From the NCBI GenBank assembly GCA_017626495.1, contig JAGAIP010000003.1, positions 186,001-250,000 on the forward strand: a stretch of 64,000 nt of DNA. The letters run 5' to 3'. The position numbers were made by a program, and so were the translations under genes. Positions 1 to 64,000 of the stretch are shown here, piece after piece. The first letter of the stretch is position 1, and the number at the start of each line of letters is the position of its first letter. The DNA is from Clostridia bacterium (GTDB taxonomy: Bacteria; Bacillota; Clostridia; Christensenellales; Borkfalkiaceae). The notes beneath the pieces are model-generated. The model worked only from the letters and a program-made list of their open reading frames with translations, had not been told where the DNA came from and did not search any database.

Positions 1-1
1 C

Positions 2-460
2 TCATCTCGTTATACCCATCCTCGTCAGAATTTCCTCTTCCTTTTCTCTCATCTGCGCCTTGTCCTCGTCCGTCATGTGGTCGTAACCGAACAGGTGCAT
101 CACGCCGTGTACGATGAGATAGTGCAGTTCTCTTTCATAGCTGTGTCCGTACTCCTCCGCCTGTTCTCTCGCGCGTTCTTCGCAAAGCATGATAGAGCCG
201 AGGAATAAATTCCCCTCTTCGTCGATTTCATAGGGAAATTTCTTCTTTCTGAGCTTTTTTCCTCTGATCCCGTCCAAAGTCGGAAAGGAGAGCACGTCCG
301 TCACGGCGTCGATTCCGCGCTGAACTCTGTTCGTCTCCCTGATTTCCTCCGCGCTCGCAAAGACGAGCTCTGCCGCCACGTCCGCGTCGCAATCCACGAA
401 GTTTTCAAGCGCCTCTTCGATTTGAGGGAATTCCTTTTCGCTGTATAAATGGTATTTCAT
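2..460 (-). CDS. ybeY: Endoribonuclease YbeY (rRNA maturation factor)
   Basis: Zinc-dependent single-strand endoribonuclease that in other bacteria acts in 16S rRNA 3' maturation and ribosome quality control. The 152-residue product has the usual family length and ends in the family signature HGVMHLFGYDH, giving the metal-binding triad H118, H122 and H128. The stop codon is at the very edge of the window but the gene is complete. The start is chosen because the ATG overlaps the stop of the upstream HD phosphohydrolase (ATGA) and follows an AAAGGA ribosome site. It is the last gene seen of the yqfC-yqfD-phoH-pgpH-ybeY cluster, an order known from many Firmicutes. Confidence 0.96.
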   Translation of the reverse strand: MKYHLYSEKEFPQIEEALENFVDCDADVAAELVFASAEEIRETNRVQRGIDAVTDVLSFPTLDGIRGKKLRKKKFPYEIDEEGNLFLGSIMLCEERAREQAEEYGHSYERELHYLIVHGVMHLFGYDHMTDEDKAQMREKEEEILTRMGITR

Positions 461-1947
461 AAATTATTTCCTTTTTCGATTCTGTCCTCTCTCCCGAATT
501 TGATGGCGGGATACTTCACGCGGTGGTGATATACGCCCGTAAGGGAAGAAACGATGGTCTTTTTGATGGTGTCGAGATCCTTGATGGTAATATCGCAGTC
601 GGTGAACTGTCCGAGATCGAGCCTTTCCTCGATGATTTCACGGACGATCTTTTCCACGTTCTCAACGGAACGGTTGGTAATCGCACGGGACGCCGCTTCG
701 GACGCGTCGGCAATCATGACGATTGCGGCGAGCTTGGAATCGGGTTTCGGTCCGGGATAGGAGAAATCCTCGATCTTCACGACGCCGTCCGTCATTTTTT
801 GCGCCTTATAATAGAAGTACTTGATGGGGAGCGTTCCGTGGTGCTGAACGGCGACGTCCGCAAAAATTTTAGGAAGTTTATGTTTGAGAATGAGTTCGTA
901 CCCTTCCCTCGCGTGCGAACGGATAATGTCGGCGGACAGTTCAGGGGAGAGTTCGTCGTGTAAATTGTATCCTGCCTGATTCTCCGTAAAACACTCGGGA
1001 CGGGAGAGCTTGCCCATATCGTGATAGAGCGCGACGGCACGCGCCAACTCGGAATCTTCTCCGAGCGCGGCGGCGCACATTTCCGAAATCTGCGCCACGA
1101 CCAGGGAATGATTGAACGTTCCCGACGCTTCCTCTTTGAGTTTTCTCATGAGCGGCGCATTAGAAGAAGTCAGTTCTCTGATACGGTACGTCGTGGGAAT
1201 GTTGAATATCTTCTCAAATATGGGAAGCAATGCCACAAAGAATACAACGGACGACATTCCTCCGATCGCGCCGTAGCCGAATAGTCTGAGCATCTCCGGG
1301 GAGAAAAAATCGGTTTGTCCGATACGAAGGAGCACGATAATCACTTCGAGTAGCAGCGTAACGGGGATTCCCAACATGACGCTTGCAAATCTCGTCTTTG
1401 TTTTCGAACCGATAAACAGCGCGATCAACCCCACCGTAACCGACGTAACGAGGGAGAAATACAAATCGCTTCCGCTGCTGATCGCAGTATCCATCGTCGG
1501 CTCGTAATTCGTATAGGTATCGACGATGAAAAGCATGATTGCGATGATAAAGTTCCAAAAAATCGCCTCTCTTTTGGAAAAGAGGAACAGACACAAGAGC
1601 CCCATGAGCGCGATCGGCCTTGCATAGAGATGAATCGACTGTCCCATAATGCAGGAAATCGCAACGCAAAGTTCGAGCACGACGTACACCGCGTTCATAT
1701 ATTTGACCGACGCGAGCTTTTCAAAATTTTCAAAGGAGTAATATCCGAATACCGCGACGTAAAGAAGGAAGATGCAGAGAACCATAAATAAGAGCATATT
1801 CAGGTTCTGCGGAATATACAAAATCCAACCGCTCGGATCGACGTAAATCATATATAAGAGGATAATGCCGAGCATGATGACGTAATGCAGCGCCGCGATC
1901 AAGGCGCTCTTTCCATACTGTCCCCGTTTCTTTTCCAATTTGTTCAT
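457..1947 (-). CDS. pgpH: Membrane HD-domain phosphohydrolase, PgpH/YqfF type, short form
   Basis: Probable cyclic-di-AMP phosphodiesterase of the PgpH (7TMR-HD) family. The 496 residues carry about six or seven membrane segments between residues 14 and 250, then a cytosolic HD domain with NHS near 280, the HD pair H309-D310 in YHDMGK, and further histidines in HDELSPELSADI, SHAREG and QHHGT. These match the metal-coordinating positions of PgpH. Characterised PgpH proteins have roughly 700 residues with a large extracellular 7TMR-HDED domain between the first two helices. That domain is missing here, so only the membrane and catalytic parts remain. The gene overlaps phoH upstream and ybeY downstream by ATGA and has a good AAGGAG site. 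Confidence 0.88.
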   Translation of the reverse strand: MNKLEKKRGQYGKSALIAALHYVIMLGIILLYMIYVDPSGWILYIPQNLNMLLFMVLCIFLLYVAVFGYYSFENFEKLASVKYMNAVYVVLELCVAISCIMGQSIHLYARPIALMGLLCLFLFSKREAIFWNFIIAIMLFIVDTYTNYEPTMDTAISSGSDLYFSLVTSVTVGLIALFIGSKTKTRFASVMLGIPVTLLLEVIIVLLRIGQTDFFSPEMLRLFGYGAIGGMSSVVFFVALLPIFEKIFNIPTTYRIRELTSSNAPLMRKLKEEASGTFNHSLVVAQISEMCAAALGEDSELARAVALYHDMGKLSRPECFTENQAGYNLHDELSPELSADIIRSHAREGYELILKHKLPKIFADVAVQHHGTLPIKYFYYKAQKMTDGVVKIEDFSYPGPKPDSKLAAIVMIADASEAASRAITNRSVENVEKIVREIIEERLDLGQFTDCDITIKDLDTIKKTIVSSLTGVYHHRVKYPAIKFGREDRIEKGNNL

Positions 1948-2867
1948 GTTCTCTCCTTTTTGCCGTCTCTCTCGTACGCCCTTACGATCTGCATGACGAG
2001 GGGGTGACGAACGACGTCTTTATCCGAGAGCCGACAAACGGAGATTCCTTCGATGCCGTCGAGCACTCTCGTCGCGTGTCTGAGTCCGCTGTACTGACCT
2101 CCGGGCAAGTCGATCTGCGTCAGATCGCCCGTAACGACCACTTTGCTTCCCTCGCCCATACGCGTAAGAAACATTTTCATCTGTTCTTTGGTGGTGTTCT
2201 GCGCCTCGTCGAGAATGATAAACGCATTCGACAGCGTTCTTCCCCTCATATACGCGAGCGGCGCGATTTCGATCACACCCCTCTCCATGAGTTTGAGGTA
2301 ATTTTCAAGTCCGAACAATTCTTGCAATGCGTCGTATAGAGGACGGAGATAGGGATCCACCTTCGTCTGTAAATCGCCCGGCAGGAATCCGAGTTTTTCG
2401 CCCGCCTCGACCGCAGGACGGGTGAGAATAATTTTTTCCACCTGTCTCGTTTTGAACGCATTCACCGCCATACAGACCGCGAGGTACGTTTTACCCGTAC
2501 CGGCAGGGCCGACGCCGAATACCACGGTATTTTTTTTGATTGCCTCGACGTAGGCTTTCTGTCCCACCGTCTTGCATTTGATTTGCTTTCCCTTGGAAGT
2601 GATGGCAATCACGCCCCCGACGAGTTTTCCGATGTCCGCGCTCTTTCCCTCTCTCGCAAGTTCGAGGCAGTACATCACCCTCGACTTATCCACGTCCTCT
2701 CCGTTTTCGATGAGGGTAAGTAAATTTTCAAGCACTTCCGCGCCGAGCCGAACGTCGTCCGCTTCTCCGGAAAGCTTGACGCCGGAGCCGTCCACGTTTC
2801 CGATCAAATGCAATTCTCTCGTCACGATGGCGAGATTTTCGTCGAGGATCCCGAGCAATTTTTGCAA
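1944..2867 (-). CDS. phoH: PhoH-family ATPase (PhoH/YlaK-like, PhoH-Ybe cluster)
   Basis: P-loop ATPase related to the N-terminal part of superfamily I helicases; PhoH proteins beside ybeY are thought to act in RNA metabolism. The Walker A motif GPAGTGKT lies near residues 120-127, followed by LTRPAVEAGEKLGFLPGD, Walker B IILDEAQN and the motif VVVTGDLTQID. The reported start is a TTG, the first conventional start codon in the frame. It is doubtful: similarity to family N-termini appears to extend about 12-15 codons further upstream, and the clear GGAGG site at 2921-2925 stands 8 bases before an in-frame ACG at 2912 (see findings). The frame is open up to a stop at 2943. Confidence 0.93.
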   Translation of the reverse strand: MQKLLGILDENLAIVTRELHLIGNVDGSGVKLSGEADDVRLGAEVLENLLTLIENGEDVDKSRVMYCLELAREGKSADIGKLVGGVIAITSKGKQIKCKTVGQKAYVEAIKKNTVVFGVGPAGTGKTYLAVCMAVNAFKTRQVEKIILTRPAVEAGEKLGFLPGDLQTKVDPYLRPLYDALQELFGLENYLKLMERGVIEIAPLAYMRGRTLSNAFIILDEAQNTTKEQMKMFLTRMGEGSKVVVTGDLTQIDLPGGQYSGLRHATRVLDGIEGISVCRLSDKDVVRHPLVMQIVRAYERDGKKERT

Positions 2868-2928
2868 TACGTCGATGTTACCTACTTCGACTGTCTTTGA
2901 AATCTGTGCCGTAGCTTTTTCCTCCGTT

Positions 2929-3720
2929 TCAATAATATAAGGTCAATATCACGCGATAGGTCATTTCAAACCCCTCTTCCGTCTGCGTAAGAGAGATATA
3001 ATCGTCTCTCAGGAGCAACAATTCCTCCTTTGTTCCGACTTTTTTGCAGAGAATGCTCACCTTTCCGCAGGGAATTTTCCCGTTCGGGGCAATGAGCAAA
3101 TCCCCTTCTTCCACGAGATCCCCCTCTTTTACTCTCGCTTCTCCCGAAAGAACGATGATTTTCTCAACGATTCCCCGATCCGTCGCATAGAGAGGCACGC
3201 ATTCCGCCTTTTGCTGTTCTCCGTAAGAATGGATCTCGACTTTTAAGCAATACCCGTCCTTCTGCACGAAGCAGTAATCTACGCCGCGCAGCGTCATCAG
3301 TCTTGCGGAGAGCAGATTTTCTTTTTTATACCGCATGCCGACGCCGAGCCCCTCTTCCTCCATGATGGCGTAAACGTAGTCGCGGTATTTTTCTTCCCCG
3401 ATCACTTCCACGCGAAAGATGAAAGAGGAGAGCAGAAAGGGGGCAAAGAGCAATATTCCGAGCCCGACCAAAAAACCGACGTTCTCTTTGAGTTTCAGAA
3501 AGAATTTAGCCCACCCCTCAGGGTACTCTTCTTTCACATTATAGCACGAATTTTGCAAAATAGCAAAAACTTTTTCTTTGTCTTTTCGCTTTACGGAAAA
3601 ATATAGCCTGTTTTTTTCCGTTTTTGCGATATGATAGAGGGAGATTCCCTCCCGTTTGAGCTTGACGATTCCGCCCTCGGGACGGAGCGCAGAGAGCGAA
3701 AACCTTGTAAAAAACGTCAT
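2929..3720 (-). CDS. yqfD: Sporulation protein YqfD, short version
   Basis: Membrane protein of the YqfD family, made in the mother cell in Bacillus under sigma-E; its biochemical role is unknown. Recognised from its pairing with yqfC and from its layout: an N-terminal soluble segment, one membrane helix near residues 88-106 (VGFLVGLGILLFAPFLLSSF), then an extracytoplasmic part with the pattern FRVEVIGEEKYRDYV and a barrel-like segment ATDRGIVEKIIVLSGEARV. At 263 residues it is much shorter than the roughly 390-400 residues of the Bacillus protein, mainly because the extracytoplasmic half is reduced. The ATG overlaps the yqfC stop as ATGA, so translation is probably coupled. Confidence 0.85.
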   Translation of the reverse strand: MTFFTRFSLSALRPEGGIVKLKREGISLYHIAKTEKNRLYFSVKRKDKEKVFAILQNSCYNVKEEYPEGWAKFFLKLKENVGFLVGLGILLFAPFLLSSFIFRVEVIGEEKYRDYVYAIMEEEGLGVGMRYKKENLLSARLMTLRGVDYCFVQKDGYCLKVEIHSYGEQQKAECVPLYATDRGIVEKIIVLSGEARVKEGDLVEEGDLLIAPNGKIPCGKVSILCKKVGTKEELLLLRDDYISLTQTEEGFEMTYRVILTLYY

Positions 3721-3977
3721 TCGCTCCTCTCCACGCCGTAAATTTTTCCTTTCAGCACGAGATCTTTCCCGTAATACCCCTCGATGGATAATCCTTCCCC
3801 GTGTACGGTGAGTTTCGTCTTTTTCCCGACGAGCACGATCCGCACGGGCGAAAATTCGAGAAGTTTGTCGACGTTCTGAAAGTACGCGCTCTTTTCTTCC
3901 GTCACCGTGTAACGAATGGAGGACGAAAGCGTCTCGTCGATTCCCAATTTTTCCGAAATCAAATCAAATAACCGCAT
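3717..3977 (-). CDS. yqfC: YqfC/YabP-family sporulation protein
   Basis: Small 86-residue protein of the YabP/YqfC family, found next to yqfD in spore formers. It has the family pattern of short beta strands (RIVLVGKKTKLTVHGEGLSI, EGYYGKDLVLKGKI). Its function is unknown beyond association with the mother-cell programme. It is the first gene of the cluster leading to ybeY. The start ATG follows a run of six T residues at the foot of a long inverted repeat, with only a bare AGG upstream instead of a real ribosome site, so expression may depend on an unusual leader or read-through. Confidence 0.85.
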   Translation of the reverse strand: MRLFDLISEKLGIDETLSSSIRYTVTEEKSAYFQNVDKLLEFSPVRIVLVGKKTKLTVHGEGLSIEGYYGKDLVLKGKIYGVERSE

Positions 3978-3982
3978 AAAAA

Positions 3983-4041
3983 AGCCTATGCAAAATTGTC
4001 TTGCCGTAACACTCCGTCTTTTTCACAATTCTGCCTAGGCT
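3983..4041 (-). terminator. Long inverted repeat between phosphatidyltransferase and yqfC
   Basis: Two 17-base arms (3983-3999 and 4025-4041) are complementary at 15 of 17 positions around a 25-base loop. Read on the minus strand the 3' arm runs straight into TTTTTT and then the yqfC ATG. It fits an intrinsic terminator for the phosphatidyltransferase gene ending at 4081, although the loop is long for one. Confidence 0.55.
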
Positions 4042-4080
4042 ATTTTATGCTGTCAAATCAAAACTATGTTGTCGGATTTT

Positions 4081-4572
4081 TCATTGTTCTTTGCTTGTTC
4101 CGACGAGAACCCCCTCCTGCACGGCGGCAACCGTCGCAACGGCGCACACAAACGCGCCGCTATATACGGATTCCACGACGAAAACCGTAAAGGGCAACAG
4201 AAACAACAGTCCTCCCGTTACCTTGTTCAGAACCGTATGTTCCGCAACCAATTTTTTATTTCTGATCAGTCCCAAAATCACGTTAAAGATTTTGATTGCC
4301 GCAATCATACAAATCCACACCCAGATCCGGATCGGAAGCTGAAATACGGGCAGAAGTTTGATAAAACAGACTGCAAGAAATACGAAATCCGCAACCGTGT
4401 CGAGTTTTGCGCCGAACGCGCTCACCGTATTCGTCTTTCTCGCCACCGCCCCGTCGATCATATCCGTGATTCCTGCCAAAAGATACAGAACGTAAAACGC
4501 AGGAGAATACACGGGGAAACATAACATCAAAAAACTGAGCAAAATTCGACTGCCCGTTATCGCGTTTGCCAT
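4081..4572 (-). CDS. CDP-alcohol phosphatidyltransferase family protein
   Basis: Integral membrane enzyme that transfers a phosphatidyl group from CDP-diacylglycerol to an alcohol, as in PgsA or phosphatidylserine synthases. The family signature is complete in TDMIDGAVAR followed by GAKLDTVAD, giving all the catalytic aspartates (D-x2-D-G-x2-A-R-x8-G-x3-D-x3-D). The 163 residues are mostly hydrophobic helices. The start at 4572 (MANAITGSR) follows GGAAAGGG and overlaps the MFS gene by 16 bases; the longer upstream frame is not protein-like. The alcohol substrate cannot be told from sequence. Another pgsA may exist elsewhere, because this protein is smaller than typical PgsA. Confidence 0.88.
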   Translation of the reverse strand: MANAITGSRILLSFLMLCFPVYSPAFYVLYLLAGITDMIDGAVARKTNTVSAFGAKLDTVADFVFLAVCFIKLLPVFQLPIRIWVWICMIAAIKIFNVILGLIRNKKLVAEHTVLNKVTGGLLFLLPFTVFVVESVYSGAFVCAVATVAAVQEGVLVGTSKEQ

Positions 4573-5732
4573 ATCCCTTTCCTTCCGCGTTCTACCGTTT
4601 CGTGCATCACAACCATCAGTACGAGAAACAAAGCAAGATAGACGGGCAACGCCGACGCGCCGATATGATTTGCAATCAATCCGTACAAAGGAGGCGCAAG
4701 ACAAGAACCGAGATATGCACTCGCCATCTGCACGCCTATCATCGCCTGCGATTTTTCCGCGCCGAACAGAGACGGCGTCATATGTATGATACAGGGATAA
4801 ATCGGAGCGCAACCGAGCCCGATCAGAGAAAAACCGCACAACGTGGTACTATCATTCGGAATAAACAGTAAAATAATGCCTGCCGTGATGATCACCTGCC
4901 CTGCTCTGATCAGCGTTTTGTCGCTGAAACGATAGGTAAGAAAGCCGTTCACCGCCCTGCCGACGGTGATTCCGATGAAGAATAAACTCGCAAATCTTGC
5001 GGCAAATTCCGCAGGAAACCCGTTTCTCGCAACCATAAAACTGCTCGCCCAGAGCATCGAAGTCTGTTCGAGCGCACAGTAACAGAAAAAGGTAATAAAG
5101 CACGCGACCGCACCCTTGACGGAAACGATTTCCTTGAACGTAAGCGGTTTCCTCTTCTCTTCCCCCGAAACGATCGTCGCAGGCGTATATTTTTTCCACA
5201 GCGGCAACGATGCAAAGATAACGGCGGAAAGGCATATCTGAATGATCGCGACGATCAGATAGCCCTGCGGCCAGCCTGCGCCGCCCGATATGGCGTAGCC
5301 CATGATATACGGACTTACCGCCGCGCCAACGCCCCACATACAGTGAAGCCAGCTCATATGGCGACTCTTCAAATGGAGCGCGACGTAGTTGTTCAGGGCG
5401 GCGTCCACGCCGCCTGCGCCAAGTCCGTAGGGTATGGCGAGCAGAACGAGCTGCCAAAACGCCGTGGCAAACGAAAAGCCCAACAGAGCGAGCGCAGTCG
5501 CGCCGACGCTCACCGCCGTAACCGTCCCTGCGCCGAACCGCTTCGTCGTTCTGTCGCTCAACAGGCTCGATGCGATCGTGCATACCGAAATGACGATGGA
5601 TACGATTCCCGCATAGGATACGGGAGCGCCGAACTCTTCGCGCATCACGGGCCAAGCCGCGCCCAAAAGCGAATCGGGCAAACCTAAACTGATAAAACTG
5701 AGATAAATGATTGCTATAAGGAAACCGAACAT
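4557..5732 (-). CDS. Major facilitator superfamily transporter
   Basis: A 391-residue, 12-helix MFS permease. The start MFGFLIAIIYLSFISLGLPD followed by a conserved GAGGVDAALNNYVALH segment and SWLHCMWGVG resembles the FucP-like sugar branch of the superfamily; the substrate is unknown. An AAGGTG ribosome site stands 4 bases before the ATG. The 3' end overlaps the CDP-alcohol phosphatidyltransferase start by 16 bases, so the two are very likely made from one message, although a functional link between them is not obvious. Confidence 0.87.
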   Translation of the reverse strand: MFGFLIAIIYLSFISLGLPDSLLGAAWPVMREEFGAPVSYAGIVSIVISVCTIASSLLSDRTTKRFGAGTVTAVSVGATALALLGFSFATAFWQLVLLAIPYGLGAGGVDAALNNYVALHLKSRHMSWLHCMWGVGAAVSPYIMGYAISGGAGWPQGYLIVAIIQICLSAVIFASLPLWKKYTPATIVSGEEKRKPLTFKEIVSVKGAVACFITFFCYCALEQTSMLWASSFMVARNGFPAEFAARFASLFFIGITVGRAVNGFLTYRFSDKTLIRAGQVIITAGIILLFIPNDSTTLCGFSLIGLGCAPIYPCIIHMTPSLFGAEKSQAMIGVQMASAYLGSCLAPPLYGLIANHIGASALPVYLALFLVLMVVMHETVERGRKGIWQTR

Positions 5733-5748
5733 ACCGCACCTTCAACAA

Positions 5749-5771
5749 AAAACCGTTTTTTCAACGGTTTT
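5749..5771 (-). terminator. Intrinsic terminator
   Basis: AAAACCGTT and AACGGTTTT arms around a 5-base loop, with the flanking A and T runs that would let it work in both directions. It ends the activase operon and separates it from the MFS gene. Confidence 0.75.
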
Positions 5772-5818
5772 ATCAAGCGATCGGAATTTTCCGCAGAACG
5801 CATAAGCTCTCCGAAAGG

Positions 5819-7105
5819 TTACTTCTTATTCTGTTCAAGATTTTCTTTCGCCGTAGCGAGCATGAGTTTGATGCGGTTTTCCTGATTGACCTTCGTCGCG
5901 GACGGATCGTAATCCACGGCGACGATATTTTCATTTTCGTATCTCTCTTTCAGCGCGCGAATGCTCCCTTTTCCGACGATATGATTCGGAAGGCACCCGA
6001 ACGGCTGAGCGCATACGATATTTCCCGTACCCGTCTCCGCAAGCGCAGCCATCTCCGCTGGAATGAGCCAACCCTCGCCCATCTTCACGCCCTGATGGAT
6101 GACTTCGTCCGCACACTTTCTCAGGTGTTCGAACGCGTGCAGAGGCTCGAACGTACCGTCCTTTTTGACCATGCGAATGAGCATGGATTGACGGGATACG
6201 AGGAAGTGATAGACGAGAGCGAATAAAGGCGTCGCGGCGGACTTCATGCCGTAAAACTTCGCGTCGTTGAGCACGTTGACCGCACAGTACAGTACGAAAT
6301 CCATGAGCGCGGGCACGACGGGTTCAGCCCCCTCGGAAAGCAAGAATTTTTCGAGGTTGTTGTTGCCGAGAGGCGCATACTTGACGTAAATCTCCCCGAC
6401 GATACCGACTTTCGGCTTTTTCACCTGTTTGCGTTCGACACGTTTGAATTTCTCCAAAATCACTTTGGAATGCTTTTTGAGTTTCAGGTATCCGCCCTTT
6501 TCAAACAACGCCTTGACGTACGATACGCATTCTTCGCGCACTTTGTCCGCCTCGCCCTCGTTGACTTCGTAAGGTTTCACCTGATTGTAAAAGCTCATGA
6601 CGTTGTCGCCGTAAAAAATGGCGTAGCCGAGGCGCAACAATAGTTTAGGCGTAACGGGGACGCTGCTCCCCTTTTCGAGCCCCGTAAAATTCAAAGATAA
6701 CACGGGAACTTGCGGAAACTCCGCTTTGAGCGCCTTTCGGATAAGCGGAACGTAGTTCGAGGCGCGACAACCTCCGCCCGATTGCGTGATGAGCACAGCC
6801 GTCTTGTTCACGTCGTATTTTCCGCTTTTCAAAGCGTTTATGTACTGACCGATGACGCAGAGCGCAGGGTAACAGGTATCGTTATGAACGTGTTTGAGTC
6901 CCTCGTCGATGACCTCTCTCGATTCGTTGTCGAGCACTTCGACGCGATACCCCTCCGTTTCCAGGACGAGTTTGAGAATCTCAAAGTGCCACGGCAGCAT
7001 ATTCGGAATGAGAATGGTATAATCCTGTTTCATTTCCTTGGTGAATGCAGGATAATCGTCTCTGAAATCGGCGACTGTCTTAATCGTTTGCGTATGATCC
7101 CTCAT
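5819..7105 (-). CDS. 2-hydroxyacyl-CoA dehydratase-like subunit, separate C-terminal part of the activase system
   Basis: Homologous to the C-terminal third of the giant acyl-CoA dehydratase activase-related proteins of Firmicutes (COG3581-like; YjiM/HgdB relatives). The 428 residues contain the conserved pieces HNDTCYPALCVIGQYINAL, TQSGGGCRASNYVPLIRKAL and CAQPFGCLPNHIVGKG. Their cysteines are candidate ligands for an iron-sulfur cluster. In many clostridia this region is fused to the protein encoded upstream as one chain of about 1400 residues. Here the start codon lies 26 bases inside the upstream gene in another frame. The physiological substrate of these proteins is unknown. Confidence 0.85.
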   Translation of the reverse strand: MRDHTQTIKTVADFRDDYPAFTKEMKQDYTILIPNMLPWHFEILKLVLETEGYRVEVLDNESREVIDEGLKHVHNDTCYPALCVIGQYINALKSGKYDVNKTAVLITQSGGGCRASNYVPLIRKALKAEFPQVPVLSLNFTGLEKGSSVPVTPKLLLRLGYAIFYGDNVMSFYNQVKPYEVNEGEADKVREECVSYVKALFEKGGYLKLKKHSKVILEKFKRVERKQVKKPKVGIVGEIYVKYAPLGNNNLEKFLLSEGAEPVVPALMDFVLYCAVNVLNDAKFYGMKSAATPLFALVYHFLVSRQSMLIRMVKKDGTFEPLHAFEHLRKCADEVIHQGVKMGEGWLIPAEMAALAETGTGNIVCAQPFGCLPNHIVGKGSIRALKERYENENIVAVDYDPSATKVNQENRIKLMLATAKENLEQNKK

Positions 7106-10043
7106 GTTCTTTCCTCGATTTTTGTTCTTCGATTGCGGCGAGCATGCTTCTCAATCTGATTTTTACCACACCGAGATTGTTGATCTCGTCAATTTTAAGT
7201 TGCGTATACAGTTTTCCCTGTTTGGTCAAAATCGCGTTTACCTCGTCCGTCGTAACCGCGTCGATGCCGCACCCGAAAGAAACGAGCTGTATGAGATTCA
7301 TGTTCTCCGTTCTCGAAACGTATTCGGCGGCGCGGTACAGCCTTGCGTGATACGTCCATTGATTGAGCACGTTGACTTTCACTTCCGCGGCGCGTTCGAA
7401 TACGGCGTCCTCGGAAAGCACCGCAAATCCGAGCGATACCAATAGTTTGTCGATACCGTGATTGATTTCGGGATCGACGTGATAGGGACGCCCTGCGAGC
7501 ACCGCGACGGGAATATCGTCTCTCGTCGCCCTGTAAATAATCTCGTTCGCCTTTTCGACGAGCTTCGCGCGGAAAGAATGCAGTTCTTCCCAACCTGCTT
7601 CCATCGCTCTTTTGACCGCAAAATACGAAACCTTGTACTTTTTAAGGGCTTTGACGAGCGTCTTGGCAGCCATTCTTCCCGAATTGAGATCGACGTAGGG
7701 TTTGACGAAGTTTTCATCCGTCAACCTCTCGTTGTTCGCTTTGAGCAGTTCGGGATAGTACGCAACGACGGGGCAATTATAGTGGTTGACCGAATCGAAC
7801 TCGTCGATGTTGTAACTCTCGCAGGGATAGAAGATGAAATCCACGCCCTTGTCGAGAAGGCTTTCTATGTGCCCGTGTATGAGCTTTGCGGGATAGCAGG
7901 CGGTATCGGACGCAACCGTATGTTGTCCGCGGAAGTATAACTCCCTCGAAGACGGCTCCGACAGCACGACCTCGAATCCGAGCGTCCGAAAGAAAGTCGC
8001 CCAGAACGGGAGCTGTTCCATCATGACGAGTTGAAGCGGAAGTCCGACCTTTCCGCGCTTTCCTTCTTCCGCATTCTCCCCGTAGGCGCGGAGCGCCTTG
8101 TACTTGTATGCGTATAGGTCGAGCTCGGACGATTTGAGTTTGAGTCCTGCGCCCCGTTCGCACTTGTTGCCCGAAATATACTTTCTGCCGTCGGCAAAAG
8201 AGAGAATATTCAGATTGCAATGAGACGTACAGCCTCTGCAATTCGTGGAAAGAGAGGTGTAGGCAAACCGTTCGAGTTCGACGGGCGACAACAGCGTGCC
8301 GATGGGCACGTCCTTGCTCTGCGCCTGCATCGCGTAGTATGCCGCGCCGAACGCCCCCATGAGCCCTGCGATGGCAGGACGGATTACTTCTTTTCCCGTC
8401 TCCTTTTCAAAGGAACGGAGTACGGCGTCGTTCATGAACGTACCGCCCTGTACGACGATGTTTTCTCCGAGCTCGTCGGGCGTTTTCGCGCGAATGACCT
8501 TATAGATCGCATTTTTGACGATGGACGAGGAAAGTCCTGCGGAAATATCCTCCACGCTCGCGCCTTCTTTCTGCGCCTGCTTGACGGAGCTGTTCATGAA
8601 TACGGTACATCTCGAACCGAGTTCGACGGGGTGTTTTGCAAATAATCCGAGACTTGCAAACTGCGCAATGTCCATGTTCATCGCCTTTGCGAACGTCTGA
8701 ATGAACGAACCACAACCCGAGGAACAAGCCTCGTTGAGCATAATGGAGTCGATGGCGTGATTTTTGACCTTAAAGCACTTGATGTCCTGACCGCCGATGT
8801 CGATGATGAAATCCACGTTCGGATTGAAATACAAAGCCGCTTTGAAATGGGCGACCGTCTCGACGATTCCGAAATCCGTTTTGAGCGCCGCCTTGATGAG
8901 ATCCTCGCCGTATCCCGTTACGGCAGAAGCGCGAATGGCGATCCTGTTTTCCGCGAGTCGATAGATCTCCTTGATTTTATTCGCGACGATTTCAAGCGGT
9001 TGCCCGTTGTTTGTCTGATAATGAGAATAGAGAATTTTACATTCGGGCGTAATGAGAATGAGTTTCGTCGTCGTCGAACCGCTGTCGATGCCGAGGTAAG
9101 CGTCTCCCCTGTACGTTCGGATGTCCTCGAATTGAAGATCGTTTCGCTTGTGCCGTTCGATGAACCGATCGTATTCCTCGCGCGAAGCGAACAGAGGTTC
9201 GCCGTAAACGACGTTATCGCCGCCGCCGATCTTTTCGAGCCTGGAAATCACTTCGTCGAGCGAAATCGTCTCTCCCCCGTTTGCATAGAGCGCCGCGCCG
9301 ATGGAAATAAAACAGGGCGCGTTATCGGGGAAAACGGCGCATTCGTCCGACAGTTTGAGCGTCCGTTGAAACGCTTTTCTGAGCGACTTGAAAAAGAACA
9401 GAGGACCGCCGAGGAACAAGACGTTCCCCCCGATTTTTCTGCCCTGCGCGAGCCCCGACACCGTTTGATCGACGACCGCCTGAAAAATAGAAGCCGCAAT
9501 GTCCTCTTTCTTCGCGCCCTGGTTGATGAGGGGCTGAATGTCCGACTTTGCGAACACGCCGCAACGGGACGCGATGGGATAGACCTTTTCCGCTCGGAGC
9601 GCAAGCTCGTCGAGCTCCGACACGCTCACGTCGAGAAGGGTAGCCATCTGGTCGATGAACGCACCCGTTCCGCCGGCGCAACTTCCGTTCATGCGCTGTT
9701 CGCTTCCGCCCGTGATAAAGATGATTTTCGCGTCCTCTCCTCCGAGCTCGACGGCAACGTCCGCCTGCGGATAATACTTACGGATGGCAATGAAGGATGC
9801 CTGAACTTCCTGCACAAAGGGAATATCGCACCTCTGCGCAATGCCGAGGCCGGCAGAACCCGTAATCGCGACGCGAAAATCGTTTTCATACTGATGATAG
9901 AGCTTTTTGAGTTGCGCCAAGACGCATTCCTTGACTTTGGAGAAATGCCTGTCATAGCTCGTGTAAATGATTTCTCCGCTCTCGTCGATGACCGTGAGCT
10001 TTACGGTCGTTGAACCGACGTCGATCCCCAAAAGTTTAGCCAT
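7080..10043 (-). CDS. Acyl-CoA dehydratase activase, double ATPase (BadF/BcrA family) with DUF2229
   Basis: A 987-residue protein with two ASKHA ATPase domains of the 2-hydroxyacyl-CoA dehydratase activator family followed by a DUF2229 region. Domain 1 starts with LLGIDVGSTTVKLTV and has NGSCAGGTGAFIDQM; domain 2 starts with YLGIDSGSTTTKLI near residue 320 and has EACSSGCGSFIQTF. The cysteines in these loops match the bridging [4Fe-4S] ligands of HgdC-type activators, which inject an electron into a dehydratase using ATP. Chosen start: ATG at 10043, because GGAGG sits 6 bases upstream; an ATG four codons earlier overlaps that site. It overlaps the next gene by 26 bases. Confidence 0.9.
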   Translation of the reverse strand: MAKLLGIDVGSTTVKLTVIDESGEIIYTSYDRHFSKVKECVLAQLKKLYHQYENDFRVAITGSAGLGIAQRCDIPFVQEVQASFIAIRKYYPQADVAVELGGEDAKIIFITGGSEQRMNGSCAGGTGAFIDQMATLLDVSVSELDELALRAEKVYPIASRCGVFAKSDIQPLINQGAKKEDIAASIFQAVVDQTVSGLAQGRKIGGNVLFLGGPLFFFKSLRKAFQRTLKLSDECAVFPDNAPCFISIGAALYANGGETISLDEVISRLEKIGGGDNVVYGEPLFASREEYDRFIERHKRNDLQFEDIRTYRGDAYLGIDSGSTTTKLILITPECKILYSHYQTNNGQPLEIVANKIKEIYRLAENRIAIRASAVTGYGEDLIKAALKTDFGIVETVAHFKAALYFNPNVDFIIDIGGQDIKCFKVKNHAIDSIMLNEACSSGCGSFIQTFAKAMNMDIAQFASLGLFAKHPVELGSRCTVFMNSSVKQAQKEGASVEDISAGLSSSIVKNAIYKVIRAKTPDELGENIVVQGGTFMNDAVLRSFEKETGKEVIRPAIAGLMGAFGAAYYAMQAQSKDVPIGTLLSPVELERFAYTSLSTNCRGCTSHCNLNILSFADGRKYISGNKCERGAGLKLKSSELDLYAYKYKALRAYGENAEEGKRGKVGLPLQLVMMEQLPFWATFFRTLGFEVVLSEPSSRELYFRGQHTVASDTACYPAKLIHGHIESLLDKGVDFIFYPCESYNIDEFDSVNHYNCPVVAYYPELLKANNERLTDENFVKPYVDLNSGRMAAKTLVKALKKYKVSYFAVKRAMEAGWEELHSFRAKLVEKANEIIYRATRDDIPVAVLAGRPYHVDPEINHGIDKLLVSLGFAVLSEDAVFERAAEVKVNVLNQWTYHARLYRAAEYVSRTENMNLIQLVSFGCGIDAVTTDEVNAILTKQGKLYTQLKIDEINNLGVVKIRLRSMLAAIEEQKSRKEHEGSYAND

Positions 10044-10188
10044 AATATCCTCCATAATACCTATGAATTATATCATAACGAGCTCGCAATTTCAATAACA
10101 TTCGGAAACTTTTCACAAAAAACTCACGCGGTTATATTTCCCGAAAAAGGCGAATATAGTAAAGTAAAAATGACCAGGGGGCATTCTT

Positions 10189-10449
10189 TTGTGGGAATAC
10201 ATCATTGAACGGGTAAAACGTGAGGCGCGGTATTTAATCGAAACGCAATGCACCGTCCGTTCCTGTGCAAAGGCGCTCGGCACGAGCAAGTCCACCGTAC
10301 ATAAAGACGTCACGGAGCGTCTCAAACTCATCGACCCGAAACTATACCGACAGGTGAGAAAAATACTCAAAAAAAACCTCTCCGAACGGCACATTCGGGG
10401 AGGCAATGCAACGAGAGAAAAATACGCTAGATCGAAAAGAAAGGTCTGA
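10189..10449 (+). CDS. spoIIID: Sporulation transcription factor SpoIIID
   Basis: Mother-cell DNA-binding regulator that in Bacillus and Clostridium tunes sigma-E and sigma-K genes. The 86-residue product matches the family along its whole length: IIERVKREARYLIET, the helix-turn-helix AKALGTSKSTVHKDVTERL, and the basic tail RHIRGGNATREKY. The start is TTG at 10189 (Met-Trp-Glu-Tyr, equivalent to the usual MHDYIKER), placed 7 bases after an AGGGGG ribosome site. Its last 23 bases overlap the end of the convergent PAP2 gene, and a minus-strand terminator lies within its coding sequence. Confidence 0.95.
   Translation: MWEYIIERVKREARYLIETQCTVRSCAKALGTSKSTVHKDVTERLKLIDPKLYRQVRKILKKNLSERHIRGGNATREKYARSKRKV
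10377..10403 (-). terminator. Minus-strand terminator inside spoIIID
   Basis: Arms 10377-10386 and 10394-10403 pair at 9 of 10 positions around a 7-base loop and are followed on the minus strand by eight T residues (10369-10376). It lies 24 bases beyond the PAP2 stop and wholly inside the spoIIID coding sequence. Confidence 0.7.
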
Positions 10450-10963
10450 GCGCCCTCTTCTCTTCAAATCTGAAACAGGAAGAAAAGAGCGCCGATACGA
10501 ATCCGCACAGACAGCCTGCGATCACGTCCGTAGGATAGTGTACGAAGAGATAGAGACGGGAAAAGGCGATGACGGTCGCCAGAGCGATTGCCCCTTTTCC
10601 CCACTTTCTGTCATGAAAGAGAACGGTAAACGCCGCCGCAAAGGAAACGGCGGAATGCCCCGACGGAAAAGACGATTCCGACGGAACGGGAACGATGAGC
10701 TCAATATCCCTCCCCACGAACGGACGTACTCTGTCAAACATAGGTTTGAGCGTCAGGTTGCATAAGAACAAATCAAATACGAGCGCAATCGTGAGAGAGA
10801 TCGCCAATCTTCTCGTGCGCTTTGAAAAATAGAGCATTCCCGTGAGAAGGATCCAGAAAATCCCCACCTCGCCGAGATTTGTGATCTGTACGAATACGAC
10901 GTCCCAAAACGGAGACGTCAAGTGTTCCCTGATCCAATAAAGGATTCCGAGATCGAGCCCCAT
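10427..10963 (-). CDS. PAP2-family membrane phosphatase
   Basis: Phosphatidic-acid-phosphatase type 2 enzyme, 178 residues, with about five membrane helices. The three signature motifs are all present: KPMFDRVRP, the PSGH motif in SSFPSGHSAV, and SRLYLFVHYPTDV with the catalytic histidine. Such proteins hydrolyse lipid phosphates, for example undecaprenyl pyrophosphate or phosphatidylglycerophosphate; the substrate here is not known. It converges on spoIIID with a 23-base overlap of coding ends. Confidence 0.9.
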   Translation of the reverse strand: MGLDLGILYWIREHLTSPFWDVVFVQITNLGEVGIFWILLTGMLYFSKRTRRLAISLTIALVFDLFLCNLTLKPMFDRVRPFVGRDIELIVPVPSESSFPSGHSAVSFAAAFTVLFHDRKWGKGAIALATVIAFSRLYLFVHYPTDVIAGCLCGFVSALFSSCFRFEEKRALRPFFSI

Positions 10964-10991
10964 ACCGTTTCCCCCTTATCTTATTCTCTTC

Positions 10992-11026
10992 GGATTACGT
11001 CTGACGTAATCCTCTTTTTTTATTTT
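10992..11026 (+). terminator. Plus-strand intrinsic terminator upstream of PAP2
   Basis: GGATTACGT and ACGTAATCC arms around CTG are followed on the plus strand by TCTTTTTTTATTTT. The only plus-strand gene that could use it is spoIIID, whose message would then cross the whole PAP2 gene as antisense RNA. Confidence 0.65.
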
Positions 11027-12258
11027 ACGCATACTTTATCCCCGTTGAACGAAATGCTCGCGCCGTAAAATGCGGACAAACCTTTGACGAGGCAATCCAC
11101 GTCGGACAGAGCGACGCATTCCGTAGCGGAGTGCATGGAAAGCTGCGCAAGTCCCAAATCGACTGTGAGGACAGACACCTGCCCTAAGCTCACCGCGCCG
11201 AGCGTACCGCCCGAACGCATATCCGAACGGTTGAAGAACGTCTGATAACGCACGTTCGCCGCGTCGAACACCGTCTTGACGATCGCAGAAGAGAGCGCGT
11301 CCGTGGTATACGCCCTGTTCGCATGCGACTTGACGACGATTCCCCCTCCCATGACGGGACGGTTGGTCGGATCGCACTTTTCGGGATGGTTGGGATGCAT
11401 AGCGTGCGCGTTATCGAGAGAAATCATCATGCTCTTCGCAAAAGCGATCTTTTCCTCTATTCCAAACGCAAGGCAGATTCTGTCCAGCGTCGTTTTCAAA
11501 AAGTCAGACGCGGCTCCCTGCATGGTTCCGCTGCCGACCTCTTCGTTATCAAATATCGCCGCAACGCAAATTCCGTCTCCCTCTGCTTGGCACAATCCGA
11601 GCATAGACGCATACACGCTCGTAAGATTATCGATACGGGGCGAACATAGGAACTCGCCGTTCACTCCGCTGACGAACGCCTTTTGCGCGGACGCAACGTA
11701 TAGATCGTACGAAACGGCTCTGTCCGAAATTCCGCTCATAACCTCCGCCTGCCCGATTCCAGCGAGCGGAAGAAGATCGATCTGCGGATTGACGGAAAAA
11801 CCGTCGTTCACTCCCCTGTTCATATGCACCGCGAGAGAGGGAATGATAACGGTATAATCGCTGACGACCGACCTGACCGAGAGCGCATCTCCGTCTCTTT
11901 CAACCACTCTTCCCGCGACCTTCAAGGGACGATCGAAGAAGGAATACCAGATTCCTCCTCCGTATGTTTCGACGTTCCATTTTACATACTTTTCCGAAAG
12001 CATATTCGGATTCTCTTTGAGTTTGAGGCATGGCGAATCGGCATGCGTCGCAATCAATTTGAAATAATCCCCCTCTCCGACGCGAAATGCGATGAGAGAA
12101 CTTCCGTTCCGTTCGACGTAGTAGTTTCCGCCCCGAACCAAACTCCACGCTTCCCGTTCGGAAAGCTCCGTAAATCCGTTTTGATTCAAATATGTTTTCA
12201 CCTCTTCTACCGCCTGATACGGCGTGTAGGAGGCGTCTAAAAATTCCGCTAATTGCAT
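11020..12258 (-). CDS. M18-family aminopeptidase
   Basis: Zinc metallo-aminopeptidase of the M18 family (aspartyl aminopeptidase/ApeB group), cytosolic, 412 residues. Seen motifs are THADSPCLKLKENP (first metal histidine and aspartate), FDNEEVGSGT (catalytic and metal acidic residues), SLDNAHAMHPNHPEK, RSDMRSGGTLGA and the C-terminal MHSATE histidine. The start at 12258 is preceded by AAAGGAG at ideal distance, whereas an earlier in-frame ATG at 12306 has none. A sigma-A-like promoter lies directly upstream, divergent from that of the methyltransferase gene. Confidence 0.93.
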   Translation of the reverse strand: MQLAEFLDASYTPYQAVEEVKTYLNQNGFTELSEREAWSLVRGGNYYVERNGSSLIAFRVGEGDYFKLIATHADSPCLKLKENPNMLSEKYVKWNVETYGGGIWYSFFDRPLKVAGRVVERDGDALSVRSVVSDYTVIIPSLAVHMNRGVNDGFSVNPQIDLLPLAGIGQAEVMSGISDRAVSYDLYVASAQKAFVSGVNGEFLCSPRIDNLTSVYASMLGLCQAEGDGICVAAIFDNEEVGSGTMQGAASDFLKTTLDRICLAFGIEEKIAFAKSMMISLDNAHAMHPNHPEKCDPTNRPVMGGGIVVKSHANRAYTTDALSSAIVKTVFDAANVRYQTFFNRSDMRSGGTLGAVSLGQVSVLTVDLGLAQLSMHSATECVALSDVDCLVKGLSAFYGASISFNGDKVCVK

Positions 12259-12277
12259 ACTATCTCCTTTGCCGTTC

Positions 12278-12306
12278 ATTATACGACAAATCGAAACAAT
12301 TTGCAA
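12278..12306 (-). promoter_or_regulatory. Promoter of the M18 aminopeptidase gene
   Basis: Minus-strand TTGCAA (12306-12301), 17-base spacer, perfect TATAAT (12283-12278). Transcription would begin near 12271, 13 bases before the ATG and just ahead of the AAAGGAG site. Confidence 0.7.
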
Positions 12307-12325
12307 GCGGAAACGGGGAAATCTC

Positions 12326-12354
12326 TTGTCCGCTCGCAGAGATTATGCTATAAT
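12326..12354 (+). promoter_or_regulatory. Promoter of the THUMP methyltransferase gene, abutting its ATG
   Basis: TTGTCC (12326-12331), 17-base spacer, perfect TATAAT (12349-12354). The normal initiation position, seven bases past the -10 box, is 12361, which is the A of the start codon. Confidence 0.65.
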
Positions 12355-12360
12355 AAGGAT

Positions 12361-13500
12361 ATGAAATTACTCATTCCCTGTGCTTCCGGTCTCGAATCGA
12401 CGGTCAAACGACAACTCAATCATTTAGGTTACGACGGCAAAGCCAACAACGGACGAATCGCCGTGGAAGGAACCATGCAGGACGTGGCGAGACTCAACGT
12501 ATTTTTGAGAAGCGGAGAGCGCGTACTCATCGAGCTCGCTTCGTTCAAAGCGACGACCTTCGACGAATTGTACGAGAACGTACACGCAGTCGCATGGGAG
12601 GACTGGCTCACCCCTCATTCCAAAATTCTCATAGACGGAAAAGCGTCGTCGAGCACGCTCGGCGCAATCAAAGCGGCGGGAGGCGTCGTCAAGAAAGCGA
12701 TCGTCAAACGCCTCATCGAACGATTTCATTTAAGCTCCCCTCGTCTCGACGAGAGCAGGGAGCGCTTTATCGTAGGTTGCTCTATCCGAAACGACGAAGT
12801 CTCCGTCACGATCGATACGAGCGGAGACGGACTGCACAAACGCGGATACCGTACCCTTCCCTACACCGCGCCCTTGAAAGAGACGACCGCCGCGGCACTC
12901 ATCGACATGACTTACTATCACCCGGACAAAGCGCTGTGCGATCTCTTCTGCGGAAGCGGAACGATTCCCATCGAGGCGGCGATGCGCTCATTAAAAATCG
13001 CTCCGGGCATGAACCGCACGTTCGATTTTCAATTTTGGAAACATACGGATCAAACCTGTCTCGCGCTCGCAAAGGAAGAAGCGAAAGACGCCGTCGTGAA
13101 CCGCAAGCTCGATATCCTCGCAAGCGACGTCGATCCGAAAGCGATTTCCATCGCGCAGCGTCACGCAAAGCAGGCGGGCGTAGAACGCCATATCAGATTC
13201 CGCGTGGCGGATATGCGTGCGTTCTCCTCCGATCAAAGTTACGGCATTCTCCTTTCCAACCCTCCTTACGGAGAGAGACTGTCCGACGCCGAGAGCGTGA
13301 AAATCCTTTACCATGATTTTGGAAAAGTGTACAAATCGCTCGACGAGTGGAGCGCGTACATTCTGACGGGACTGCCCGAAGCGGACAGATTTTTCGGCAA
13401 AAGAGCCGACAAAATGAAGAAGCTTTGGAACGCAAACATCGAATGCGGATTCTATTCATTCTTGGGATCGCCCCCTCCCAAAGATAACAAAAAAGAATAA
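12361..13500 (+). CDS. THUMP-domain class I SAM-dependent RNA methyltransferase (RlmL/YpsC-like)
   Basis: A 379-residue RNA guanine-N2 methyltransferase of the RlmL/YpsC group. The N-terminal half is a THUMP/ferredoxin-like RNA-binding region, and the C-terminal half a Rossmann methyltransferase with the SAM motif LCDLFCGSGTIPIEAA near residue 195 and the catalytic motif LSNPPYGERL near 298. The target is probably a 23S rRNA guanine, but the position is not deducible. The start MKLLIPCASGLEST fits the family N-terminus; the longer upstream frame is not protein-like. A near-perfect promoter places its transcription start at the ATG itself, so the message may be leaderless. A terminator follows. 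Confidence 0.9.
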   Translation: MKLLIPCASGLESTVKRQLNHLGYDGKANNGRIAVEGTMQDVARLNVFLRSGERVLIELASFKATTFDELYENVHAVAWEDWLTPHSKILIDGKASSSTLGAIKAAGGVVKKAIVKRLIERFHLSSPRLDESRERFIVGCSIRNDEVSVTIDTSGDGLHKRGYRTLPYTAPLKETTAAALIDMTYYHPDKALCDLFCGSGTIPIEAAMRSLKIAPGMNRTFDFQFWKHTDQTCLALAKEEAKDAVVNRKLDILASDVDPKAISIAQRHAKQAGVERHIRFRVADMRAFSSDQSYGILLSNPPYGERLSDAESVKILYHDFGKVYKSLDEWSAYILTGLPEADRFFGKRADKMKKLWNANIECGFYSFLGSPPPKDNKKE

Positions 13501-13505
13501 CGACA

Positions 13506-13532
13506 AAAACAGAGCAGAAAGCGCTCTGTTTT
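13506..13532. terminator. Bidirectional terminator between convergent genes
   Basis: AAAACAGAGC and GCTCTGTTTT arms around a 7-base loop, followed by TT on the plus strand and preceded by A residues, between the methyltransferase (plus) and the ZIP transporter (minus). Confidence 0.8.
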
Positions 13533-13540
13533 TTCATATC

Positions 13541-14305
13541 TTATGAGAAAAATACGTCCAGAAACATCATTAAAACAAAGCCGAACGTCACGCCGAACGA
13601 AGAGAGCGTTCTGTACTTTTCAAAACAGGAAGGAATCAGCTCGGTCGAGACGACCGTAATCATCGCCCCCGCCGAAAAGGCTAGCACCCACGGGAGAAGA
13701 ACGGACGAGAGAGCAGAAAAAAGCATGCCGCCGAGACAGGCGAGAATTTCCAGAGCGCCCGTAAGCTGGGAGATAAAAAACGCCCTGAAAGCGGACAAGC
13801 CCCCTGCCCTTAACGGAAAGGCGACGCATAACCCCTCGGGGAAATTTTGAAGCCCGATCCCCAGCGTTAAAGAGAGAGCGGAGAACGGAGAGACAAAACC
13901 GAGATACGAGGCGGAAAACGCGACGCCGATCGCCATTCCCTCGGGGATATTATGAACGGCAACCGTAGAAGTAAGGAGCGTAAGCGACGCGCCCTTTCGC
14001 GGTAAAAAGCGACTGAGAAGCGCATCGAAAACGGGAATGAACAATCCCCCGAACAGAAATCCGACACAGACCGTGACGTAGGTCGGGAGCTTCGTCTCAT
14101 ACGAAAAAGCAGGAAGAAGCAGAGAAAAAAAGGAAGCGGCAATCATGATACCTGCGGAAAGCGCCGTCATGAATGCGACAAATCGCTCGGACAGCTTTGC
14201 GGAAAAAAAGACGAGCGCAGCGCCGAACGCAGTCATCGACCAGGTGAAAAGCGAGGCGAATAGAGCCTGTAACCAAAGCGGAAGCGTAAAAAAAGCGTTT
14301 ATCAC
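13541..14305 (-). CDS. ZIP-family divalent metal transporter (ZupT-like)
   Basis: A 254-residue membrane protein with about eight helices of the ZIP family, which imports zinc and other divalent cations. The two signature helices are clear: VAVHNIPEGMAIGVAF (residues near 115-130) and GIGLQNFPEGLCVAFPL (near 150-166), each with the metal-binding H/Q-N-x-P-E-G core. The start is GTG at 14305 with GAGGAG 7 bases upstream. A cluster of phased ATTGTAT repeats lies about 150-190 bases upstream and may be regulatory. Confidence 0.92.
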   Translation of the reverse strand: MINAFFTLPLWLQALFASLFTWSMTAFGAALVFFSAKLSERFVAFMTALSAGIMIAASFFSLLLPAFSYETKLPTYVTVCVGFLFGGLFIPVFDALLSRFLPRKGASLTLLTSTVAVHNIPEGMAIGVAFSASYLGFVSPFSALSLTLGIGLQNFPEGLCVAFPLRAGGLSAFRAFFISQLTGALEILACLGGMLFSALSSVLLPWVLAFSAGAMITVVSTELIPSCFEKYRTLSSFGVTFGFVLMMFLDVFFS

Positions 14306-14450
14306 GAAAAAACTCCTCGAAAGTATCTCATGTTCAGAATATGCTATCCATGGAAGAAAACGTGCAGACCGCCATGGTTTCTGACGGGTTATATGTCATA
14401 TTTTATTATTACATTGTTAGACATAATGGAATATATAATGCAATACATTG

Positions 14451-14489
14451 ATTGTATATGCTTTGTATATTCATTGTATCGGATTGTAT
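14451..14489 (+). repeat. Phased ATTGTAT direct repeats
   Basis: Four copies, ATTGTAT, TTTGTAT, ATTGTAT, ATTGTAT, begin at 14451, 14462, 14473 and 14483. The 11, 11 and 10 base steps put them on one face of the helix. They lie between the divergently regulated ends of the ZIP transporter and the S51 peptidase. Confidence 0.75.
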
Positions 14490-14560
14490 ATTTTCCCCTA
14501 TCGTCGAAAAATCATCGCAATTGAAAAAGAAATAACCGATTTTTGTAATATACAAAACAA

Positions 14561-14585
14561 AAAACGGCTCATACAGAGTCGTTTT
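14561..14585 (+). repeat. Hairpin in the AT-rich gap
   Basis: AAAACGGCTC and GAGTCGTTTT arms with one G-T pair around 5 bases. It resembles the terminator 60 bases further on (both share the core ACG-CTC/GAG-CGT or ACGACT), and could be a remnant or a plus-strand terminator, though no plus-strand gene precedes it. Confidence 0.5.
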
Positions 14586-14644
14586 GGTCGGTTTCGGAGC
14601 AAATTTAATATATTTTACCTGAAATTTAAGTCAAATATAAGAAA

Positions 14645-14677
14645 AAAAACGACTGTTTTTTGATAAAAGTCGTTTTT
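14645..14677 (-). terminator. Terminator of the S51 peptidase gene
   Basis: AAAAACGACT and AGTCGTTTTT arms (14645-14654, 14668-14677) followed on the minus strand by more T residues, 7 bases past the stop codon. Confidence 0.75.
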
Positions 14678-14683
14678 CGCAAA

Positions 14684-15412
14684 TTATATCTCGATTTTTT
14701 GTCCGTTTTTACAGATTTTCTTAATTACCCCGTCCGATATGAGATACCCCTCTCCGCAGAGCACCGCTTTTTCCCTCTGCAAGATGAAACTTCCGTCGGG
14801 AACGGCGTAGAATTTCTCTCCGAAACTGTCAGGATAGGTAACGTCCTCGAATACGCGTTTCCCGTCGAGCACGTCATTCTTAACCGCCTGGTAATGAGGC
14901 AGGAGATTACATTCCGTAAGCGCCAGACCTTCCAACCACCTCTCATACCATTCTTCCGTCTCCCCTTCCTCTTCGGGTTGCGCGTAAACGCGCCTTGCCT
15001 GGCTCATACTTCCGGCGCTCACACCCATGATAATTCCGTCGTAGCGTTCGAGTTTTTGTTTGAGCCGAATTTTGTGAAAAAACTTAATTTGCGTCGGAAC
15101 GTGCCCTCCGCACAGAAACAGAAAGTCGTATTCCGCCAGACAATCCGACAGCTCTTCCCTTCTTCCGTCGCAGACGTCCATCTTCCCGACGGGTAAAGCA
15201 GAGGCAAGGAGAAGTTCTTTTAACTCGGACGCAACCTCATCCGTCAGGCGATGTGCGTCAGGGTCTGAGGCGAATACGAGACAGTTCCCCTCTCGCCAGT
15301 CTTTTTTCAATTCTTCTACGAGTCCGTTGGCAGGATTCAATCCCCGATACGAAAGAGGCGCATTTCCGCGATACTCCCCCACGTGGCTTGAAGTCAGATA
15401 CAATGTTTTCAT
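14684..15412 (-). CDS. S51-family peptidase (dipeptidase E-like)
   Basis: A 242-residue serine peptidase of family S51, which includes dipeptidase E and cyanophycinase. The nucleophile elbow is GVSAGSM, and LFLCGGHVP is the glycine-rich strand seen in the family. The start chosen is ATG at 15412; a TTG seven codons earlier lies within a GC-rich hairpin. No real ribosome site is visible before either. It follows galM on the same strand but a hairpin separates them, so expression is probably low or by read-through. The peptide substrate is unknown. Confidence 0.85.
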   Translation of the reverse strand: MKTLYLTSSHVGEYRGNAPLSYRGLNPANGLVEELKKDWREGNCLVFASDPDAHRLTDEVASELKELLLASALPVGKMDVCDGRREELSDCLAEYDFLFLCGGHVPTQIKFFHKIRLKQKLERYDGIIMGVSAGSMSQARRVYAQPEEEGETEEWYERWLEGLALTECNLLPHYQAVKNDVLDGKRVFEDVTYPDSFGEKFYAVPDGSFILQREKAVLCGEGYLISDGVIKKICKNGQKIEI

Positions 15413-15423
15413 GACAAAACTAC

Positions 15424-15443
15424 GGGGCGGCAAACGCCGCCCC
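15424..15443 (-). terminator. GC-rich hairpin after galM
   Basis: Perfect 8-base arms GGGGCGGC and GCCGCCCC around AAAC, just past the galM stop and 12 bases before the peptidase ATG. Only a weak T tract (GTAGTTTT) follows, so termination may be partial. Confidence 0.6.
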
Positions 15444-15452
15444 TCTAACAGA

Positions 15453-16490
15453 TTATTTTACAGAAAAACGGTACGTTGCGACGAAGTGATAAACCTGACC
15501 CGCGTCGTAAATGGAAGAACCGTATTTTGCATAGGCAGGCACGTTGACGTTGTTGGGAATCGCCTGCGTTTCGAGACAGAACGCAGAACGCTTTGCATAG
15601 TGACCGCCCTTTCCGTCCTGATTCAGTCCGTTGCCTGCATAGAACTGTACCGCAGGCATATCGGTAAAGCATTCCATCACGATGCCCGTTCTCGGAGATA
15701 CGACTTCGGCATACTTTGCAAAGTTACCGCAACCGTTTTTAAGGATGTGGCAGTGATCGTAGCCGTTACCCTGTCTCAGTTCGATATCGTCCGCGTCGAT
15801 GTCTTTCCCCATCGCCTTGGGCGTATTGAAATCGAACGCCGTTCCTTTCACCTCTCTGAATGCGCCTTCGGGAATCATCGTGGCGTTGGTCGGCGTCATC
15901 ACGTCGGAATCGATCCAAAGCACGTTATCCATAGCGGTATCCGTTCCCGCGCCGTTCAAATTGAAATACGCATGGTTGGTGAGGTTGATTGCCGTCTTCT
16001 TGTCGGAAACGGCGGTATACTCGATTTTGAGTTCCTTGTTCACGAACGTATAGACGACCTCGACTTTGAGATTACCGGGATAGTTTTCCTCTCCGTCAAC
16101 GGAAAGATAAGACAGTTTCAATCCGTCTCCGACGATCTCGACGTCCCAGATTTTTTTGTCGAATCCGACTTCGCCGCCGTGCAGATGGTTTCCGCGATCG
16201 TTGCAGAAGAGCTGATACTCCGTTCCGTCAATGCTCATTTTACCGAGACCGATGCGGTTGCCGAATCTGCCGATGAGCGCGCCGAGGAATCCCCCGTTCT
16301 TTTCGTAACCCTCCACGTCGTCGTAACCGAGCACGACGTCTACGGGAGCTCCGCTTCGATCGGGAACGATAAGACTTTGAATCGTACCGCCGTAGTTCAA
16401 AATAACAACCTTGCTGTCGCCGTCCTGCATCGTGTACGCCAAAACGGTTTTGCCGTCTTTCGTTACACCGAATTCCTTTACTGTAACCAT
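15453..16490 (-). CDS. galM: Galactose mutarotase (aldose 1-epimerase)
   Basis: Cytosolic enzyme that interconverts alpha and beta galactose and feeds galactokinase. The 345 residues match the GalM family throughout: NYGGTIQSLIVPD, IGRFGNRIG, LFCNDRGNHLHGG with the active-site histidine, NLTNHAYFNLNG with the second histidine, and the late acid in FCLETQAIPN. The start has AGGAGA at good distance. It lies 35 bases downstream of galK, with which it forms a Leloir-pathway operon; galT and galE are not in the window. Confidence 0.95.
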   Translation of the reverse strand: MVTVKEFGVTKDGKTVLAYTMQDGDSKVVILNYGGTIQSLIVPDRSGAPVDVVLGYDDVEGYEKNGGFLGALIGRFGNRIGLGKMSIDGTEYQLFCNDRGNHLHGGEVGFDKKIWDVEIVGDGLKLSYLSVDGEENYPGNLKVEVVYTFVNKELKIEYTAVSDKKTAINLTNHAYFNLNGAGTDTAMDNVLWIDSDVMTPTNATMIPEGAFREVKGTAFDFNTPKAMGKDIDADDIELRQGNGYDHCHILKNGCGNFAKYAEVVSPRTGIVMECFTDMPAVQFYAGNGLNQDGKGGHYAKRSAFCLETQAIPNNVNVPAYAKYGSSIYDAGQVYHFVATYRFSVK

Positions 16491-16525
16491 ATGTTTCTCC
16501 TATTATCATCGGCTTTGCCGAAATT

Positions 16526-17740
16526 TTATCTGTCTACCCTTTCTGCGCCCGACGGACGAATCTTTGCGCGGAACACGTTCTCTGCGCCGAAAATTTTCGC
16601 CATGGAAGATACGTATCTCTCTTCCTCTTTTTCGGCAAGGATCGCAAGCACCGTGCCTGCAAACCCTCCGCCGTGAAGGCGAACCGCCCCGTCGCGAATG
16701 AGCCGTTTGGAAAGCTTGACGCCGAGCAAAATGGGTTGTCTGTCGCTTCCCGGAACGAAAGCGTTCTGCAAGTAAGCGACGGAACTGTCCCCCGACTCTT
16801 CCACACAACGGAGAAACTCCCCCGTATGGTTCTCTTTCAACGCGCGCGCCGCTATCTCGACCCGTCTGTTTTCATCGAAGAAATGGAACGCACGCAAGAT
16901 AGCGCGTTCGGAAACGACCTTTTTGAGCCCTGCGACGCCGTCGATAAATTCCCTGTAATAGACGTGACGAAGCGCCTCTTTCCCGAAATACGCGGCGACG
17001 CTCTTCATCTCGTTTTTGATTGCAGCATAGTGTTCCGTCAAAGCGGAATGCGAACCGCCCGTATTTGTAATCACGATGGAATATCCCGGGGGAGGCGCGA
17101 GCCGTTCGGACACGGGAGAAGAGGGAACTTTGAAATCAATCAGATTCATTCCCCCGTATGCGACGCCCGATTGATCCAAAAGACCGCACGGTTTTCCGAA
17201 ATACTCCGATTCCGCATATTGACCGATTGCAGCCTTGTCCACCGCGGTGAGCCGACCTTCGAGATAGAGATCGTTGAAAATCTCCGCAATCAACACCTCG
17301 AATGCGGCGGAGGACGAAACGCCTGCACCGCGGAACACGCAACTGTCCGTGTATGCGGTAAATCCTCCTAAGGTATATCCGCGGTCTGTGAGGTTCTTCG
17401 CAACGCCCTTTGCCATGGCGACACTCTTGCCGACCTCGCCCGTTTTGAGGCTGAGGTCATCGAGAGAAAAACGAATGGGGTAGAATCCTTCCGAACAGAT
17501 TTCAATCATTCTGTCGCTGCGTTTTGCAACCCCCGCAATGATGTCGCAGGAAATGGCTGAAACGATGACTTTTCCGTGTTGATGGTCGGTATGATTGCCG
17601 AGGATCTCCGCTCTTCCCGACGAGGAAAAAAAGCGTTCGGGAAGAGTCCCCTTTGCTTTCATTCTTTCTTCAAGGGCAAGATACCTCTTTTCGATCGCCT
17701 GCCGATCTGCATTTTCACCATAGTAACGTTCCGCATCCAT
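16526..17740 (-). CDS. galK: Galactokinase
   Basis: GHMP-superfamily kinase phosphorylating galactose at C1; 404 residues. The galactokinase signature reads SSGRAEILGNHTDHQHG, the GHMP phosphate loop VFRGAGVSSSAAFEVLI, the catalytic aspartate lies in KPCGLLDQSG, and the late motif is LHGGGFAGTVLAI. The usual GEHTD is GNHTD here, a form I recall from a clostridial galactokinase branch. The 60-residue N-terminal extension before the signature also fits that branch and supports this start. A promoter with perfect spacing puts the transcription start on the A of the ATG, and no ribosome site precedes it. Confidence 0.93.
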   Translation of the reverse strand: MDAERYYGENADRQAIEKRYLALEERMKAKGTLPERFFSSSGRAEILGNHTDHQHGKVIVSAISCDIIAGVAKRSDRMIEICSEGFYPIRFSLDDLSLKTGEVGKSVAMAKGVAKNLTDRGYTLGGFTAYTDSCVFRGAGVSSSAAFEVLIAEIFNDLYLEGRLTAVDKAAIGQYAESEYFGKPCGLLDQSGVAYGGMNLIDFKVPSSPVSERLAPPPGYSIVITNTGGSHSALTEHYAAIKNEMKSVAAYFGKEALRHVYYREFIDGVAGLKKVVSERAILRAFHFFDENRRVEIAARALKENHTGEFLRCVEESGDSSVAYLQNAFVPGSDRQPILLGVKLSKRLIRDGAVRLHGGGFAGTVLAILAEKEEERYVSSMAKIFGAENVFRAKIRPSGAERVDR

Positions 17741-17746
17741 AGCATG

Positions 17747-17775
17747 ATTATATCATATAAAAGTTTTTCTGTAAA
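17747..17775 (-). promoter_or_regulatory. galK: Promoter of galK, abutting its ATG
   Basis: Minus-strand TTTACA (17775-17770), 17-base spacer, perfect TATAAT (17752-17747). Six bases separate the -10 box from the ATG at 17740, so the expected first transcribed base is the A of ATG. Confidence 0.7.
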
Positions 17776-17806
17776 TATCTAAAATCATTTTGCGAAAAAT
17801 ATTTTT

Positions 17807-18496
17807 ATGAAACGAAACACCGACTTACTCCTCGCCTTTATGCTTGCCCTCGCCCTCTTTTTCGCCCTCTGCACGGGAAAAGTATACGCTAAAACCGTAA
17901 ACGTTCTGGCGGAAGAGACGGATCGGAAGGTCGTCTGTCTCACCTTCGACGACGGACCAAGCTCGCTCGTGACGCCGGTTATTTTGGATATTCTCGAAGA
18001 CGAACAAGTGCCTGCCACCTTTTTTCTCGTCGGACGCCAAATCGAAGGGAGAGAAGAGATCGTAAAGAGAATGGTACGGGAAGGACATTCCATAGGCATT
18101 CACACCTTTACGCACGAATATGAAAAGATCTACGCGTCGAAGGAATCCCTTCTCAAAGACATCGAACTTACAAGGCGCAAAATCGACGCTCTGACGGGAA
18201 TTTCCCCAAAGATTTACAGATTCCCGGGAGGCTCCTTTTCTATTCGGGAGGAGCTCAAATCCGCCGTAAAAGAACAAGGATATACTTATATCGACTGGAA
18301 CGCCTGTTGCAGAGACGGGGAGATCAAAAATGCGTCGCCCGACCGGCTCGTTCAGGAAGCCATATCGACCTCGAAAGAAAAAAACAAAGTCATTCTTCTC
18401 TTGCACGACTCCACGACGCACAAAGCCACCGCGGATGCGTTGCCGTCCATCATCTCCTATTATCGGGAACAGGGGTACGCCTTTTCCAAACTATAA
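17807..18496 (+). CDS. Secreted polysaccharide deacetylase (NodB/CE4 family)
   Basis: A 229-residue metal-dependent deacetylase exported by an N-terminal signal (residues 1-28, MKRNTDLLLAFMLALALFF then VYA-K). The NodB motifs are intact: TFDDGPS with the catalytic base and metal aspartate, IGIHTFTHEYE with the two metal histidines, RFPGGSF, and the LLLHDS histidine near the end. It probably removes acetyl groups from peptidoglycan or another envelope polymer; the PdaA-like spore cortex role is possible but unproven. No clear ribosome site precedes the ATG. It is divergent from galK and ends in a strong terminator. Confidence 0.9.
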   Translation: MKRNTDLLLAFMLALALFFALCTGKVYAKTVNVLAEETDRKVVCLTFDDGPSSLVTPVILDILEDEQVPATFFLVGRQIEGREEIVKRMVREGHSIGIHTFTHEYEKIYASKESLLKDIELTRRKIDALTGISPKIYRFPGGSFSIREELKSAVKEQGYTYIDWNACCRDGEIKNASPDRLVQEAISTSKEKNKVILLLHDSTTHKATADALPSIISYYREQGYAFSKL

Positions 18497-18501
18497 AAAA
18501 A

Positions 18502-18517
18502 GCGAGCTTTCGCTCGC
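18502..18517. terminator. Bidirectional terminator
   Basis: GCGAGC, loop TTTC, GCTCGC, flanked by seven A residues on the left and TTTTT on the right, between two convergent genes. Confidence 0.85.
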
Positions 18518-18523
18518 TTTTTC

Positions 18524-19234
18524 TCATTGCCCCGAACAAGCTCTTCCCTGCGGATAGAGCGGAAGTTCGAAAAATCCCGTACAGACTTCATGGGAGTATT
18601 CCTGTGCGGGCGGTATGGCGCAATAACCGTAAGAGGGAACGAGAAGTTCCACTTTCATGGTAATTTTCAGAATGACCGTGATACACGCCCGAATGGAAAA
18701 GCTGTGCGTCGCCGCGTTGTACGTTCCCTCGGGAGAAACGGCTGAAACGACCGCCTTGACCTCGTAGGGCATGATGGACGGCGCGGGAACGAACAACAGA
18801 ACGTCTTCCGCGACGTTGATGCTGACGTCGCTCTTACACTCCGTACCGCACGCGTCTATGTAAATAATTTCGAGGGGAATCCCCACGTTTGCCTGCACGC
18901 GGGAAAGTCCGCATTTATCGGGAACGCGGTCTACGGCAACCCCCGTAACTACGCCTTCGGAACTCGTCGAACGAGCGCTGACAAAGGTGAGGGGACAAAC
19001 GGGCTTGGGTTTATCGGGTTTATCGGTCCGATTGCATTCACAATCATGTTCGCATTCATGATTATGCTCGCGTTCCGACAGGCAGACGACGTAATTTTCA
19101 AGCTGAATCTGACGGATACAAGCGTCGAATACTTTATCTACCTGAATACAGACCTTTTCCCCCAGCCCTGCCAATGCGTTGCCCGTGATGGTTCCGGGAC
19201 ACTTATCCGAGCGAAAATCGGAAAAAAATGACAT
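18524..19234 (-). CDS. Cysteine- and histidine-rich conserved clostridial protein, possible spore-surface protein
   Basis: A 236-residue protein with no signal peptide and about 15 cysteines. It opens with CPGTITGNALAGLGEKVCIQ, has a metal-binding-like EHNHECEHDCEC stretch near residues 56-67 followed by a proline/lysine linker, then a predicted all-beta region (PSIMPYEVKAVVSAVS, VELLVPSYGYCAIPPAQEY, CTGFFELPLYP). The wording of these segments is familiar from unnamed clostridial proteins, but I cannot name a family with certainty; a distant likeness to SPOCS-type spore coat domains is inference only. GGAGG precedes the ATG. It follows a LysM gene by 36 bases on the same strand, which supports a coat or envelope role. 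Confidence 0.72.
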   Translation of the reverse strand: MSFFSDFRSDKCPGTITGNALAGLGEKVCIQVDKVFDACIRQIQLENYVVCLSEREHNHECEHDCECNRTDKPDKPKPVCPLTFVSARSTSSEGVVTGVAVDRVPDKCGLSRVQANVGIPLEIIYIDACGTECKSDVSINVAEDVLLFVPAPSIMPYEVKAVVSAVSPEGTYNAATHSFSIRACITVILKITMKVELLVPSYGYCAIPPAQEYSHEVCTGFFELPLYPQGRACSGQ

Positions 19235-19270
19235 ATTTAACCTCCGTGATTGAGAAAACTCTCTGTTATA

Positions 19271-19492
19271 TTATACGTCCTCCCCGTCTCCCCGGTGACT
19301 GAGACGGTACCATTTCGGCGCTTCCGTCCCTTTGGGAGGAAGAAGGAGAACGACGCCCTCTTTCCAACAGTCGAGTTCGTTGAGAGAGATGAGCGCATAG
19401 GGAGATACGCCGAACGCAGAACATACGTCCGAAATCGTTTGCCCCCTTTTCACAAGATACGTTTTCGAGGGAAAAAAAGTGAGGCTGTGCAT
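19271..19492 (-). CDS. Small LysM-domain protein
   Basis: A 73-residue protein consisting almost only of one LysM repeat: TYLVKRGQTISDVCSAFGVS, then PYALISLNELDCWKEG and VVLLLPP, residues about 11-54. LysM binds N-acetylglucosamine polymers such as peptidoglycan; single-domain LysM proteins are common in spore coats and cortex. No signal peptide is visible, consistent with deposition on the forespore from the mother cell. The ribosome site is weak. It is immediately upstream of the Cys/His-rich gene and divergent from the spoVB-type gene. Confidence 0.8.
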   Translation of the reverse strand: MHSLTFFPSKTYLVKRGQTISDVCSAFGVSPYALISLNELDCWKEGVVLLLPPKGTEAPKWYRLSHRGDGEDV

Positions 19493-19529
19493 GGTATAAG
19501 TTATGTTTTGTCCTCATAATTTAGACCGT

Positions 19530-21053
19530 ATGAAAACGCTTTACCGCTCCGCCTTTTACGTAACTTTATTCTCCGTTTTACAGCGCATGCTCGGATTTCT
19601 ATACCGCATCGTGCTCTCGCGCACGCTCTCTTCCGAAGGGGTGGGATTATATCAGATTGCAATCAGCGTATTCATGGTACTGCTCACCGCGTCGTCCTCG
19701 GGAATCCCCATCACCGTTTCGAGACTGCTCTCGAAGGGACGCGCGGAGGGAAAAGACGACAGAGGCGTATTATCGGCAGGACTTCTTCTCGCGCTCTCTA
19801 TCACCCTTCCGACGACGCTCGTCTTATTCCTGCTGCATACGCCGTTTTCCGTCGTTTTTTCGGACAAACGCGCCGAAACGGTATTTCTTCTCCTGCTCCC
19901 GTCTCTCTCTTTTTCCGCGGCGCATACGGTTCTGCGCGGTTTCTTTTGGGGAGAGAAGGATTTTCTACCCTATTCCGTCATAGAACTCGTAGAGGAGATC
20001 GTCATGATCGTGACGGGTACGGTGCTCGTCTTTCACGTCTCCGATCCCTTTGAAGGTGCAAAGCGCGCCGCAATCGCCGTGACGGCGTCGAACGTCGTCT
20101 CGTTCTCCCTCGCATTTCTCCTGTTTTTCAAAAAAGGAGGGAAATTTTTATCTCCCAAAGGATTCATGCGACCGCTTATCTCCTCCTCAACCCCCATCAC
20201 CGCCATGCGCTCGGGCGCAAGCGCGATCGATATGCTCATCGCGTTTTTCTTCCCTCTCATGCTCATGCGCCACGGAATGACGGGAACAGAAGCGCTGTCC
20301 GCATTCGGCGTACTCACGGGAATGGCGGTTCCCGTACTCTACGCGCCGTCCTCGCTCATCGGTTCGTTCGCACTCGTGCTCGTTCCCGAACTCTCGGAGC
20401 AGTATTACGGTCACGACACCGAGGCTCTGTCCGACTCCGTCCGCTCCTCGCTTTCGTTCAGCGCGCTCATTTCCTGCCTGTTTATCCCCTCGCTGTTTCT
20501 GTACGGAAAGGAGGCGGGAATCCTGCTCTTTTCCAACCGTACCAGCGGAGAGTACATCGCCTATTCCGCTTATCTGTTATTGCCCCTCTCGCTCAACATG
20601 ATCTCGTCGGGACTTCTCAACTCCATGCAAGGAGAGAAATTCACGTTCGTAAGCTTTTTGATCGGATCGGTCTTTTTCGTCGGGGGAACGTTACTTCTTG
20701 CCCCCTTTATCGGCCCCTGTTCCTATCTCGTCGGCATAGGGGCGGAAGGCGTCGTAACGTCCGTTTTACAGATTGTACGATCCGTTCAAAAGAGCAAAGC
20801 GGAAATCAAACCGTTCCGCACCCTCTTTTTACCGCTTCTTCTGACCATTCCCCCCATTTTGATCGGTATCCCCCTCAAAAAAGTCCTCTTTCTGTATTTC
20901 GGAACGATTCCTGCCATCTTCATCGGCTGTATCGTTCTCCTTTCCGCCGGCATTGCGCTCTACTTTATCGCAGGCTTTTTACCGAAAGGAAAGCTCGTTT
21001 TTCCACGCGCCAAAAAGCAAGAATTACGAAAAAAACAATCGGATTTCTATTGA
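19530..21053 (+). CDS. spoVB: Polysaccharide flippase of the SpoVB/MATE-like family
   Basis: A 507-residue, roughly 14-helix membrane protein of the MOP superfamily. The N-terminus YVTLFSVLQRMLGFLYRIVL, then SRTLSSEGVGLYQIAISVF, is typical of SpoVB, which is thought to move lipid-linked cortex peptidoglycan precursors in the mother cell. Internal ITVSRLLSKGRAEGK and GASAIDMLIAFFFPLML also fit. MurJ/Ytg-type flippases are the alternative. The start MKTLYRS at 19530 matches the family better than an in-frame ATG at 19503; neither has a good ribosome site. The divergent LysM gene and the nearby deacetylase make a spore-envelope neighbourhood. Confidence 0.85.
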   Translation: MKTLYRSAFYVTLFSVLQRMLGFLYRIVLSRTLSSEGVGLYQIAISVFMVLLTASSSGIPITVSRLLSKGRAEGKDDRGVLSAGLLLALSITLPTTLVLFLLHTPFSVVFSDKRAETVFLLLLPSLSFSAAHTVLRGFFWGEKDFLPYSVIELVEEIVMIVTGTVLVFHVSDPFEGAKRAAIAVTASNVVSFSLAFLLFFKKGGKFLSPKGFMRPLISSSTPITAMRSGASAIDMLIAFFFPLMLMRHGMTGTEALSAFGVLTGMAVPVLYAPSSLIGSFALVLVPELSEQYYGHDTEALSDSVRSSLSFSALISCLFIPSLFLYGKEAGILLFSNRTSGEYIAYSAYLLLPLSLNMISSGLLNSMQGEKFTFVSFLIGSVFFVGGTLLLAPFIGPCSYLVGIGAEGVVTSVLQIVRSVQKSKAEIKPFRTLFLPLLLTIPPILIGIPLKKVLFLYFGTIPAIFIGCIVLLSAGIALYFIAGFLPKGKLVFPRAKKQELRKKQSDFY

Positions 21054-21078
21054 CATACGGCAAATTTGCGTATAAAAT
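21050..21078 (+). promoter_or_regulatory. pgi: Promoter of pgi
   Basis: Perfect TTGACA (21050-21055), 17-base spacer, TAAAAT (21073-21078). The -35 box overlaps the stop codon of the flippase gene. The leader is about 39 bases and ends in AGGAGGT. Confidence 0.85.
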
Positions 21079-21123
21079 AGATATGTAAAATATTGCGGCA
21101 TAACCGCACGACAGGAGGTTAGT

Positions 21124-22557
21124 ATGGCATATAAGACAAAAGAGTGGCGCGATTCCATGCGGCTCGTTTTGGATTATAACAACGTAACGGATAAATTCCT
21201 CGGGGAAAAGGGATTTTCCAAAAAACAGTTCAAGGATATGAAAGCAAAAGCAGACCATGCTTTTGAATTTGTTAAGCAGAATCGCGGCAAAGACGAACTC
21301 TTCATGGGTTGGACGGAACTTCCTTACAATCAGAAGGAAATCGTCGCGGACATTCTTGCGACCGCAAAGAACGTGAGAGCGAAATTCGAGAACTTCGTCG
21401 TTCTCGGAATCGGAGGCTCTGCACTCGGCCCCATCGCGATTTTCCAGGCACTTTGCCATCTTCACTACAACGAACTTCCCAAAAAGATCAGAAAAGGCCC
21501 TAAATTCTACGTCGAGGACAACGTCGATCCCGTCAGAATGAAGGAACTTTTGGACGTCGTAGATCCGGCAAAGACGTGCTTTAACGTCATTTCCAAATCG
21601 GGCGCTACTTCCGAGACGATGACGCAGTACCTCATCATCGCGGATCTTCTCAAAAAAGCAGGCGTCAATATCGCAGATAACATGATTTTCACCACCGACG
21701 CGGCGCGCGGCAACCTCAACAAGATCTCCGCCGAACTCGGCGGCATCAAGAGCTACGTTCTTCCCGACGGCGTAGGCGGAAGATTCTCCGAGCTTTGCCC
21801 CGTAGGTCTCCTTCCTGCGGCGGTACTCGGAATCGACGTCAACGGCATGCTCGCAGGCGCGGCTTACATGGACAAAATCTGCTCCAAGCGCAGCATCGAT
21901 GAAAACCCCGCTCTGATGGCGGCTACCATTCAGTACATGGCAATGGAGAGCGGAAAGAACGTCGGCGTTCTGATGCCTTATTCCGACAACCTCAAATACA
22001 TCTCCGACTGGTATGCTCAACTCTGGGCTGAATCCCTCGGCAAGAACAAGACGCTCGACGGACAAGATTGCAACGTGGGTCAGACCCCCGTCAAGACGCT
22101 CGGCGTAACCGACCAGCACTCTCAGGTTCAGCTCTATACCGAAGGTCCGTTCGACAAGATCGTCACGTTCCTTTCCGTAGGACACTACAAGGAAGTTTCC
22201 CCCATCGCGCACGGATGCGAGAACATCCCCGACGTCGGATTCCTCGGCGGACACACGATGGAAGAACTCATTCAGGCTGAAAACAAAGCGACCGCATTCG
22301 CGCTCACGAAGGCAGGCAGAATGAACTATACGATTACCCTTCCCGAAATCAACGCGTTCACGATCGGTCAGCTCCTCTTCCTCTTCGAGCTTCAAACGGC
22401 TTATACGGGCGCAATGCTCAACATCGACACCTTCAACCAGCCCGGCGTAGAGGCAGGCAAGAAAGCAACCTTCGCACTTCTCGGCAAAGCAGGTTACGAG
22501 GCACAGAAGGAAGAAATGGACGGCGCATACGCTCCCGACCCTAAATTCATCATCTGA
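21124..22557 (+). CDS. pgi: Glucose-6-phosphate isomerase
   Basis: Glycolytic and gluconeogenic enzyme converting glucose 6-phosphate to fructose 6-phosphate, 477 residues. It has the sugar-phosphate-binding signature VVLGIGGSALGPIA, the SIS-fold loop ISKSGATSETMTQ, VGGRFSELCPVGLLPAA, and the late active-site lysine/glutamate region. The start has a perfect AGGAGGT site 4 bases before the ATG and its own strong promoter, so it is expected to be highly expressed as a single gene, ending in a strong terminator. Confidence 0.96.
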   Translation: MAYKTKEWRDSMRLVLDYNNVTDKFLGEKGFSKKQFKDMKAKADHAFEFVKQNRGKDELFMGWTELPYNQKEIVADILATAKNVRAKFENFVVLGIGGSALGPIAIFQALCHLHYNELPKKIRKGPKFYVEDNVDPVRMKELLDVVDPAKTCFNVISKSGATSETMTQYLIIADLLKKAGVNIADNMIFTTDAARGNLNKISAELGGIKSYVLPDGVGGRFSELCPVGLLPAAVLGIDVNGMLAGAAYMDKICSKRSIDENPALMAATIQYMAMESGKNVGVLMPYSDNLKYISDWYAQLWAESLGKNKTLDGQDCNVGQTPVKTLGVTDQHSQVQLYTEGPFDKIVTFLSVGHYKEVSPIAHGCENIPDVGFLGGHTMEELIQAENKATAFALTKAGRMNYTITLPEINAFTIGQLLFLFELQTAYTGAMLNIDTFNQPGVEAGKKATFALLGKAGYEAQKEEMDGAYAPDPKFII

Positions 22558-22569
22558 CATACGTTTACG

Positions 22570-22600
22570 AAAAAGGCTTTCCGTCACGGAAAGCCTTTTT
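22570..22600. terminator. Terminator of pgi
   Basis: Fourteen-base perfect arms, AAAAAGGCTTTCCG and its complement, around TCA, ending in a T run. Confidence 0.9.
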
Positions 22601-22685
22601 TATGTATAAAATCGTTCGCTACGGTCAAACATTACTTCGGGTTACATAAAATACTATGAGACCCGAAAGAAAAACGAGGTGAGCT

Positions 22686-23036
22686 ATGACCGTAAAACGT
22701 GGAGAACTGTATTATGCCGATTTAAGTCCCGTCGTGGGGAGCGAGCAGGGAGGCGTACGCCCCGTACTCATCGTGCAAAACGACATCGGGAACAAATATT
22801 CCCCCACCATCATCGCCGCCGCCGTAACGAGCAAGCTCGGAAAAGCCAAACTTCCCACGCATATCGAACTCCCGTCCGCGTTCGGACTTGCAAAAAACTC
22901 CGTCGTCCTGTTGGAACAAATTCGAACCATCGACAAAAAACGCTTAAAGGAACGCATCGGGGAACTACCCGACGCGACCATGCATAAAGTCAACCGCGCC
23001 ATTTTGATTTCCCTCGGCTTTATCGTTGACAATTAA
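22686..23036 (+). CDS. mazF: MazF/PemK-family endoribonuclease toxin without a visible antitoxin
   Basis: A 116-residue sequence-specific mRNA endonuclease of the MazF/EndoA type. Recognised by [32 protein letters not shown], the strand [10 protein letters not shown] with the conserved threonine/serine, and [13 protein letters not shown]. These include the catalytic arginine and threonine of MazF. A GAGGTGA site precedes the ATG. In Bacillus the antitoxin gene is directly upstream; here there are only 85 bases between the pgi terminator and the ATG, and no antitoxin frame fits upstream or downstream. Confidence 0.93.
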
Positions 23037-23039
23037 AGA

Positions 23040-23058
23040 GCTCTCCGAACAGGAGAGC
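23040..23058 (+). terminator. Terminator of mazF
   Basis: GCTCTCC, 5-base loop, GGAGAGC, then CTTTTT, directly after the mazF stop. Confidence 0.85.
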
Positions 23059-23062
23059 CTTT

Positions 23063-23299
23063 TTAACGATGATAAAAGCCGTAGGGCGAATTTTTGCGTT
23101 TCGTGCGAACGGACATAACGTTCAGACAGTGCAACAGCATTGCGTCCGTCTCTTCCGATTCCCGTCCGCAGAGCATTTCCTCAAACAGTCTTTTTTCTTC
23201 TCCGCGCAGAGTGGACGCAAACGCGCGCATCGGATCGTTCTCCCCTGCATAGTATTCCTTCACGAACGAGACAAGCTTTTCGCGGTTTCTTTGATTCAT
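23063..23299 (-). CDS. Small unknown protein coupled to an ABC permease
   Basis: A 78-residue soluble, charged, mostly helical protein (RGEEKRLFEEMLCGRESEET, MLLHCLNVMSV) that I do not recognise. It is probably real because its ATG shares a base with the permease stop (TGATG), it is the last gene of the GntR/ABC operon, and it is followed by the terminator region shared with mazF. No membrane helix, signal or known motif is visible. It might modulate the transporter, but there is no direct evidence. Confidence 0.62.
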   Translation of the reverse strand: MNQRNREKLVSFVKEYYAGENDPMRAFASTLRGEEKRLFEEMLCGRESEETDAMLLHCLNVMSVRTKRKNSPYGFYHR

Positions 23300-24147
23300 C
23301 AGATGTTGAGATGTTTTTCCAGAAGGAACTTATCGAGGAAGGTAAATCCGACGCAGACGCCGATCTGACAGATTGTCGTGATCCAGGAACAGACCACGTC
23401 GCTTACGAAATACATATCGAAATCCGCAATCACGTCGGAACCCATCACGAGGAAAGATTGGAACACGTTGACGAGAATCGCCCAGCCGAAGAACAGACCG
23501 ATCATGACGAGGAGCCTGTTTCTCTTCGCGATGGTGGATGCGACCGTAATCATCGTAAAGATGGTAATGATCGAATACGGGAGCAAAAAGACCGCCTGTA
23601 TGCCGACAGAAACGAGAATTGCAACGAATTGAGGATCGCGAAGAAACGATTTGAACATCTCGAACAACATTTCAAAGTCAAATTCCACGCTGAGCTGAAA
23701 GAGGAACTCTTCCAAAAGTTCAGGGGGAAGCGCAGCAAGAAAGGTAACCACACCGGCGCCGAAAATGACGGCGTTTGCGAGAATAATGATGAGTTCCCAC
23801 ACGAACGCCATCAGGAACTTGGAGAGAAAAATCTCATGCGTCTTGACGGGAAGGGTGAACGTGAGATACCCCTCTTCCGTCATCGTCGTTTTATAATAGC
23901 GCACGAAGAGCAATATCTCCATGACGGCGGAAACGACGCCTATGGCAAGAACGGCAAGGAGAAGAATGAGAACGAGCGCGATTTCCATTCCCTCGGACAA
24001 ATAAGTGTCTCCATTCTGCGTAAGAGAGCCGACGTTCCCCGCGATGGCGAAACAGATAAGAATCCCTGCGATGCCGAGCGCAATCAAAAGAGGAACTGCA
24101 AATTTGGAAATACCCTTAAATTCATGTTTACAAAGTTTCGAAAACAT
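23299..24147 (-). CDS. ABC-2 type transporter permease
   Basis: A 282-residue membrane protein with six or so helices, starting MFSKLCKHEFKGISKFAVPL as many ABC-2 permeases do, and with the coupling-helix-like stretch TEEGYLTFTLPVKTHEIFLS after the second helix. It pairs with the ATPase immediately upstream (2-base gap) and is preceded by a GntR regulator, the layout of YtrA-type operons induced by cell-wall stress in Bacillus. The substrate is unknown. Confidence 0.85.
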   Translation of the reverse strand: MFSKLCKHEFKGISKFAVPLLIALGIAGILICFAIAGNVGSLTQNGDTYLSEGMEIALVLILLLAVLAIGVVSAVMEILLFVRYYKTTMTEEGYLTFTLPVKTHEIFLSKFLMAFVWELIIILANAVIFGAGVVTFLAALPPELLEEFLFQLSVEFDFEMLFEMFKSFLRDPQFVAILVSVGIQAVFLLPYSIITIFTMITVASTIAKRNRLLVMIGLFFGWAILVNVFQSFLVMGSDVIADFDMYFVSDVVCSWITTICQIGVCVGFTFLDKFLLEKHLNI

Positions 24148-24149
24148 CT

Positions 24150-24854
24150 TTATGCCTCCTTGAGAACGTAGCGGAACAAATCTCTGAAATGCTGATCGAG
24201 AGAGACGCCGAGCTCTTCCCTCACCGTATCCGTCTTTCCCTGTTCGATGATTTTACCGCCCGAAAGGAAAACGTAATCGTCGAGCACCGCCTCCACGTCG
24301 CTGATCAGGTGGGTGGAAATGACGACAAGCGAGTCGGGAGAATAGTTTTGCAGAATGGTATTGAGTATGTAATCCCTCGCGGCGGGATCGACGCCTGCGA
24401 TGGGCTCGTCGAGAAGGTATAATTTCGCCTGTCTCGCCATGACCACGATGAGTTGCACTTTTTCCTGCGTGCCCTTGGAAAGCGCCTTAAAACGCTTTTG
24501 AAGCGGAATTTCGAGCGACGCAAGCATATCCTCCGCCCTCTGTCTGTCAAAATCCGCATAGAAATCGGTAAAGAGATCGAGACACTCTTTGACGGTCATG
24601 GAAGGCGTAAAATACGTCTTATCGGGAAGGTAGGAGACGAGCGATTTCGTATTCACGCCGACGGGAATACCGTCGATGAGCGCCTCTCCCGAATCCGCCG
24701 TGAGAAGTCCCGCTAAAACTTTGATGAGCGTCGTTTTTCCGCTCCCGTTCGGACCCAAAAGTCCTACGATCCTGCCTCCGCTCAGCGTAAGGTCGATTCG
24801 GTCGAGCGCCCTTACGTCCTTATACGCCTTTGAAACGGATCTCATCTCAATCAT
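24150..24854 (-). CDS. ABC transporter ATP-binding protein
   Basis: A 234-residue ABC ATPase. Walker A is LLGPNGSGKTTLIKVLAG near residues 33-45, the Q-loop lies in SLVSYLPDKTYF, the signature is LSKGTQEKV in place of the classical LSGGQ, Walker B is LYLLDEPIAGVDP, and the switch histidine is in VISTHLI. The LSKG signature is usual in YtrB-like exporters. Its start overlaps the GntR gene end by 8 bases, and it drives the permease encoded next. Confidence 0.94.
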   Translation of the reverse strand: MIEMRSVSKAYKDVRALDRIDLTLSGGRIVGLLGPNGSGKTTLIKVLAGLLTADSGEALIDGIPVGVNTKSLVSYLPDKTYFTPSMTVKECLDLFTDFYADFDRQRAEDMLASLEIPLQKRFKALSKGTQEKVQLIVVMARQAKLYLLDEPIAGVDPAARDYILNTILQNYSPDSLVVISTHLISDVEAVLDDYVFLSGGKIIEQGKTDTVREELGVSLDQHFRDLFRYVLKEA

Positions 24855-25218
24855 GCTTTTCCTCCTGACATTCCAGCCATAATTTTTTCATCGTCTTTTG
24901 ATCGAGCCCTAACTTTGCAAGCGTTGCCATACTTCGCTTGATTTCCTCTTTCGCGTTTTGTTCCCTCAATGCGTCGATGAAAGCAGAATCGGTCGTAACG
25001 AATCTGCCCGTAGTGCGACGCGTTTCCGTCACGCCCAACCGATCTAATTCCGCGAACGCCTTTTGCACCGTGTTCGGATTCACCGCATAGAGCATTGCAA
25101 CTTCCCTCACGGGAGGCAATTCCTGCCCGGGACCGTATTCTCCTGCGCATATCTTCTGCTCGAACAGCGTAATAATCTGTCGGTAGAGCGGGATTCCCGA
25201 AGTAAAATCATATGCCAT
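24847..25218 (-). CDS. GntR-family transcriptional regulator, YtrA subfamily
   Basis: A 123-residue repressor with an N-terminal winged helix (GIPLYRQIITLFEQKICAGE, QELPPVREVAMLYAVNPNTV) and a short helical tail of about 50 residues, too short for a ligand domain. That size is typical of YtrA regulators, which control adjacent ABC transporters. It is the first gene of its operon. A palindrome ATTGTA-A-TACAAT overlaps its -10 box and is the likely operator for autorepression. Confidence 0.93.
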   Translation of the reverse strand: MAYDFTSGIPLYRQIITLFEQKICAGEYGPGQELPPVREVAMLYAVNPNTVQKAFAELDRLGVTETRRTTGRFVTTDSAFIDALREQNAKEEIKRSMATLAKLGLDQKTMKKLWLECQEEKHD

Positions 25219-25235
25219 ATACTAACCTCGCTTCT

Positions 25236-25275
25236 ATTGTACTATCATTGTAATACAATAAGTCTATTTTGTCAA
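25236..25275 (-). promoter_or_regulatory. Promoter and likely operator of the GntR/ABC operon
   Basis: Minus-strand TTGACA (25275-25270), 17-base spacer, TACAAT (25252-25247). The -10 box is one arm of the palindrome ATTGTA-A-TACAAT at 25247-25259, and a third ATTGTA half-site lies 11 bases away at 25236-25241. The first transcribed base would be near 25240. Confidence 0.72.
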
Positions 25276-25287
25276 GAAAAATAGAAA

Positions 25288-25315
25288 AAAATCCGAATCG
25301 TTTGATTCGGATTTT
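25288..25315. terminator. Terminator of pnp
   Basis: Perfect 12-base arms AAAATCCGAATC and its complement around GTTT, with A and T runs on both sides, 18 bases past the pnp stop. Confidence 0.88.
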
Positions 25316-25333
25316 ATTTCTTTTGAAAATCGA

Positions 25334-27433
25334 TTACATCTCGACTTTTTCGAGCAGTTTGAGGTCGATTCCCTTCTCGCCGATCTTGATGATTTCCACT
25401 TTGACCATATCGCCGACCGAAAGAACGTCGTCGACTTTCTCTACGCGCTTGCCCGTATTGAGCTTGGAAATGTGGATCATACCGTCCTTGCCGGGAGCGA
25501 TTTCAACCCACGCGCCGAGCTCGGAACGGATGCGGACGACTGCGCCGATATACTGATCGCCGACTTCGGGATCGCGCGCAATGGAAGTAATGATCGCCTT
25601 CGCTCTCTCCGCCTTTGCGATGTCGCCGAAACATGCGACGCAAACGGTACCGTCGTCCTCGATGTCGATCTTGGTGCCCGTCTCTTCGATGATCTTATTG
25701 ATGACCTTACCCTGCTTGCCGACAACGTCGCCGATCTTCTCGGGATCGATGGCGAAGGTGATGATCTTGGGCGCATATTCGGAGAGCTCCGCTCTGGGCG
25801 CGGGAAGAACTTCGAGCATTTTGCCGAGAATATGCTTTCTGCCTTCGTTTGCCTGCGCGATCGCTCTGCGGAGAATCGTCTCGTCGATGCCCTTGATCTT
25901 GATATCCATCTGAATCGCGGTGATACCGTTTTCCGTACCGGCAACCTTGAAATCCATATCGCCGAGGAAGTCTTCGAGTCCCTGAATATCCGTCATAATG
26001 GCGACCTTACCGCTCTCTACGTCCTTGATGAGTCCCATTGCGCAACCTGCTACGGGCGCTTTGATGGGAACGCCTGCGTCCATGAGCGCAAGGGTAGAAC
26101 CGCAGACGGATGCCTGAGACGTAGAACCGTTGGAGGACATGACCTCGGAAACGAGTCTCAATGCGTAGGGGAACTCTTCGGGAGAGGGAATAACGGGAAC
26201 GAGTGCTCTCTCTGCAAGCGCGCCGTGTCCGATCTCACGACGTCCGGGAGATTTGATTCCCTTCGCTTCACCCGTGGAGTAACCGGGGAAGTTATACTGA
26301 TGCATATATCTCTTTTCGTCCTCTTCGTCGAGTCCGTCGAGACGCTGAACTTCACTGAGCATACCGAGCGTACAGGTAGTGAGCACCTGCGTCTGACCTC
26401 TGGTAAATACGCCCGTACCGTGTACGCGGGGAAGAACGCCTGCCTCGCACCAGATGGGACGGACTTCCGTAAGGGATCTACCGTCGGGGCGAATGCCCTT
26501 TTCGATGATCTTTGCGCGAACTTTCGCCTTGGTGATATAGTAAAGGCTGTCCTTGATTTCTCTCGTTTTGCCGGGGAATACGTCTGCAAAATGTTCGAGC
26601 ACGTCCTTCTCGACTTCCGCCTGACGTTTTTCTCTCTCCTGACGATCGAACGTATCGAGCGCCCAATCGAGTTTTTCGGACGCATATTCTTTTACCGCGC
26701 CGTCGATCTCTTCGGGAATGTGATAGAGATCCATCTCTCTCTTGGGTTTACCGATTTCGGCTCTGATCTCTTCGATGAACGCGCAGATCTTTTTGATCTC
26801 TTCGTGACCGAACAAGATCGCTCCGACCATTTCGTCGTCGGAAATTTCCTTAGAACCTGCCTCGACCATCATAATCGCGTCCTTGGTACCTGCAAGGTTC
26901 AAGTTGAGCGTGCTCTTTGCTCTCTGTTCGAGGTCGGGGTTGATGACGTACTTACCGTCCACGATTCCCACGACGACGGAACCCGTAGGGCCTGCCCAAG
27001 GAATATCGGAGATATGGAGCGCGATGGAAGAAGCGATCATCGCAAGGGGTTCAGGGGAAATATCGGGTTCGACGGAAAGCGCGGTAGCGATGACGACGAC
27101 GTCGTTAAACAGTCCCTTGGGGAAAAGCGGACGGAGCGGACGGTCGATGAGACGGGAAACGAGGATCGCCTTATCGGACGCTCTGCCCTCTCTCTTTTTG
27201 AAACCGCCGGGAATTTTACCGACCGCGTACATTTTTTCTTCATAGTCCACTTGAAGAGGGAAGAAATCCATTCCGTCTCTGGGTGCTGCGGACATACAAA
27301 CGTTGACCATGACGGCGGTATCGCCGCAACGTACAACGCAAGAGCCGTTGGTCTGCTCCGCATATTTGCCCGTCTCCACGACGAGTTCTCTGCCGCCGAC
27401 CTTAGTTCTGAATTCTCTGTAATTTTTTGTCAT
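25334..27433 (-). CDS. pnp: Polyribonucleotide nucleotidyltransferase (PNPase)
   Basis: Phosphorolytic 3'-5' exoribonuclease and degradosome component, 699 residues, full family length. Order: first RNase PH domain (GGRELVVETGKYAEQTNGSC, DRPLRPLFPKG), alpha-helical linker, second catalytic RNase PH domain (RGQTQVLTTCTLG, KRYMHQYNFPGYSTGE, GDMDFKVAGTENG with the catalytic aspartates), KH domain (IGDVVGKQGKVINKI) and S1 domain (GAVVRIRSELGAWVEIAPG). AAGGAG precedes the ATG. It follows rpsO as in many bacteria; the leader between them carries a 9-base-arm hairpin that could be a processing or autoregulation site. Confidence 0.97.
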   Translation of the reverse strand: MTKNYREFRTKVGGRELVVETGKYAEQTNGSCVVRCGDTAVMVNVCMSAAPRDGMDFFPLQVDYEEKMYAVGKIPGGFKKREGRASDKAILVSRLIDRPLRPLFPKGLFNDVVVIATALSVEPDISPEPLAMIASSIALHISDIPWAGPTGSVVVGIVDGKYVINPDLEQRAKSTLNLNLAGTKDAIMMVEAGSKEISDDEMVGAILFGHEEIKKICAFIEEIRAEIGKPKREMDLYHIPEEIDGAVKEYASEKLDWALDTFDRQEREKRQAEVEKDVLEHFADVFPGKTREIKDSLYYITKAKVRAKIIEKGIRPDGRSLTEVRPIWCEAGVLPRVHGTGVFTRGQTQVLTTCTLGMLSEVQRLDGLDEEDEKRYMHQYNFPGYSTGEAKGIKSPGRREIGHGALAERALVPVIPSPEEFPYALRLVSEVMSSNGSTSQASVCGSTLALMDAGVPIKAPVAGCAMGLIKDVESGKVAIMTDIQGLEDFLGDMDFKVAGTENGITAIQMDIKIKGIDETILRRAIAQANEGRKHILGKMLEVLPAPRAELSEYAPKIITFAIDPEKIGDVVGKQGKVINKIIEETGTKIDIEDDGTVCVACFGDIAKAERAKAIITSIARDPEVGDQYIGAVVRIRSELGAWVEIAPGKDGMIHISKLNTGKRVEKVDDVLSVGDMVKVEIIKIGEKGIDLKLLEKVEM

Positions 27434-27457
27434 ACTGTTCTCCTTGCCTGTTCTTGT

Positions 27458-27477
27458 GGTTTATCCCTGGATAAACC
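27458..27477 (-). promoter_or_regulatory. Leader hairpin of pnp
   Basis: GGTTTATCC, 2-base loop, GGATAAACC: a perfect 9-base inverted repeat 25 bases upstream of the pnp ATG, downstream of the rpsO terminator. No T run follows, so it is not a terminator. It sits where enteric pnp leaders carry an RNase III cleavage hairpin used in autoregulation; the equivalence is only inferred. Confidence 0.5.
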
Positions 27478-27525
27478 GAAAATTTATACCAATAAAGTGA
27501 GATTTCTCACATTATTTCAAAGAAA

Positions 27526-27548
27526 AAGGGCGGACGAAATCCACCCTT
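27526..27548 (-). terminator. Terminator of rpsO
   Basis: Nine-base arms (27526-27534 and 27540-27548, one G-T pair) around a 5-base loop, followed by five T residues on the minus strand, 7 bases after the rpsO stop. Confidence 0.82.
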
Positions 27549-27554
27549 ATCGCC

Positions 27555-27809
<255 letters not shown>

Positions 27810-27891
27810 TTTATTATCCTCCATGGAATGCTATAAGCTTTGTACCAAGTAGAACGGCGAGTGCCCGTTAAACCTCGTACACGCAAAAACT

Positions 27892-27920
27892 ATTTTAACA
27901 TAACTTTTCTCAAATGTAAA
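27892..27920 (-). promoter_or_regulatory. rpsO: Promoter of rpsO
   Basis: Minus-strand TTTACA (27920-27915), 17-base spacer, TAAAAT (27897-27892). The leader of about 76 bases contains a short hairpin AACGG/CCGTT, a place where S15 often represses its own translation. Confidence 0.7.
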
Positions 27921-29282
27921 CTAAATGGAGATAAAAAGTTCCCTTTTCTTTCGGATTATTTCGTCTATTTTGCCGATGTAGGACGGAATGTCTTTCGGAG
28001 ACGCGTACCGTTCGATTCTGCCCTCTCCGAACAGTTTTTTGGAGATCGCATTTGCACCGACGGCGAGGTTGTCCGTGATTTCTTCCATGACGTCCACGTT
28101 ATACACGCACGCTTTCCCCTCTTTCGTCCAGCCGACGTTCTCCCAGTTGCCCGCCATTAGCTTTTGGCGGTACAGATAGTAGGGAGCGTAACCGGCGTCG
28201 GAAAGAACTTCCCTCGACTTTGCGATCATATCCCCGATGACTCCCCCTTCGAGGCGTTGCGTCTGCTCTTTGAGCTTTGCGCCCTTTTTGAGGCACAGGG
28301 TATGCACGGTGATATTGTCGGGATTGCAGGAGACGGCTTGTTCCAAAGAATAAGCAAACTCCTCTGCGGTTTCGTCCGCAAGACCTGCAATCAAATCGAG
28401 ATTGACGGAGAAGGGATACTTTTTTGCAAGTTCGAACGCTTCCAGAACCTGCTTCGCCGTATGCTTTCTGCCGATCGCCTCCAACGTGGAATCGTGAAAG
28501 GATTGCGCGTTGATACAGATACGCGTGACGCCGTACTTTTCCAAAAGATCGAGTTTTTTCTCGGTAAAGACGTCGGGTCTGCCTGCCTCTACCGTGTATT
28601 CCCCTTCGAGATGATATTTTTCAATCATGCTCAAGAGCCGTTCGAGCCTCTCTTCGTTCAGGACGAGCGGCGTACCTCCGCCGACGTAGACCGATTTGAC
28701 GTTCTTCAAAAAATCCTTCGCGCCGTCAAGCTCCCGTTCGAGCGCGGTAAGATAGTTGTCGAGATATTTTTCCGTATAGCGAATGTCCGCCGTGATAAAC
28801 GAACAATAGGCGCATTTCGAGGGGCAGAAGGGAATACCGACGAAGAGGTCGAGACCTCCCTTGTTCGCCTCGTAGATGGGCTTTTGCGTGCCGAGCACTT
28901 CGGAAATGATGCGAATATTGTCTTTTGAAACGTCCATCTGCTCGAAGAGCGGTTCGAACGCTCTGCCTGCGGCGAGCTCGGCATAAGCGAGTTTCGTAGG
29001 TCGAATGCCCGTGAGCGCACCCCACGGCATCTTGCCGTATTTTGCGGAGAAAAAGCGGTAGAGCGCGAGCTTGGAGAATCTCTTCGCATAGCGCTTGAAT
29101 TCAAGTTCGTTTGCAGGCAAAAACGAATCGGTCGAAGAAAACCGTTCTTCGCCGACGGAAAACAGATTGCGATAGACGCCGTTTTCGTATTCGAGCGTGT
29201 GATTCACGTTCTCCAGCGCCCCGAACAGCCGAACGACGTCGTACAGCTCGTTCTGTAAAAATTCATAGTTGGATACGATCAT
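27921..29282 (-). CDS. hemZ: HemZ-type radical SAM coproporphyrinogen dehydrogenase-like protein
   Basis: A 453-residue radical SAM protein of the HemZ branch of the HemN family. The iron-sulfur motif is PFCPSKCAYCSF near residue 165, preceded by a HemZ-specific N-terminal domain with WGALTGIRPTKLAY, and followed by KSVYVGGGTPLVLN, NAQSFHDSTLEAIGR and NLDLIAGLADET. HemZ is annotated as oxygen-independent coproporphyrinogen oxidase, but that activity is poorly supported for this branch. The ATG at 29282 overlaps the upstream hydrolase stop (ATGA); the 120-codon upstream frame is noise. Order relA-hydrolase-hemZ is widely conserved in Clostridia. Confidence 0.92.
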   Translation of the reverse strand: MIVSNYEFLQNELYDVVRLFGALENVNHTLEYENGVYRNLFSVGEERFSSTDSFLPANELEFKRYAKRFSKLALYRFFSAKYGKMPWGALTGIRPTKLAYAELAAGRAFEPLFEQMDVSKDNIRIISEVLGTQKPIYEANKGGLDLFVGIPFCPSKCAYCSFITADIRYTEKYLDNYLTALERELDGAKDFLKNVKSVYVGGGTPLVLNEERLERLLSMIEKYHLEGEYTVEAGRPDVFTEKKLDLLEKYGVTRICINAQSFHDSTLEAIGRKHTAKQVLEAFELAKKYPFSVNLDLIAGLADETAEEFAYSLEQAVSCNPDNITVHTLCLKKGAKLKEQTQRLEGGVIGDMIAKSREVLSDAGYAPYYLYRQKLMAGNWENVGWTKEGKACVYNVDVMEEITDNLAVGANAISKKLFGEGRIERYASPKDIPSYIGKIDEIIRKKRELFISI

Positions 29283-29863
29283 GAATAAAACTTCCTCTCG
29301 TGGGAAAGGGCGGTCGGCTCTCCGTGTCCGGGATAGACGGGATAATCCCCTTGCAGGGAAAGCAATTTTTTCAGAGAAGAAAAGAGTTGCCGCGTATCGC
29401 CCGTGGGAAGATCCGTTCTGCCGTAGCTTTCCCGAAAAAGCGTATCTCCCGTAAACAATTTGCCGTCGATGAGGTAAGCACAGCCCCCGACGGTATGCCC
29501 CGGCGTCGCGTAGACGAAGATTTTCTCTCCGAGAAGTTCTATCTCCCCCTCTCCGAACGTGAAATCGGGGGTAAACGTCTCGAAGTTCAATCCGAACCCG
29601 ACGAGCGCCTTTCCGCCGATCATATAGGGCGCTTCTTCGGCGAGACACCCGACTTTCGCCCCCTGTCTTTGCAGGACGGCTACACCTCCGACGTGATCGA
29701 AGTGCGCGTGCGTCAAGAGAACGTAATCGGGCGCAACGCCGAGTTCTTTCAGTCGAGAAACGACTTTTTTCTCGCCCGGATCGACGACGATACTGCCCCG
29801 TTCGTTGGTGAGAAGATAGGTATTCGATGCAAACCCATAGGGCGTCAGCGTTTTCAATTCCAT
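29279..29863 (-). CDS. Metallo-beta-lactamase fold hydrolase (glyoxalase II-like)
   Basis: A 194-residue cytosolic metallohydrolase. Metal ligands are all visible: THAHFDHVGG, TPGHTVGG, the bridging aspartate in LFTGDTLF, and the late histidine in YPGHGEPT. The short length without a C-terminal glyoxalase domain is typical of the YqgX-like proteins encoded between relA and hemZ. The substrate is unknown; glyoxalase II activity is possible. It starts 3 bases after relA and overlaps hemZ. Confidence 0.92.
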   Translation of the reverse strand: MELKTLTPYGFASNTYLLTNERGSIVVDPGEKKVVSRLKELGVAPDYVLLTHAHFDHVGGVAVLQRQGAKVGCLAEEAPYMIGGKALVGFGLNFETFTPDFTFGEGEIELLGEKIFVYATPGHTVGGCAYLIDGKLFTGDTLFRESYGRTDLPTGDTRQLFSSLKKLLSLQGDYPVYPGHGEPTALSHERKFYS

Positions 29864-29866
29864 AGT

Positions 29867-31993
29867 TTATACCCCCGTCATACGGGAAACCTCGTAAATT
29901 CTGCGGTCCGCCTGCAATTTCCGAATGAGATCGTCCATATCCCGTTTATCCGAAAGGCGGACGGTGATTTCGACGACGGCGCGCTTATTCTTATCCATTC
30001 TGCCGTTGATCGCCATGATGGAAAGGCGCATTTCCCCCACGATACCCGAAACGATCGTGAGAATGCTCGCCTGATCGGAGCCGCAAATGCGAAGATTCGC
30101 GTTATAATATGCCTTGTCGATGTTTGCCCACGTCGCAGGAAGCAGACGGTTCACGTCCTCGTTTTTGATATTCGGACAGTTCTTTCTGTGAACGACCACA
30201 CCCCTGCCTCGGGAAACGAATCCGACGATCTCGTCCCCGGGAACGGGAGAACAACAGCCTGCGAACCTGACGAGAAGTCCTTCCATGCCCTCGACGATGA
30301 CGCCGCTCGGATTTCTGTCCTTCGACATATCGTGAACGATCGGCTTGGGCGTTGCGATCTTATAGTGGTCGATGAGTTTGAAAATGACCTGATTTACGCT
30401 GACGGCGCCGTAACCGATGGACGCGTACATCTCGTCGATCGAGGAAAAGGAGAGTTTTTCCGCAACCTTCGTAAAGCTCTCTTCCGTGAGAATGTCCGAA
30501 AGGTCGTATCCCCGTCTTCTCGCTTCGCCTTCGAGCATGGATTTTCCCGTACGGGCGTTTTCTTCTTTCAGATTCTTCTTGAAGAACTGTCTGATTTTAC
30601 CCTTTGCGCCGCTTGATTTGACGAATTTGAGCCAATCCCAAGAAGGTCCCTTCGCGTTGGGGGAAGTGATGATTTCGACCATGTCTCCCATCTGCAAGGT
30701 AGAGTTGATGGGGACGATTTTGGAGTTTACCTTTGCGCCGATGCACTTATTTCCGACTTCGGAGTGAATGGCGTACGCAAAATCGACGGGCGTCGCGTCT
30801 ACGGGGAGACTGATGACTTTTCCCTGCGGCGTAAAGACGAGCAGTTCGTCCGAAAAGAGCTCCGTTTTCATGGATTCCAAAAACTCCGTGGAGTTTTTCA
30901 TGTTGCCCTGCCATTCCATGACTTCGCGGATCCAACCGAGTTTGACGTCGAGCGTGGACGATTCCGTTCTCTGTTCCTTGTATTTCCAGTGCGCCGCGAT
31001 ACCGTATTCGGCGGTGCGGTGCATTTCCACCGTTCTGATCTGAATTTCAAACGGTTGCCCGAACGGCGTAACGACGGTGGTATGGAGAGACTGATACATA
31101 TTCGGCTTAGGCGTAGCGATGTAATCCTTAAAGCGGTGGGGCATGGGTTTCCATTTGGCATGGATTTTACCGAGCACCTCGTAACATCTGTCGACGGTCG
31201 GAACGACGACGCGGACGGCGGTCAGATCGTATATCTGATCGAGCGTCTTGCCTTGCCGTTTCATTTTTTTATAGATGGAATAGAAATGTTTGGGTCTGCC
31301 GTATACTTCGCCCTGAATGTTGCTCTCTTTGAGCATCTCGTTGATTTCCGCGACGACCGTTTGCACGAACTTATGGCGCTCGGCGAGCTTGGCGTGAATG
31401 TTCTCCGCAAGATAGAGGTACGTTTCGGGATCGAGGTATTTGAGGCACAAGTCTTCGAGTTCGACCTTGATCTGCGAGATACCCAGCCTCCCGGCAAGGG
31501 GCGCATAGATTTCAAGCGTCTCTTTCGCCATTCTCCGTTGCCGTTCTTCGGAAAGGAAATTGAGCGAACGCATATTGTGCAGACGATCGGCAAGCTTGAT
31601 GATGATGACGCGGATGTCCTTTGCCATCGCGACGAAGATCTTTCTGAAATTCTCCGCTTCTTCCTCTTCGTGGGAAGTGAATTTAATCTTTTCGAGTTTG
31701 GTAACGCCCGATACGAGAAAAAGCACCTCTTCGCCGAAGTCCCTGCGAATGTCGTCCTCCGTCGCGGAAGTGTCCTCTATCACGTCGTGAAGAAGCGCCG
31801 CGGCAATCGTCGCGGAATCAAAGGACAAATCGACGAGAATTTCCGCCACCGCGCAGGGATGAATGAAATAAGGCTCGCCCGACGCACGCTTTTGGTTCTC
31901 GTGCGCTTTCTCCGCGTATTGATACGCTTTGACGAGCATTTCACGATCTGCTCCTTGATAATTTTCATAGAGTTTTTCGATTAAATCCTGCAT
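29867..31993 (-). CDS. relA: Bifunctional (p)ppGpp synthetase/hydrolase (RelA/SpoT homologue)
   Basis: Stringent-response enzyme of 708 residues. The hydrolase HD domain is intact (PYFIHPCAVAEILVDL, LLHDVIEDT with H69-D70), so degradation of ppGpp is expected. The synthetase domain has YDLTAVRVVVPTVDRCYEVL, HRFKDYIATPKPNMYQSLHT and EIQIRTVEMHRTAEYGIAAH. TGS (VFTPQGKVISLPVDATPVDF) and C-terminal ACT regulatory domains follow. It lies 21 bases after recJ and is expected to share its message. Confidence 0.96.
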   Translation of the reverse strand: MQDLIEKLYENYQGADREMLVKAYQYAEKAHENQKRASGEPYFIHPCAVAEILVDLSFDSATIAAALLHDVIEDTSATEDDIRRDFGEEVLFLVSGVTKLEKIKFTSHEEEEAENFRKIFVAMAKDIRVIIIKLADRLHNMRSLNFLSEERQRRMAKETLEIYAPLAGRLGISQIKVELEDLCLKYLDPETYLYLAENIHAKLAERHKFVQTVVAEINEMLKESNIQGEVYGRPKHFYSIYKKMKRQGKTLDQIYDLTAVRVVVPTVDRCYEVLGKIHAKWKPMPHRFKDYIATPKPNMYQSLHTTVVTPFGQPFEIQIRTVEMHRTAEYGIAAHWKYKEQRTESSTLDVKLGWIREVMEWQGNMKNSTEFLESMKTELFSDELLVFTPQGKVISLPVDATPVDFAYAIHSEVGNKCIGAKVNSKIVPINSTLQMGDMVEIITSPNAKGPSWDWLKFVKSSGAKGKIRQFFKKNLKEENARTGKSMLEGEARRRGYDLSDILTEESFTKVAEKLSFSSIDEMYASIGYGAVSVNQVIFKLIDHYKIATPKPIVHDMSKDRNPSGVIVEGMEGLLVRFAGCCSPVPGDEIVGFVSRGRGVVVHRKNCPNIKNEDVNRLLPATWANIDKAYYNANLRICGSDQASILTIVSGIVGEMRLSIMAINGRMDKNKRAVVEITVRLSDKRDMDDLIRKLQADRRIYEVSRMTGV

Positions 31994-32014
31994 GATTGCC
32001 TCCGAAAAAAGCGT

Positions 32015-34327
32015 TTATTTGCCTGCCTGAACCGCCTTTTTATAGATAGAAGAGCTGTTCAGATCGGTCTTGACGCCCCGATAGACGACGAGTTTACGTT
32101 CCTCAAATTCCACGAGTCCGAGCTCGCGGAACACCGCAATCGCAAATGCAAATTCGTAGGGATCGAATCCGAACGAAGAAGTCATGCGAATGATCTCTTC
32201 CGTATCTGCGCCGACGAGTTTTGCCGCATTGACGCGGAGATTTGCAAAAATTTCCAAAAGCGTCTCTCTGCGCGTACTGATTTGCGCGGGAAAGACGGAC
32301 GCCTCGATTTCCGGATTGACGTACACTTTCTTGCCTTTGAGCCCGGCAATGTGGAAATCGGACGGAAAATCCAAAAACAGAATATTCCTGTATCCCGACA
32401 AATCGGCGTCCGCGCTCGGAGAAATGATGAGCCGGTTGGTCGGATTTTTATCGGACGGGGTAAAGAGATCGGCGCGCTTGGTCAATCCGTAACGGGAAAG
32501 GGTATCTTTGCCGGACGCGATGAGACAAGTGCCGTAAGCGCATTCCTTTTCAAGCGAACGTATTTTTTCCGCCATTTCTTGCGTGGTGAGGTATTCGGGC
32601 TCGACCTTGACTTCCTTTCCGCGCATCCGTTCGAGATGATTGACGAATACGGAAAGTTCGCTCTGTTCTCCGCTTCTGCCGTCGTAAACGATTTCCCTGA
32701 CGAACCCTTTCAGATACTCTCTGCCACGGAATTTGGACAGATTGCATTCGAATACGAAGGTCTTTTCCACGTCGCTCTCGATGAGGCGCAACCACTTTGC
32801 GCCGTTAAAATACATGAGTTCGAGCGCGTCGCTGCGAATGGAGATGTGCGGAGAAAGCGGCTTGACGGGGTGCGCCTCCGTTCCTGCCGAACGAACGGCG
32901 AAGAGCGGCCTTCTGTGCCCGACGCCGAACGGCTCGAACATGGCGATCTCCCTTGCGAGCGTCATGGAAAATTTCCCCTCGGGAATCTCCACGATCGGCA
33001 ACTTGGACACGAAATCGTCCGACGTATAGTGCGTGCCGATATATTCGTCGAGGGCGTTTTCGAGATTTTCGAACTGCTCCGCCATAATATTCACGCCTGC
33101 CGCCTGCGCGTGCCCTCCGAACTCGAAGATAAATTCGTCGCACGCTTTGAGCGCGTCGTAGATGTTGATCGCCTCGATGCTCCTTGCAGAGCCTTTGAGC
33201 ATATCGCCGTTTTTGACGAACAACAGCGTGGGGCGATTATATTCCTCGGTCAGTCTCGCCGCGACGATGCCGATGAATCCGCTCGACCACGTTTCGCACG
33301 CGAGCATGATGACGTTTCGGTAAGCCCCCTTTTTGAGGAGCATTTCCTTTGCCTCGGCATACAGCTCGTCGCAACTTTTCTGACGCTCCGTATTATATTG
33401 ATTGAGTTTCACCGCAAGCTCGAAGATCTCGCTTTCCGACTCGGACGTAAACAGATCGAGCGCCGCCCTTGCGTCCCCCATTCTGCCTGCGGCGTTGATG
33501 CGCGGCGCAATGGTGAAGGCGAGGGACTGTGCGGAAATATCCTCCTGTTTGCCGAGAAGAGCGGAAAGGCAAGGTCTGGGAGACGCGTTGATGCGCTTGA
33601 TTCCCTCGGATACGATATCTCTGTTCTCTCCGAGCAGGGAAACGGAATCGGCGACGGACGCGATCGCCGCAAAGTCGAGAAGGTCGTACGACTTCTCCCC
33701 GACAAGCGCGCTGACGAGCTTAAACGCCACGCCTGCGCCGCAGAGATTGTCGTAAGGATACTCGTCCTGAATTTTCGGATTGATACAGATACAGTCGGGC
33801 AATCGTTCGGGAAGGGTATGGTGGTCGGTGACGATGACTTCCGCGCCGTTCTCACGAATGTATCTCACTTCTTTCTCGTTGGAGATGCCGCAATCAACCG
33901 TGATAAAGAGATCGGGCAAGACCTCGTCGAAGATTTTGTCGATATTGTCCACCGTGAGCCCGTACCCCTCCGCGCGTTCGGGAACGTAGAGATAGGGTTC
34001 GATTCCGAACAGTTTGAGTCCGTAGTACATGATAGAAAGCGCGCAGATGCCGTCTGCGTCATAGTCGCCGTATACCGCAACGGTGTAGCCTTCTTCTTTT
34101 GCTTCGCGCAAAAGAGCGACCGCCTCTTTCATTCCCGACATGAGAAAGGGCGAGAGAAAATTCCTCACGGACGGATGCAGGAACTTCCTGATTTTTTCGA
34201 CCGTGTCCACCCCTCTCGCGTAGAGAATTTTCGTTGCGCTCAACGTAAGCCCTACCGACGCGGAGAGCTCTTTGACTTCATTCAGTTGTGATTCGTCCAA
34301 GACGAATTCGGGAACGAGTTGTTTCAT
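32015..34327 (-). CDS. recJ: Single-stranded-DNA-specific exonuclease RecJ
   Basis: 5'-3' exonuclease of the DHH family acting in RecF-pathway recombination and mismatch repair. The 770 residues have motif I VAVYGDYDADGICALSIM, motif II ITVDCGISN, motif III VIVTDHHTLPERLPD and the DHHA1 motif FGGHAQAAGV, then an OB-fold domain and an extra C-terminal region of about 200 residues as in Firmicute RecJ. No good ribosome site precedes the ATG, which stands just after the secF terminator; expression may rely on read-through. Confidence 0.95.
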   Translation of the reverse strand: MKQLVPEFVLDESQLNEVKELSASVGLTLSATKILYARGVDTVEKIRKFLHPSVRNFLSPFLMSGMKEAVALLREAKEEGYTVAVYGDYDADGICALSIMYYGLKLFGIEPYLYVPERAEGYGLTVDNIDKIFDEVLPDLFITVDCGISNEKEVRYIRENGAEVIVTDHHTLPERLPDCICINPKIQDEYPYDNLCGAGVAFKLVSALVGEKSYDLLDFAAIASVADSVSLLGENRDIVSEGIKRINASPRPCLSALLGKQEDISAQSLAFTIAPRINAAGRMGDARAALDLFTSESESEIFELAVKLNQYNTERQKSCDELYAEAKEMLLKKGAYRNVIMLACETWSSGFIGIVAARLTEEYNRPTLLFVKNGDMLKGSARSIEAINIYDALKACDEFIFEFGGHAQAAGVNIMAEQFENLENALDEYIGTHYTSDDFVSKLPIVEIPEGKFSMTLAREIAMFEPFGVGHRRPLFAVRSAGTEAHPVKPLSPHISIRSDALELMYFNGAKWLRLIESDVEKTFVFECNLSKFRGREYLKGFVREIVYDGRSGEQSELSVFVNHLERMRGKEVKVEPEYLTTQEMAEKIRSLEKECAYGTCLIASGKDTLSRYGLTKRADLFTPSDKNPTNRLIISPSADADLSGYRNILFLDFPSDFHIAGLKGKKVYVNPEIEASVFPAQISTRRETLLEIFANLRVNAAKLVGADTEEIIRMTSSFGFDPYEFAFAIAVFRELGLVEFEERKLVVYRGVKTDLNSSSIYKKAVQAGK

Positions 34328-34340
34328 AAGTTTTGAAAAA

Positions 34341-34365
34341 AAGAGGCGGATTTTTCCCGCCTCTT
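34341..34365 (-). terminator. Terminator of the secDF unit
   Basis: AAGAGGCGG and CCGCCTCTT arms around 7 bases, followed by TTTTT on the minus strand, just past secF and 13 bases before the recJ ATG. Confidence 0.85.
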
Positions 34366-34369
34366 CGTT

Positions 34370-35251
34370 TTATTTGTTGGTATAATGCTTTTTTTCCTTG
34401 TCCTTTTCGTCCGTGACCGTTTTGAATACGGAAAGCACGGCAGGGAACGCAAACCGATAGACGAACGCCGCCGCCAAAACGGTAACGATCGCAAACAGGG
34501 CGGGCCAGACTCCCATGCGCAAAAGAGCGAGGGAAACGACAATACAGGAGACAAGCGCGATAAGCGCCGTTTTATCCGTGCTCTTTACCACGGCGGCAAC
34601 CGCCTCTTCCGCAGGTACGTCATCTTTGAATTGCGTTCTCGCCTTGCCGAGAATCAGGAAAGAAAGGACGTATACAAGCGCCATTGCGAAGAATGCCGCG
34701 ACGGAGACAAATTCTCCGACGGGAATACGGGAAAGTCCGGCGAGCGCAACAGTGAGCGCGGGAGCGAGCGCGCCTGCGATGAGCTGCGCAAACGCCTGCG
34801 ATACGCGGTATCTGATCGCGGTATAGACGAAAGCAATCAGAGCGAGCGAACCGCCTGCGATGAGCGCGCGCCACGAATAGGTGGAAACTTCTTTCGTCTG
34901 CGTTTCATGGAAGGAGACGAAGAACGTGCCGTCGGGGAAACGGGCGGAAAGCTCCGCCTGCATTTCGTCAGATTTGTCCTCTACGTTTCCTTCGATGATA
35001 ATCTCTCCGCCATACGTTGAAGTCGAAACGGAAATGGTCGTGCCGGGATAAACACTTTCACAATAATCGAGCATTTCTTCCTTCACCGTATCGTTGAGCA
35101 TGACGTAGGTATCGTAGGTAACGACGACGGATTGTTTCGCCCCTCCCGTACCGGCAATGCCGAGCACGAAGGCAAGGACGAGTCCCGCTACGGAAATCAC
35201 CGCGGAAAGAATGAGAGAAAGCAACGTCTTTGCTTTAAGCTTAGTCTTCAT
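34370..35251 (-). CDS. secF: Protein translocase subunit SecF, divergent
   Basis: Membrane component that with SecD uses the proton gradient to help Sec export. The 293 residues have one N-terminal helix (LLSLILSAVISVAGLVLAFV), a periplasmic-type domain with FFVSFHETQTKEV, then five helices including YTAIRYRVSQAFAQLIAGAL and GLSRIPVGEFVSVAAFF. Conservation is weak compared with typical SecF, but position and topology fit: its start overlaps the secD end by 11 bases. Confidence 0.85.
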   Translation of the reverse strand: MKTKLKAKTLLSLILSAVISVAGLVLAFVLGIAGTGGAKQSVVVTYDTYVMLNDTVKEEMLDYCESVYPGTTISVSTSTYGGEIIIEGNVEDKSDEMQAELSARFPDGTFFVSFHETQTKEVSTYSWRALIAGGSLALIAFVYTAIRYRVSQAFAQLIAGALAPALTVALAGLSRIPVGEFVSVAAFFAMALVYVLSFLILGKARTQFKDDVPAEEAVAAVVKSTDKTALIALVSCIVVSLALLRMGVWPALFAIVTVLAAAFVYRFAFPAVLSVFKTVTDEKDKEKKHYTNK

Positions 35252-36665
35252 CGTCGTTATCCTCCCTCTTGAAGTTGCAGAATTTGAACGCGTTCTTTGC
35301 CTGTTGCATCATGATAACCCAGAACGCTCTCGTCAAAAGGACGGAGCAGAGCGCGGACATAACCGTACCGAACGCAAGTACGATGCCGAACATTTGCAGT
35401 TCGGTGACGCCGATGAATGCGGCGAGAAGCGCGCCGACGAGGACTGCGATATGCGCTTCCAAGGTGGGATAGAGCGCCTTGCGGTAACCGACTTTCATGG
35501 ACGCCGTAATCGTCTTGCCGAGGTCGAATTCCGCCTTGACTTTACGGAATGCCGCCACGTTCGAAACGGTGAGGAGAACGGCGGAAAGCAGGATTGCGAG
35601 CAAGGTGGACGACGTGATGAAGATTCCGGGCATACAAGCGAGGAAAATAATCATCGTGAGCGCATAGATGAGGAACGCATAGAGATGCGCCGCACCGACG
35701 CCGTGATAGCGGACGAAGAATACTACGGTCATGACGAGGAAGAGCGCGGCGAGCGCAATGAGAAGAATGGTAGTCGCGTTCTCGCCGTAGGTTGCTTCCT
35801 GTTCGTATACCGTGCCGACGTTCATGGAAAGCTCGAACGTACGGCCGACGAGCGCGGATTCGATGACGACCGCAACGGCGCGCGCCTGTTCCATGGTCGT
35901 ATATCCGCTGATATAGATATAGTCGGAATTCTTAATCGCCTCGTCGATGGTCATGGAAACGACGGCGTGCGAACCGATATTGAAGTAGAGCGCGTTCTTG
36001 CTGTCCGCAACGATATTGTTGGAGAGCGTGTACACTTCTTCTCTGCCCGTCTTGGTCATGCCGATCTGAACGAAAGGAGTGCGATCTCTCATCTTTGCGC
36101 TTGCGTGTTTGAAATAATCGCCGATGGGATGATACCTCGTTTCTCCGAGATCAGCCTGTCCCTCCGCAGAACCCAGAGAGAACGTACCGTTATAAGAGAA
36201 ATAGTCAAACGTCGTCTGCGCATTCGTAGCGGACGCGGGAAGAGATACGGCGATGGTATAATCGTCGCGGACGGCTACGCTGTAACCTGCGATGCCGAGT
36301 TTATCGAAACGGTAGGTGATCACGTCGAGCGCCGCAGAAAAGTTCTTGTCGAACTCGTCTCCCATCTCCTCGGTTTCGAGATAAATATCTCCGTGGGCTT
36401 GATAGGACGATACGAACTCTTCCTTTTCTTTCCCTTCGAGTTGTTCGAGTCTCGTTTCATAATCCTCTTTGGAGAGTACGCCTTCGGGATAATATACGGT
36501 ATAATAACTGCCCCCGAGATCGGAACCGAGTCCGACGTTGGAAAGGACGGATTTGAACTCCTTGACCGTTCCCGGAATGGGGAAGGACAAAAAGCAGACG
36601 GCGCATACGATGATAAGAACGATGGTCACGACGACCAACCATGCAGCCGATTTTTTCTTTGTCAT
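35241..36665 (-). CDS. secD: Protein translocase subunit SecD, divergent
   Basis: A 474-residue partner of SecF with an N-terminal helix, the SecD motif GLGSDLGGSYYTVYY, a large extracytoplasmic P1 region (FDKLGIAGYSVAVRDDYTIAV, IAVSLPA), IESALVGRTFELS and six-helix membrane part ending in RKALYPTLEAHIAVLVGAL. It departs from the usual consensus at several conserved motifs. AGGAGG precedes the ATG, and a clear promoter lies upstream, so secD-secF is a two-gene unit closed by a terminator. Confidence 0.88.
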   Translation of the reverse strand: MTKKKSAAWLVVVTIVLIIVCAVCFLSFPIPGTVKEFKSVLSNVGLGSDLGGSYYTVYYPEGVLSKEDYETRLEQLEGKEKEEFVSSYQAHGDIYLETEEMGDEFDKNFSAALDVITYRFDKLGIAGYSVAVRDDYTIAVSLPASATNAQTTFDYFSYNGTFSLGSAEGQADLGETRYHPIGDYFKHASAKMRDRTPFVQIGMTKTGREEVYTLSNNIVADSKNALYFNIGSHAVVSMTIDEAIKNSDYIYISGYTTMEQARAVAVVIESALVGRTFELSMNVGTVYEQEATYGENATTILLIALAALFLVMTVVFFVRYHGVGAAHLYAFLIYALTMIIFLACMPGIFITSSTLLAILLSAVLLTVSNVAAFRKVKAEFDLGKTITASMKVGYRKALYPTLEAHIAVLVGALLAAFIGVTELQMFGIVLAFGTVMSALCSVLLTRAFWVIMMQQAKNAFKFCNFKREDNDDED

Positions 36666-36713
36666 GGATTGCCTCCTGTGATAATTGGCTCAAATTAAGA
36701 AAACTCACGTTAG

Positions 36714-36742
36714 ATTATAGAGAAAAATCAGAATTTAGTCAA
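36714..36742 (-). promoter_or_regulatory. Promoter of secD-secF
   Basis: Minus-strand TTGACT (36742-36737), 17-base spacer, perfect TATAAT (36719-36714); initiation near 36707, 42 bases before the secD ATG. Confidence 0.85.
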
Positions 36743-36769
36743 GCGGTATCGCATGAATTTTACGAGAAA

Positions 36770-38095
36770 TTACGCTTGCTCGCTTAACTTTTTCTGTGCG
36801 AGTATGTGCATTGCGCACTCGATGCGTTTCTTCATCATTTCACAGGTCATTTCGTAAGGAACGTTGACGTCGTGATTGTAATGATAGTTGTTCGCGTTGC
36901 ATCCGCCCGAGCAGATGAATTTTGCAAAACAGTTCTCGCAACCTTTTCTCGTGAAGAGGCAGGACGAAGCGAACTTCTCTCTGATCTGCCCGTTCAGCTT
37001 TCCTTCGAATACGTTGCCCATGAGGAAATCTTTGTCGCCGGCGAACTGATGGCACGGATAAATATCGCCGTTGGGCGTCACGGAAAAATATTCGTTGCCG
37101 GCTCCGCAGGCGGACACCCTCTTGGAAAGACAGGGTCCGCCTTCCAAATCGATGTTGAAGTGGAAGAAATTGAAGCCCTTGCCCTCCGCATACCGTTTGA
37201 GATACGCGTCGCACAGTCTGTCGTAGCCCTCCTTGACGGCGGGAAGATCTTCTTCCTTGATTTGAAGATCGGGAATGTCTGTAACGACGGGTTCCATGGA
37301 GATAGAGTCGAATCCGTTGTCCGCGAGGAACAAAACGTCCTTGTCGAAGTCAAGGTTTCTCGCCGTGAACGTGCCTCTGACGTAAAAATGCTTGTCGCCC
37401 CTGAGAGAAACGAATTGTTTGATTTTTTCCAGCACCACGTCGAAACTGCCCTTGCCGTTGACCGTCTTTCTGACGGCGTCGTGAATCTCCTTTCTTCCGT
37501 CAAGGCTCAAAACGACGTTTTCCATCTCCTCGTTCATGAACTTGACCGTCTCTTCGTTGAGAAGAAGGGCGTTGGTCGTCGTGGTAAAGAGAAATTTCTT
37601 GCCGAGCTTTGCCGCCTCCGCCTTTGCGTAATACACGGTTTCTTTCACGACGTCGAAGTTCATGAGGGGCTCTCCGCCGAAGAAATCCACTTCGAGCACC
37701 TTTCTTCGTCCGCTGTTTTTAAGAAGGAAGTCGATTGCCGCCTTTGCGGTTTCGAGGCTCATCTTCTCGCGGACGGAATGATAGGCGCCTTCGTCCGCAA
37801 AGCAATATCTGCAACGGAGATTGCAATCGTGGCAGATATGCAGACAGAGCGCTTTGATTTCACTGCTCTTGGGGGGATAAACGGTTACTTCTTCTTTATA
37901 GAGAAGCTGCTGTTTTACGAGCTCGGCGATATCCCCCTCGATTTCCTTGATTTTGTCGGAAGACAAATCGAGACGAATATCCTGTCCTTCTTTCGCGCGG
38001 AGATAGTCCGCGGTCTCTTTGTCGGTCATATGGAGCGCGCCGCTGCCCGTATCGTAGATATAATGGTTGTCCTGATAGTCGAAAATATGTATCAT
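36770..38095 (-). CDS. scfB: SCIFF peptide maturase (radical SAM/SPASM thioether synthase)
   Basis: Radical SAM enzyme that forms Cys-Thr thioether bonds in the SCIFF precursor encoded next door. The 441 residues have an N-terminal peptide-recognition region (RiPP recognition element-like, residues 1-85), the radical SAM cluster CHDCNLRCRYCFADEGAYH near residue 104, VDFFGGEPLMN, and a SPASM tail with CGAGN...YPCHQF, CLFTRKGCENC and CSGGCNA for auxiliary iron-sulfur clusters. AGGAA precedes the ATG. A strong hairpin with a T run separates it from the precursor gene. Confidence 0.96.
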   Translation of the reverse strand: MIHIFDYQDNHYIYDTGSGALHMTDKETADYLRAKEGQDIRLDLSSDKIKEIEGDIAELVKQQLLYKEEVTVYPPKSSEIKALCLHICHDCNLRCRYCFADEGAYHSVREKMSLETAKAAIDFLLKNSGRRKVLEVDFFGGEPLMNFDVVKETVYYAKAEAAKLGKKFLFTTTTNALLLNEETVKFMNEEMENVVLSLDGRKEIHDAVRKTVNGKGSFDVVLEKIKQFVSLRGDKHFYVRGTFTARNLDFDKDVLFLADNGFDSISMEPVVTDIPDLQIKEEDLPAVKEGYDRLCDAYLKRYAEGKGFNFFHFNIDLEGGPCLSKRVSACGAGNEYFSVTPNGDIYPCHQFAGDKDFLMGNVFEGKLNGQIREKFASSCLFTRKGCENCFAKFICSGGCNANNYHYNHDVNVPYEMTCEMMKKRIECAMHILAQKKLSEQA

Positions 38096-38121
38096 GTCGT
38101 TTCCTGTACGTCTGCAAAAAA

Positions 38122-38147
38122 GCCGCCGCGCACAGACGCGCGGCGGC
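38122..38147 (-). terminator. Strong terminator between SCIFF precursor and maturase
   Basis: Perfect 10-base GC arms GCCGCCGCGC and GCGCGGCGGC around a 6-base loop, followed on the minus strand by six T residues (38121-38116). It lies between scfA and scfB in the same direction and likely lets only a fraction of transcripts reach the maturase. Confidence 0.88.
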
Positions 38148-38161
38148 CTTATTCGTTTCGC

Positions 38162-38317
38162 TTACTTTCTTTTTTCGATTTTTTCTTCTCTGGTCACTCT
38201 TTCGCAGCTCTGATTGCCGACGGTGCAGCTCGTCTTACAAGCGGACTGGCAAGTACTTCTGCATTCGCCACATCCCGTAACTTTTCTATCCATGGGTTTT
38301 GCAATCGTTTTAATCAT
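38162..38317 (-). CDS. scfA: SCIFF ranthipeptide precursor
   Basis: Precursor of the six-cysteines-in-forty-five ribosomal peptide found in nearly all Clostridia; mature product is proposed to act in signalling. The 51 residues start MIKTIAKPMDRKVT as leader, followed by the core with six cysteines GCGECRSTCQSACKTSC then TVGNQSC. The spacing (C-x2-C-x3-C-x3-C-x3-C-x6-C) matches the family. It differs by a charged 13-residue tail (ERVTREEKIEKRK) after the last cysteine, where most members stop sooner. Start 38317 is chosen since GAGG lies about 10 bases upstream; ATG at 38326 is too close to it. Confidence 0.94.
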   Translation of the reverse strand: MIKTIAKPMDRKVTGCGECRSTCQSACKTSCTVGNQSCERVTREEKIEKRK

Positions 38318-38388
38318 AGTAATCATACCTCGTTTATTGATTTGTTTCATTATAACGGATATGTGGGAAAAAATCAAGTCTTTTCACG

Positions 38389-38769
38389 TTATTTTCTCCG
38401 TAAATTTACGCTGAGCACGCCGCAGATTGCGCCGACGATCGTTCCGAACAACAGTTCGAGCAGAAAGAAAAGATCGAAGGAGAAATTCCCCGCAAGAAAG
38501 GAAAAAACAAACTTAAAGAGCAGGGTAGAGAGAAATCCCACGATCAGACCTTTGACGATGCCCATCTCGCCGTTCAATCCGAAAAAACAGCCGAGAAACA
38601 GGGCGACGACTTTGATGACCTGATTGACGGGCGTAATGACGGCAGCGGAAAGATACGTCCATTTGAGAACGAGGGCGAAGAGAAGTTCGAGCGCAAGCGA
38701 CGCGACGAGCGCGATGCCCATGCACTTCATGAGTTCGAGGATAAACTGAAAAACGCGTTTTACGGACAT
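38389..38769 (-). CDS. TIGR04086 family membrane protein
   Basis: A 126-residue, four-helix membrane protein of unknown function whose family is found beside yajC/SCIFF genes in Clostridia. Seen features: MSVKRVFQFILELMKC start, KVVALFLGCFFGLNGEMGIV, and the C-terminal LLFGTIVGAICGVLSVNLRR. The start at 38769 follows GGAGG by six T residues; an ATG five codons upstream overlaps that site. The GGAGG is part of the 3' arm of the yajC terminator hairpin, which may make translation conditional. Confidence 0.85.
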   Translation of the reverse strand: MSVKRVFQFILELMKCMGIALVASLALELLFALVLKWTYLSAAVITPVNQVIKVVALFLGCFFGLNGEMGIVKGLIVGFLSTLLFKFVFSFLAGNFSFDLFFLLELLFGTIVGAICGVLSVNLRRK

Positions 38770-38770
38770 A

Positions 38771-38804
38771 AAAAACCTCCGCATTATTCTATGAGGAGGT
38801 TTTT
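38771..38804 (-). terminator. Terminator of yajC containing the next gene's ribosome site
   Basis: Perfect 10-base arms (38771-38780 and 38795-38804) around 14 bases. Read on the minus strand the 3' arm is GGAGGTTTTT, immediately followed by T and the ATG of the TIGR04086 gene. Confidence 0.7.
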
Positions 38805-38808
38805 GCGC

Positions 38809-39228
38809 TTATTCTGCTTTTGTTTCTTCTTCGGCTTTTGCCTCTGCCTGCGCGATCACTTCTTCCGCGGTCTCGCTCTTCTTGTCCGCTTTTGCAGGTT
38901 CTTCCGCTACCGCGTCCGTCTGATAGATTGCCTGACGGTCAAACTTGATGAAGCACTTGCCGTGCTCTTCGTCGCCCGTTTCGAGAACGAACGTCTTTTC
39001 TTCCGCGTCGACGGAAACGACGATTCCGCAGATACCGCCGATGGTCTTTACCTTATTGCCGGGGCCGACTGCGTTGAGTTTCGCCTCTTCTTTCGCCTGT
39101 CTCTTTTTATTGCTTCTGCTGCTCCACCAGAATCCTACGCCGAAGATCACGACGAGGACTGCGAGAAGAATATACTGCGTCCAGCTGTTTGCAGGCTTTG
39201 CCGCCTCTTCCAATAACATCAAAATCAT
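38809..39228 (-). CDS. yajC: Preprotein translocase subunit YajC
   Basis: Accessory Sec subunit: one membrane helix (YILLAVLVVIFGVGFWWSSR, residues 19-38) and a small cytosolic domain with the family core LNAVGPGNKVKTIGGICGIV. The 139 residues include an acidic Glu/Ala/Lys tail of about 35 residues that is longer than usual and probably disordered. AAGGAG precedes the ATG. Its own promoter lies in the gap after tgt, and it is near secD-secF. Confidence 0.94.
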   Translation of the reverse strand: MILMLLEEAAKPANSWTQYILLAVLVVIFGVGFWWSSRSNKKRQAKEEAKLNAVGPGNKVKTIGGICGIVVSVDAEEKTFVLETGDEEHGKCFIKFDRQAIYQTDAVAEEPAKADKKSETAEEVIAQAEAKAEEETKAE

Positions 39229-39258
39229 ATGAGTTCTCCTTATTGATTGCTTGCCCTT

Positions 39259-39287
39259 ATTTTACATGAAATTCCAACGCTTGGCAA
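39259..39287 (-). promoter_or_regulatory. yajC: Promoter of yajC
   Basis: Minus-strand TTGCCA (39287-39282), 17-base spacer, TAAAAT (39264-39259), with initiation near 39252 and the ATG at 39228. Confidence 0.72.
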
Positions 39288-39324
39288 GCAAATTTCCATT
39301 CTATTTTTGATTTTCACTACATTT

Positions 39325-42260
<2,936 letters not shown>

Positions 42261-42382
42261 GGTTTTATCCTTCTTTATCATTATAGATTACAACTGTCTC
42301 TCAGGCGCACGGGCATACTCCGTTTGTCTTCAAACGGCAACGACCGAATCCGAGAGCGCAAACGCAAAAAGAGATACGGAGT

Positions 42383-43405
42383 TTATACGATCATCATCGC
42401 GTCGCCGAACGAGAAGAAGCGATACTTCTCGTTCACCGCCGTCTCGTAAACGGAGAGAATCTCCTCCCTCGAACAGAGTGCGGAAACGAGCATGATGAGG
42501 GTGCTTTCGGGAAGGTGGAAGTTGGTGATGAGGGCGTCCACGATCTTAAATTCGTAGGGCGGATAGATGAAGATGGAAGTATCTCCCTTCTGTGCGACGA
42601 TATGCCCCTTTCTGTCCGCCGCGCTCTCCAAAGTACGGACGGACGTCGTGCCGACGGCGATGACGCGCCTGCCCTCTTCTTTCGCCTTGTTGATGATGGC
42701 GGCGGAAGATTCGCTCACTTCAAAATATTCGGTGTGCATTTTATGGTCGGTGATGACGTCCTCTTTGACGGGACGGAACGTGCCGAGCCCGACGTGTAAG
42801 AGGACGGGAGCAACCGTAACGCCCTTTTCTTTGATGCGGTCGAGAAGCTCTTTCGTAAAGTGCAGACCGGCGGTGGGTGCGGCGGCAGAGCCGTCCGTCT
42901 TACAGTATACCGTCTGGTATCTCGACTGATCTTTCAGCTTTTCCTTAATATACGGGGGAAGCGGCATCGTTCCCACACGGGAGAGAATGTCCTCGAACAC
43001 GCCGTCAAATTCAAATTTAACGATCCGTTCTCCCGAATCGGTGATTCCTTCCACCGTGAGGGAAAGTTCGTCTGATACCGTAAGACGCGTTCCGATTTTA
43101 CACTTTTTGCCGGGCTTGACCAGAACTTCCCAGGTATCGAGATCGTACCTTTTCAGAAGGAGCACTTCCACGATACCGCCGTTTCCCGTGGTTGCGTACA
43201 TTCTCGCAGGCAATACTTTCGTATCGTTGATTACGAGAACGTCTCCCTCGCGAAGTTCGTCGTAAATATCGCGGAATACTTTATGTTCGATTTGTTTCGT
43301 CTGTCTGTCGTAAATGAGGAGACGGGAGGCGTCTCTCGGCTCGGCAGGCGTCTGCGCGATCTGTTCTTCGGGAAGATCGTAATAAAAGTCGCTTTTCAAA
43401 TACAT
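42383..43405 (-). CDS. queA: S-adenosylmethionine:tRNA ribosyltransferase-isomerase
   Basis: Adds the epoxycyclopentanediol group to preQ1-34 in tRNA using the ribosyl part of SAM. The 340 residues show the family signature from the N-terminus ([20 protein letters not shown]), [50 protein letters not shown] and the end region [19 protein letters not shown]. Its start shares a base with the ruvB stop (TAATG). Queuosine partner of tgt. Confidence 0.97.
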
Positions 43406-44457
43406 TATTCTTCGTACAGGGAAAGATTTTTCCTGATTTTGTCCGTTAAGGGGACTCCCATGTGTTCATAACCGCCTTTGAGACAGATTCTGCCTCTCGG
43501 CGTTCTTGCAATAAATCCGATTTGGAGGAGGAACGGCTCGTAAGCGTCCTCGATGGTTCTCACGTCCTCGTTGATGGTGGCGGCGAGCGTTTCCAGCCCC
43601 ACGGGGCCTCCTCCGAACTTCTCGATCATGGCGCGGAGCATGGCTCTGTCCGTTCCGTCAAGTCCGAGTTCGTCTACGTCCATTCGTTTGAGGGCGTATC
43701 TCGCGTCTTGCAGACAGACCGTACCTTCGCCCTTAACGGTGGAAAAGTCTCGGACGCGCTTCAAAAATCTGTTCGCGATACGGGGCGTGCCTCGGCTTCG
43801 GGACGCGATCTCGCGCGCCGCGTCGTCGTCAATGGAAATGCCGAGCGTCCTCGCCGACCTCATGACGATCTGTTTGAGCTCGTCGGGGGTGTACATATCG
43901 AGACGGCAGATGATGCCGAATCTGTCGCGGAGCGGAGATGAAAGATTTCCGGCTTTCGTCGTCGCGCCGACCAAAGTGAAATGTTTGAGGGAAAAGCGGA
44001 TATTTCTCGCGGAAGGGCCTTTGCCCACGATGATATCGAGGGCGTAATCTTCCATCGCGGAATAGAGAATTTCCTCTACGTTGTGGTTGAGCCTGTGAAT
44101 TTCGTCGATAAAGAGAACGTCTCCCTCGTTGAGATTCGTGAGAATTGCCGCAAGGTCGCCCGACCGTTCGATGGCGGGGCCGCTGGTCATTTTGATCTGC
44201 GTATCGAGCTCGTTTGCGATGATGTGCGCAAGCGTCGTCTTTCCGAGCCCCGGAGGCCCGTACAAAAGGACGTGGTCGAGCGCCTCGCCCCTGTCCCTCG
44301 CGGCTTTGATATAAACCTTCAAGTTCTCTTTGACGCTCTTCTGCCCGATGTAGTCGTCCATGACTTTGGGACGAAGCACGTTTTCTTCGGTATCGAATTC
44401 ACTTTTCGTACTCATGACGAGCCTTTCGTCATACTCGCCGTAACCGTCGTCGAACAT
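43405..44457 (-). CDS. ruvB: Holliday junction branch migration helicase RuvB
   Basis: AAA+ motor of the RuvAB complex, 350 residues. Motifs: [19 protein letters not shown], Walker [19 protein letters not shown], Walker [17 protein letters not shown], sensor 1 [19 protein letters not shown], and the C-terminal winged helix [27 protein letters not shown] precedes the ATG. It lies 9 bases after ruvA. Confidence 0.98.
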
Positions 44458-44466
44458 ACTGCCTCC

Positions 44467-45048
44467 TTACATGGATCTGAGCGCGAACATGATGACTTCC
44501 TCGACCCCGTTCGCCCCCGCATTCTTTGCTTTTTTCACGCCGACGAGCGCCTCCGCCCTCGTAAAGCCGAGAGACATGAGCGCGGCAACCGCGTCGTCGT
44601 CCTGTTCCCCGGGAAGCTCGATTCCCTCGCTTTCATTTCCCGTACCCGAGATCCCCATCTTCTCTTTGAGTTCGAGCACGAGGCGCTCCGCCGTCTTTTT
44701 GCCGAGCCCCTTGACGCTGCAGAGCTTTTTCACGTTTCCCGTCGCGATGGCGGAAACCACGTCGACGGGAGAGAGTTGAGATAAAATGCCGATTCCCATC
44801 TTCGGGCCGACGCCCGAAACGGAAATGAGTTGCAGAAAGAGATTTTTCTCCTCGACGGAAGAAAATCCGAACAGAGACACCCCGTCCTCTCTCACCTGCA
44901 TGTATGTATATACCGCACCCGTCGTCTTTCCCGAAACGCAGTCGTGCGCGGAGCCGGACAAGAGCACTTCGTAACCGACGCCGTTGACTTCGATGATACA
45001 GGAATCGAGCGTGCAATGAAGAATATTTCCTTTGAGATAGGCGATCAT
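44467..45048 (-). CDS. ruvA: Holliday junction DNA helicase subunit RuvA
   Basis: Four-way junction-binding protein, 193 residues: OB-fold N-terminus (MIAYLKGNILHCTLDSCIIE), helix-hairpin-helix region (FLQLISVSGVGPKMGIGILS, KLCSVKGLGKKTAERLVLEL) and the C-terminal RuvB-binding domain (VAALMSLGFTRAEALVGVKK). TAAGGAG precedes the ATG. Middle gene of ruvC-ruvA-ruvB. Confidence 0.97.
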   Translation of the reverse strand: MIAYLKGNILHCTLDSCIIEVNGVGYEVLLSGSAHDCVSGKTTGAVYTYMQVREDGVSLFGFSSVEEKNLFLQLISVSGVGPKMGIGILSQLSPVDVVSAIATGNVKKLCSVKGLGKKTAERLVLELKEKMGISGTGNESEGIELPGEQDDDAVAALMSLGFTRAEALVGVKKAKNAGANGVEEVIMFALRSM

Positions 45049-45057
45049 GATTTCTCC

Positions 45058-45552
45058 TTAAATGTGGAACTGCGTATTGAATCTTGCCGTGTGCGCGTGC
45101 GTGAGCGCGACGGAAAGCGCGTCGGCTGCGTCATCGGGACGGGGAACGCTTTTGAGTCCGAGAATGGACGTGACCACCCTCTGTATCTGCTGTTTGTCCG
45201 CCTTTCCGTACCCCGTGAGCGCCTGCTTGATCTGCATGGGGGTATATTCGAAGAGTTTGCCCACCTTTTTGATACATGCGAGCAAGATCACTCCCCTTGC
45301 ATGCGCGACGGGAATGCCCGTGGTGATATTCTTCGTAAAAAAGAGTTCTTCGATGGCGACCTCTTCGGGATCGTATTTGTCGAGGATTTTATTGACGCCC
45401 TCTTCGAGCATGGCGAGCCGAACGGGAAGCCCCTCTTCCTTGGGGGTGAGAACGACGCCGTAATCGATCGCGCGACAGTTGCCGTTTCTGTTTTTTTCCA
45501 AAATTCCGTAGCCCATCGTCGCAAGACCGGGGTCGATTCCCAAAATTATCAC
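45058..45552 (-). CDS. ruvC: Crossover junction endodeoxyribonuclease RuvC
   Basis: Holliday-junction resolvase, 164 residues, RNase H fold. Catalytic acids are in ILGIDPGLATMGYGI (D7), VAIEELFFTKN (glutamate near 68) and DDAADALSVALTHAH (two aspartates near 140). First gene of the operon that continues through ruvA, ruvB and queA; its own promoter is at 45622-45650, with a leader of about 60 bases. Confidence 0.97.
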   Translation of the reverse strand: MIILGIDPGLATMGYGILEKNRNGNCRAIDYGVVLTPKEEGLPVRLAMLEEGVNKILDKYDPEEVAIEELFFTKNITTGIPVAHARGVILLACIKKVGKLFEYTPMQIKQALTGYGKADKQQIQRVVTSILGLKSVPRPDDAADALSVALTHAHTARFNTQFHI

Positions 45553-45621
45553 GATGAATTCCTCTCAGCCGCCTCAAATAACTTGATAAATCTTAAAAAA
45601 GGCTGTAAAATATCATTATCT

Positions 45622-45650
45622 ATTGTATCGGATTGCGCCGAATAAGTCAA
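45622..45650 (-). promoter_or_regulatory. Promoter of the ruvC operon
   Basis: Minus-strand TTGACT (45650-45645), 17-base spacer, TACAAT (45627-45622). Confidence 0.78.
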
Positions 45651-45672
45651 GCGCAAACGGAAGGAAAAGACT

Positions 45673-47046
45673 ATGAAATTATGGGAAGGAAGATTCGATA
45701 AACCCACCGCGCCCGACGCGGACGTGTTCAACGAATCGTTATCGTTCGACAAAAAATTATACCGCGCGGACATTACCGCGTCCGTCGCGCACGCGACCAT
45801 GCTCGGAAAATGCAACGTCATCTCCGAAGAAGAAAGCAATGCCATCGTGGAAGGATTGAACTCCATTCTCTCCGACGTGGAAGAGGGTAAGCTCGAAATC
45901 ACGGGCTATGAGGACATTCACTCCTTCGTGGAAAACGTGCTCGTTTCCCGTATCGGAGACGCGGGAAAGAAACTGCACACCGCGAGATCGAGAAACGATC
46001 AGGTCGCGACCGATTTCCGCATTTACGTTCGGGAAAGCGCGTTGCAGGTCAAGAGCGCCGTGCGTTCCCTCATCGAATCTCTCCTCGCGCTCGCCAAAGA
46101 CCACTTTGACGACGTGATGCCCGGCTACACCCATCTGCGCAAGGCGCAGCCCGTCTGCGTATCGCAATTTTTCAACGCGTATGCGGAAATGTTCCTGCGC
46201 GATATGGACAGATTGAACCACGTCTACAAAGAGGCGAACGTGATGCCGCTCGGAAGCGGAGCGCTTGCAGGCACGTCCTATCCCGTAGACAGAACGATCA
46301 CGATGGAGCTGCTCGGATTCGACGGCATGACGAACTGTTCGCTCGACGGCGTATCGGACAGAGATTTCGTGGCGGAGTACCTCTTCGCCTGCTCCATGAT
46401 CATGGCGCACCTTTCCCGTCTGTGCGAGGATACCATTCTCTATACCACGGAAGAATTCGGCTTTATCGAGATTGCGGACGCATACTCGACGGGCTCTTCC
46501 ATCATGCCTCAAAAGAAAAATCCCGATATTCCCGAACTCGTCAGGGGAAAGACGGGCAGAGTGTACGGTCATCTGATGGGACTTCTCACCACCGTCAAGG
46601 GAATCCCCCTTGCTTACAACAAAGATTTGCAAGAGGACAAGGAGTGTCTCTTCGACACGGAGACCACCGTCCTTCGCTGCGTGGGAATTTATGCGGAAAT
46701 GCTGAAAAACATTACGCTTAAATCGAAACGCATGGAAGAGGCGGCAGGGAGCGAATTTACCACCGCGACCGATATTGCCGACTACCTCGCGAAACGGGGC
46801 GTTCCTTTCCGCAACGCGCACGCCGTTACGGGAAAAATCGTGCGCCATTGCATCGAGCAGAACAAGACGTTCCTCGACCTGACCGTAGAGGACTATAAGA
46901 CCTTTTCCCCCATCTTCGAAGAGGATATTCTCTCTATCGTCGACGCGAGAAATTCCGCAAACAGCCGCATCGTAACGGGAGGAAGTTCGTCCTCTTCCGC
47001 GAGAGCGACCGTCGCGTCCATCGAAGAACGGCTTAAAACGCTATAA
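45673..47046 (+). CDS. argH: Argininosuccinate lyase
   Basis: Last step of arginine synthesis, releasing arginine and fumarate. The 457 residues match the family: GRFDKPTAPDADVFNESLSF, TARSRNDQVATDFR, TPGY-type segment VMPGYTHLRKAQP, and the fumarase/lyase signature GSSIMPQKKNPDIPE with the catalytic serine loop. GGAAGGA precedes the ATG. It is divergent from ruvC. argG is not in the window, so the pathway is incomplete here. Confidence 0.97.
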   Translation: MKLWEGRFDKPTAPDADVFNESLSFDKKLYRADITASVAHATMLGKCNVISEEESNAIVEGLNSILSDVEEGKLEITGYEDIHSFVENVLVSRIGDAGKKLHTARSRNDQVATDFRIYVRESALQVKSAVRSLIESLLALAKDHFDDVMPGYTHLRKAQPVCVSQFFNAYAEMFLRDMDRLNHVYKEANVMPLGSGALAGTSYPVDRTITMELLGFDGMTNCSLDGVSDRDFVAEYLFACSMIMAHLSRLCEDTILYTTEEFGFIEIADAYSTGSSIMPQKKNPDIPELVRGKTGRVYGHLMGLLTTVKGIPLAYNKDLQEDKECLFDTETTVLRCVGIYAEMLKNITLKSKRMEEAAGSEFTTATDIADYLAKRGVPFRNAHAVTGKIVRHCIEQNKTFLDLTVEDYKTFSPIFEEDILSIVDARNSANSRIVTGGSSSSSARATVASIEERLKTL

Positions 47047-47094
47047 GATACGGACTTTCCTCGTTACCGTTTTTCAAAAGCATACCCAAAACGC

Positions 47095-47118
47095 CACGGA
47101 TCCGAAATCGGATCCGTG
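47095..47118. promoter_or_regulatory. Palindrome upstream of the TetR gene, likely operator
   Basis: Perfect 11-base arms CACGGATCCGA and TCGGATCCGTG separated by AA, 24 bases before the regulator ATG. No T run follows and a 2-base loop is too tight for a hairpin terminator, so a protein-binding site is the better reading. Confidence 0.6.
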
Positions 47119-47141
47119 CAATTCGTTTCAAGGAGTTCAGA

Positions 47142-47690
47142 ATGGACAAGAGAAAACACAGAACGCAGAAACTCATTAAGGAAGCGTTTTCCTCCCTCAT
47201 CATCGAAAAACGCTATTCGGCCATCACCGTTCAGGACATTTTAGACGCAGCCGAAATCGGACGCGCCACGTTTTACGCGCACTTCAAATCGAAAGAAGAG
47301 GTGCTCGACAGCATATGCGCCGATATTTTCGAACACGTTACTTCTTCGTATCTCTCTGCGGAGCGGTATCACGACTTTTCCAACCACTCCGATTTCAGCC
47401 ATCACGTCACGCATATGCTCTGCCACTTCAAAGAGGATAAGGACGTGCTCAAAGGGATTTTGGCATCCGAAGGACACGACGTATTTTTACAGGACATGAA
47501 ACGGCATCTGTTCGTCTTTATCGAGGACGGACTCCGCTTATACCCCGAAACGGACGTTCCGGAGGGACTGCTGAAAAACCATCTCGTTACCTCGCTCATA
47601 GAAACCGTGCTCTGGTGGATCGCGGAAAATGATTGCACACTGTCCGCAGAGGTCATGACAAAGCACTATTTCTCGCTTGTGTTGAGATGA
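47142..47690 (+). CDS. TetR/AcrR-family transcriptional regulator
   Basis: A 182-residue regulator with the TetR DNA-binding domain at residues 7-55 (KHRTQKLIKEAFSSLIIEKR, ITVQDILDAAEIGRATFYAH, then FKSKEEVL) and a C-terminal ligand region of the TetR_C type. AAGGAG precedes the ATG. It is alone: no transporter or enzyme gene is adjacent in the same direction. A perfect palindrome 24 bases upstream suggests autoregulation. The ligand is unknown. Confidence 0.92.
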   Translation: MDKRKHRTQKLIKEAFSSLIIEKRYSAITVQDILDAAEIGRATFYAHFKSKEEVLDSICADIFEHVTSSYLSAERYHDFSNHSDFSHHVTHMLCHFKEDKDVLKGILASEGHDVFLQDMKRHLFVFIEDGLRLYPETDVPEGLLKNHLVTSLIETVLWWIAENDCTLSAEVMTKHYFSLVLR

Positions 47691-47703
47691 GCCATACACA
47701 AAA

Positions 47704-47731
47704 CACCCCGAAAGTCAATCCTTTCGGGGTG
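47704..47731. terminator. Terminator between convergent TetR and MreB-like genes
   Basis: Perfect 11-base arms CACCCCGAAAG and CTTTCGGGGTG around 6 bases; T residues on either side are few, so it may be a weak terminator. Confidence 0.7.
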
Positions 47732-47742
47732 CATTCGTTCTA

Positions 47743-48729
47743 TTAAACTTCCGCTCTTACTCTGCGAAGAAGATCGGGATTTCCGACGATTCTGCCGCCG
47801 CCGAGAATGACGGACATCTGAGGTTCGTCCCCGACGTGAACTTCCATTTGCAGATGCTCTTCAAAGTATTCGCGGATTCCGGCAAGTTTTGCCATACCGC
47901 CCGTGAGAAGAATGCCGTTTTTACGAATGACGGCGGACACTTCCGCAGGGAGCTTGCCGAGCACGAGGAGCGCATACTCGATCACCTTATCGACGTGCGT
48001 TTGCAGGGGGAAGAAAAGATTGGGAGCGTAGACGACCTTGGAGCAAGGCTTTCCGCTCGCGATGTCTCTGCCGTTGACGATCATACTTTGGTTGTCCGTA
48101 TCGTAGAGACTGCCGACGTTGACTTTCACGCTCTCGCTCGTCAAAGAGCCGATTTTAATGCCGTAAAGATCGGCGATATGGTCGATGATATGTACGTCGA
48201 TGGAACCTCCGCCGACGTTCATGGAAATTCCCGCGATGATTCCGTCGGAAGAGAATGCGGCGATATCCGTCACGCCGTGTCCGATGTCGATGCAGAACGC
48301 AGGCTCGTATACCGTGAAGGGAACGTCGTCTCCGAGCCCTGCGAGAATGGGGCTTTCCACGAAAGAGACTTTACGGAGCGCGCAACCCGACGCGATTTTC
48401 TGATAGAGCGCTTTTTGCCCTGCGTCGAAACCGCAATGCACGCAGAACACAGCCTCCGCGCCGCTCTTGACGCCCGCTTTATACAGGAAGTGATTGAGCA
48501 TGGTGGTGGCGAGCTTTTCGTTGACGATCTCCCCCTCGAATACGGGGAACACGGTCGTCGTATAATCGGACGTCTTGCCGATGAGCTGTTTCGCGTCCTT
48601 TCCGATCGCTTTAACGGTGGAATCGGCGGTATTGACCGCCACGCAGGAAGGTTCGACGAGGACGATGCCGCTGCCGATTTTATAAATTTTGGTCACGGAA
48701 GATCCGAGATCGATTGCAATTTTATTCAT
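47743..48729 (-). CDS. MreB-like actin homologue, divergent
   Basis: A 328-residue bacterial actin fold protein. Phosphate-1 loop is KIAIDLGSSVTKIYKIGSG, phosphate-2 FCIDIGHGVTDIAAFS, a glycine-rich MNVGGGSIDVHI loop and the adenosine motif GILLTGGMAKLAGI. It departs from true MreB (GTANT loop replaced by GSSVT, 328 instead of about 340 residues), so it could be a specialised MreB/Mbl or another actin-like filament protein. The overlap with maf by 8 bases recalls the usual maf-radC-mreB neighbourhood, which supports a cell-shape role. Confidence 0.82.
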   Translation of the reverse strand: MNKIAIDLGSSVTKIYKIGSGIVLVEPSCVAVNTADSTVKAIGKDAKQLIGKTSDYTTTVFPVFEGEIVNEKLATTMLNHFLYKAGVKSGAEAVFCVHCGFDAGQKALYQKIASGCALRKVSFVESPILAGLGDDVPFTVYEPAFCIDIGHGVTDIAAFSSDGIIAGISMNVGGGSIDVHIIDHIADLYGIKIGSLTSESVKVNVGSLYDTDNQSMIVNGRDIASGKPCSKVVYAPNLFFPLQTHVDKVIEYALLVLGKLPAEVSAVIRKNGILLTGGMAKLAGIREYFEEHLQMEVHVGDEPQMSVILGGGRIVGNPDLLRRVRAEV

Positions 48730-49270
48730 GGAATATTACCTCCGGAAAATCTTTGATGAGTTCGAGGGGAAGTCCGACCACGTTGGAGTAACTCCCTTCA
48801 TAAGAGAACACGATACCCTCGTCCTGTATGCCGTACGCTCCTGCCTTGTCCATGGGCGAACCCGTGGCGACGTAGGCGTCGATTTGTTCTTCTGTGAGGG
48901 CGGAAATCCTCACTTTCGTTTCGTCGTATGCGACGGTTTCTACGCCGCCCCGAATTACGCACACGCCCGTGTATACGCTGTGCTCCTTTCCCGCAAGGGC
49001 TCTGAGCATTTCCTTTGCGTGCTCTTCGGACTTCGGCTTTCCGAGCACGACGCCGCCGAGCACGACCACGGTATCCGCGCCGAGCACGGTCGCATCGGGA
49101 TAACGGGAATATACTTCTTCCGCTTTTCTTGCCGAAAGACGCATGACGAGCTGTTCGGGTTTTTCCTCTTCGATCGTCTCGTCCGCAGACGAAGGAATTA
49201 CCTCAAACTTAGAAATCAGGGAAGAGAGCAATTCTCTTCTGCGCGGAGACGCGCTTGCCAAAATAAACAT
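48722..49270 (-). CDS. maf: Maf-family nucleoside triphosphate pyrophosphatase
   Basis: House-cleaning enzyme hydrolysing dTTP, UTP or modified nucleotides. The 182 residues show the signature MFILASASPRRRELLSSL, SADETIEEEKPE, VLGADTVVVLGGVVLGKP and the late VVGLPLELI. The start at 49270 has AGG with suitable spacing; the seven codons before it are not conserved. It overlaps the MreB-like gene. Confidence 0.95.
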   Translation of the reverse strand: MFILASASPRRRELLSSLISKFEVIPSSADETIEEEKPEQLVMRLSARKAEEVYSRYPDATVLGADTVVVLGGVVLGKPKSEEHAKEMLRALAGKEHSVYTGVCVIRGGVETVAYDETKVRISALTEEQIDAYVATGSPMDKAGAYGIQDEGIVFSYEGSYSNVVGLPLELIKDFPEVIFHE

Positions 49271-49282
49271 ACCGACCTGTTG

Positions 49283-49311
49283 AAAGCACAACCGTAAGAC
49301 AGTTGTGCTTT
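49283..49311. terminator. Terminator after the Ppx/GppA gene
   Basis: AAAGCACAAC and GTTGTGCTTT arms around 9 bases, with TTTTTT on the plus side and A residues opposite; only a short T run on the minus side, where the upstream gene ends. Confidence 0.7.
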
Positions 49312-49320
49312 TTTCATAAA

Positions 49321-50835
49321 TTAAAGGATTTCGAGATTTTTTCTGAACGCGCGCTTAAATTCAAGACTTGCTTCCATCGCGTCTCTGATCTCCAAAGTGA
49401 CGTCCCCTTCCACTTCCGTCTTCATGATAACGGAATCTCCGAGCACGTCGCAGTTGATGCTCTTGATGCATGACGACATAGATCTGTCGAGGCTCTCTGC
49501 GATGCGCAGCATGACGCCGAGTTTTTTCACCGCGTCGAGATCCTCTTCTAAAACAATGTCCTTATACTTTGCCCATTCCGCCTGATTGAAGTCGTCTTTC
49601 TTGTGCTGTCCCGCAACGAATGCGGCGAGCACGATCTCGCGATGCGTCGCGCCGTACAGCGTGGAATTGAGGATCATGTACTGACTGTGTTTGGGATGAT
49701 CGTAGTACTTCATTCTCAGTCCGCAATCATGTAAGCTTGCCGCGATCTTCAAAACTTTGAGATACTGACGGGGGAATTTATGCAGGACGCGGAGCTGTTT
49801 GAAGAGCTGAACGCTCAGATATACCACTTGTTCGACATGTCTCTCGTTCTCGCCGTAATATTTGACGAGGGAAAGAAGAGAATAGCTGAGCACGTCGGAA
49901 AGAGGCTTTTCGACGGTGGAGGGCAACGCCTGATTGAACATGATACCCTCGCGGAGCCCCGCGCTGGAAATCGAAAAGCTTTCGAGCCCCGTATACTTCA
50001 TGAACGCGTGCATGACGGCGAGCGCCGCAGGCAGAATGTCTGCGCGGCTTGCGGAGATTCCCTTGATCTTCTTTCTCTTCTCGACGTCGAGGACTTTCAC
50101 GGTATTGTTGATATATTCGAAATCCTCCGCGTTGATGGCGTAATTATGCACGATGTCCAGGGGATACTTTTTGATCATCTTGCTGATTTTGAAGAGACTT
50201 CTGAACGAACCGCCCACGCCGATCATCTGTACGTCGGGATCCATCTCTTTGAGCCAGGTAATCTTTTCGATCTGTTCCAAGAAGAATGCTTCCACCTTGT
50301 CGGCGATCTCTTCGGGCTTTACGTCCTCCCCTGCGAACATATCTGTGAGCGTCACCGCGCCGAACGGCAGAGTTTCGTAAAAGAGAATGTTTCTTCTGTT
50401 GTAATAAACGATCTTCGTACTTCCGCCGCCGATTTCCAAGATGACGCCCTTAGGAACGTCCATCGTGTTGATGACGCCGCGATAGACGTACAGCGCCTCG
50501 TCCTCTGCGGAAAGGACGGAAATGCGGATTCCCACGGTCGCCTGAATTTCATCGAGAAAAGACCGCTGGTTCTTTGCCCGACGGACTGCCGCGGTCGCCA
50601 CTGCGATGATACGGGTAACGCCGTTCGCGTCGCAGAGCTTTTTGAACATTTTAAGCGTTTTGATCGTTTCGGCAACTCTCTGCGGCTTCAAAAAACCGTC
50701 CCGTTCCATATCCTGACCGAGACGTACCGTTTCTTTGAGTTCTTCCGCCACCATAAAAAAACCATCTGCGAACAAATTGACGATCACGAGACGGGCGGAA
50801 TTTGATCCTAAATCAATAATGCCGATTTTTTCCAT
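49321..50835 (-). CDS. ppx: Ppx/GppA-family phosphatase with C-terminal HD-like domain
   Basis: Exopolyphosphatase or pppGpp phosphatase, 504 residues. ASKHA motifs: KIGIIDLGSNSARLVIVNL, ILEIGGGSTKIVYYNRR and the acid in VMIGVGG-like QMIGVGGSFRSL. The C-terminal part (from about 310) resembles the HD-type domain of long Ppx proteins with HDCGLRMKYYDHPKHSQYM. The start at 50835 is preceded by GAGG; upstream ATGs lack a site. It may connect polyphosphate or ppGpp levels with relA encoded elsewhere in the window. Confidence 0.92.
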   Translation of the reverse strand: MEKIGIIDLGSNSARLVIVNLFADGFFMVAEELKETVRLGQDMERDGFLKPQRVAETIKTLKMFKKLCDANGVTRIIAVATAAVRRAKNQRSFLDEIQATVGIRISVLSAEDEALYVYRGVINTMDVPKGVILEIGGGSTKIVYYNRRNILFYETLPFGAVTLTDMFAGEDVKPEEIADKVEAFFLEQIEKITWLKEMDPDVQMIGVGGSFRSLFKISKMIKKYPLDIVHNYAINAEDFEYINNTVKVLDVEKRKKIKGISASRADILPAALAVMHAFMKYTGLESFSISSAGLREGIMFNQALPSTVEKPLSDVLSYSLLSLVKYYGENERHVEQVVYLSVQLFKQLRVLHKFPRQYLKVLKIAASLHDCGLRMKYYDHPKHSQYMILNSTLYGATHREIVLAAFVAGQHKKDDFNQAEWAKYKDIVLEEDLDAVKKLGVMLRIAESLDRSMSSCIKSINCDVLGDSVIMKTEVEGDVTLEIRDAMEASLEFKRAFRKNLEIL

Positions 50836-50896
50836 TTGCTGATACCTCATGTGCCGTTTGCACATCTAAAAATACTCTATAAAACTGGGCATGTCC

Positions 50897-50925
50897 ATTT
50901 TAACATAGGTTTCCCCGTTTGTCCA
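50897..50925 (-). promoter_or_regulatory. Promoter of the Ppx/GppA gene
   Basis: Minus-strand TGGACA (50925-50920), 17-base spacer, TAAAAT (50902-50897). Confidence 0.62.
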
Positions 50926-50958
50926 TACCTTTTTTGAAAATTTCCGCCCGAAAATTAA

Positions 50959-50982
50959 AAAAGAAGGATCAGTCCTTCTTTT
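50959..50982. terminator. Terminator overlapping the HAD phosphatase stop codon
   Basis: Perfect 10-base arms AAAAGAAGGA and TCCTTCTTTT around TCAG. The loop contains the TGA stop of the HAD gene (50971-50969), so the 5' arm encodes its last residues. Confidence 0.8.
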
Positions 50983-51640
50983 CATCTTTCTTATTTTGCA
51001 GTGAAAGGAGCAGAGTCGTAAGTTCCCGAAAGGAAGAAACGACGTAAGTTGCCCCCGCGCGTTCGAGTTCTCCCTCTTCGGCGTATCCTGTCAGAATACC
51101 GATACAGGGAAGAGAGCATGCTTTCGCCCCTTCTGCGTCGTGTTTTCTGTCTCCGACCATGACGCAATCTTCTTTTTCCGCGCCAAGGAGCCTCATCGCC
51201 TCTTCGATGACGAGCGTCTTGCTGTTGAGAGAGCCGTCAAGTCCGCTTCCAACGACCGCGTCCATGTACTTCGTCATGCCGAATTTATCGAGGATCTTAT
51301 CGACGAAGGGCTTGGGTTTGGAAGATGCGACCGCCATTCGAAACCCCGCTTTTTTGAGCTCGTCCAGCATGGGAAGAACGCCGTCCAAAGGAATATTCTC
51401 CGCCCAGCCGACCGAGCCGTAGCGTTCGCGATACTTGCGAACGGCGAAACCGATTCTGTCCTCGGGAAGATGGTATATCTCCGAAAAAGAATAGGTGAGG
51501 GGAGGCCCGATGCAGGAACGGAGTTTTTGGGGATCGTCGTCGAACACTTGACACTGTTCGAGCGCGTATAGAATGCTTTTCGTGATGCCTTCGTAGGGAT
51601 CGGTCAAGGTGCCGTCCAAATCAAACAAGATGGTATTCAT
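50969..51640 (-). CDS. HAD-family phosphatase (phosphoglycolate phosphatase-like)
   Basis: A 223-residue HAD hydrolase of the Gph/PpaX type: motif I TILFDLDGTLTDPYEGITKS, cap domain, motif II MAVASSKPKPFVDKIL and motif IV VMVGDRKHDAEGAKACSLP. The small alpha-helical cap is typical of phosphoglycolate and beta-phosphoglucomutase-like enzymes; the substrate is not resolved. Its ATG overlaps the stop of the second TSUP half gene (ATGA), so it belongs to that operon. Confidence 0.9.
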   Translation of the reverse strand: MNTILFDLDGTLTDPYEGITKSILYALEQCQVFDDDPQKLRSCIGPPLTYSFSEIYHLPEDRIGFAVRKYRERYGSVGWAENIPLDGVLPMLDELKKAGFRMAVASSKPKPFVDKILDKFGMTKYMDAVVGSGLDGSLNSKTLVIEEAMRLLGAEKEDCVMVGDRKHDAEGAKACSLPCIGILTGYAEEGELERAGATYVVSSFRELTTLLLSLQNKKDEKKD

Positions 51641-52011
51641 GATTCTATTTTATCCGATTTTTTTCGTTTTGTAAACTGTATCACCGCCAAAATCATCAAA
51701 AAAGCGCCGAATAATCTCTTTAATTTCACACCGTCGAGAAAAGACGCGATCAGGCTCCCTATAACGGAAAAGAGAAGCGCCGGAACCGCATAGAACGTCG
51801 CCCGTTTCTTTTTCAGAAGTCCCCGTTTTTCGTAACTGATCAGGGAGACGAGGGCGAGCGGCAAAAACGAAAGGAGATTGATTCCCTGCGCCGCATGCTG
51901 TTCCACCCCGACGAGCCGAAGCAGAGGAATGAGCACCGTTCCCCCTCCCATGCCCATACCGCCCGGAATTCCGCCGATGACTCCGATGAGAACATAGAGA
52001 TAAAAGATCAA
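51637..52011 (-). CDS. TSUP (TauE/SafE) half-size permease, second half
   Basis: About 124 residues with four membrane helices and the TSUP motif GGIPGGMGMGGGTVLIPLL near the N-terminus. TSUP proteins are anion or sulfur-compound exporters or importers of about 250 residues with two such repeats; here each repeat is a separate gene. The proposed start is TTG at 52011, which overlaps the stop of the first half (TTGA); a GTG at 52023 is the alternative. Upstream in-frame sequence is not protein-like. Confidence 0.78.
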   Translation of the reverse strand: MIFYLYVLIGVIGGIPGGMGMGGGTVLIPLLRLVGVEQHAAQGINLLSFLPLALVSLISYEKRGLLKKKRATFYAVPALLFSVIGSLIASFLDGVKLKRLFGAFLMILAVIQFTKRKKSDKIES

Positions 52012-52364
52012 AGGAGCATCCACGCTCCCGCAAGAAACATGAGCGCCGAAAAGGCGTACCCCACCAAGTCTGACGCGAGCGCGCACAAAAGGCGCGTTCC
52101 GAGATACGCTCCGAGCGTACTGCCCAGCGCGACGGGAACAAACACGCTCGGGGCAAGGCGTTGCTTCCAAAGATACACGGCGAGCGCGGCTATGCTGATG
52201 GGAAGAATGACTAAAATTGCCGTGGCGTGCGCCTCTTTCACGTCCAGTTCCCGTTCGAGAAGAGGAACGACGATCATTCCGCCTCCGCCGCCGAACAGAC
52301 CGTTTATCAGTCCCGTCAAACCGCCTCCGAGTACTTTCCCCGATTTCTCCCAACCTTTTTGCAT
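52008..52364 (-). CDS. TSUP (TauE/SafE) half-size permease, first half
   Basis: About 118 residues with four helices and the matching repeat motif GLINGLFGGGGGMIVVPLLE. With the following gene it probably forms one transporter by pairing of halves. The start is uncertain: ATG at 52364 is used; a TTG at 52409 lengthens it by 15 residues. The substrate is unknown. Confidence 0.76.
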   Translation of the reverse strand: MQKGWEKSGKVLGGGLTGLINGLFGGGGGMIVVPLLERELDVKEAHATAILVILPISIAALAVYLWKQRLAPSVFVPVALGSTLGAYLGTRLLCALASDLVGYAFSALMFLAGAWMLL

Positions 52365-52450
52365 TTCCTTTCGTTCCCCTTTTTCCCATAGTTTTTGTAT
52401 CTCCCTCAAAAAATATCACGAAATATTTTGGAAAAACGAACGCTTATTAG

Positions 52451-52479
52451 TTGCAAAAAAGGCGAATTTATATTACAAT
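52451..52479 (+). promoter_or_regulatory. Promoter of the large surface lipoprotein gene
   Basis: TTGCAA (52451-52456), 17-base spacer, TACAAT (52474-52479); leader of about 50 bases to the ATG at 52537. Confidence 0.7.
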
Positions 52480-52536
52480 AGGAAAAGTTATAAGTATAAG
52501 TTTGCCTATATCAAAAAAACATACAAGGTAGCAGAT

Positions 52537-55500
52537 ATGACACGAAAAAAAGTTGCATTTTCCAAGGCACACAGGGTAGCGACGGTCGTCCTTTCTTCCG
52601 TTTTGTTCTGTATGCCCGTCGTCATGCTCGGCGGCTGTTCTTCGGAGGAAGACACGAACAAAGACTCGACGACCACGCAGACGGACACCCAACGGATCGC
52701 CAACGCGAATTTTGAATACTTTGAGAAGAACGACGGCAAGAACGCGATCATCACGAGCATAGACGGCTGGTCGAAATCGGTCGGTTTATCCGCGTCGGGA
52801 GACAGCGCGTCCTCCTCGATTCGCGCCTCGGGCATCGTCGATACGAACAAGAGCGCATGGGAAAACCTTACCGCCTCTTCCGTCGTCCTGACGGACGAAA
52901 ACGTGGACGCGGAATGGGACAACTCATCCGTATTCGACCGCCTCACTTACTATAAAAAGTACTCCGTCGATTCTACATCCGATTACGAAAACTACGTTCC
53001 CTATAACGTCACGATCGACGACGTTCCTTCCTGCGAGAATCCCGGAACGCACGATTATAACGCGACCGAGGATCGGGACGAGGATACCAACGTTCTGATG
53101 CTGCACAACTACCGTTCGGACAGATACGGCACGGCGCAGAAATACACCTCTTCCACCACCGTCAACCTGACCGCAGGCACGAGCGCAAAGCTCTCCGTCT
53201 GGGTAAAAACTTCCGATCTGACCTTCAACGGCGGCACGGAAGTAAACGGCAACAGGGGCGCTTACATCTCCGTTTCGCAGACGTTTTCGGGCTATACCTT
53301 GGAGCCTCTTCTCATTCAGAACATCGACACTTCTTCCGTCACCGAGAACAACGGCTGGAAGCTGTATACCATGTATCTGAAAGGAAACGACCTCAGCGAT
53401 ACCACGTTCCAGATGACCTTGGGTCTCGGGCAGGGCGGCGGAAGCGACAAATTCGGGTATGTAGAAGGATATGCGTTCTTCGACGACGTTTCCTATGAAA
53501 TTCTGACCAACGAGGAATACGATGCATATACCGAGGGCGTAGATACCGTTTATGTCTCCGAAAAGACGGAAATGAGAACGTTCGACGCGGACAAAACAGA
53601 CAAGACTGTATTTGCGTCCGACCTCTCTTTTGAAAGAACGAAGCTTTCCTCTCAAAGCGTTTCGTTTGCGCCCACCAAGGAAAAGTCCGGCACGGTATAT
53701 TATACCTCCGTTCCCGACGGCGTAAACAACGTATACAAGGGACTTTCCCTCGACACGGCAAGCGACACGTTCAAATCGGCAAAGTGGAACGATCTGATCG
53801 CGTCGGGCGGAAACGTTTACTTCGATCAATTCGTCAAGGACAATCAGGTTTATCCTTTCGATAACGAAAGAACCATTCTTCTCCTTTCCGCAGGCGGCGG
53901 CGCTTACACCGCGAGCGTAACCGCTCCCTCGTTCACGTTGCAGGCAAACACGAAGGCAATCCTTTCCTTCTACGTCAAAACTTCCAAGCTCAACGGATAT
54001 ACGGGCGCAAGCGCGACCATCGTTGACGGCGAAGAGAGAACGACCATCGCGGCATTCGACAGCACGACCGTAGCGACGGTAGATACCGACAACGAAAAGG
54101 ATATTTTCGCCGGTTGGGTAAGATGCACGTTCCTCATTCAGAACGAGACGAAGAGTTCTAAGACCTTCTCTTTGGAACTTTCTTACGGTCCCACTTCCAT
54201 CGTAGGAACGACGAACGCAAGTTACCTTCCCGGATATGCGGCGTTCACGAACCTCACGTTCGACGAGGTGGACGACGAAAGATTCGCGTCCGTTCCCACC
54301 GGAACCTACTGCTCGTCCGTATCTCTTTTCAACAACACCAAAACGTCTTCCGCTTCGGGATTCGACGACGTAGACTATTCCGACGAAACTTCCATCGAAA
54401 ACGGACTTGCGATTCCCAAGAACTATACGGGCGTCGAGGGCGGCAGCTCCTACGTCGGCGGAGAAGATTACTGCTATGCGAACTCCAACGAGAACGCAGG
54501 TCTCCTCAACAAGAACTACGCAAACGCCTACTGGAACAACAACGAAACGTGGATGTCCTCTTTCTTGAAGATCGCGTCCGCGAACGACGTTTCCCTGACG
54601 AACGCGCTCAATGCAGATAACTGGTGGAACAAAATCATCGGATCGGCAAACCAGCCTCTTCTCATCGTCAACACGATCGAACAGGCTTACGGATATATCG
54701 GTTCCGTTCAGGCGCTTTCCGCAAACAGCTATACCGCAGTTTCCGTGAGAGTCAAGGTTTCCGAAGGCGCGATCGCTTACGTATACCTTATGGACGCGTC
54801 TTCGCTCTCCGACGGTTACAACACGCCTCTGACGATTTCTACTCCCAACGTCTCTTACTGGTACGACGATGACAACAACGTATGTTCGGTAGATCCTTCT
54901 TCCGACGACTTCAACGAAAAGACGGACGTCGTATATCTCTATAACAACAACGACGATTCTCTTCCCGTCAACAGCCTTTACAAGAGAGCGGACGGTGCGG
55001 ACGACAAGAACTACGCGAACCTTTCAAATTACGAAAAAGACGAAGACGGCAACCTCGTCACCGAGGCAGGAACGGTTGCGTTCTGGTTCCACGACGGCGA
55101 GTACTATGCGCACTACAATGAGGATAAGGACGTTTACTCCGTTCCCGTATCCGATTTCGATCACGCGTACGCAAGATACACCGCTCAGGCAAAGGAATGC
55201 GTGACCGTCATCGACGGAAACGATCCTACCCTTGCAAACAAGTGGATCACGGTCAACTTCTTCATTCATACGGCGGCAGACTCGAAGAACTACCGTCTCG
55301 AAGTGTTCAGCGGCTCTCGCGACGGTTCCGTCAAGAGCGCAAAGGACAGCTACGTTTTATTCGACAGCGTTTCCGCTCCTTCCCTCTCTTCGAACTATGC
55401 AGGACTGCTTGCTGACGCGATCGAATCCATTCAGGAAAACGCTCCCGCCGATTACAAGGAAGACGACGTAAAGTGGTATGAGAATGCGATCTACTACACC

Positions 55501-55950
55501 TACTCCTTCCACGACGACGCAAGCTATCTCCGTTACGACGAGGCAAACGACGCCGACGACGTAGGCGACAGATATACCGACTATACGCAGTCCTCCTATT
55601 CCGAAACGGTCGCTTACCTGTACTACGAGGACAGAACGACGGATCCCGAGAACTACTCCTTCTCCGCGTTCGTCGACTATTCCCCCATCGACGTAACCGT
55701 TCCCGCGTCCGAAGTTGACACGGATGACGACGTTGAGGAAGAAGAGAAAGTAGAACCTGCTTACAACGTATGGCTTCTCGCATCTTCCATCATTCTCGCA
55801 GTCGTGCTCTTTGCGGTAGCGATTATTCTTGCGGTGAGAAAGATCATGAAGAAGGTCAGAATCAACAAGATTCACGCGACCAACGCTTACGTAGCCGTAG
55901 AACGCAAAAAGAAACATTATAAAAAGACTTTGAAACTCAAAGACGAATAA
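52537..55950 (+). CDS. Large surface lipoprotein with repeated beta-sandwich modules and C-terminal membrane anchor
   Basis: A 1137-residue protein I cannot assign to a named family. It has a lipoprotein signal (residues 1-34, VVMLGGC with C34 as lipidated cysteine), a Ser/Thr/Asp linker, a very acidic Asp/Ser/Tyr-rich ectodomain, then one membrane helix near 1078-1100 (LLASSIILAVVLFAVAIILA) and a basic cytosolic tail of about 35 residues. Three segments look alike: about 209-320, 466-578 and 724-948, each with a strand of the type LSVWVKTSDL, LSFYVKTSKL or VSVRVKVSEG and ending in FFDDVSYE, AAFTNLTFDE or VLFDSVSAP, as in carbohydrate-binding jelly rolls. Function as an adhesin or glycan-binding protein is inference. 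AAGGT precedes the ATG. It is transcribed alone and ends in a terminator. Confidence 0.85.
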   Translation: MTRKKVAFSKAHRVATVVLSSVLFCMPVVMLGGCSSEEDTNKDSTTTQTDTQRIANANFEYFEKNDGKNAIITSIDGWSKSVGLSASGDSASSSIRASGIVDTNKSAWENLTASSVVLTDENVDAEWDNSSVFDRLTYYKKYSVDSTSDYENYVPYNVTIDDVPSCENPGTHDYNATEDRDEDTNVLMLHNYRSDRYGTAQKYTSSTTVNLTAGTSAKLSVWVKTSDLTFNGGTEVNGNRGAYISVSQTFSGYTLEPLLIQNIDTSSVTENNGWKLYTMYLKGNDLSDTTFQMTLGLGQGGGSDKFGYVEGYAFFDDVSYEILTNEEYDAYTEGVDTVYVSEKTEMRTFDADKTDKTVFASDLSFERTKLSSQSVSFAPTKEKSGTVYYTSVPDGVNNVYKGLSLDTASDTFKSAKWNDLIASGGNVYFDQFVKDNQVYPFDNERTILLLSAGGGAYTASVTAPSFTLQANTKAILSFYVKTSKLNGYTGASATIVDGEERTTIAAFDSTTVATVDTDNEKDIFAGWVRCTFLIQNETKSSKTFSLELSYGPTSIVGTTNASYLPGYAAFTNLTFDEVDDERFASVPTGTYCSSVSLFNNTKTSSASGFDDVDYSDETSIENGLAIPKNYTGVEGGSSYVGGEDYCYANSNENAGLLNKNYANAYWNNNETWMSSFLKIASANDVSLTNALNADNWWNKIIGSANQPLLIVNTIEQAYGYIGSVQALSANSYTAVSVRVKVSEGAIAYVYLMDASSLSDGYNTPLTISTPNVSYWYDDDNNVCSVDPSSDDFNEKTDVVYLYNNNDDSLPVNSLYKRADGADDKNYANLSNYEKDEDGNLVTEAGTVAFWFHDGEYYAHYNEDKDVYSVPVSDFDHAYARYTAQAKECVTVIDGNDPTLANKWITVNFFIHTAADSKNYRLEVFSGSRDGSVKSAKDSYVLFDSVSAPSLSSNYAGLLADAIESIQENAPADYKEDDVKWYENAIYYTYSFHDDASYLRYDEANDADDVGDRYTDYTQSSYSETVAYLYYEDRTTDPENYSFSAFVDYSPIDVTVPASEVDTDDDVEEEEKVEPAYNVWLLASSIILAVVLFAVAIILAVRKIMKKVRINKIHATNAYVAVERKKKHYKKTLKLKDE

Positions 55951-55952
55951 GA

Positions 55953-55981
55953 AAAAAGGCTCGTGTGAAACGAGCCTTTTT
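55953..55981. terminator. Terminator of the surface lipoprotein gene
   Basis: Twelve-base arms AAAAAGGCTCGT and its complement around 5 bases, just past the stop. Confidence 0.88.
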
Positions 55982-56025
55982 CATGCGCCGAAGCGGACGC
56001 AATCTTTTATTCCGTTTGATATGAA

Positions 56026-56048
56026 AAAACTCCGCGATGCGGAGTTTT
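56026..56048. terminator. Terminator of the RsmF-like gene
   Basis: AAAACTCCGC and GCGGAGTTTT arms around GAT, 13 bases past the minus-strand stop. Confidence 0.85.
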
Positions 56049-56060
56049 CTATTCAAATAA

Positions 56061-57332
56061 TCAGATGCGTAATCCTTTCGGAATATGGTTCTTTACCGTT
56101 CCGTTCACGCGCTTTCCGAGCCCTACGGGAAATCCCTTACAGGCGACCACGCACCAACCGTTTTCCCCCTCGCTTTCGACCGTCTCGCCACGGAGATAGG
56201 CAACCGCCTCGCGCTCGTCTATATCCGCCCTCAGGCAGAACTCGTCCGCACGGTAAGAGATCGCAAAGGAATGCTCGGGTTCGAACCTTCCCTTGACGAA
56301 CGTTCCTAAGGGAACGCCTGCGCGGAGCACTTTGCATCCCGACAGAGAAAAACAATCTTCGGGCAGGGAACATAATCTATCCCCGAACAGGAACAGACGC
56401 TCCTCTTTTCCCTTGAAAAACTTGCGTTCGAACTCGCGGTAAACGGTTTCTTCGCGCTTGCCGATTCCCGTCTTTTCAAGTTTGGGTTCGCTTCGTTCCC
56501 CCTGCGTTTTATGGAGTTTTGCAACGTAATGTCCCTCCCCCTTCACGCGATGCGGATAGAGCTTGTGTTCTTCCAGAAGCTCGAACTCGGGGTGGAGAGA
56601 GAGAAAACGGCGTATCTGTCCTTCGTCCTCTTCCTCGGAGAACGTGCAGGTGGAGTACACCAAAACGCCGTCTCCCGCAAGGAGCGTACACGCGCTTTCG
56701 AGAATTTCCGCCTGTCTCAACGCGCACATTTTGACGTTCTCTTCGCTCCATTCCGAGATTGCGTTCTCTTCCTTTTTGAACATTCCCTCGCCCGAACAGG
56801 GCGCGTCTACCAAAACCCGATCGAAATACGCGGGCAGTTTTTTCGCAAGCTCGCGCGGATCGTGATTCGTCACGACGGCGTTGCGAATTCCCATTCGCTC
56901 CACGTTTCTCGCAAGAATCTTTGCGCGGTCGGATACCTTTTCGTTGAGCACGGCGATTCCCGTTCCGTTCATACGGATCGCCGCCTGCGTGCCCTTACCG
57001 CCGGGCGCGGAACAGAGGTCGAGAAAACGATGCCCCTCTTTCAAATCGAGAAGAGGTACGGCGCTCATCGCGGAAGGCTCCTGCGAATAGAAAAGCCCCA
57101 TCGCGTGCCAGATATTCTTTCCGACCTTTTCTTCCTGCGTGTAATATCCCGTCTCTTCCCAGGGAACAGACCCCGTGAGCGGAAACGGACAGAGCGTTTC
57201 GAAGGTTTCTCTCGTCACTTTCAGGGGATTAAACCGCACGCCCTTTACGGCAGGCAAGTCGTAACTTTGAAAAAATGCCTCGCAGTCGGGCATTTTCTCC
57301 ATTCGTTTGACAAATTCAAGAGGTAAATTCAT
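56061..57332 (-). CDS. RsmF/NOL1-NOP2-Sun family rRNA cytosine-C5 methyltransferase
   Basis: A 423-residue SAM-dependent m5C methyltransferase. N-terminal region LPLEFVKRMEKMPDCEAFFQ, then SAM motif FLDLCSAPGGKGTQAA near 103, the first catalytic cysteine in LVDAPCSGEGMFKK near 175, and the second in VYSTCTFSEEEDE near 227. The C-terminal domain of about 130 residues is the PUA-like/RsmF extension. The rRNA position is not deducible. Its start overlaps the exonuclease stop (ATGA). Confidence 0.93.
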   Translation of the reverse strand: MNLPLEFVKRMEKMPDCEAFFQSYDLPAVKGVRFNPLKVTRETFETLCPFPLTGSVPWEETGYYTQEEKVGKNIWHAMGLFYSQEPSAMSAVPLLDLKEGHRFLDLCSAPGGKGTQAAIRMNGTGIAVLNEKVSDRAKILARNVERMGIRNAVVTNHDPRELAKKLPAYFDRVLVDAPCSGEGMFKKEENAISEWSEENVKMCALRQAEILESACTLLAGDGVLVYSTCTFSEEEDEGQIRRFLSLHPEFELLEEHKLYPHRVKGEGHYVAKLHKTQGERSEPKLEKTGIGKREETVYREFERKFFKGKEERLFLFGDRLCSLPEDCFSLSGCKVLRAGVPLGTFVKGRFEPEHSFAISYRADEFCLRADIDEREAVAYLRGETVESEGENGWCVVACKGFPVGLGKRVNGTVKNHIPKGLRI

Positions 57333-58282
57333 AAAAGTTCCATAAAATCCTGCAAGGTAATCGCGTCAATCTCCGCGCTCTCCATCGCCCTTTTGATCTT
57401 TTCGCCCGTTTCGTTTTCCAAGCTGACGTACACGTTACACTCCGAAAACGTCGTATACGTTCCGCCGCGCGCATAAATTTCATCGAGGAGACCTTTGGAA
57501 CGGTCGATATCTTCTTCCAGCAAACGAGAAAAACAGAATGCTTTCCCGACGAGCGGACCTTCCATTCTCCGTTTTTTCTTTCTGCCCTTTTTGTTGAGGT
57601 AACGGAAAAACTCATCGTGCCGTTTGGCGCGCTCCGCCTTTTTGCGGTGTACTTCTCTTTTCCATTCGATCTCCGCCCTCGTCGTAGGCGTGCCGTAAAC
57701 GTAGTTTTCGATCTTCCCGAGGCGCATTCCGTACTTTATCAGAAGCTCTGAAAGAGAGACTTGCTCTTCCTTGCAGAGCGCCTCCGCGATTCGCATGGTC
57801 GCATAGGCGTCGTCCACGGCGCGGTGGGGCGTGAACTCGACGCCCATATTTTCTATGACCGTTTCCAGACCCGGTTGCCGCTCGAACGAATTTTGCCTCG
57901 TCATGAACAGGAGCTGCGTGTCCGCATACGAGAACGTAAACGAGGGCAGACGGTAACGCTCCGTTTCGAGACAGAGGTATTTGACGTCGTTCGTCACGGC
58001 GTGCCCCACGACGAGATCCGCCCCTTCGAGAAGCGCTTTGATTTCGGGATAAATCCTTTCGAACGTAGGGCAACCCGAAAAAGAACGGTACTCGTAAGGA
58101 AGGACGAGTCCTCGCTCCCCCTTTCTGTCCGTCAGATGAAATCCGCCCCTCGGATTGATCAAAATATCCCTCTGCTCGACGATTCTGAACGCTTCGTCCG
58201 TCACGACGTAGCCGAAGGCACATATTTTCGCGCTCGTCTTGGAGACGGACGCACATTCGATATCAAAAAATACAACTCTCAT
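57329..58282 (-). CDS. DEDD 3'-5' exonuclease with likely C-terminal BRCT domain
   Basis: A 317-residue exonuclease of the PolC-epsilon type. Acidic residues are in VVFFDIECAS (D7, E9), VVGHAVTNDVKYL and HRAVDDAYATMRIAEAL with the histidine-aspartate pair of DEDDh nucleases. Residues about 245-317 (PLVGKAFCFSRLLEED, ARGGTYTTFSECNVYVS, AITLQDFMELL) look like a BRCT domain, an arrangement known in some Firmicute exonucleases. A basic linker lies between. It probably acts in DNA repair. The start has a weak GAGAGTGA site, right after the serS terminator sequence. Confidence 0.85.
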   Translation of the reverse strand: MRVVFFDIECASVSKTSAKICAFGYVVTDEAFRIVEQRDILINPRGGFHLTDRKGERGLVLPYEYRSFSGCPTFERIYPEIKALLEGADLVVGHAVTNDVKYLCLETERYRLPSFTFSYADTQLLFMTRQNSFERQPGLETVIENMGVEFTPHRAVDDAYATMRIAEALCKEEQVSLSELLIKYGMRLGKIENYVYGTPTTRAEIEWKREVHRKKAERAKRHDEFFRYLNKKGRKKKRRMEGPLVGKAFCFSRLLEEDIDRSKGLLDEIYARGGTYTTFSECNVYVSLENETGEKIKRAMESAEIDAITLQDFMELL

Positions 58283-58291
58283 TCACTCTCA

Positions 58292-58319
58292 AAAAATGAC
58301 CGCCCTCGCGGTCATTTTT
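58292..58319 (-). terminator. Terminator of serS
   Basis: Perfect 12-base arms AAAAATGACCGC and its complement around CCTC, 5 bases past the serS stop and 9 bases before the exonuclease ATG. Confidence 0.85.
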
Positions 58320-58324
58320 ACATT

Positions 58325-59614
58325 TTACTTTTTGGGATAGATTACTTTCGTTCCGCCCATGTAAGGCAAGAGAACGTCGGGAATGGTAACGGAACCGTCC
58401 GCTTGCAGGTGATTCTCGACAAATGCGATGAGCATTCTGGGAGGCGCGACGACAGTATTGTTGAGCGTGTGCGCAAGCTTGTTTTGTCCGTCCTTATCCT
58501 TATATTTAATGGAAAGGCGTCTCGCCTGCGCGTCGGTCAGGTTGGAACAGCTTCCCACTTCGAAGTACTTCTGCTGACGGGGAGACCACGCCTCTACGTC
58601 GCAGCTCTTATATTTGAGGTCTGCGAGATCGCCCGAGCAGCATCCGAGCTGACGGACGGGAATCTCCATGGAACGGAAGAGCTCTACGGTGTATTGCCAG
58701 AGCTTTTCATACCACTCTGCGGACTGTTCGGGTTTGCAGATGACGATCATCTCCTGCTTTTCGAACTGATGAATACGGTAGATTCCCCTCTCTTCGAGAC
58801 CGTGCGCGCCCTTTTCCTTTCTGAAACAGGGAGAATACGAGGTGAGCGTCAGAGGAAGCTTGCTCTCGTCGATGATCTGCCCCATGAATCTGCCGATCAT
58901 GGAGTGTTCGCTCGTACCGATGAGATAGAGATCCTCTCCCTCGATTTTGTACATCATGCCTTCCATCTCTTCAAAGCTCATGACTCCGCTGACGACGTTT
59001 CCGTGAATCATGAAGGGAGGAATGACGTAAGTGAATCCCTTATCGATCATGAAATCGCGCGCATAGGTCAGTACTGCGGAATGAAGTCGCGCAATGTCGC
59101 CCGTGAGATAGTAGAATCCCTGTCCCGCAACTCTTCTTGCGGAGTCGATATCGATGCCGTCGAGATTTTCCAGAATATCGAGATGATAGGGAACGTCGAA
59201 ATCGGGCGTGACGGGTTCGCCGAACCGCTGTAATTCCACGTTCTCGCTGTCGTCTTTGCCGATGGGAACGTCGTCCGCAATGATGTTGGGAATGGACATC
59301 ATGTCTTTTTTCAGTTGAGCTTCGATCTCTTCCTGCTGTTTTGCAATCTCTTCGATGCGCGCGTTATTTTGAGAGACCTGCGCCTTGATGGCGTTTGCCT
59401 CGTCGATCTTCTTTTCTTTCATGAGCGCGCCGATCTGCTTGGAGAGGGAATTTCTGCTTGCGCGCAGAGCGTCTCCCTCGCTTTGAAGCGCCCTCTTCTT
59501 TGCGTCGAGTTCGATGACCTCGTCCACTAAGGGAAGTTTTTTGTCCTGAAATTTTTTCTTAATATTCTCTTTGACAAGTTCCGGATTGCTGCGAATCAGA
59601 TTGATGTCGATCAT
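58325..59614 (-). CDS. serS: Seryl-tRNA synthetase, with archaeal-type signatures
   Basis: Class II synthetase charging tRNA-Ser, 429 residues: N-terminal coiled-coil arm (residues about 25-105) and catalytic core. Motif 2 reads SPCFRKEKGAHGLEERG then IYRIHQFEKQE, followed by CKPEQS, and the preceding strand is LIGTSEHS. Bacterial SerRS normally has TAEV and GSAGRDTRG here, whereas the forms here recall archaeal enzymes. Motif 3 is NNTVVAPPRMLIAFVENHL. AAAGGAG precedes the ATG at 59614; no T-box leader is present in the short upstream gap. Confidence 0.95.
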   Translation of the reverse strand: MIDINLIRSNPELVKENIKKKFQDKKLPLVDEVIELDAKKRALQSEGDALRASRNSLSKQIGALMKEKKIDEANAIKAQVSQNNARIEEIAKQQEEIEAQLKKDMMSIPNIIADDVPIGKDDSENVELQRFGEPVTPDFDVPYHLDILENLDGIDIDSARRVAGQGFYYLTGDIARLHSAVLTYARDFMIDKGFTYVIPPFMIHGNVVSGVMSFEEMEGMMYKIEGEDLYLIGTSEHSMIGRFMGQIIDESKLPLTLTSYSPCFRKEKGAHGLEERGIYRIHQFEKQEMIVICKPEQSAEWYEKLWQYTVELFRSMEIPVRQLGCCSGDLADLKYKSCDVEAWSPRQQKYFEVGSCSNLTDAQARRLSIKYKDKDGQNKLAHTLNNTVVAPPRMLIAFVENHLQADGSVTIPDVLLPYMGGTKVIYPKK

Positions 59615-59703
59615 AATAGTTTGCTCCTTTCCTTTTGCCATATCATTATACTACCATTCGACGATAAAATCAAATAATCTGTACTGTTTTTTTCGGATTT
59701 CTA

Positions 59704-59732
59704 TTGAAGTACAGGCAAAAAAGTGATATAAT
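59704..59732 (+). promoter_or_regulatory. Promoter of the P-type ATPase gene
   Basis: TTGAAG (59704-59709), 17-base spacer, perfect TATAAT (59727-59732). Initiation near 59739, 20 bases before the TTG start. Confidence 0.8.
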
Positions 59733-59758
59733 AACAGAAAAACTACGGAGTTTTAACT

Positions 59759-62491
59759 TTGGAGAAACAACAAGAAACGAATGCGGAGAAACAGGGCGGA
59801 CGCGCGACCATCTATATCGACAAATCCCCTTTCTCCCAAAAAGGCAAACAGCGAAAAGAAGATGCGAAGAAGGAAGAATCCCCCAAGGAAATCATTCTCT
59901 TCCATCCGGGTGAAAACGGTCTGACCGAAGAACAGGTCCGCATCCATGAAAGTCAGGGGCTCGTCAACTCCGCGCCGCGGAAATATTCCAAGACGTACGG
60001 AAGAATTTTCAGGGACAATATTCTCACGTTCTTCAACCTGCTCTGCGTCATCTGCGCCGTTGCCCTGCTCATCGCAAAAGCGGAAACCTCACAGTTTCTC
60101 TTTGTTCCCATTTTTCTGTGCAACATCGGCATCGGTATTTTTCAGGAGATCCGTTCCAAACGAAAAATTGATAAACTGACGATTCTGACGACGCCGCAGA
60201 CCATCGTCGTGCGCGAAGGCAAGGAAAAAGAGATTCCTACGGAGGAGATCGTCTTAGAGGACGTTCTCATTCTCAACATCGGTCAGCAGATCCCTGCGGA
60301 CTGCACGCTCTTATCCGGTCACGTCGAAGTCAACGAGTCTCTTCTGACGGGCGAATCCGTCTCCATCAAAAAAGAGATCGGCGAAACGCTGTTTGCAGGC
60401 TCGTTCCTCACTTCGGGCAAGTGTACCGTGCGCGTGGATAAGATCGGAAACGAGACGTATATCAGCAAACTCACCTCCCGCGCAAAGCAGTACAAAAAGC
60501 CAAAGTCGGAGATCATGAATTCGATCACCCTCTTTATCCGCGTCATTACCATTCTGCTTATCCCCATCACCGCGGGAATGTATTACAGAAACTGGACGGC
60601 GCTGTGTACTTCGTTCAACGAGACGCTCGCAAAGACGATGGGTTCTCTGAATATCCCCTTCGAATCCCTCACGACGCACGAAATATTCAGAGTCGCCTTC
60701 TCATCGGAAGAATTTATCCCCGAATCGCTCGCCTATCTCATCGGAGCAGACAGCTGTTTTGCAAGCGGAGAGGCGTTTATCGGCGCGTGCAGAACGGTGT
60801 TTAACGACTCCATTCAGCGTACCGCGTCCGTCGTGATCGGTATGATTCCGTCGGGTCTCATGCTCCTCACGTCGTTCACGCTCGCCGTCGGCGTCATGCG
60901 CCTTGCACAGCACAATACGCTCGTGCAAGACCTTTACTCCCTCGAAATGCTCGCGCGCGTCAACGTACTCTGTCTCGATAAAACGGGAACAATTACAGAC
61001 GGTCAAATGTGCGTTTCGGACGTCAAACTCGTAGCGGAAGAGACGTATCCCATACAATCCGTGCTTTCCTCCATGCTCGACGTTCTGCCCGATAACAACC
61101 AAACCTCTATCGCTCTGCACAATAAATTCGGTCATTCCGCCGACTACGTCGCAAAGGGCATGATTCCCTTCTCCTCGGCGAGAAAGTATTCCGCGGTAAC
61201 GTTCGACTCCATCGGCACGTTTGCGCTCGGCGCGCCCGAATTTATTCTCCACCCCGTTCCGAAACGGGTGGAAAAGCTCGTCAGGGAATATGCGCAAAAG
61301 GGAATGCGCGTCATTCTGCTCGCCCGTTCCGAAGGACCCATCGTAGGCGAAGAGGCGCCCAAAGATTTCAAGCCTTACGCAGTCATCGCCTTGGAGGATA
61401 ATATCCGAAAAGACGCAATCGACACCATCAAATGGTTCAAGGAAAACGACGTCGGAATCAAAGTCATATCGGGAGACAATCCCATCACGGTTTCCGAAGT
61501 CGCGCGCCGCGCAGGCATTGAAGGCGCGGACAGATATATTTCTCTCGAAGGACTCTCTCAACTGGAAGTCGAGATGGTCGCAAACGATTACACGGTATTC
61601 GGCAGAGTTACCCCCGAACAGAAAGCCATTCTCGTCCGTCAGCTCAAAGCGAGCGGAGACACCGTTGCCATGACGGGAGACGGCGTAAACGACATTCTCG
61701 CCATGAAAGAAGCGGATTGCGCAATCTCCGTCGCGTCGGGTTCCGAGGCGGCGAGAAACGTCTCCAACATCGTGCTGATGGACAACAACTTCTCCAACAT
61801 GCCCAAGGTCGTATTTGAGGGCAGGCGCGTCATCAACAACGTCAAAAACTCCGCGTCTCTCTACCTCATGAAAACGCTCCTCACCGCCATTCTCGCAGTG
61901 TTCTGTCTCATCACGGGAAATTCTTACTTCTTCAAGACGAGCAACCTACTCCTCTTCGAAATGTTCATCGCAGGTATTCCGTCCATCTTCCTGTCTCTGC
62001 AACCGAACAAGGAACGCGTCCACGGAAAATTCATCACCTACGTCATCAGCAGGGCGTTCCCGGGTGCGTTTACCATCGCCTTTGCCGTCTTGGCAATGTA
62101 TTTCACATCCACGCCTCTCTTTCAGAATCTGCTCCGTTCGGGCGGATTCGGCGGAATCTTTATCGCGGACGGCTCGGAGCTGATCGACCTCAGCGAATCC
62201 TTCAAGGCAAATTATCTTGCACTCGCGTTCGTCGCCTTGACTTTCTCGGGTTCCGTCATGCTGTACAGGCTGTGTACTCCCTTCAATATCATGCGCGGAA
62301 CGCTGTGGGGCGTATCGGCAGCGCTATGTCTCATATTCACGCTTGCAATCGGAGACTTCTTCTTCATAGGTTGGTCGGAATGTCACTTCTCCTTCCCCGA
62401 GATATTGTACCTGCTCTTTATCATCGTACTCTGTTTCCCGATTTCGCGCGGACTCATCTTCTTCTTCGAAAAACTCAACAAGGCAAGCTGA
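59759..62491 (+). CDS. Cation-translocating P-type ATPase (CtpE-like)
   Basis: A 910-residue P2/P-type ATPase with about ten helices. Motifs: TGES at 197-200 in the actuator domain, DKTGTITDGQ with the phosphorylated D407, the hinge GDGVNDILAMKEADCAI near 640, and no N-terminal heavy-metal domain. Spacing and sequence around LFAGSFLTSGKCTVRV and AKQYKKPKSEIMNSITLFIR resemble mycobacterial CtpE-like ATPases, which have been linked to calcium uptake; the ion is not proven. The start is TTG at 59759, with CGGAG 8 bases upstream. The 60-residue N-terminal extension is charged and probably disordered. Confidence 0.92.
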   Translation: MEKQQETNAEKQGGRATIYIDKSPFSQKGKQRKEDAKKEESPKEIILFHPGENGLTEEQVRIHESQGLVNSAPRKYSKTYGRIFRDNILTFFNLLCVICAVALLIAKAETSQFLFVPIFLCNIGIGIFQEIRSKRKIDKLTILTTPQTIVVREGKEKEIPTEEIVLEDVLILNIGQQIPADCTLLSGHVEVNESLLTGESVSIKKEIGETLFAGSFLTSGKCTVRVDKIGNETYISKLTSRAKQYKKPKSEIMNSITLFIRVITILLIPITAGMYYRNWTALCTSFNETLAKTMGSLNIPFESLTTHEIFRVAFSSEEFIPESLAYLIGADSCFASGEAFIGACRTVFNDSIQRTASVVIGMIPSGLMLLTSFTLAVGVMRLAQHNTLVQDLYSLEMLARVNVLCLDKTGTITDGQMCVSDVKLVAEETYPIQSVLSSMLDVLPDNNQTSIALHNKFGHSADYVAKGMIPFSSARKYSAVTFDSIGTFALGAPEFILHPVPKRVEKLVREYAQKGMRVILLARSEGPIVGEEAPKDFKPYAVIALEDNIRKDAIDTIKWFKENDVGIKVISGDNPITVSEVARRAGIEGADRYISLEGLSQLEVEMVANDYTVFGRVTPEQKAILVRQLKASGDTVAMTGDGVNDILAMKEADCAISVASGSEAARNVSNIVLMDNNFSNMPKVVFEGRRVINNVKNSASLYLMKTLLTAILAVFCLITGNSYFFKTSNLLLFEMFIAGIPSIFLSLQPNKERVHGKFITYVISRAFPGAFTIAFAVLAMYFTSTPLFQNLLRSGGFGGIFIADGSELIDLSESFKANYLALAFVALTFSGSVMLYRLCTPFNIMRGTLWGVSAALCLIFTLAIGDFFFIGWSECHFSFPEILYLLFIIVLCFPISRGLIFFFEKLNKAS

Positions 62492-62496
62492 GAAAA

Positions 62497-62526
62497 ACGC
62501 CGTCTGCAAGCAAACGCAGACGGCGT
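62497..62526. terminator. Terminator of the P-type ATPase gene
   Basis: Eleven-base perfect arms ACGCCGTCTGC and its complement around 8 bases, followed by AATTTT. Confidence 0.82.
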
Positions 62527-62573
62527 AATTTTATGCTTTTATAACAGCAAAATCGCCGCCATAAACAAAATTT

Positions 62574-63737
62574 TCATTTTGCGGACAGATACCCGTTCTC
62601 CACGGAAATATGGCACTCGGAGCCCGGATACTGCTTATTTACCGCCTCTTTGATACGGTTGAGCAAATCGTCTCCGTTTACGATCGCGCCTGCGGGGCAA
62701 ACCAGATCGAACACAAACACCATCCGCTTTCCCTTGACGATGCGAATATCGTGCACTTCAAGAAGCTTGTCGATCTTTGCGACCGTTTCGGTCAAAAATT
62801 CACGGAACACGCCGATTTCGGAATCGTCGGTCACGACGGGATCGTAATGAATAACCATATGTAATCCCTCGTCGAGAAAATCGCGTTCAATGGTATCTAT
62901 GGTTTCGTGACATTTCACGGGATCTGCTTCCGCAGGCATTTCGACGTGTACGGACGCAAACTGCCTTCCCGGTCCGTAATCGTGCACCATCAGATCGTGT
63001 GTGCCGAGAACGCCCTCGTAAGACATGATTTTTTCGTAGATATGCTTGATTCTCTCTTTGTCGGGCGCTTTTCCGAGTAGCGGATCCATGGTATCCTTGA
63101 CCATTCCGATTCCGCCGACGAGAATAAAGATCGCCACGACGAGCCCTGCCCATCCGTCGAAACAAAATTCCGTCGTCTTGGAAAGCACGGTCGAAAGCAA
63201 AACGACAGACGTTGCGATCACGTCGTTTCTGCTGTCTTTCGCCGTCGCGATCAGCGTTCCCGACTCGATTTTTTTACCGAGACTGCGATTGAAAATCATG
63301 AGCCACACCTTGACGAGAATGGAACAGACGAGAACGACCACGGTAACGGTTGAAAAGACGAGCGGTTCGGGGTGTAAAATGCGATCGAGAGAAGAGCGGA
63401 AGAGTTCCACCCCCACGACGATGATAAATACGCTGACGAGCATCCCGGAAAGATACTCGTATCTCGCATGCCCGTACGGATGATCCTCGTCCGCAGGTCG
63501 GCTCGCCATTTTGAATCCGAAGAAGGAGATGAGCCCCGACGAGAAATCGGACAGGTTGTTGAATGCGTCCGCCTGAATGGAAACGCTCGCGGACAAAATT
63601 CCCACGATGAGTTTTCCTAAAAACAGGAAAAAATTCGCGACGATCGATACGATTCCCGAAAGCTTTCCGTAGGCATTGCGCACGGCGGGATCTTTTGTAT
63701 TCTGACTGTTTTTGATGAATAATTTAGGTAATAACAT
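62574..63737 (-). CDS. Cation diffusion facilitator metal exporter, Mn-type motifs
   Basis: A 387-residue CDF antiporter with six helices and a C-terminal metallochaperone-like dimerisation domain. The transport-site pairs read NNLSD in helix 2 and DSRND in helix 5, that is N-x3-D and D-x3-D, the pattern of manganese-exporting CDFs such as MntE; zinc CDFs have H-x3-D. The C-terminal domain holds MVHDYGPGRQFASVHVEMPA and MVIHYDPV. Helix 2 segment is SIQADAFNNLSDFSSGLI. No ribosome site is seen before the ATG; a possible CATAAT lies 7 bases upstream, so it may be leaderless or poorly translated. Confidence 0.92.
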   Translation of the reverse strand: MLLPKLFIKNSQNTKDPAVRNAYGKLSGIVSIVANFFLFLGKLIVGILSASVSIQADAFNNLSDFSSGLISFFGFKMASRPADEDHPYGHARYEYLSGMLVSVFIIVVGVELFRSSLDRILHPEPLVFSTVTVVVLVCSILVKVWLMIFNRSLGKKIESGTLIATAKDSRNDVIATSVVLLSTVLSKTTEFCFDGWAGLVVAIFILVGGIGMVKDTMDPLLGKAPDKERIKHIYEKIMSYEGVLGTHDLMVHDYGPGRQFASVHVEMPAEADPVKCHETIDTIERDFLDEGLHMVIHYDPVVTDDSEIGVFREFLTETVAKIDKLLEVHDIRIVKGKRMVFVFDLVCPAGAIVNGDDLLNRIKEAVNKQYPGSECHISVENGYLSAK

Positions 63738-63757
63738 ATTCTATATTATGTGATTGT

Positions 63758-63784
63758 GCGCTCCGAACGACCTGTTCGAAGCGC
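63758..63784. terminator. Hairpin between CDF and O-antigen-ligase-like genes
   Basis: Eleven-base arms (63758-63768, 63774-63784) with one mismatch around 5 bases. A T run exists only on the plus side; on the minus side, where the upstream gene ends 6 bases before, there is none, so its terminator function is uncertain. Confidence 0.55.
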
Positions 63785-63789
63785 GTTTT

Positions 63790-64000
63790 TCATTGTTTCT
63801 CCGTCTTTGCGAGGATTCCGATCATCGCCGCATAGACGAGCGTCGGAAAATAATTGAACAGATGCGTATCGACGAGGCTCAGTAAGAGAAGTACGAGTAC
63901 GACGAGGAAGAGAAAAATTCTCTCGATCGAGGGACGTTTTGCAAGCGAGATGACCGTACACACTCTGTGAAAGAGATAGGGAAGAAATCCGACCGCGCCG
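63790..64000 (-). CDS. O-antigen ligase-like membrane protein, C-terminal fragment
   Basis: The open frame running into the window edge encodes 69 residues up to a TGA at 63792-63790 and has no start within the window. It reads as two hydrophobic helices with the stretch LVDTHLFNYFPTLVYAAMIG, typical of the C-terminus of O-antigen ligase/Wzy-like polymerases (Asp-x-His-x-Phe-Asn-x-x-Pro-Thr). The function is inferred from this short piece. The gene is cut by the window end and continues beyond 64000. Confidence 0.6.
   Translation of the reverse strand, partial: GAVGFLPYLFHRVCTVISLAKRPSIERIFLFLVVLVLLLLSLVDTHLFNYFPTLVYAAMIGILAKTEKQ

Follow-up and report, generated by a model that had tools for sequence, protein, structure and literature searches.

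A doubly anchored envelope protein with carbohydrate-binding-type modules encoded beside a split TSUP permease in Clostridia

TSUP proteins (TauE/SafE, PF01925) are poorly characterised, predicted transporters of sulfur-based molecules (PMC5840216). At the locus described here two half-genes match this family above cut-off and keep its glycine-rich motifs; unlike the known family, the permease comes as two overlapping four-helix genes and is paired with a large extracytoplasmic protein. TSUP substrates are sulfite, sulfonates and related anions; to our knowledge, a TSUP system with a large extracytoplasmic partner has not been described. The partner itself is closest to the carbohydrate-binding modules (CBMs) of families 4, 9, 16 and 22 (Pfam CBM_4_9, PF02018), which it resembles in its jelly-roll fold (Z 11-12), NxxFE opening and FDD-type closing strand, and its tandem arrangement recalls that of CBM22-1/CBM22-2 (4xup). 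Unlike CBM_4_9 proteins, it has no attached catalytic domain and carries a double membrane anchor. A further likeness is to the Sus-type SGBPs of Bacteroidetes, in which lipoprotein-anchored tandem beta-sandwich domains also stand beside a transporter, and SGBP-B is among the weak fold matches of the third module (7kwc, Z 8.4). SGBPs, however, have a single anchor, and the present locus shows no SusC-type transporter and belongs to another phylum with other neighbours. CBM folds and TSUP permeases are known components; in the literature searched we found no description of a split TSUP, of a TSUP with a surface-protein partner, or of the combination of parts, double anchor and split-permease pairing found here.

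The locus and its parts

The genes lie within the window, a 64,000-nucleotide stretch of DNA from a Clostridia bacterium (genome G000, contig C11). Their parts are as follows.

51637..52023, minus strand: TSUP C-half with GMGMGGGT motif; GTG 52023 is the likely start, which makes it overlap the N-half at that gene's end
52008..52409, minus strand: TSUP N-half (TauE/SafE, PF01925), four membrane spans predicted; starts at ATG 52364 or TTG 52409
52365..52536, no strand: divergent intergenic region separating the TSUP pair from the envelope-protein gene; a TTG 52409 start of the N-half would shorten it
52537..55950, plus strand: envelope-protein gene, 1137 aa plus stop, open reading frame with ATG start
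52537..52638, plus strand: lipoprotein signal peptide, residues 1-34, lipobox LGG-C with C34 (Cys in 25/25 homologues)
52687..53526, plus strand: module 1, CBM4/16/22-like jelly roll, residues ~51-330 (AlphaFold model, VIA-align)
53599..54306, plus strand: module 2, fold as module 1, residues ~355-590 (hhalign, strand pattern in the whole-protein model)
54310..55386, plus strand: module 3, fold as module 1 plus a long insertion, residues ~592-950 (separate model, VIA-align)
54805..55236, plus strand: insertion of module 3, residues ~757-900, a small beta-rich subdomain (alignment, separate model)
55396..55677, plus strand: juxtamembrane helix plus strands, residues ~954-1047 (separate module 3 model)
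55759..55827, plus strand: C-terminal transmembrane helix, residues ~1075-1097 (alignment, AlphaFold model)
55828..55947, plus strand: basic cytosolic tail ending KKKHYKKTLKLKDE (alignment of homologues)

Read from its N-terminus, the envelope protein consists of a lipoprotein signal, an acidic Ser/Thr linker, three modules, a juxtamembrane segment, an acidic linker, a helix and a basic tail. Our reference alignment holds 25 full-length members including the window protein, to which the relatives are 37-61% identical. M1 and C34 are invariant throughout, and with conservation at such depth neither the anchors nor the reading frame can be attributed to chance. In several family homologues an in-frame TAA falls inside the listed match; at least in L003 and L018 it stands at the tail end, so that the protein ends there and no recoding is involved. 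A preliminary description of the gene had recognised no named family, and indeed Pfam, NCBIfam and PDB sequence searches returned no usable match to the envelope protein; CBM_4_9 (PF02018) was absent above the Pfam cut-off from the window protein and from the other 24 aligned members. Weak Pfam matches such as MHYT were rejected because they cover the membrane helix.

A double anchor and three related modules

The double anchor proposed in the preliminary description, a lipobox at C34 and a C-terminal helix with a basic tail, is borne out in the whole alignment: the cysteine of the LGGC lipobox is invariant (25/25), and the helix with its charged tail is present in every member (25/25), the window protein having a Lys/Arg-rich tail after the helix at residues ~1075-1097. 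Tied by a lipid on its N-terminal side and by a helix on its C-terminal side, the ectodomain would be forced into a loop. Lgt is encoded in the window's own genome (PF01790 match, E = 1.2e-50) and was found in 39/39 genomes tested. An LPxTG-type sortase motif is absent before the helix, where the residues are EEEEKVEPAYNV, and none is conserved among relatives.

Homologues with both anchors make up essentially the whole family and extend to several further families, lipobox and helix being kept in the inspected members of f3, f6, f10, f14, f16 and f24 and in L044 (f29). In f19 members an N-terminal membrane helix replaces the lipobox and the C-terminal helix is kept, so the double tether stays. 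The expected persistence of both anchors failed in f28, f32 and f20, whose members have a signal peptide without a clear lipobox and therefore possibly a single anchor. Loss of lipoprotein maturation was rejected as the cause of the missing f28 lipobox, since Lgt is present.

Tails related to the window tail are found in other genera, for example KRKRYIRKLRLEE, and a KRxY-type basic motif is a tail feature kept within f1. The f28 homologues (L053-L056, L067, L068) carry charged, coiled-coil-like cytosolic tails of more than 100 residues with a conserved YDR motif, whereas the window tail is short. Many homologues, both aligned relatives and members of L042-L089, have a short acidic-aromatic C-terminal motif (DENDPYND, DEFKD, EYDKYKDD) that is absent from the window protein; in those homologues it suggests a cytosolic binding partner.

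Three related CBM-like beta-sandwich segments, the third with a long insertion, had also been proposed, and both points stand. Modules 1 and 2 match each other by hhalign (probability 98.6%, P = 1e-15), and in a self-alignment residues 182-484 fall onto 442-743, in a register that reaches the start of module 3. Taken on its own, module 3 was unmatched by profile alignment (2.9-4.2%), and it is related to the other two through its model. The segments as originally delimited are real, each of them covering the second part of its module. The insertion was located at residues ~757-900 and holds invariant DP and AN(L) motifs.

The whole-protein AlphaFold model, built with 25 sequences, has a pLDDT of 78 overall and mostly 75-95 in the ectodomain, and structure prediction yielded the anticipated CBM-type jelly rolls in the models of modules 1 and 3. 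For the module 1 model (residues 51-330), VIA-align gave Z 11-12 to CBM4-2, CBM16, a CBM that binds hyaluronan and other jelly rolls of this kind; 130-179 residues were superposed at an rmsd of about 2.5-3.8. This module begins at an invariant NxxFE strand near residue 51 and ends at ~330, with an inserted stretch at ~100-180; its NxxFE opening and FFD closing strands are both invariant in the 25-member alignment, and we take them as reminiscent of the structural site for calcium known from CBMs of this type. Module 3 plus the juxtamembrane segment, folded separately with AlphaFold, reached pLDDT 86 and pTM 0.84, and VIA-align matched it to CBM61, CBM4, CBM16 and MAM domains at Z 8-9. Foldseek with the module 3 model alone gave no match at E <= 0.001; the assignment of module 3 is therefore less secure than that of module 1 and is based on VIA-align together with the register of the self-alignment. 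Seed storage and insecticidal crystal proteins, returned by Foldseek for the whole model, are generic jelly rolls and were rejected as relatives.

Distribution and pairing with a split TSUP permease

The envelope protein is present in 286 of the 301 genomes of the window's family and in 172 of the 173 that are of good quality, small ones included. At the order level a single-sequence search matched 78/297 genomes, and a profile of four other-family homologues matched 37/58 genomes of an order sample (mostly one genome per genus) at E <= 0.001, some of them weakly. A class sample of 196 genomes, a few order members among them, gave two genomes outside the order at E <= 1e-10, both with weak, single-module matches. 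Profile comparisons linked the window's family to f28 at 99.8% and to the f3/f6/f10/f32 set at 99.9%. One homologue from another family, L048, matches Pfam CBM_4_9 at 48.6 bits, above the cut-off of 25.9, and a profile that includes it is linked to the window's family at 99.9%. Therefore, the family is tied to CBMs by sequence. The remote homologues span 845 to 1789 aa and, according to self-alignment of one set, the longer ones hold more modules. Those of f24 (L049, L050; G323/G348) are long, at ~1640-1750 aa, and lack half-TSUP genes in their vicinity.

The preliminary description overlooked the divergent split TSUP pair, which is the strongest functional clue at this locus. It lies immediately upstream of the envelope gene, on the opposite strand. 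Two PF01925 matches above cut-off occur in G000 (best E = 1.1e-20), and half-specific HMMs place the halves in the frames 51640-52443 and 52011-52415. No single polypeptide at this locus contains both TSUP repeats, the N- and C-halves being separate overlapping ORFs. Apparent TSUP fusions in some genomes (open frames of e.g. 1557 or 1724 aa) were rejected, as they are best read as probable antisense frames of the GC-rich gene next to them; in L047, for comparison, the gene has the opposite orientation.

By the half-specific HMMs, 28 of the 29 family loci that could be tested have the split TSUP (the pair or its N-half) upstream in divergent orientation, the exception being L022; a 30th locus, L020, is cut at a contig end and was left out. 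At least 24 genomes of the 58-genome sample combine a strong match to the protein with half-TSUP genes, and the two are adjacent in all of them. In the reduced-genome family f28 both the protein and TSUP are carried by 20/21 genomes, the exception (G327) lacking the protein and having no TSUP match, and adjacency was seen in 15/15 protein/TSUP pairs with listed coordinates. Over a set of 34 loci, which was partly picked via TSUP and then inspected, so that the unbiased figures are those for the family, the 58-genome sample and f28, the order is divergent in 33 (L045 is tandem), and the flanks comprise 18 neighbour groups beyond the envelope gene and 12 beyond the permease.

Strong as it is in one part of the order, the pairing is not obligatory. 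Three genomes of the 58-genome sample, G323 and G348 of f24 and G357 of f6, have the protein and no half-TSUP genes, and inspected loci of f7, f9, f11, f12, f13, f21, f26, f27 and f31 have a split TSUP without such a neighbour, some of their contigs ending close by. Therefore, neither gene strictly needs the other. At L084 (G313 C14), L051 (G340 C35) and L043 (G319 C61) only the N-half stands beside the envelope gene, and the C-half is on another contig (C17, C75 and C6, respectively). Since the L084 and L043 contigs run well past the N-half, this separation is more than a contig break, and the envelope gene may be linked more tightly to the N-half than to the C-half.

Possible roles at the membrane

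The anatomy of the protein, its conservation and its conserved pairing with TSUP genes are direct observations. As an explanation of them we favour, with a probability of roughly 45%, a membrane-close canopy of putative glycan- or wall-polymer-binding modules that is the partner of the split TSUP permease. The diacylglycerol-linked cysteine at the N-terminus and the transmembrane helix at the C-terminus would hold the ectodomain at the membrane, and the three tandem carbohydrate-binding-type jelly rolls would form a canopy close above the cytoplasmic membrane. The ligand of the modules there would be a glycan or an anionic polymer of the wall, and they would act physically or functionally with the permease, whose two separate, predicted four-helix halves are encoded divergently next door and would move a small anion, a form of transport to which the conserved TSUP pairing points. 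With jelly rolls of ~4-5 nm each, the three would rise several nanometres only, below the wall in a typical monoderm, and such a low loop argues for a membrane-close role, in wall-polymer binding or as a transporter accessory domain, rather than for an adhesin.

These data suggest an undescribed two-part envelope system. A specific form of it, an undescribed transporter assembly of two four-helix TSUP subunits and a dedicated doubly anchored glycan-binding ectodomain subunit, kept through much of the order, is in our view doubtful. A near-universal core envelope protein that has no Pfam or NCBIfam family, and that keeps its place next to a split transporter in many families, is a lead on envelope organisation in mostly uncultured small-genome bacteria, and the poorly understood TSUP permeases would gain a possible extracytoplasmic partner.

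Adjacency can also stem from a shared divergent promoter. A rival reading, in which the TSUP genes share this alone, makes the envelope protein a structural wall-to-membrane tether or spacer, its modules binding peptidoglycan-linked polysaccharide and its basic tail a cytosolic partner. The near-universal presence of the gene in the family is consistent with such a role, as are tails conserved within lineages (KRxY-type in f1, coiled-coil-like and longer than 100 residues in f28). More is seen, however, than a shared promoter calls for: the TSUP adjacency outlasts rearrangement on both flanks, and G327 lacks both the protein and TSUP. We regard the tether as rather unlikely.

Distinctly unlikely is a surface protein turned towards the gut lumen, either a glycan-binding adhesin or one for nutrient capture, its TSUP neighbour being incidental. 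Glycan capture is a typical task of CBM folds, mucin- and hyaluronan-acting enzymes included, and two close relatives come from uncultured Clostridia, in one case from water-deer colon; presence in 172/173 good family genomes, small ones among them, is nevertheless unlike a niche-specific adhesin. Moreover, both ends are at the membrane, and three modules probably cannot cross a thick wall, so that a doubly tied loop would probably stay beneath it. The glycan-binding loop on the cell surface envisaged in the preliminary description is disfavoured for the same reason, as double membrane anchoring probably allows a rise of several nanometres only, and its tension-bearing adhesin finds no sign of adhesion at the locus. 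Next door there is neither a catalytic domain nor a sortase motif, nor any evident gene for sugar uptake. Finally, an envelope-state sensor, whose ectodomain would sense a ligand and signal via the helix to cytosolic partners with the TSUP pair as output or target, would accord with the long cytosolic tails conserved by lineage and is highly improbable, as Pfam gave no credible match to a kinase, sigma-factor or anti-sigma domain.

Beyond the permease, GppA-like and actin-like (ASKHA) genes recur, at 47746-50865 in the window and in L041, L053 and L054, where a MinD-like gene then follows them. Several other families have an rnf-type operon in this position instead.
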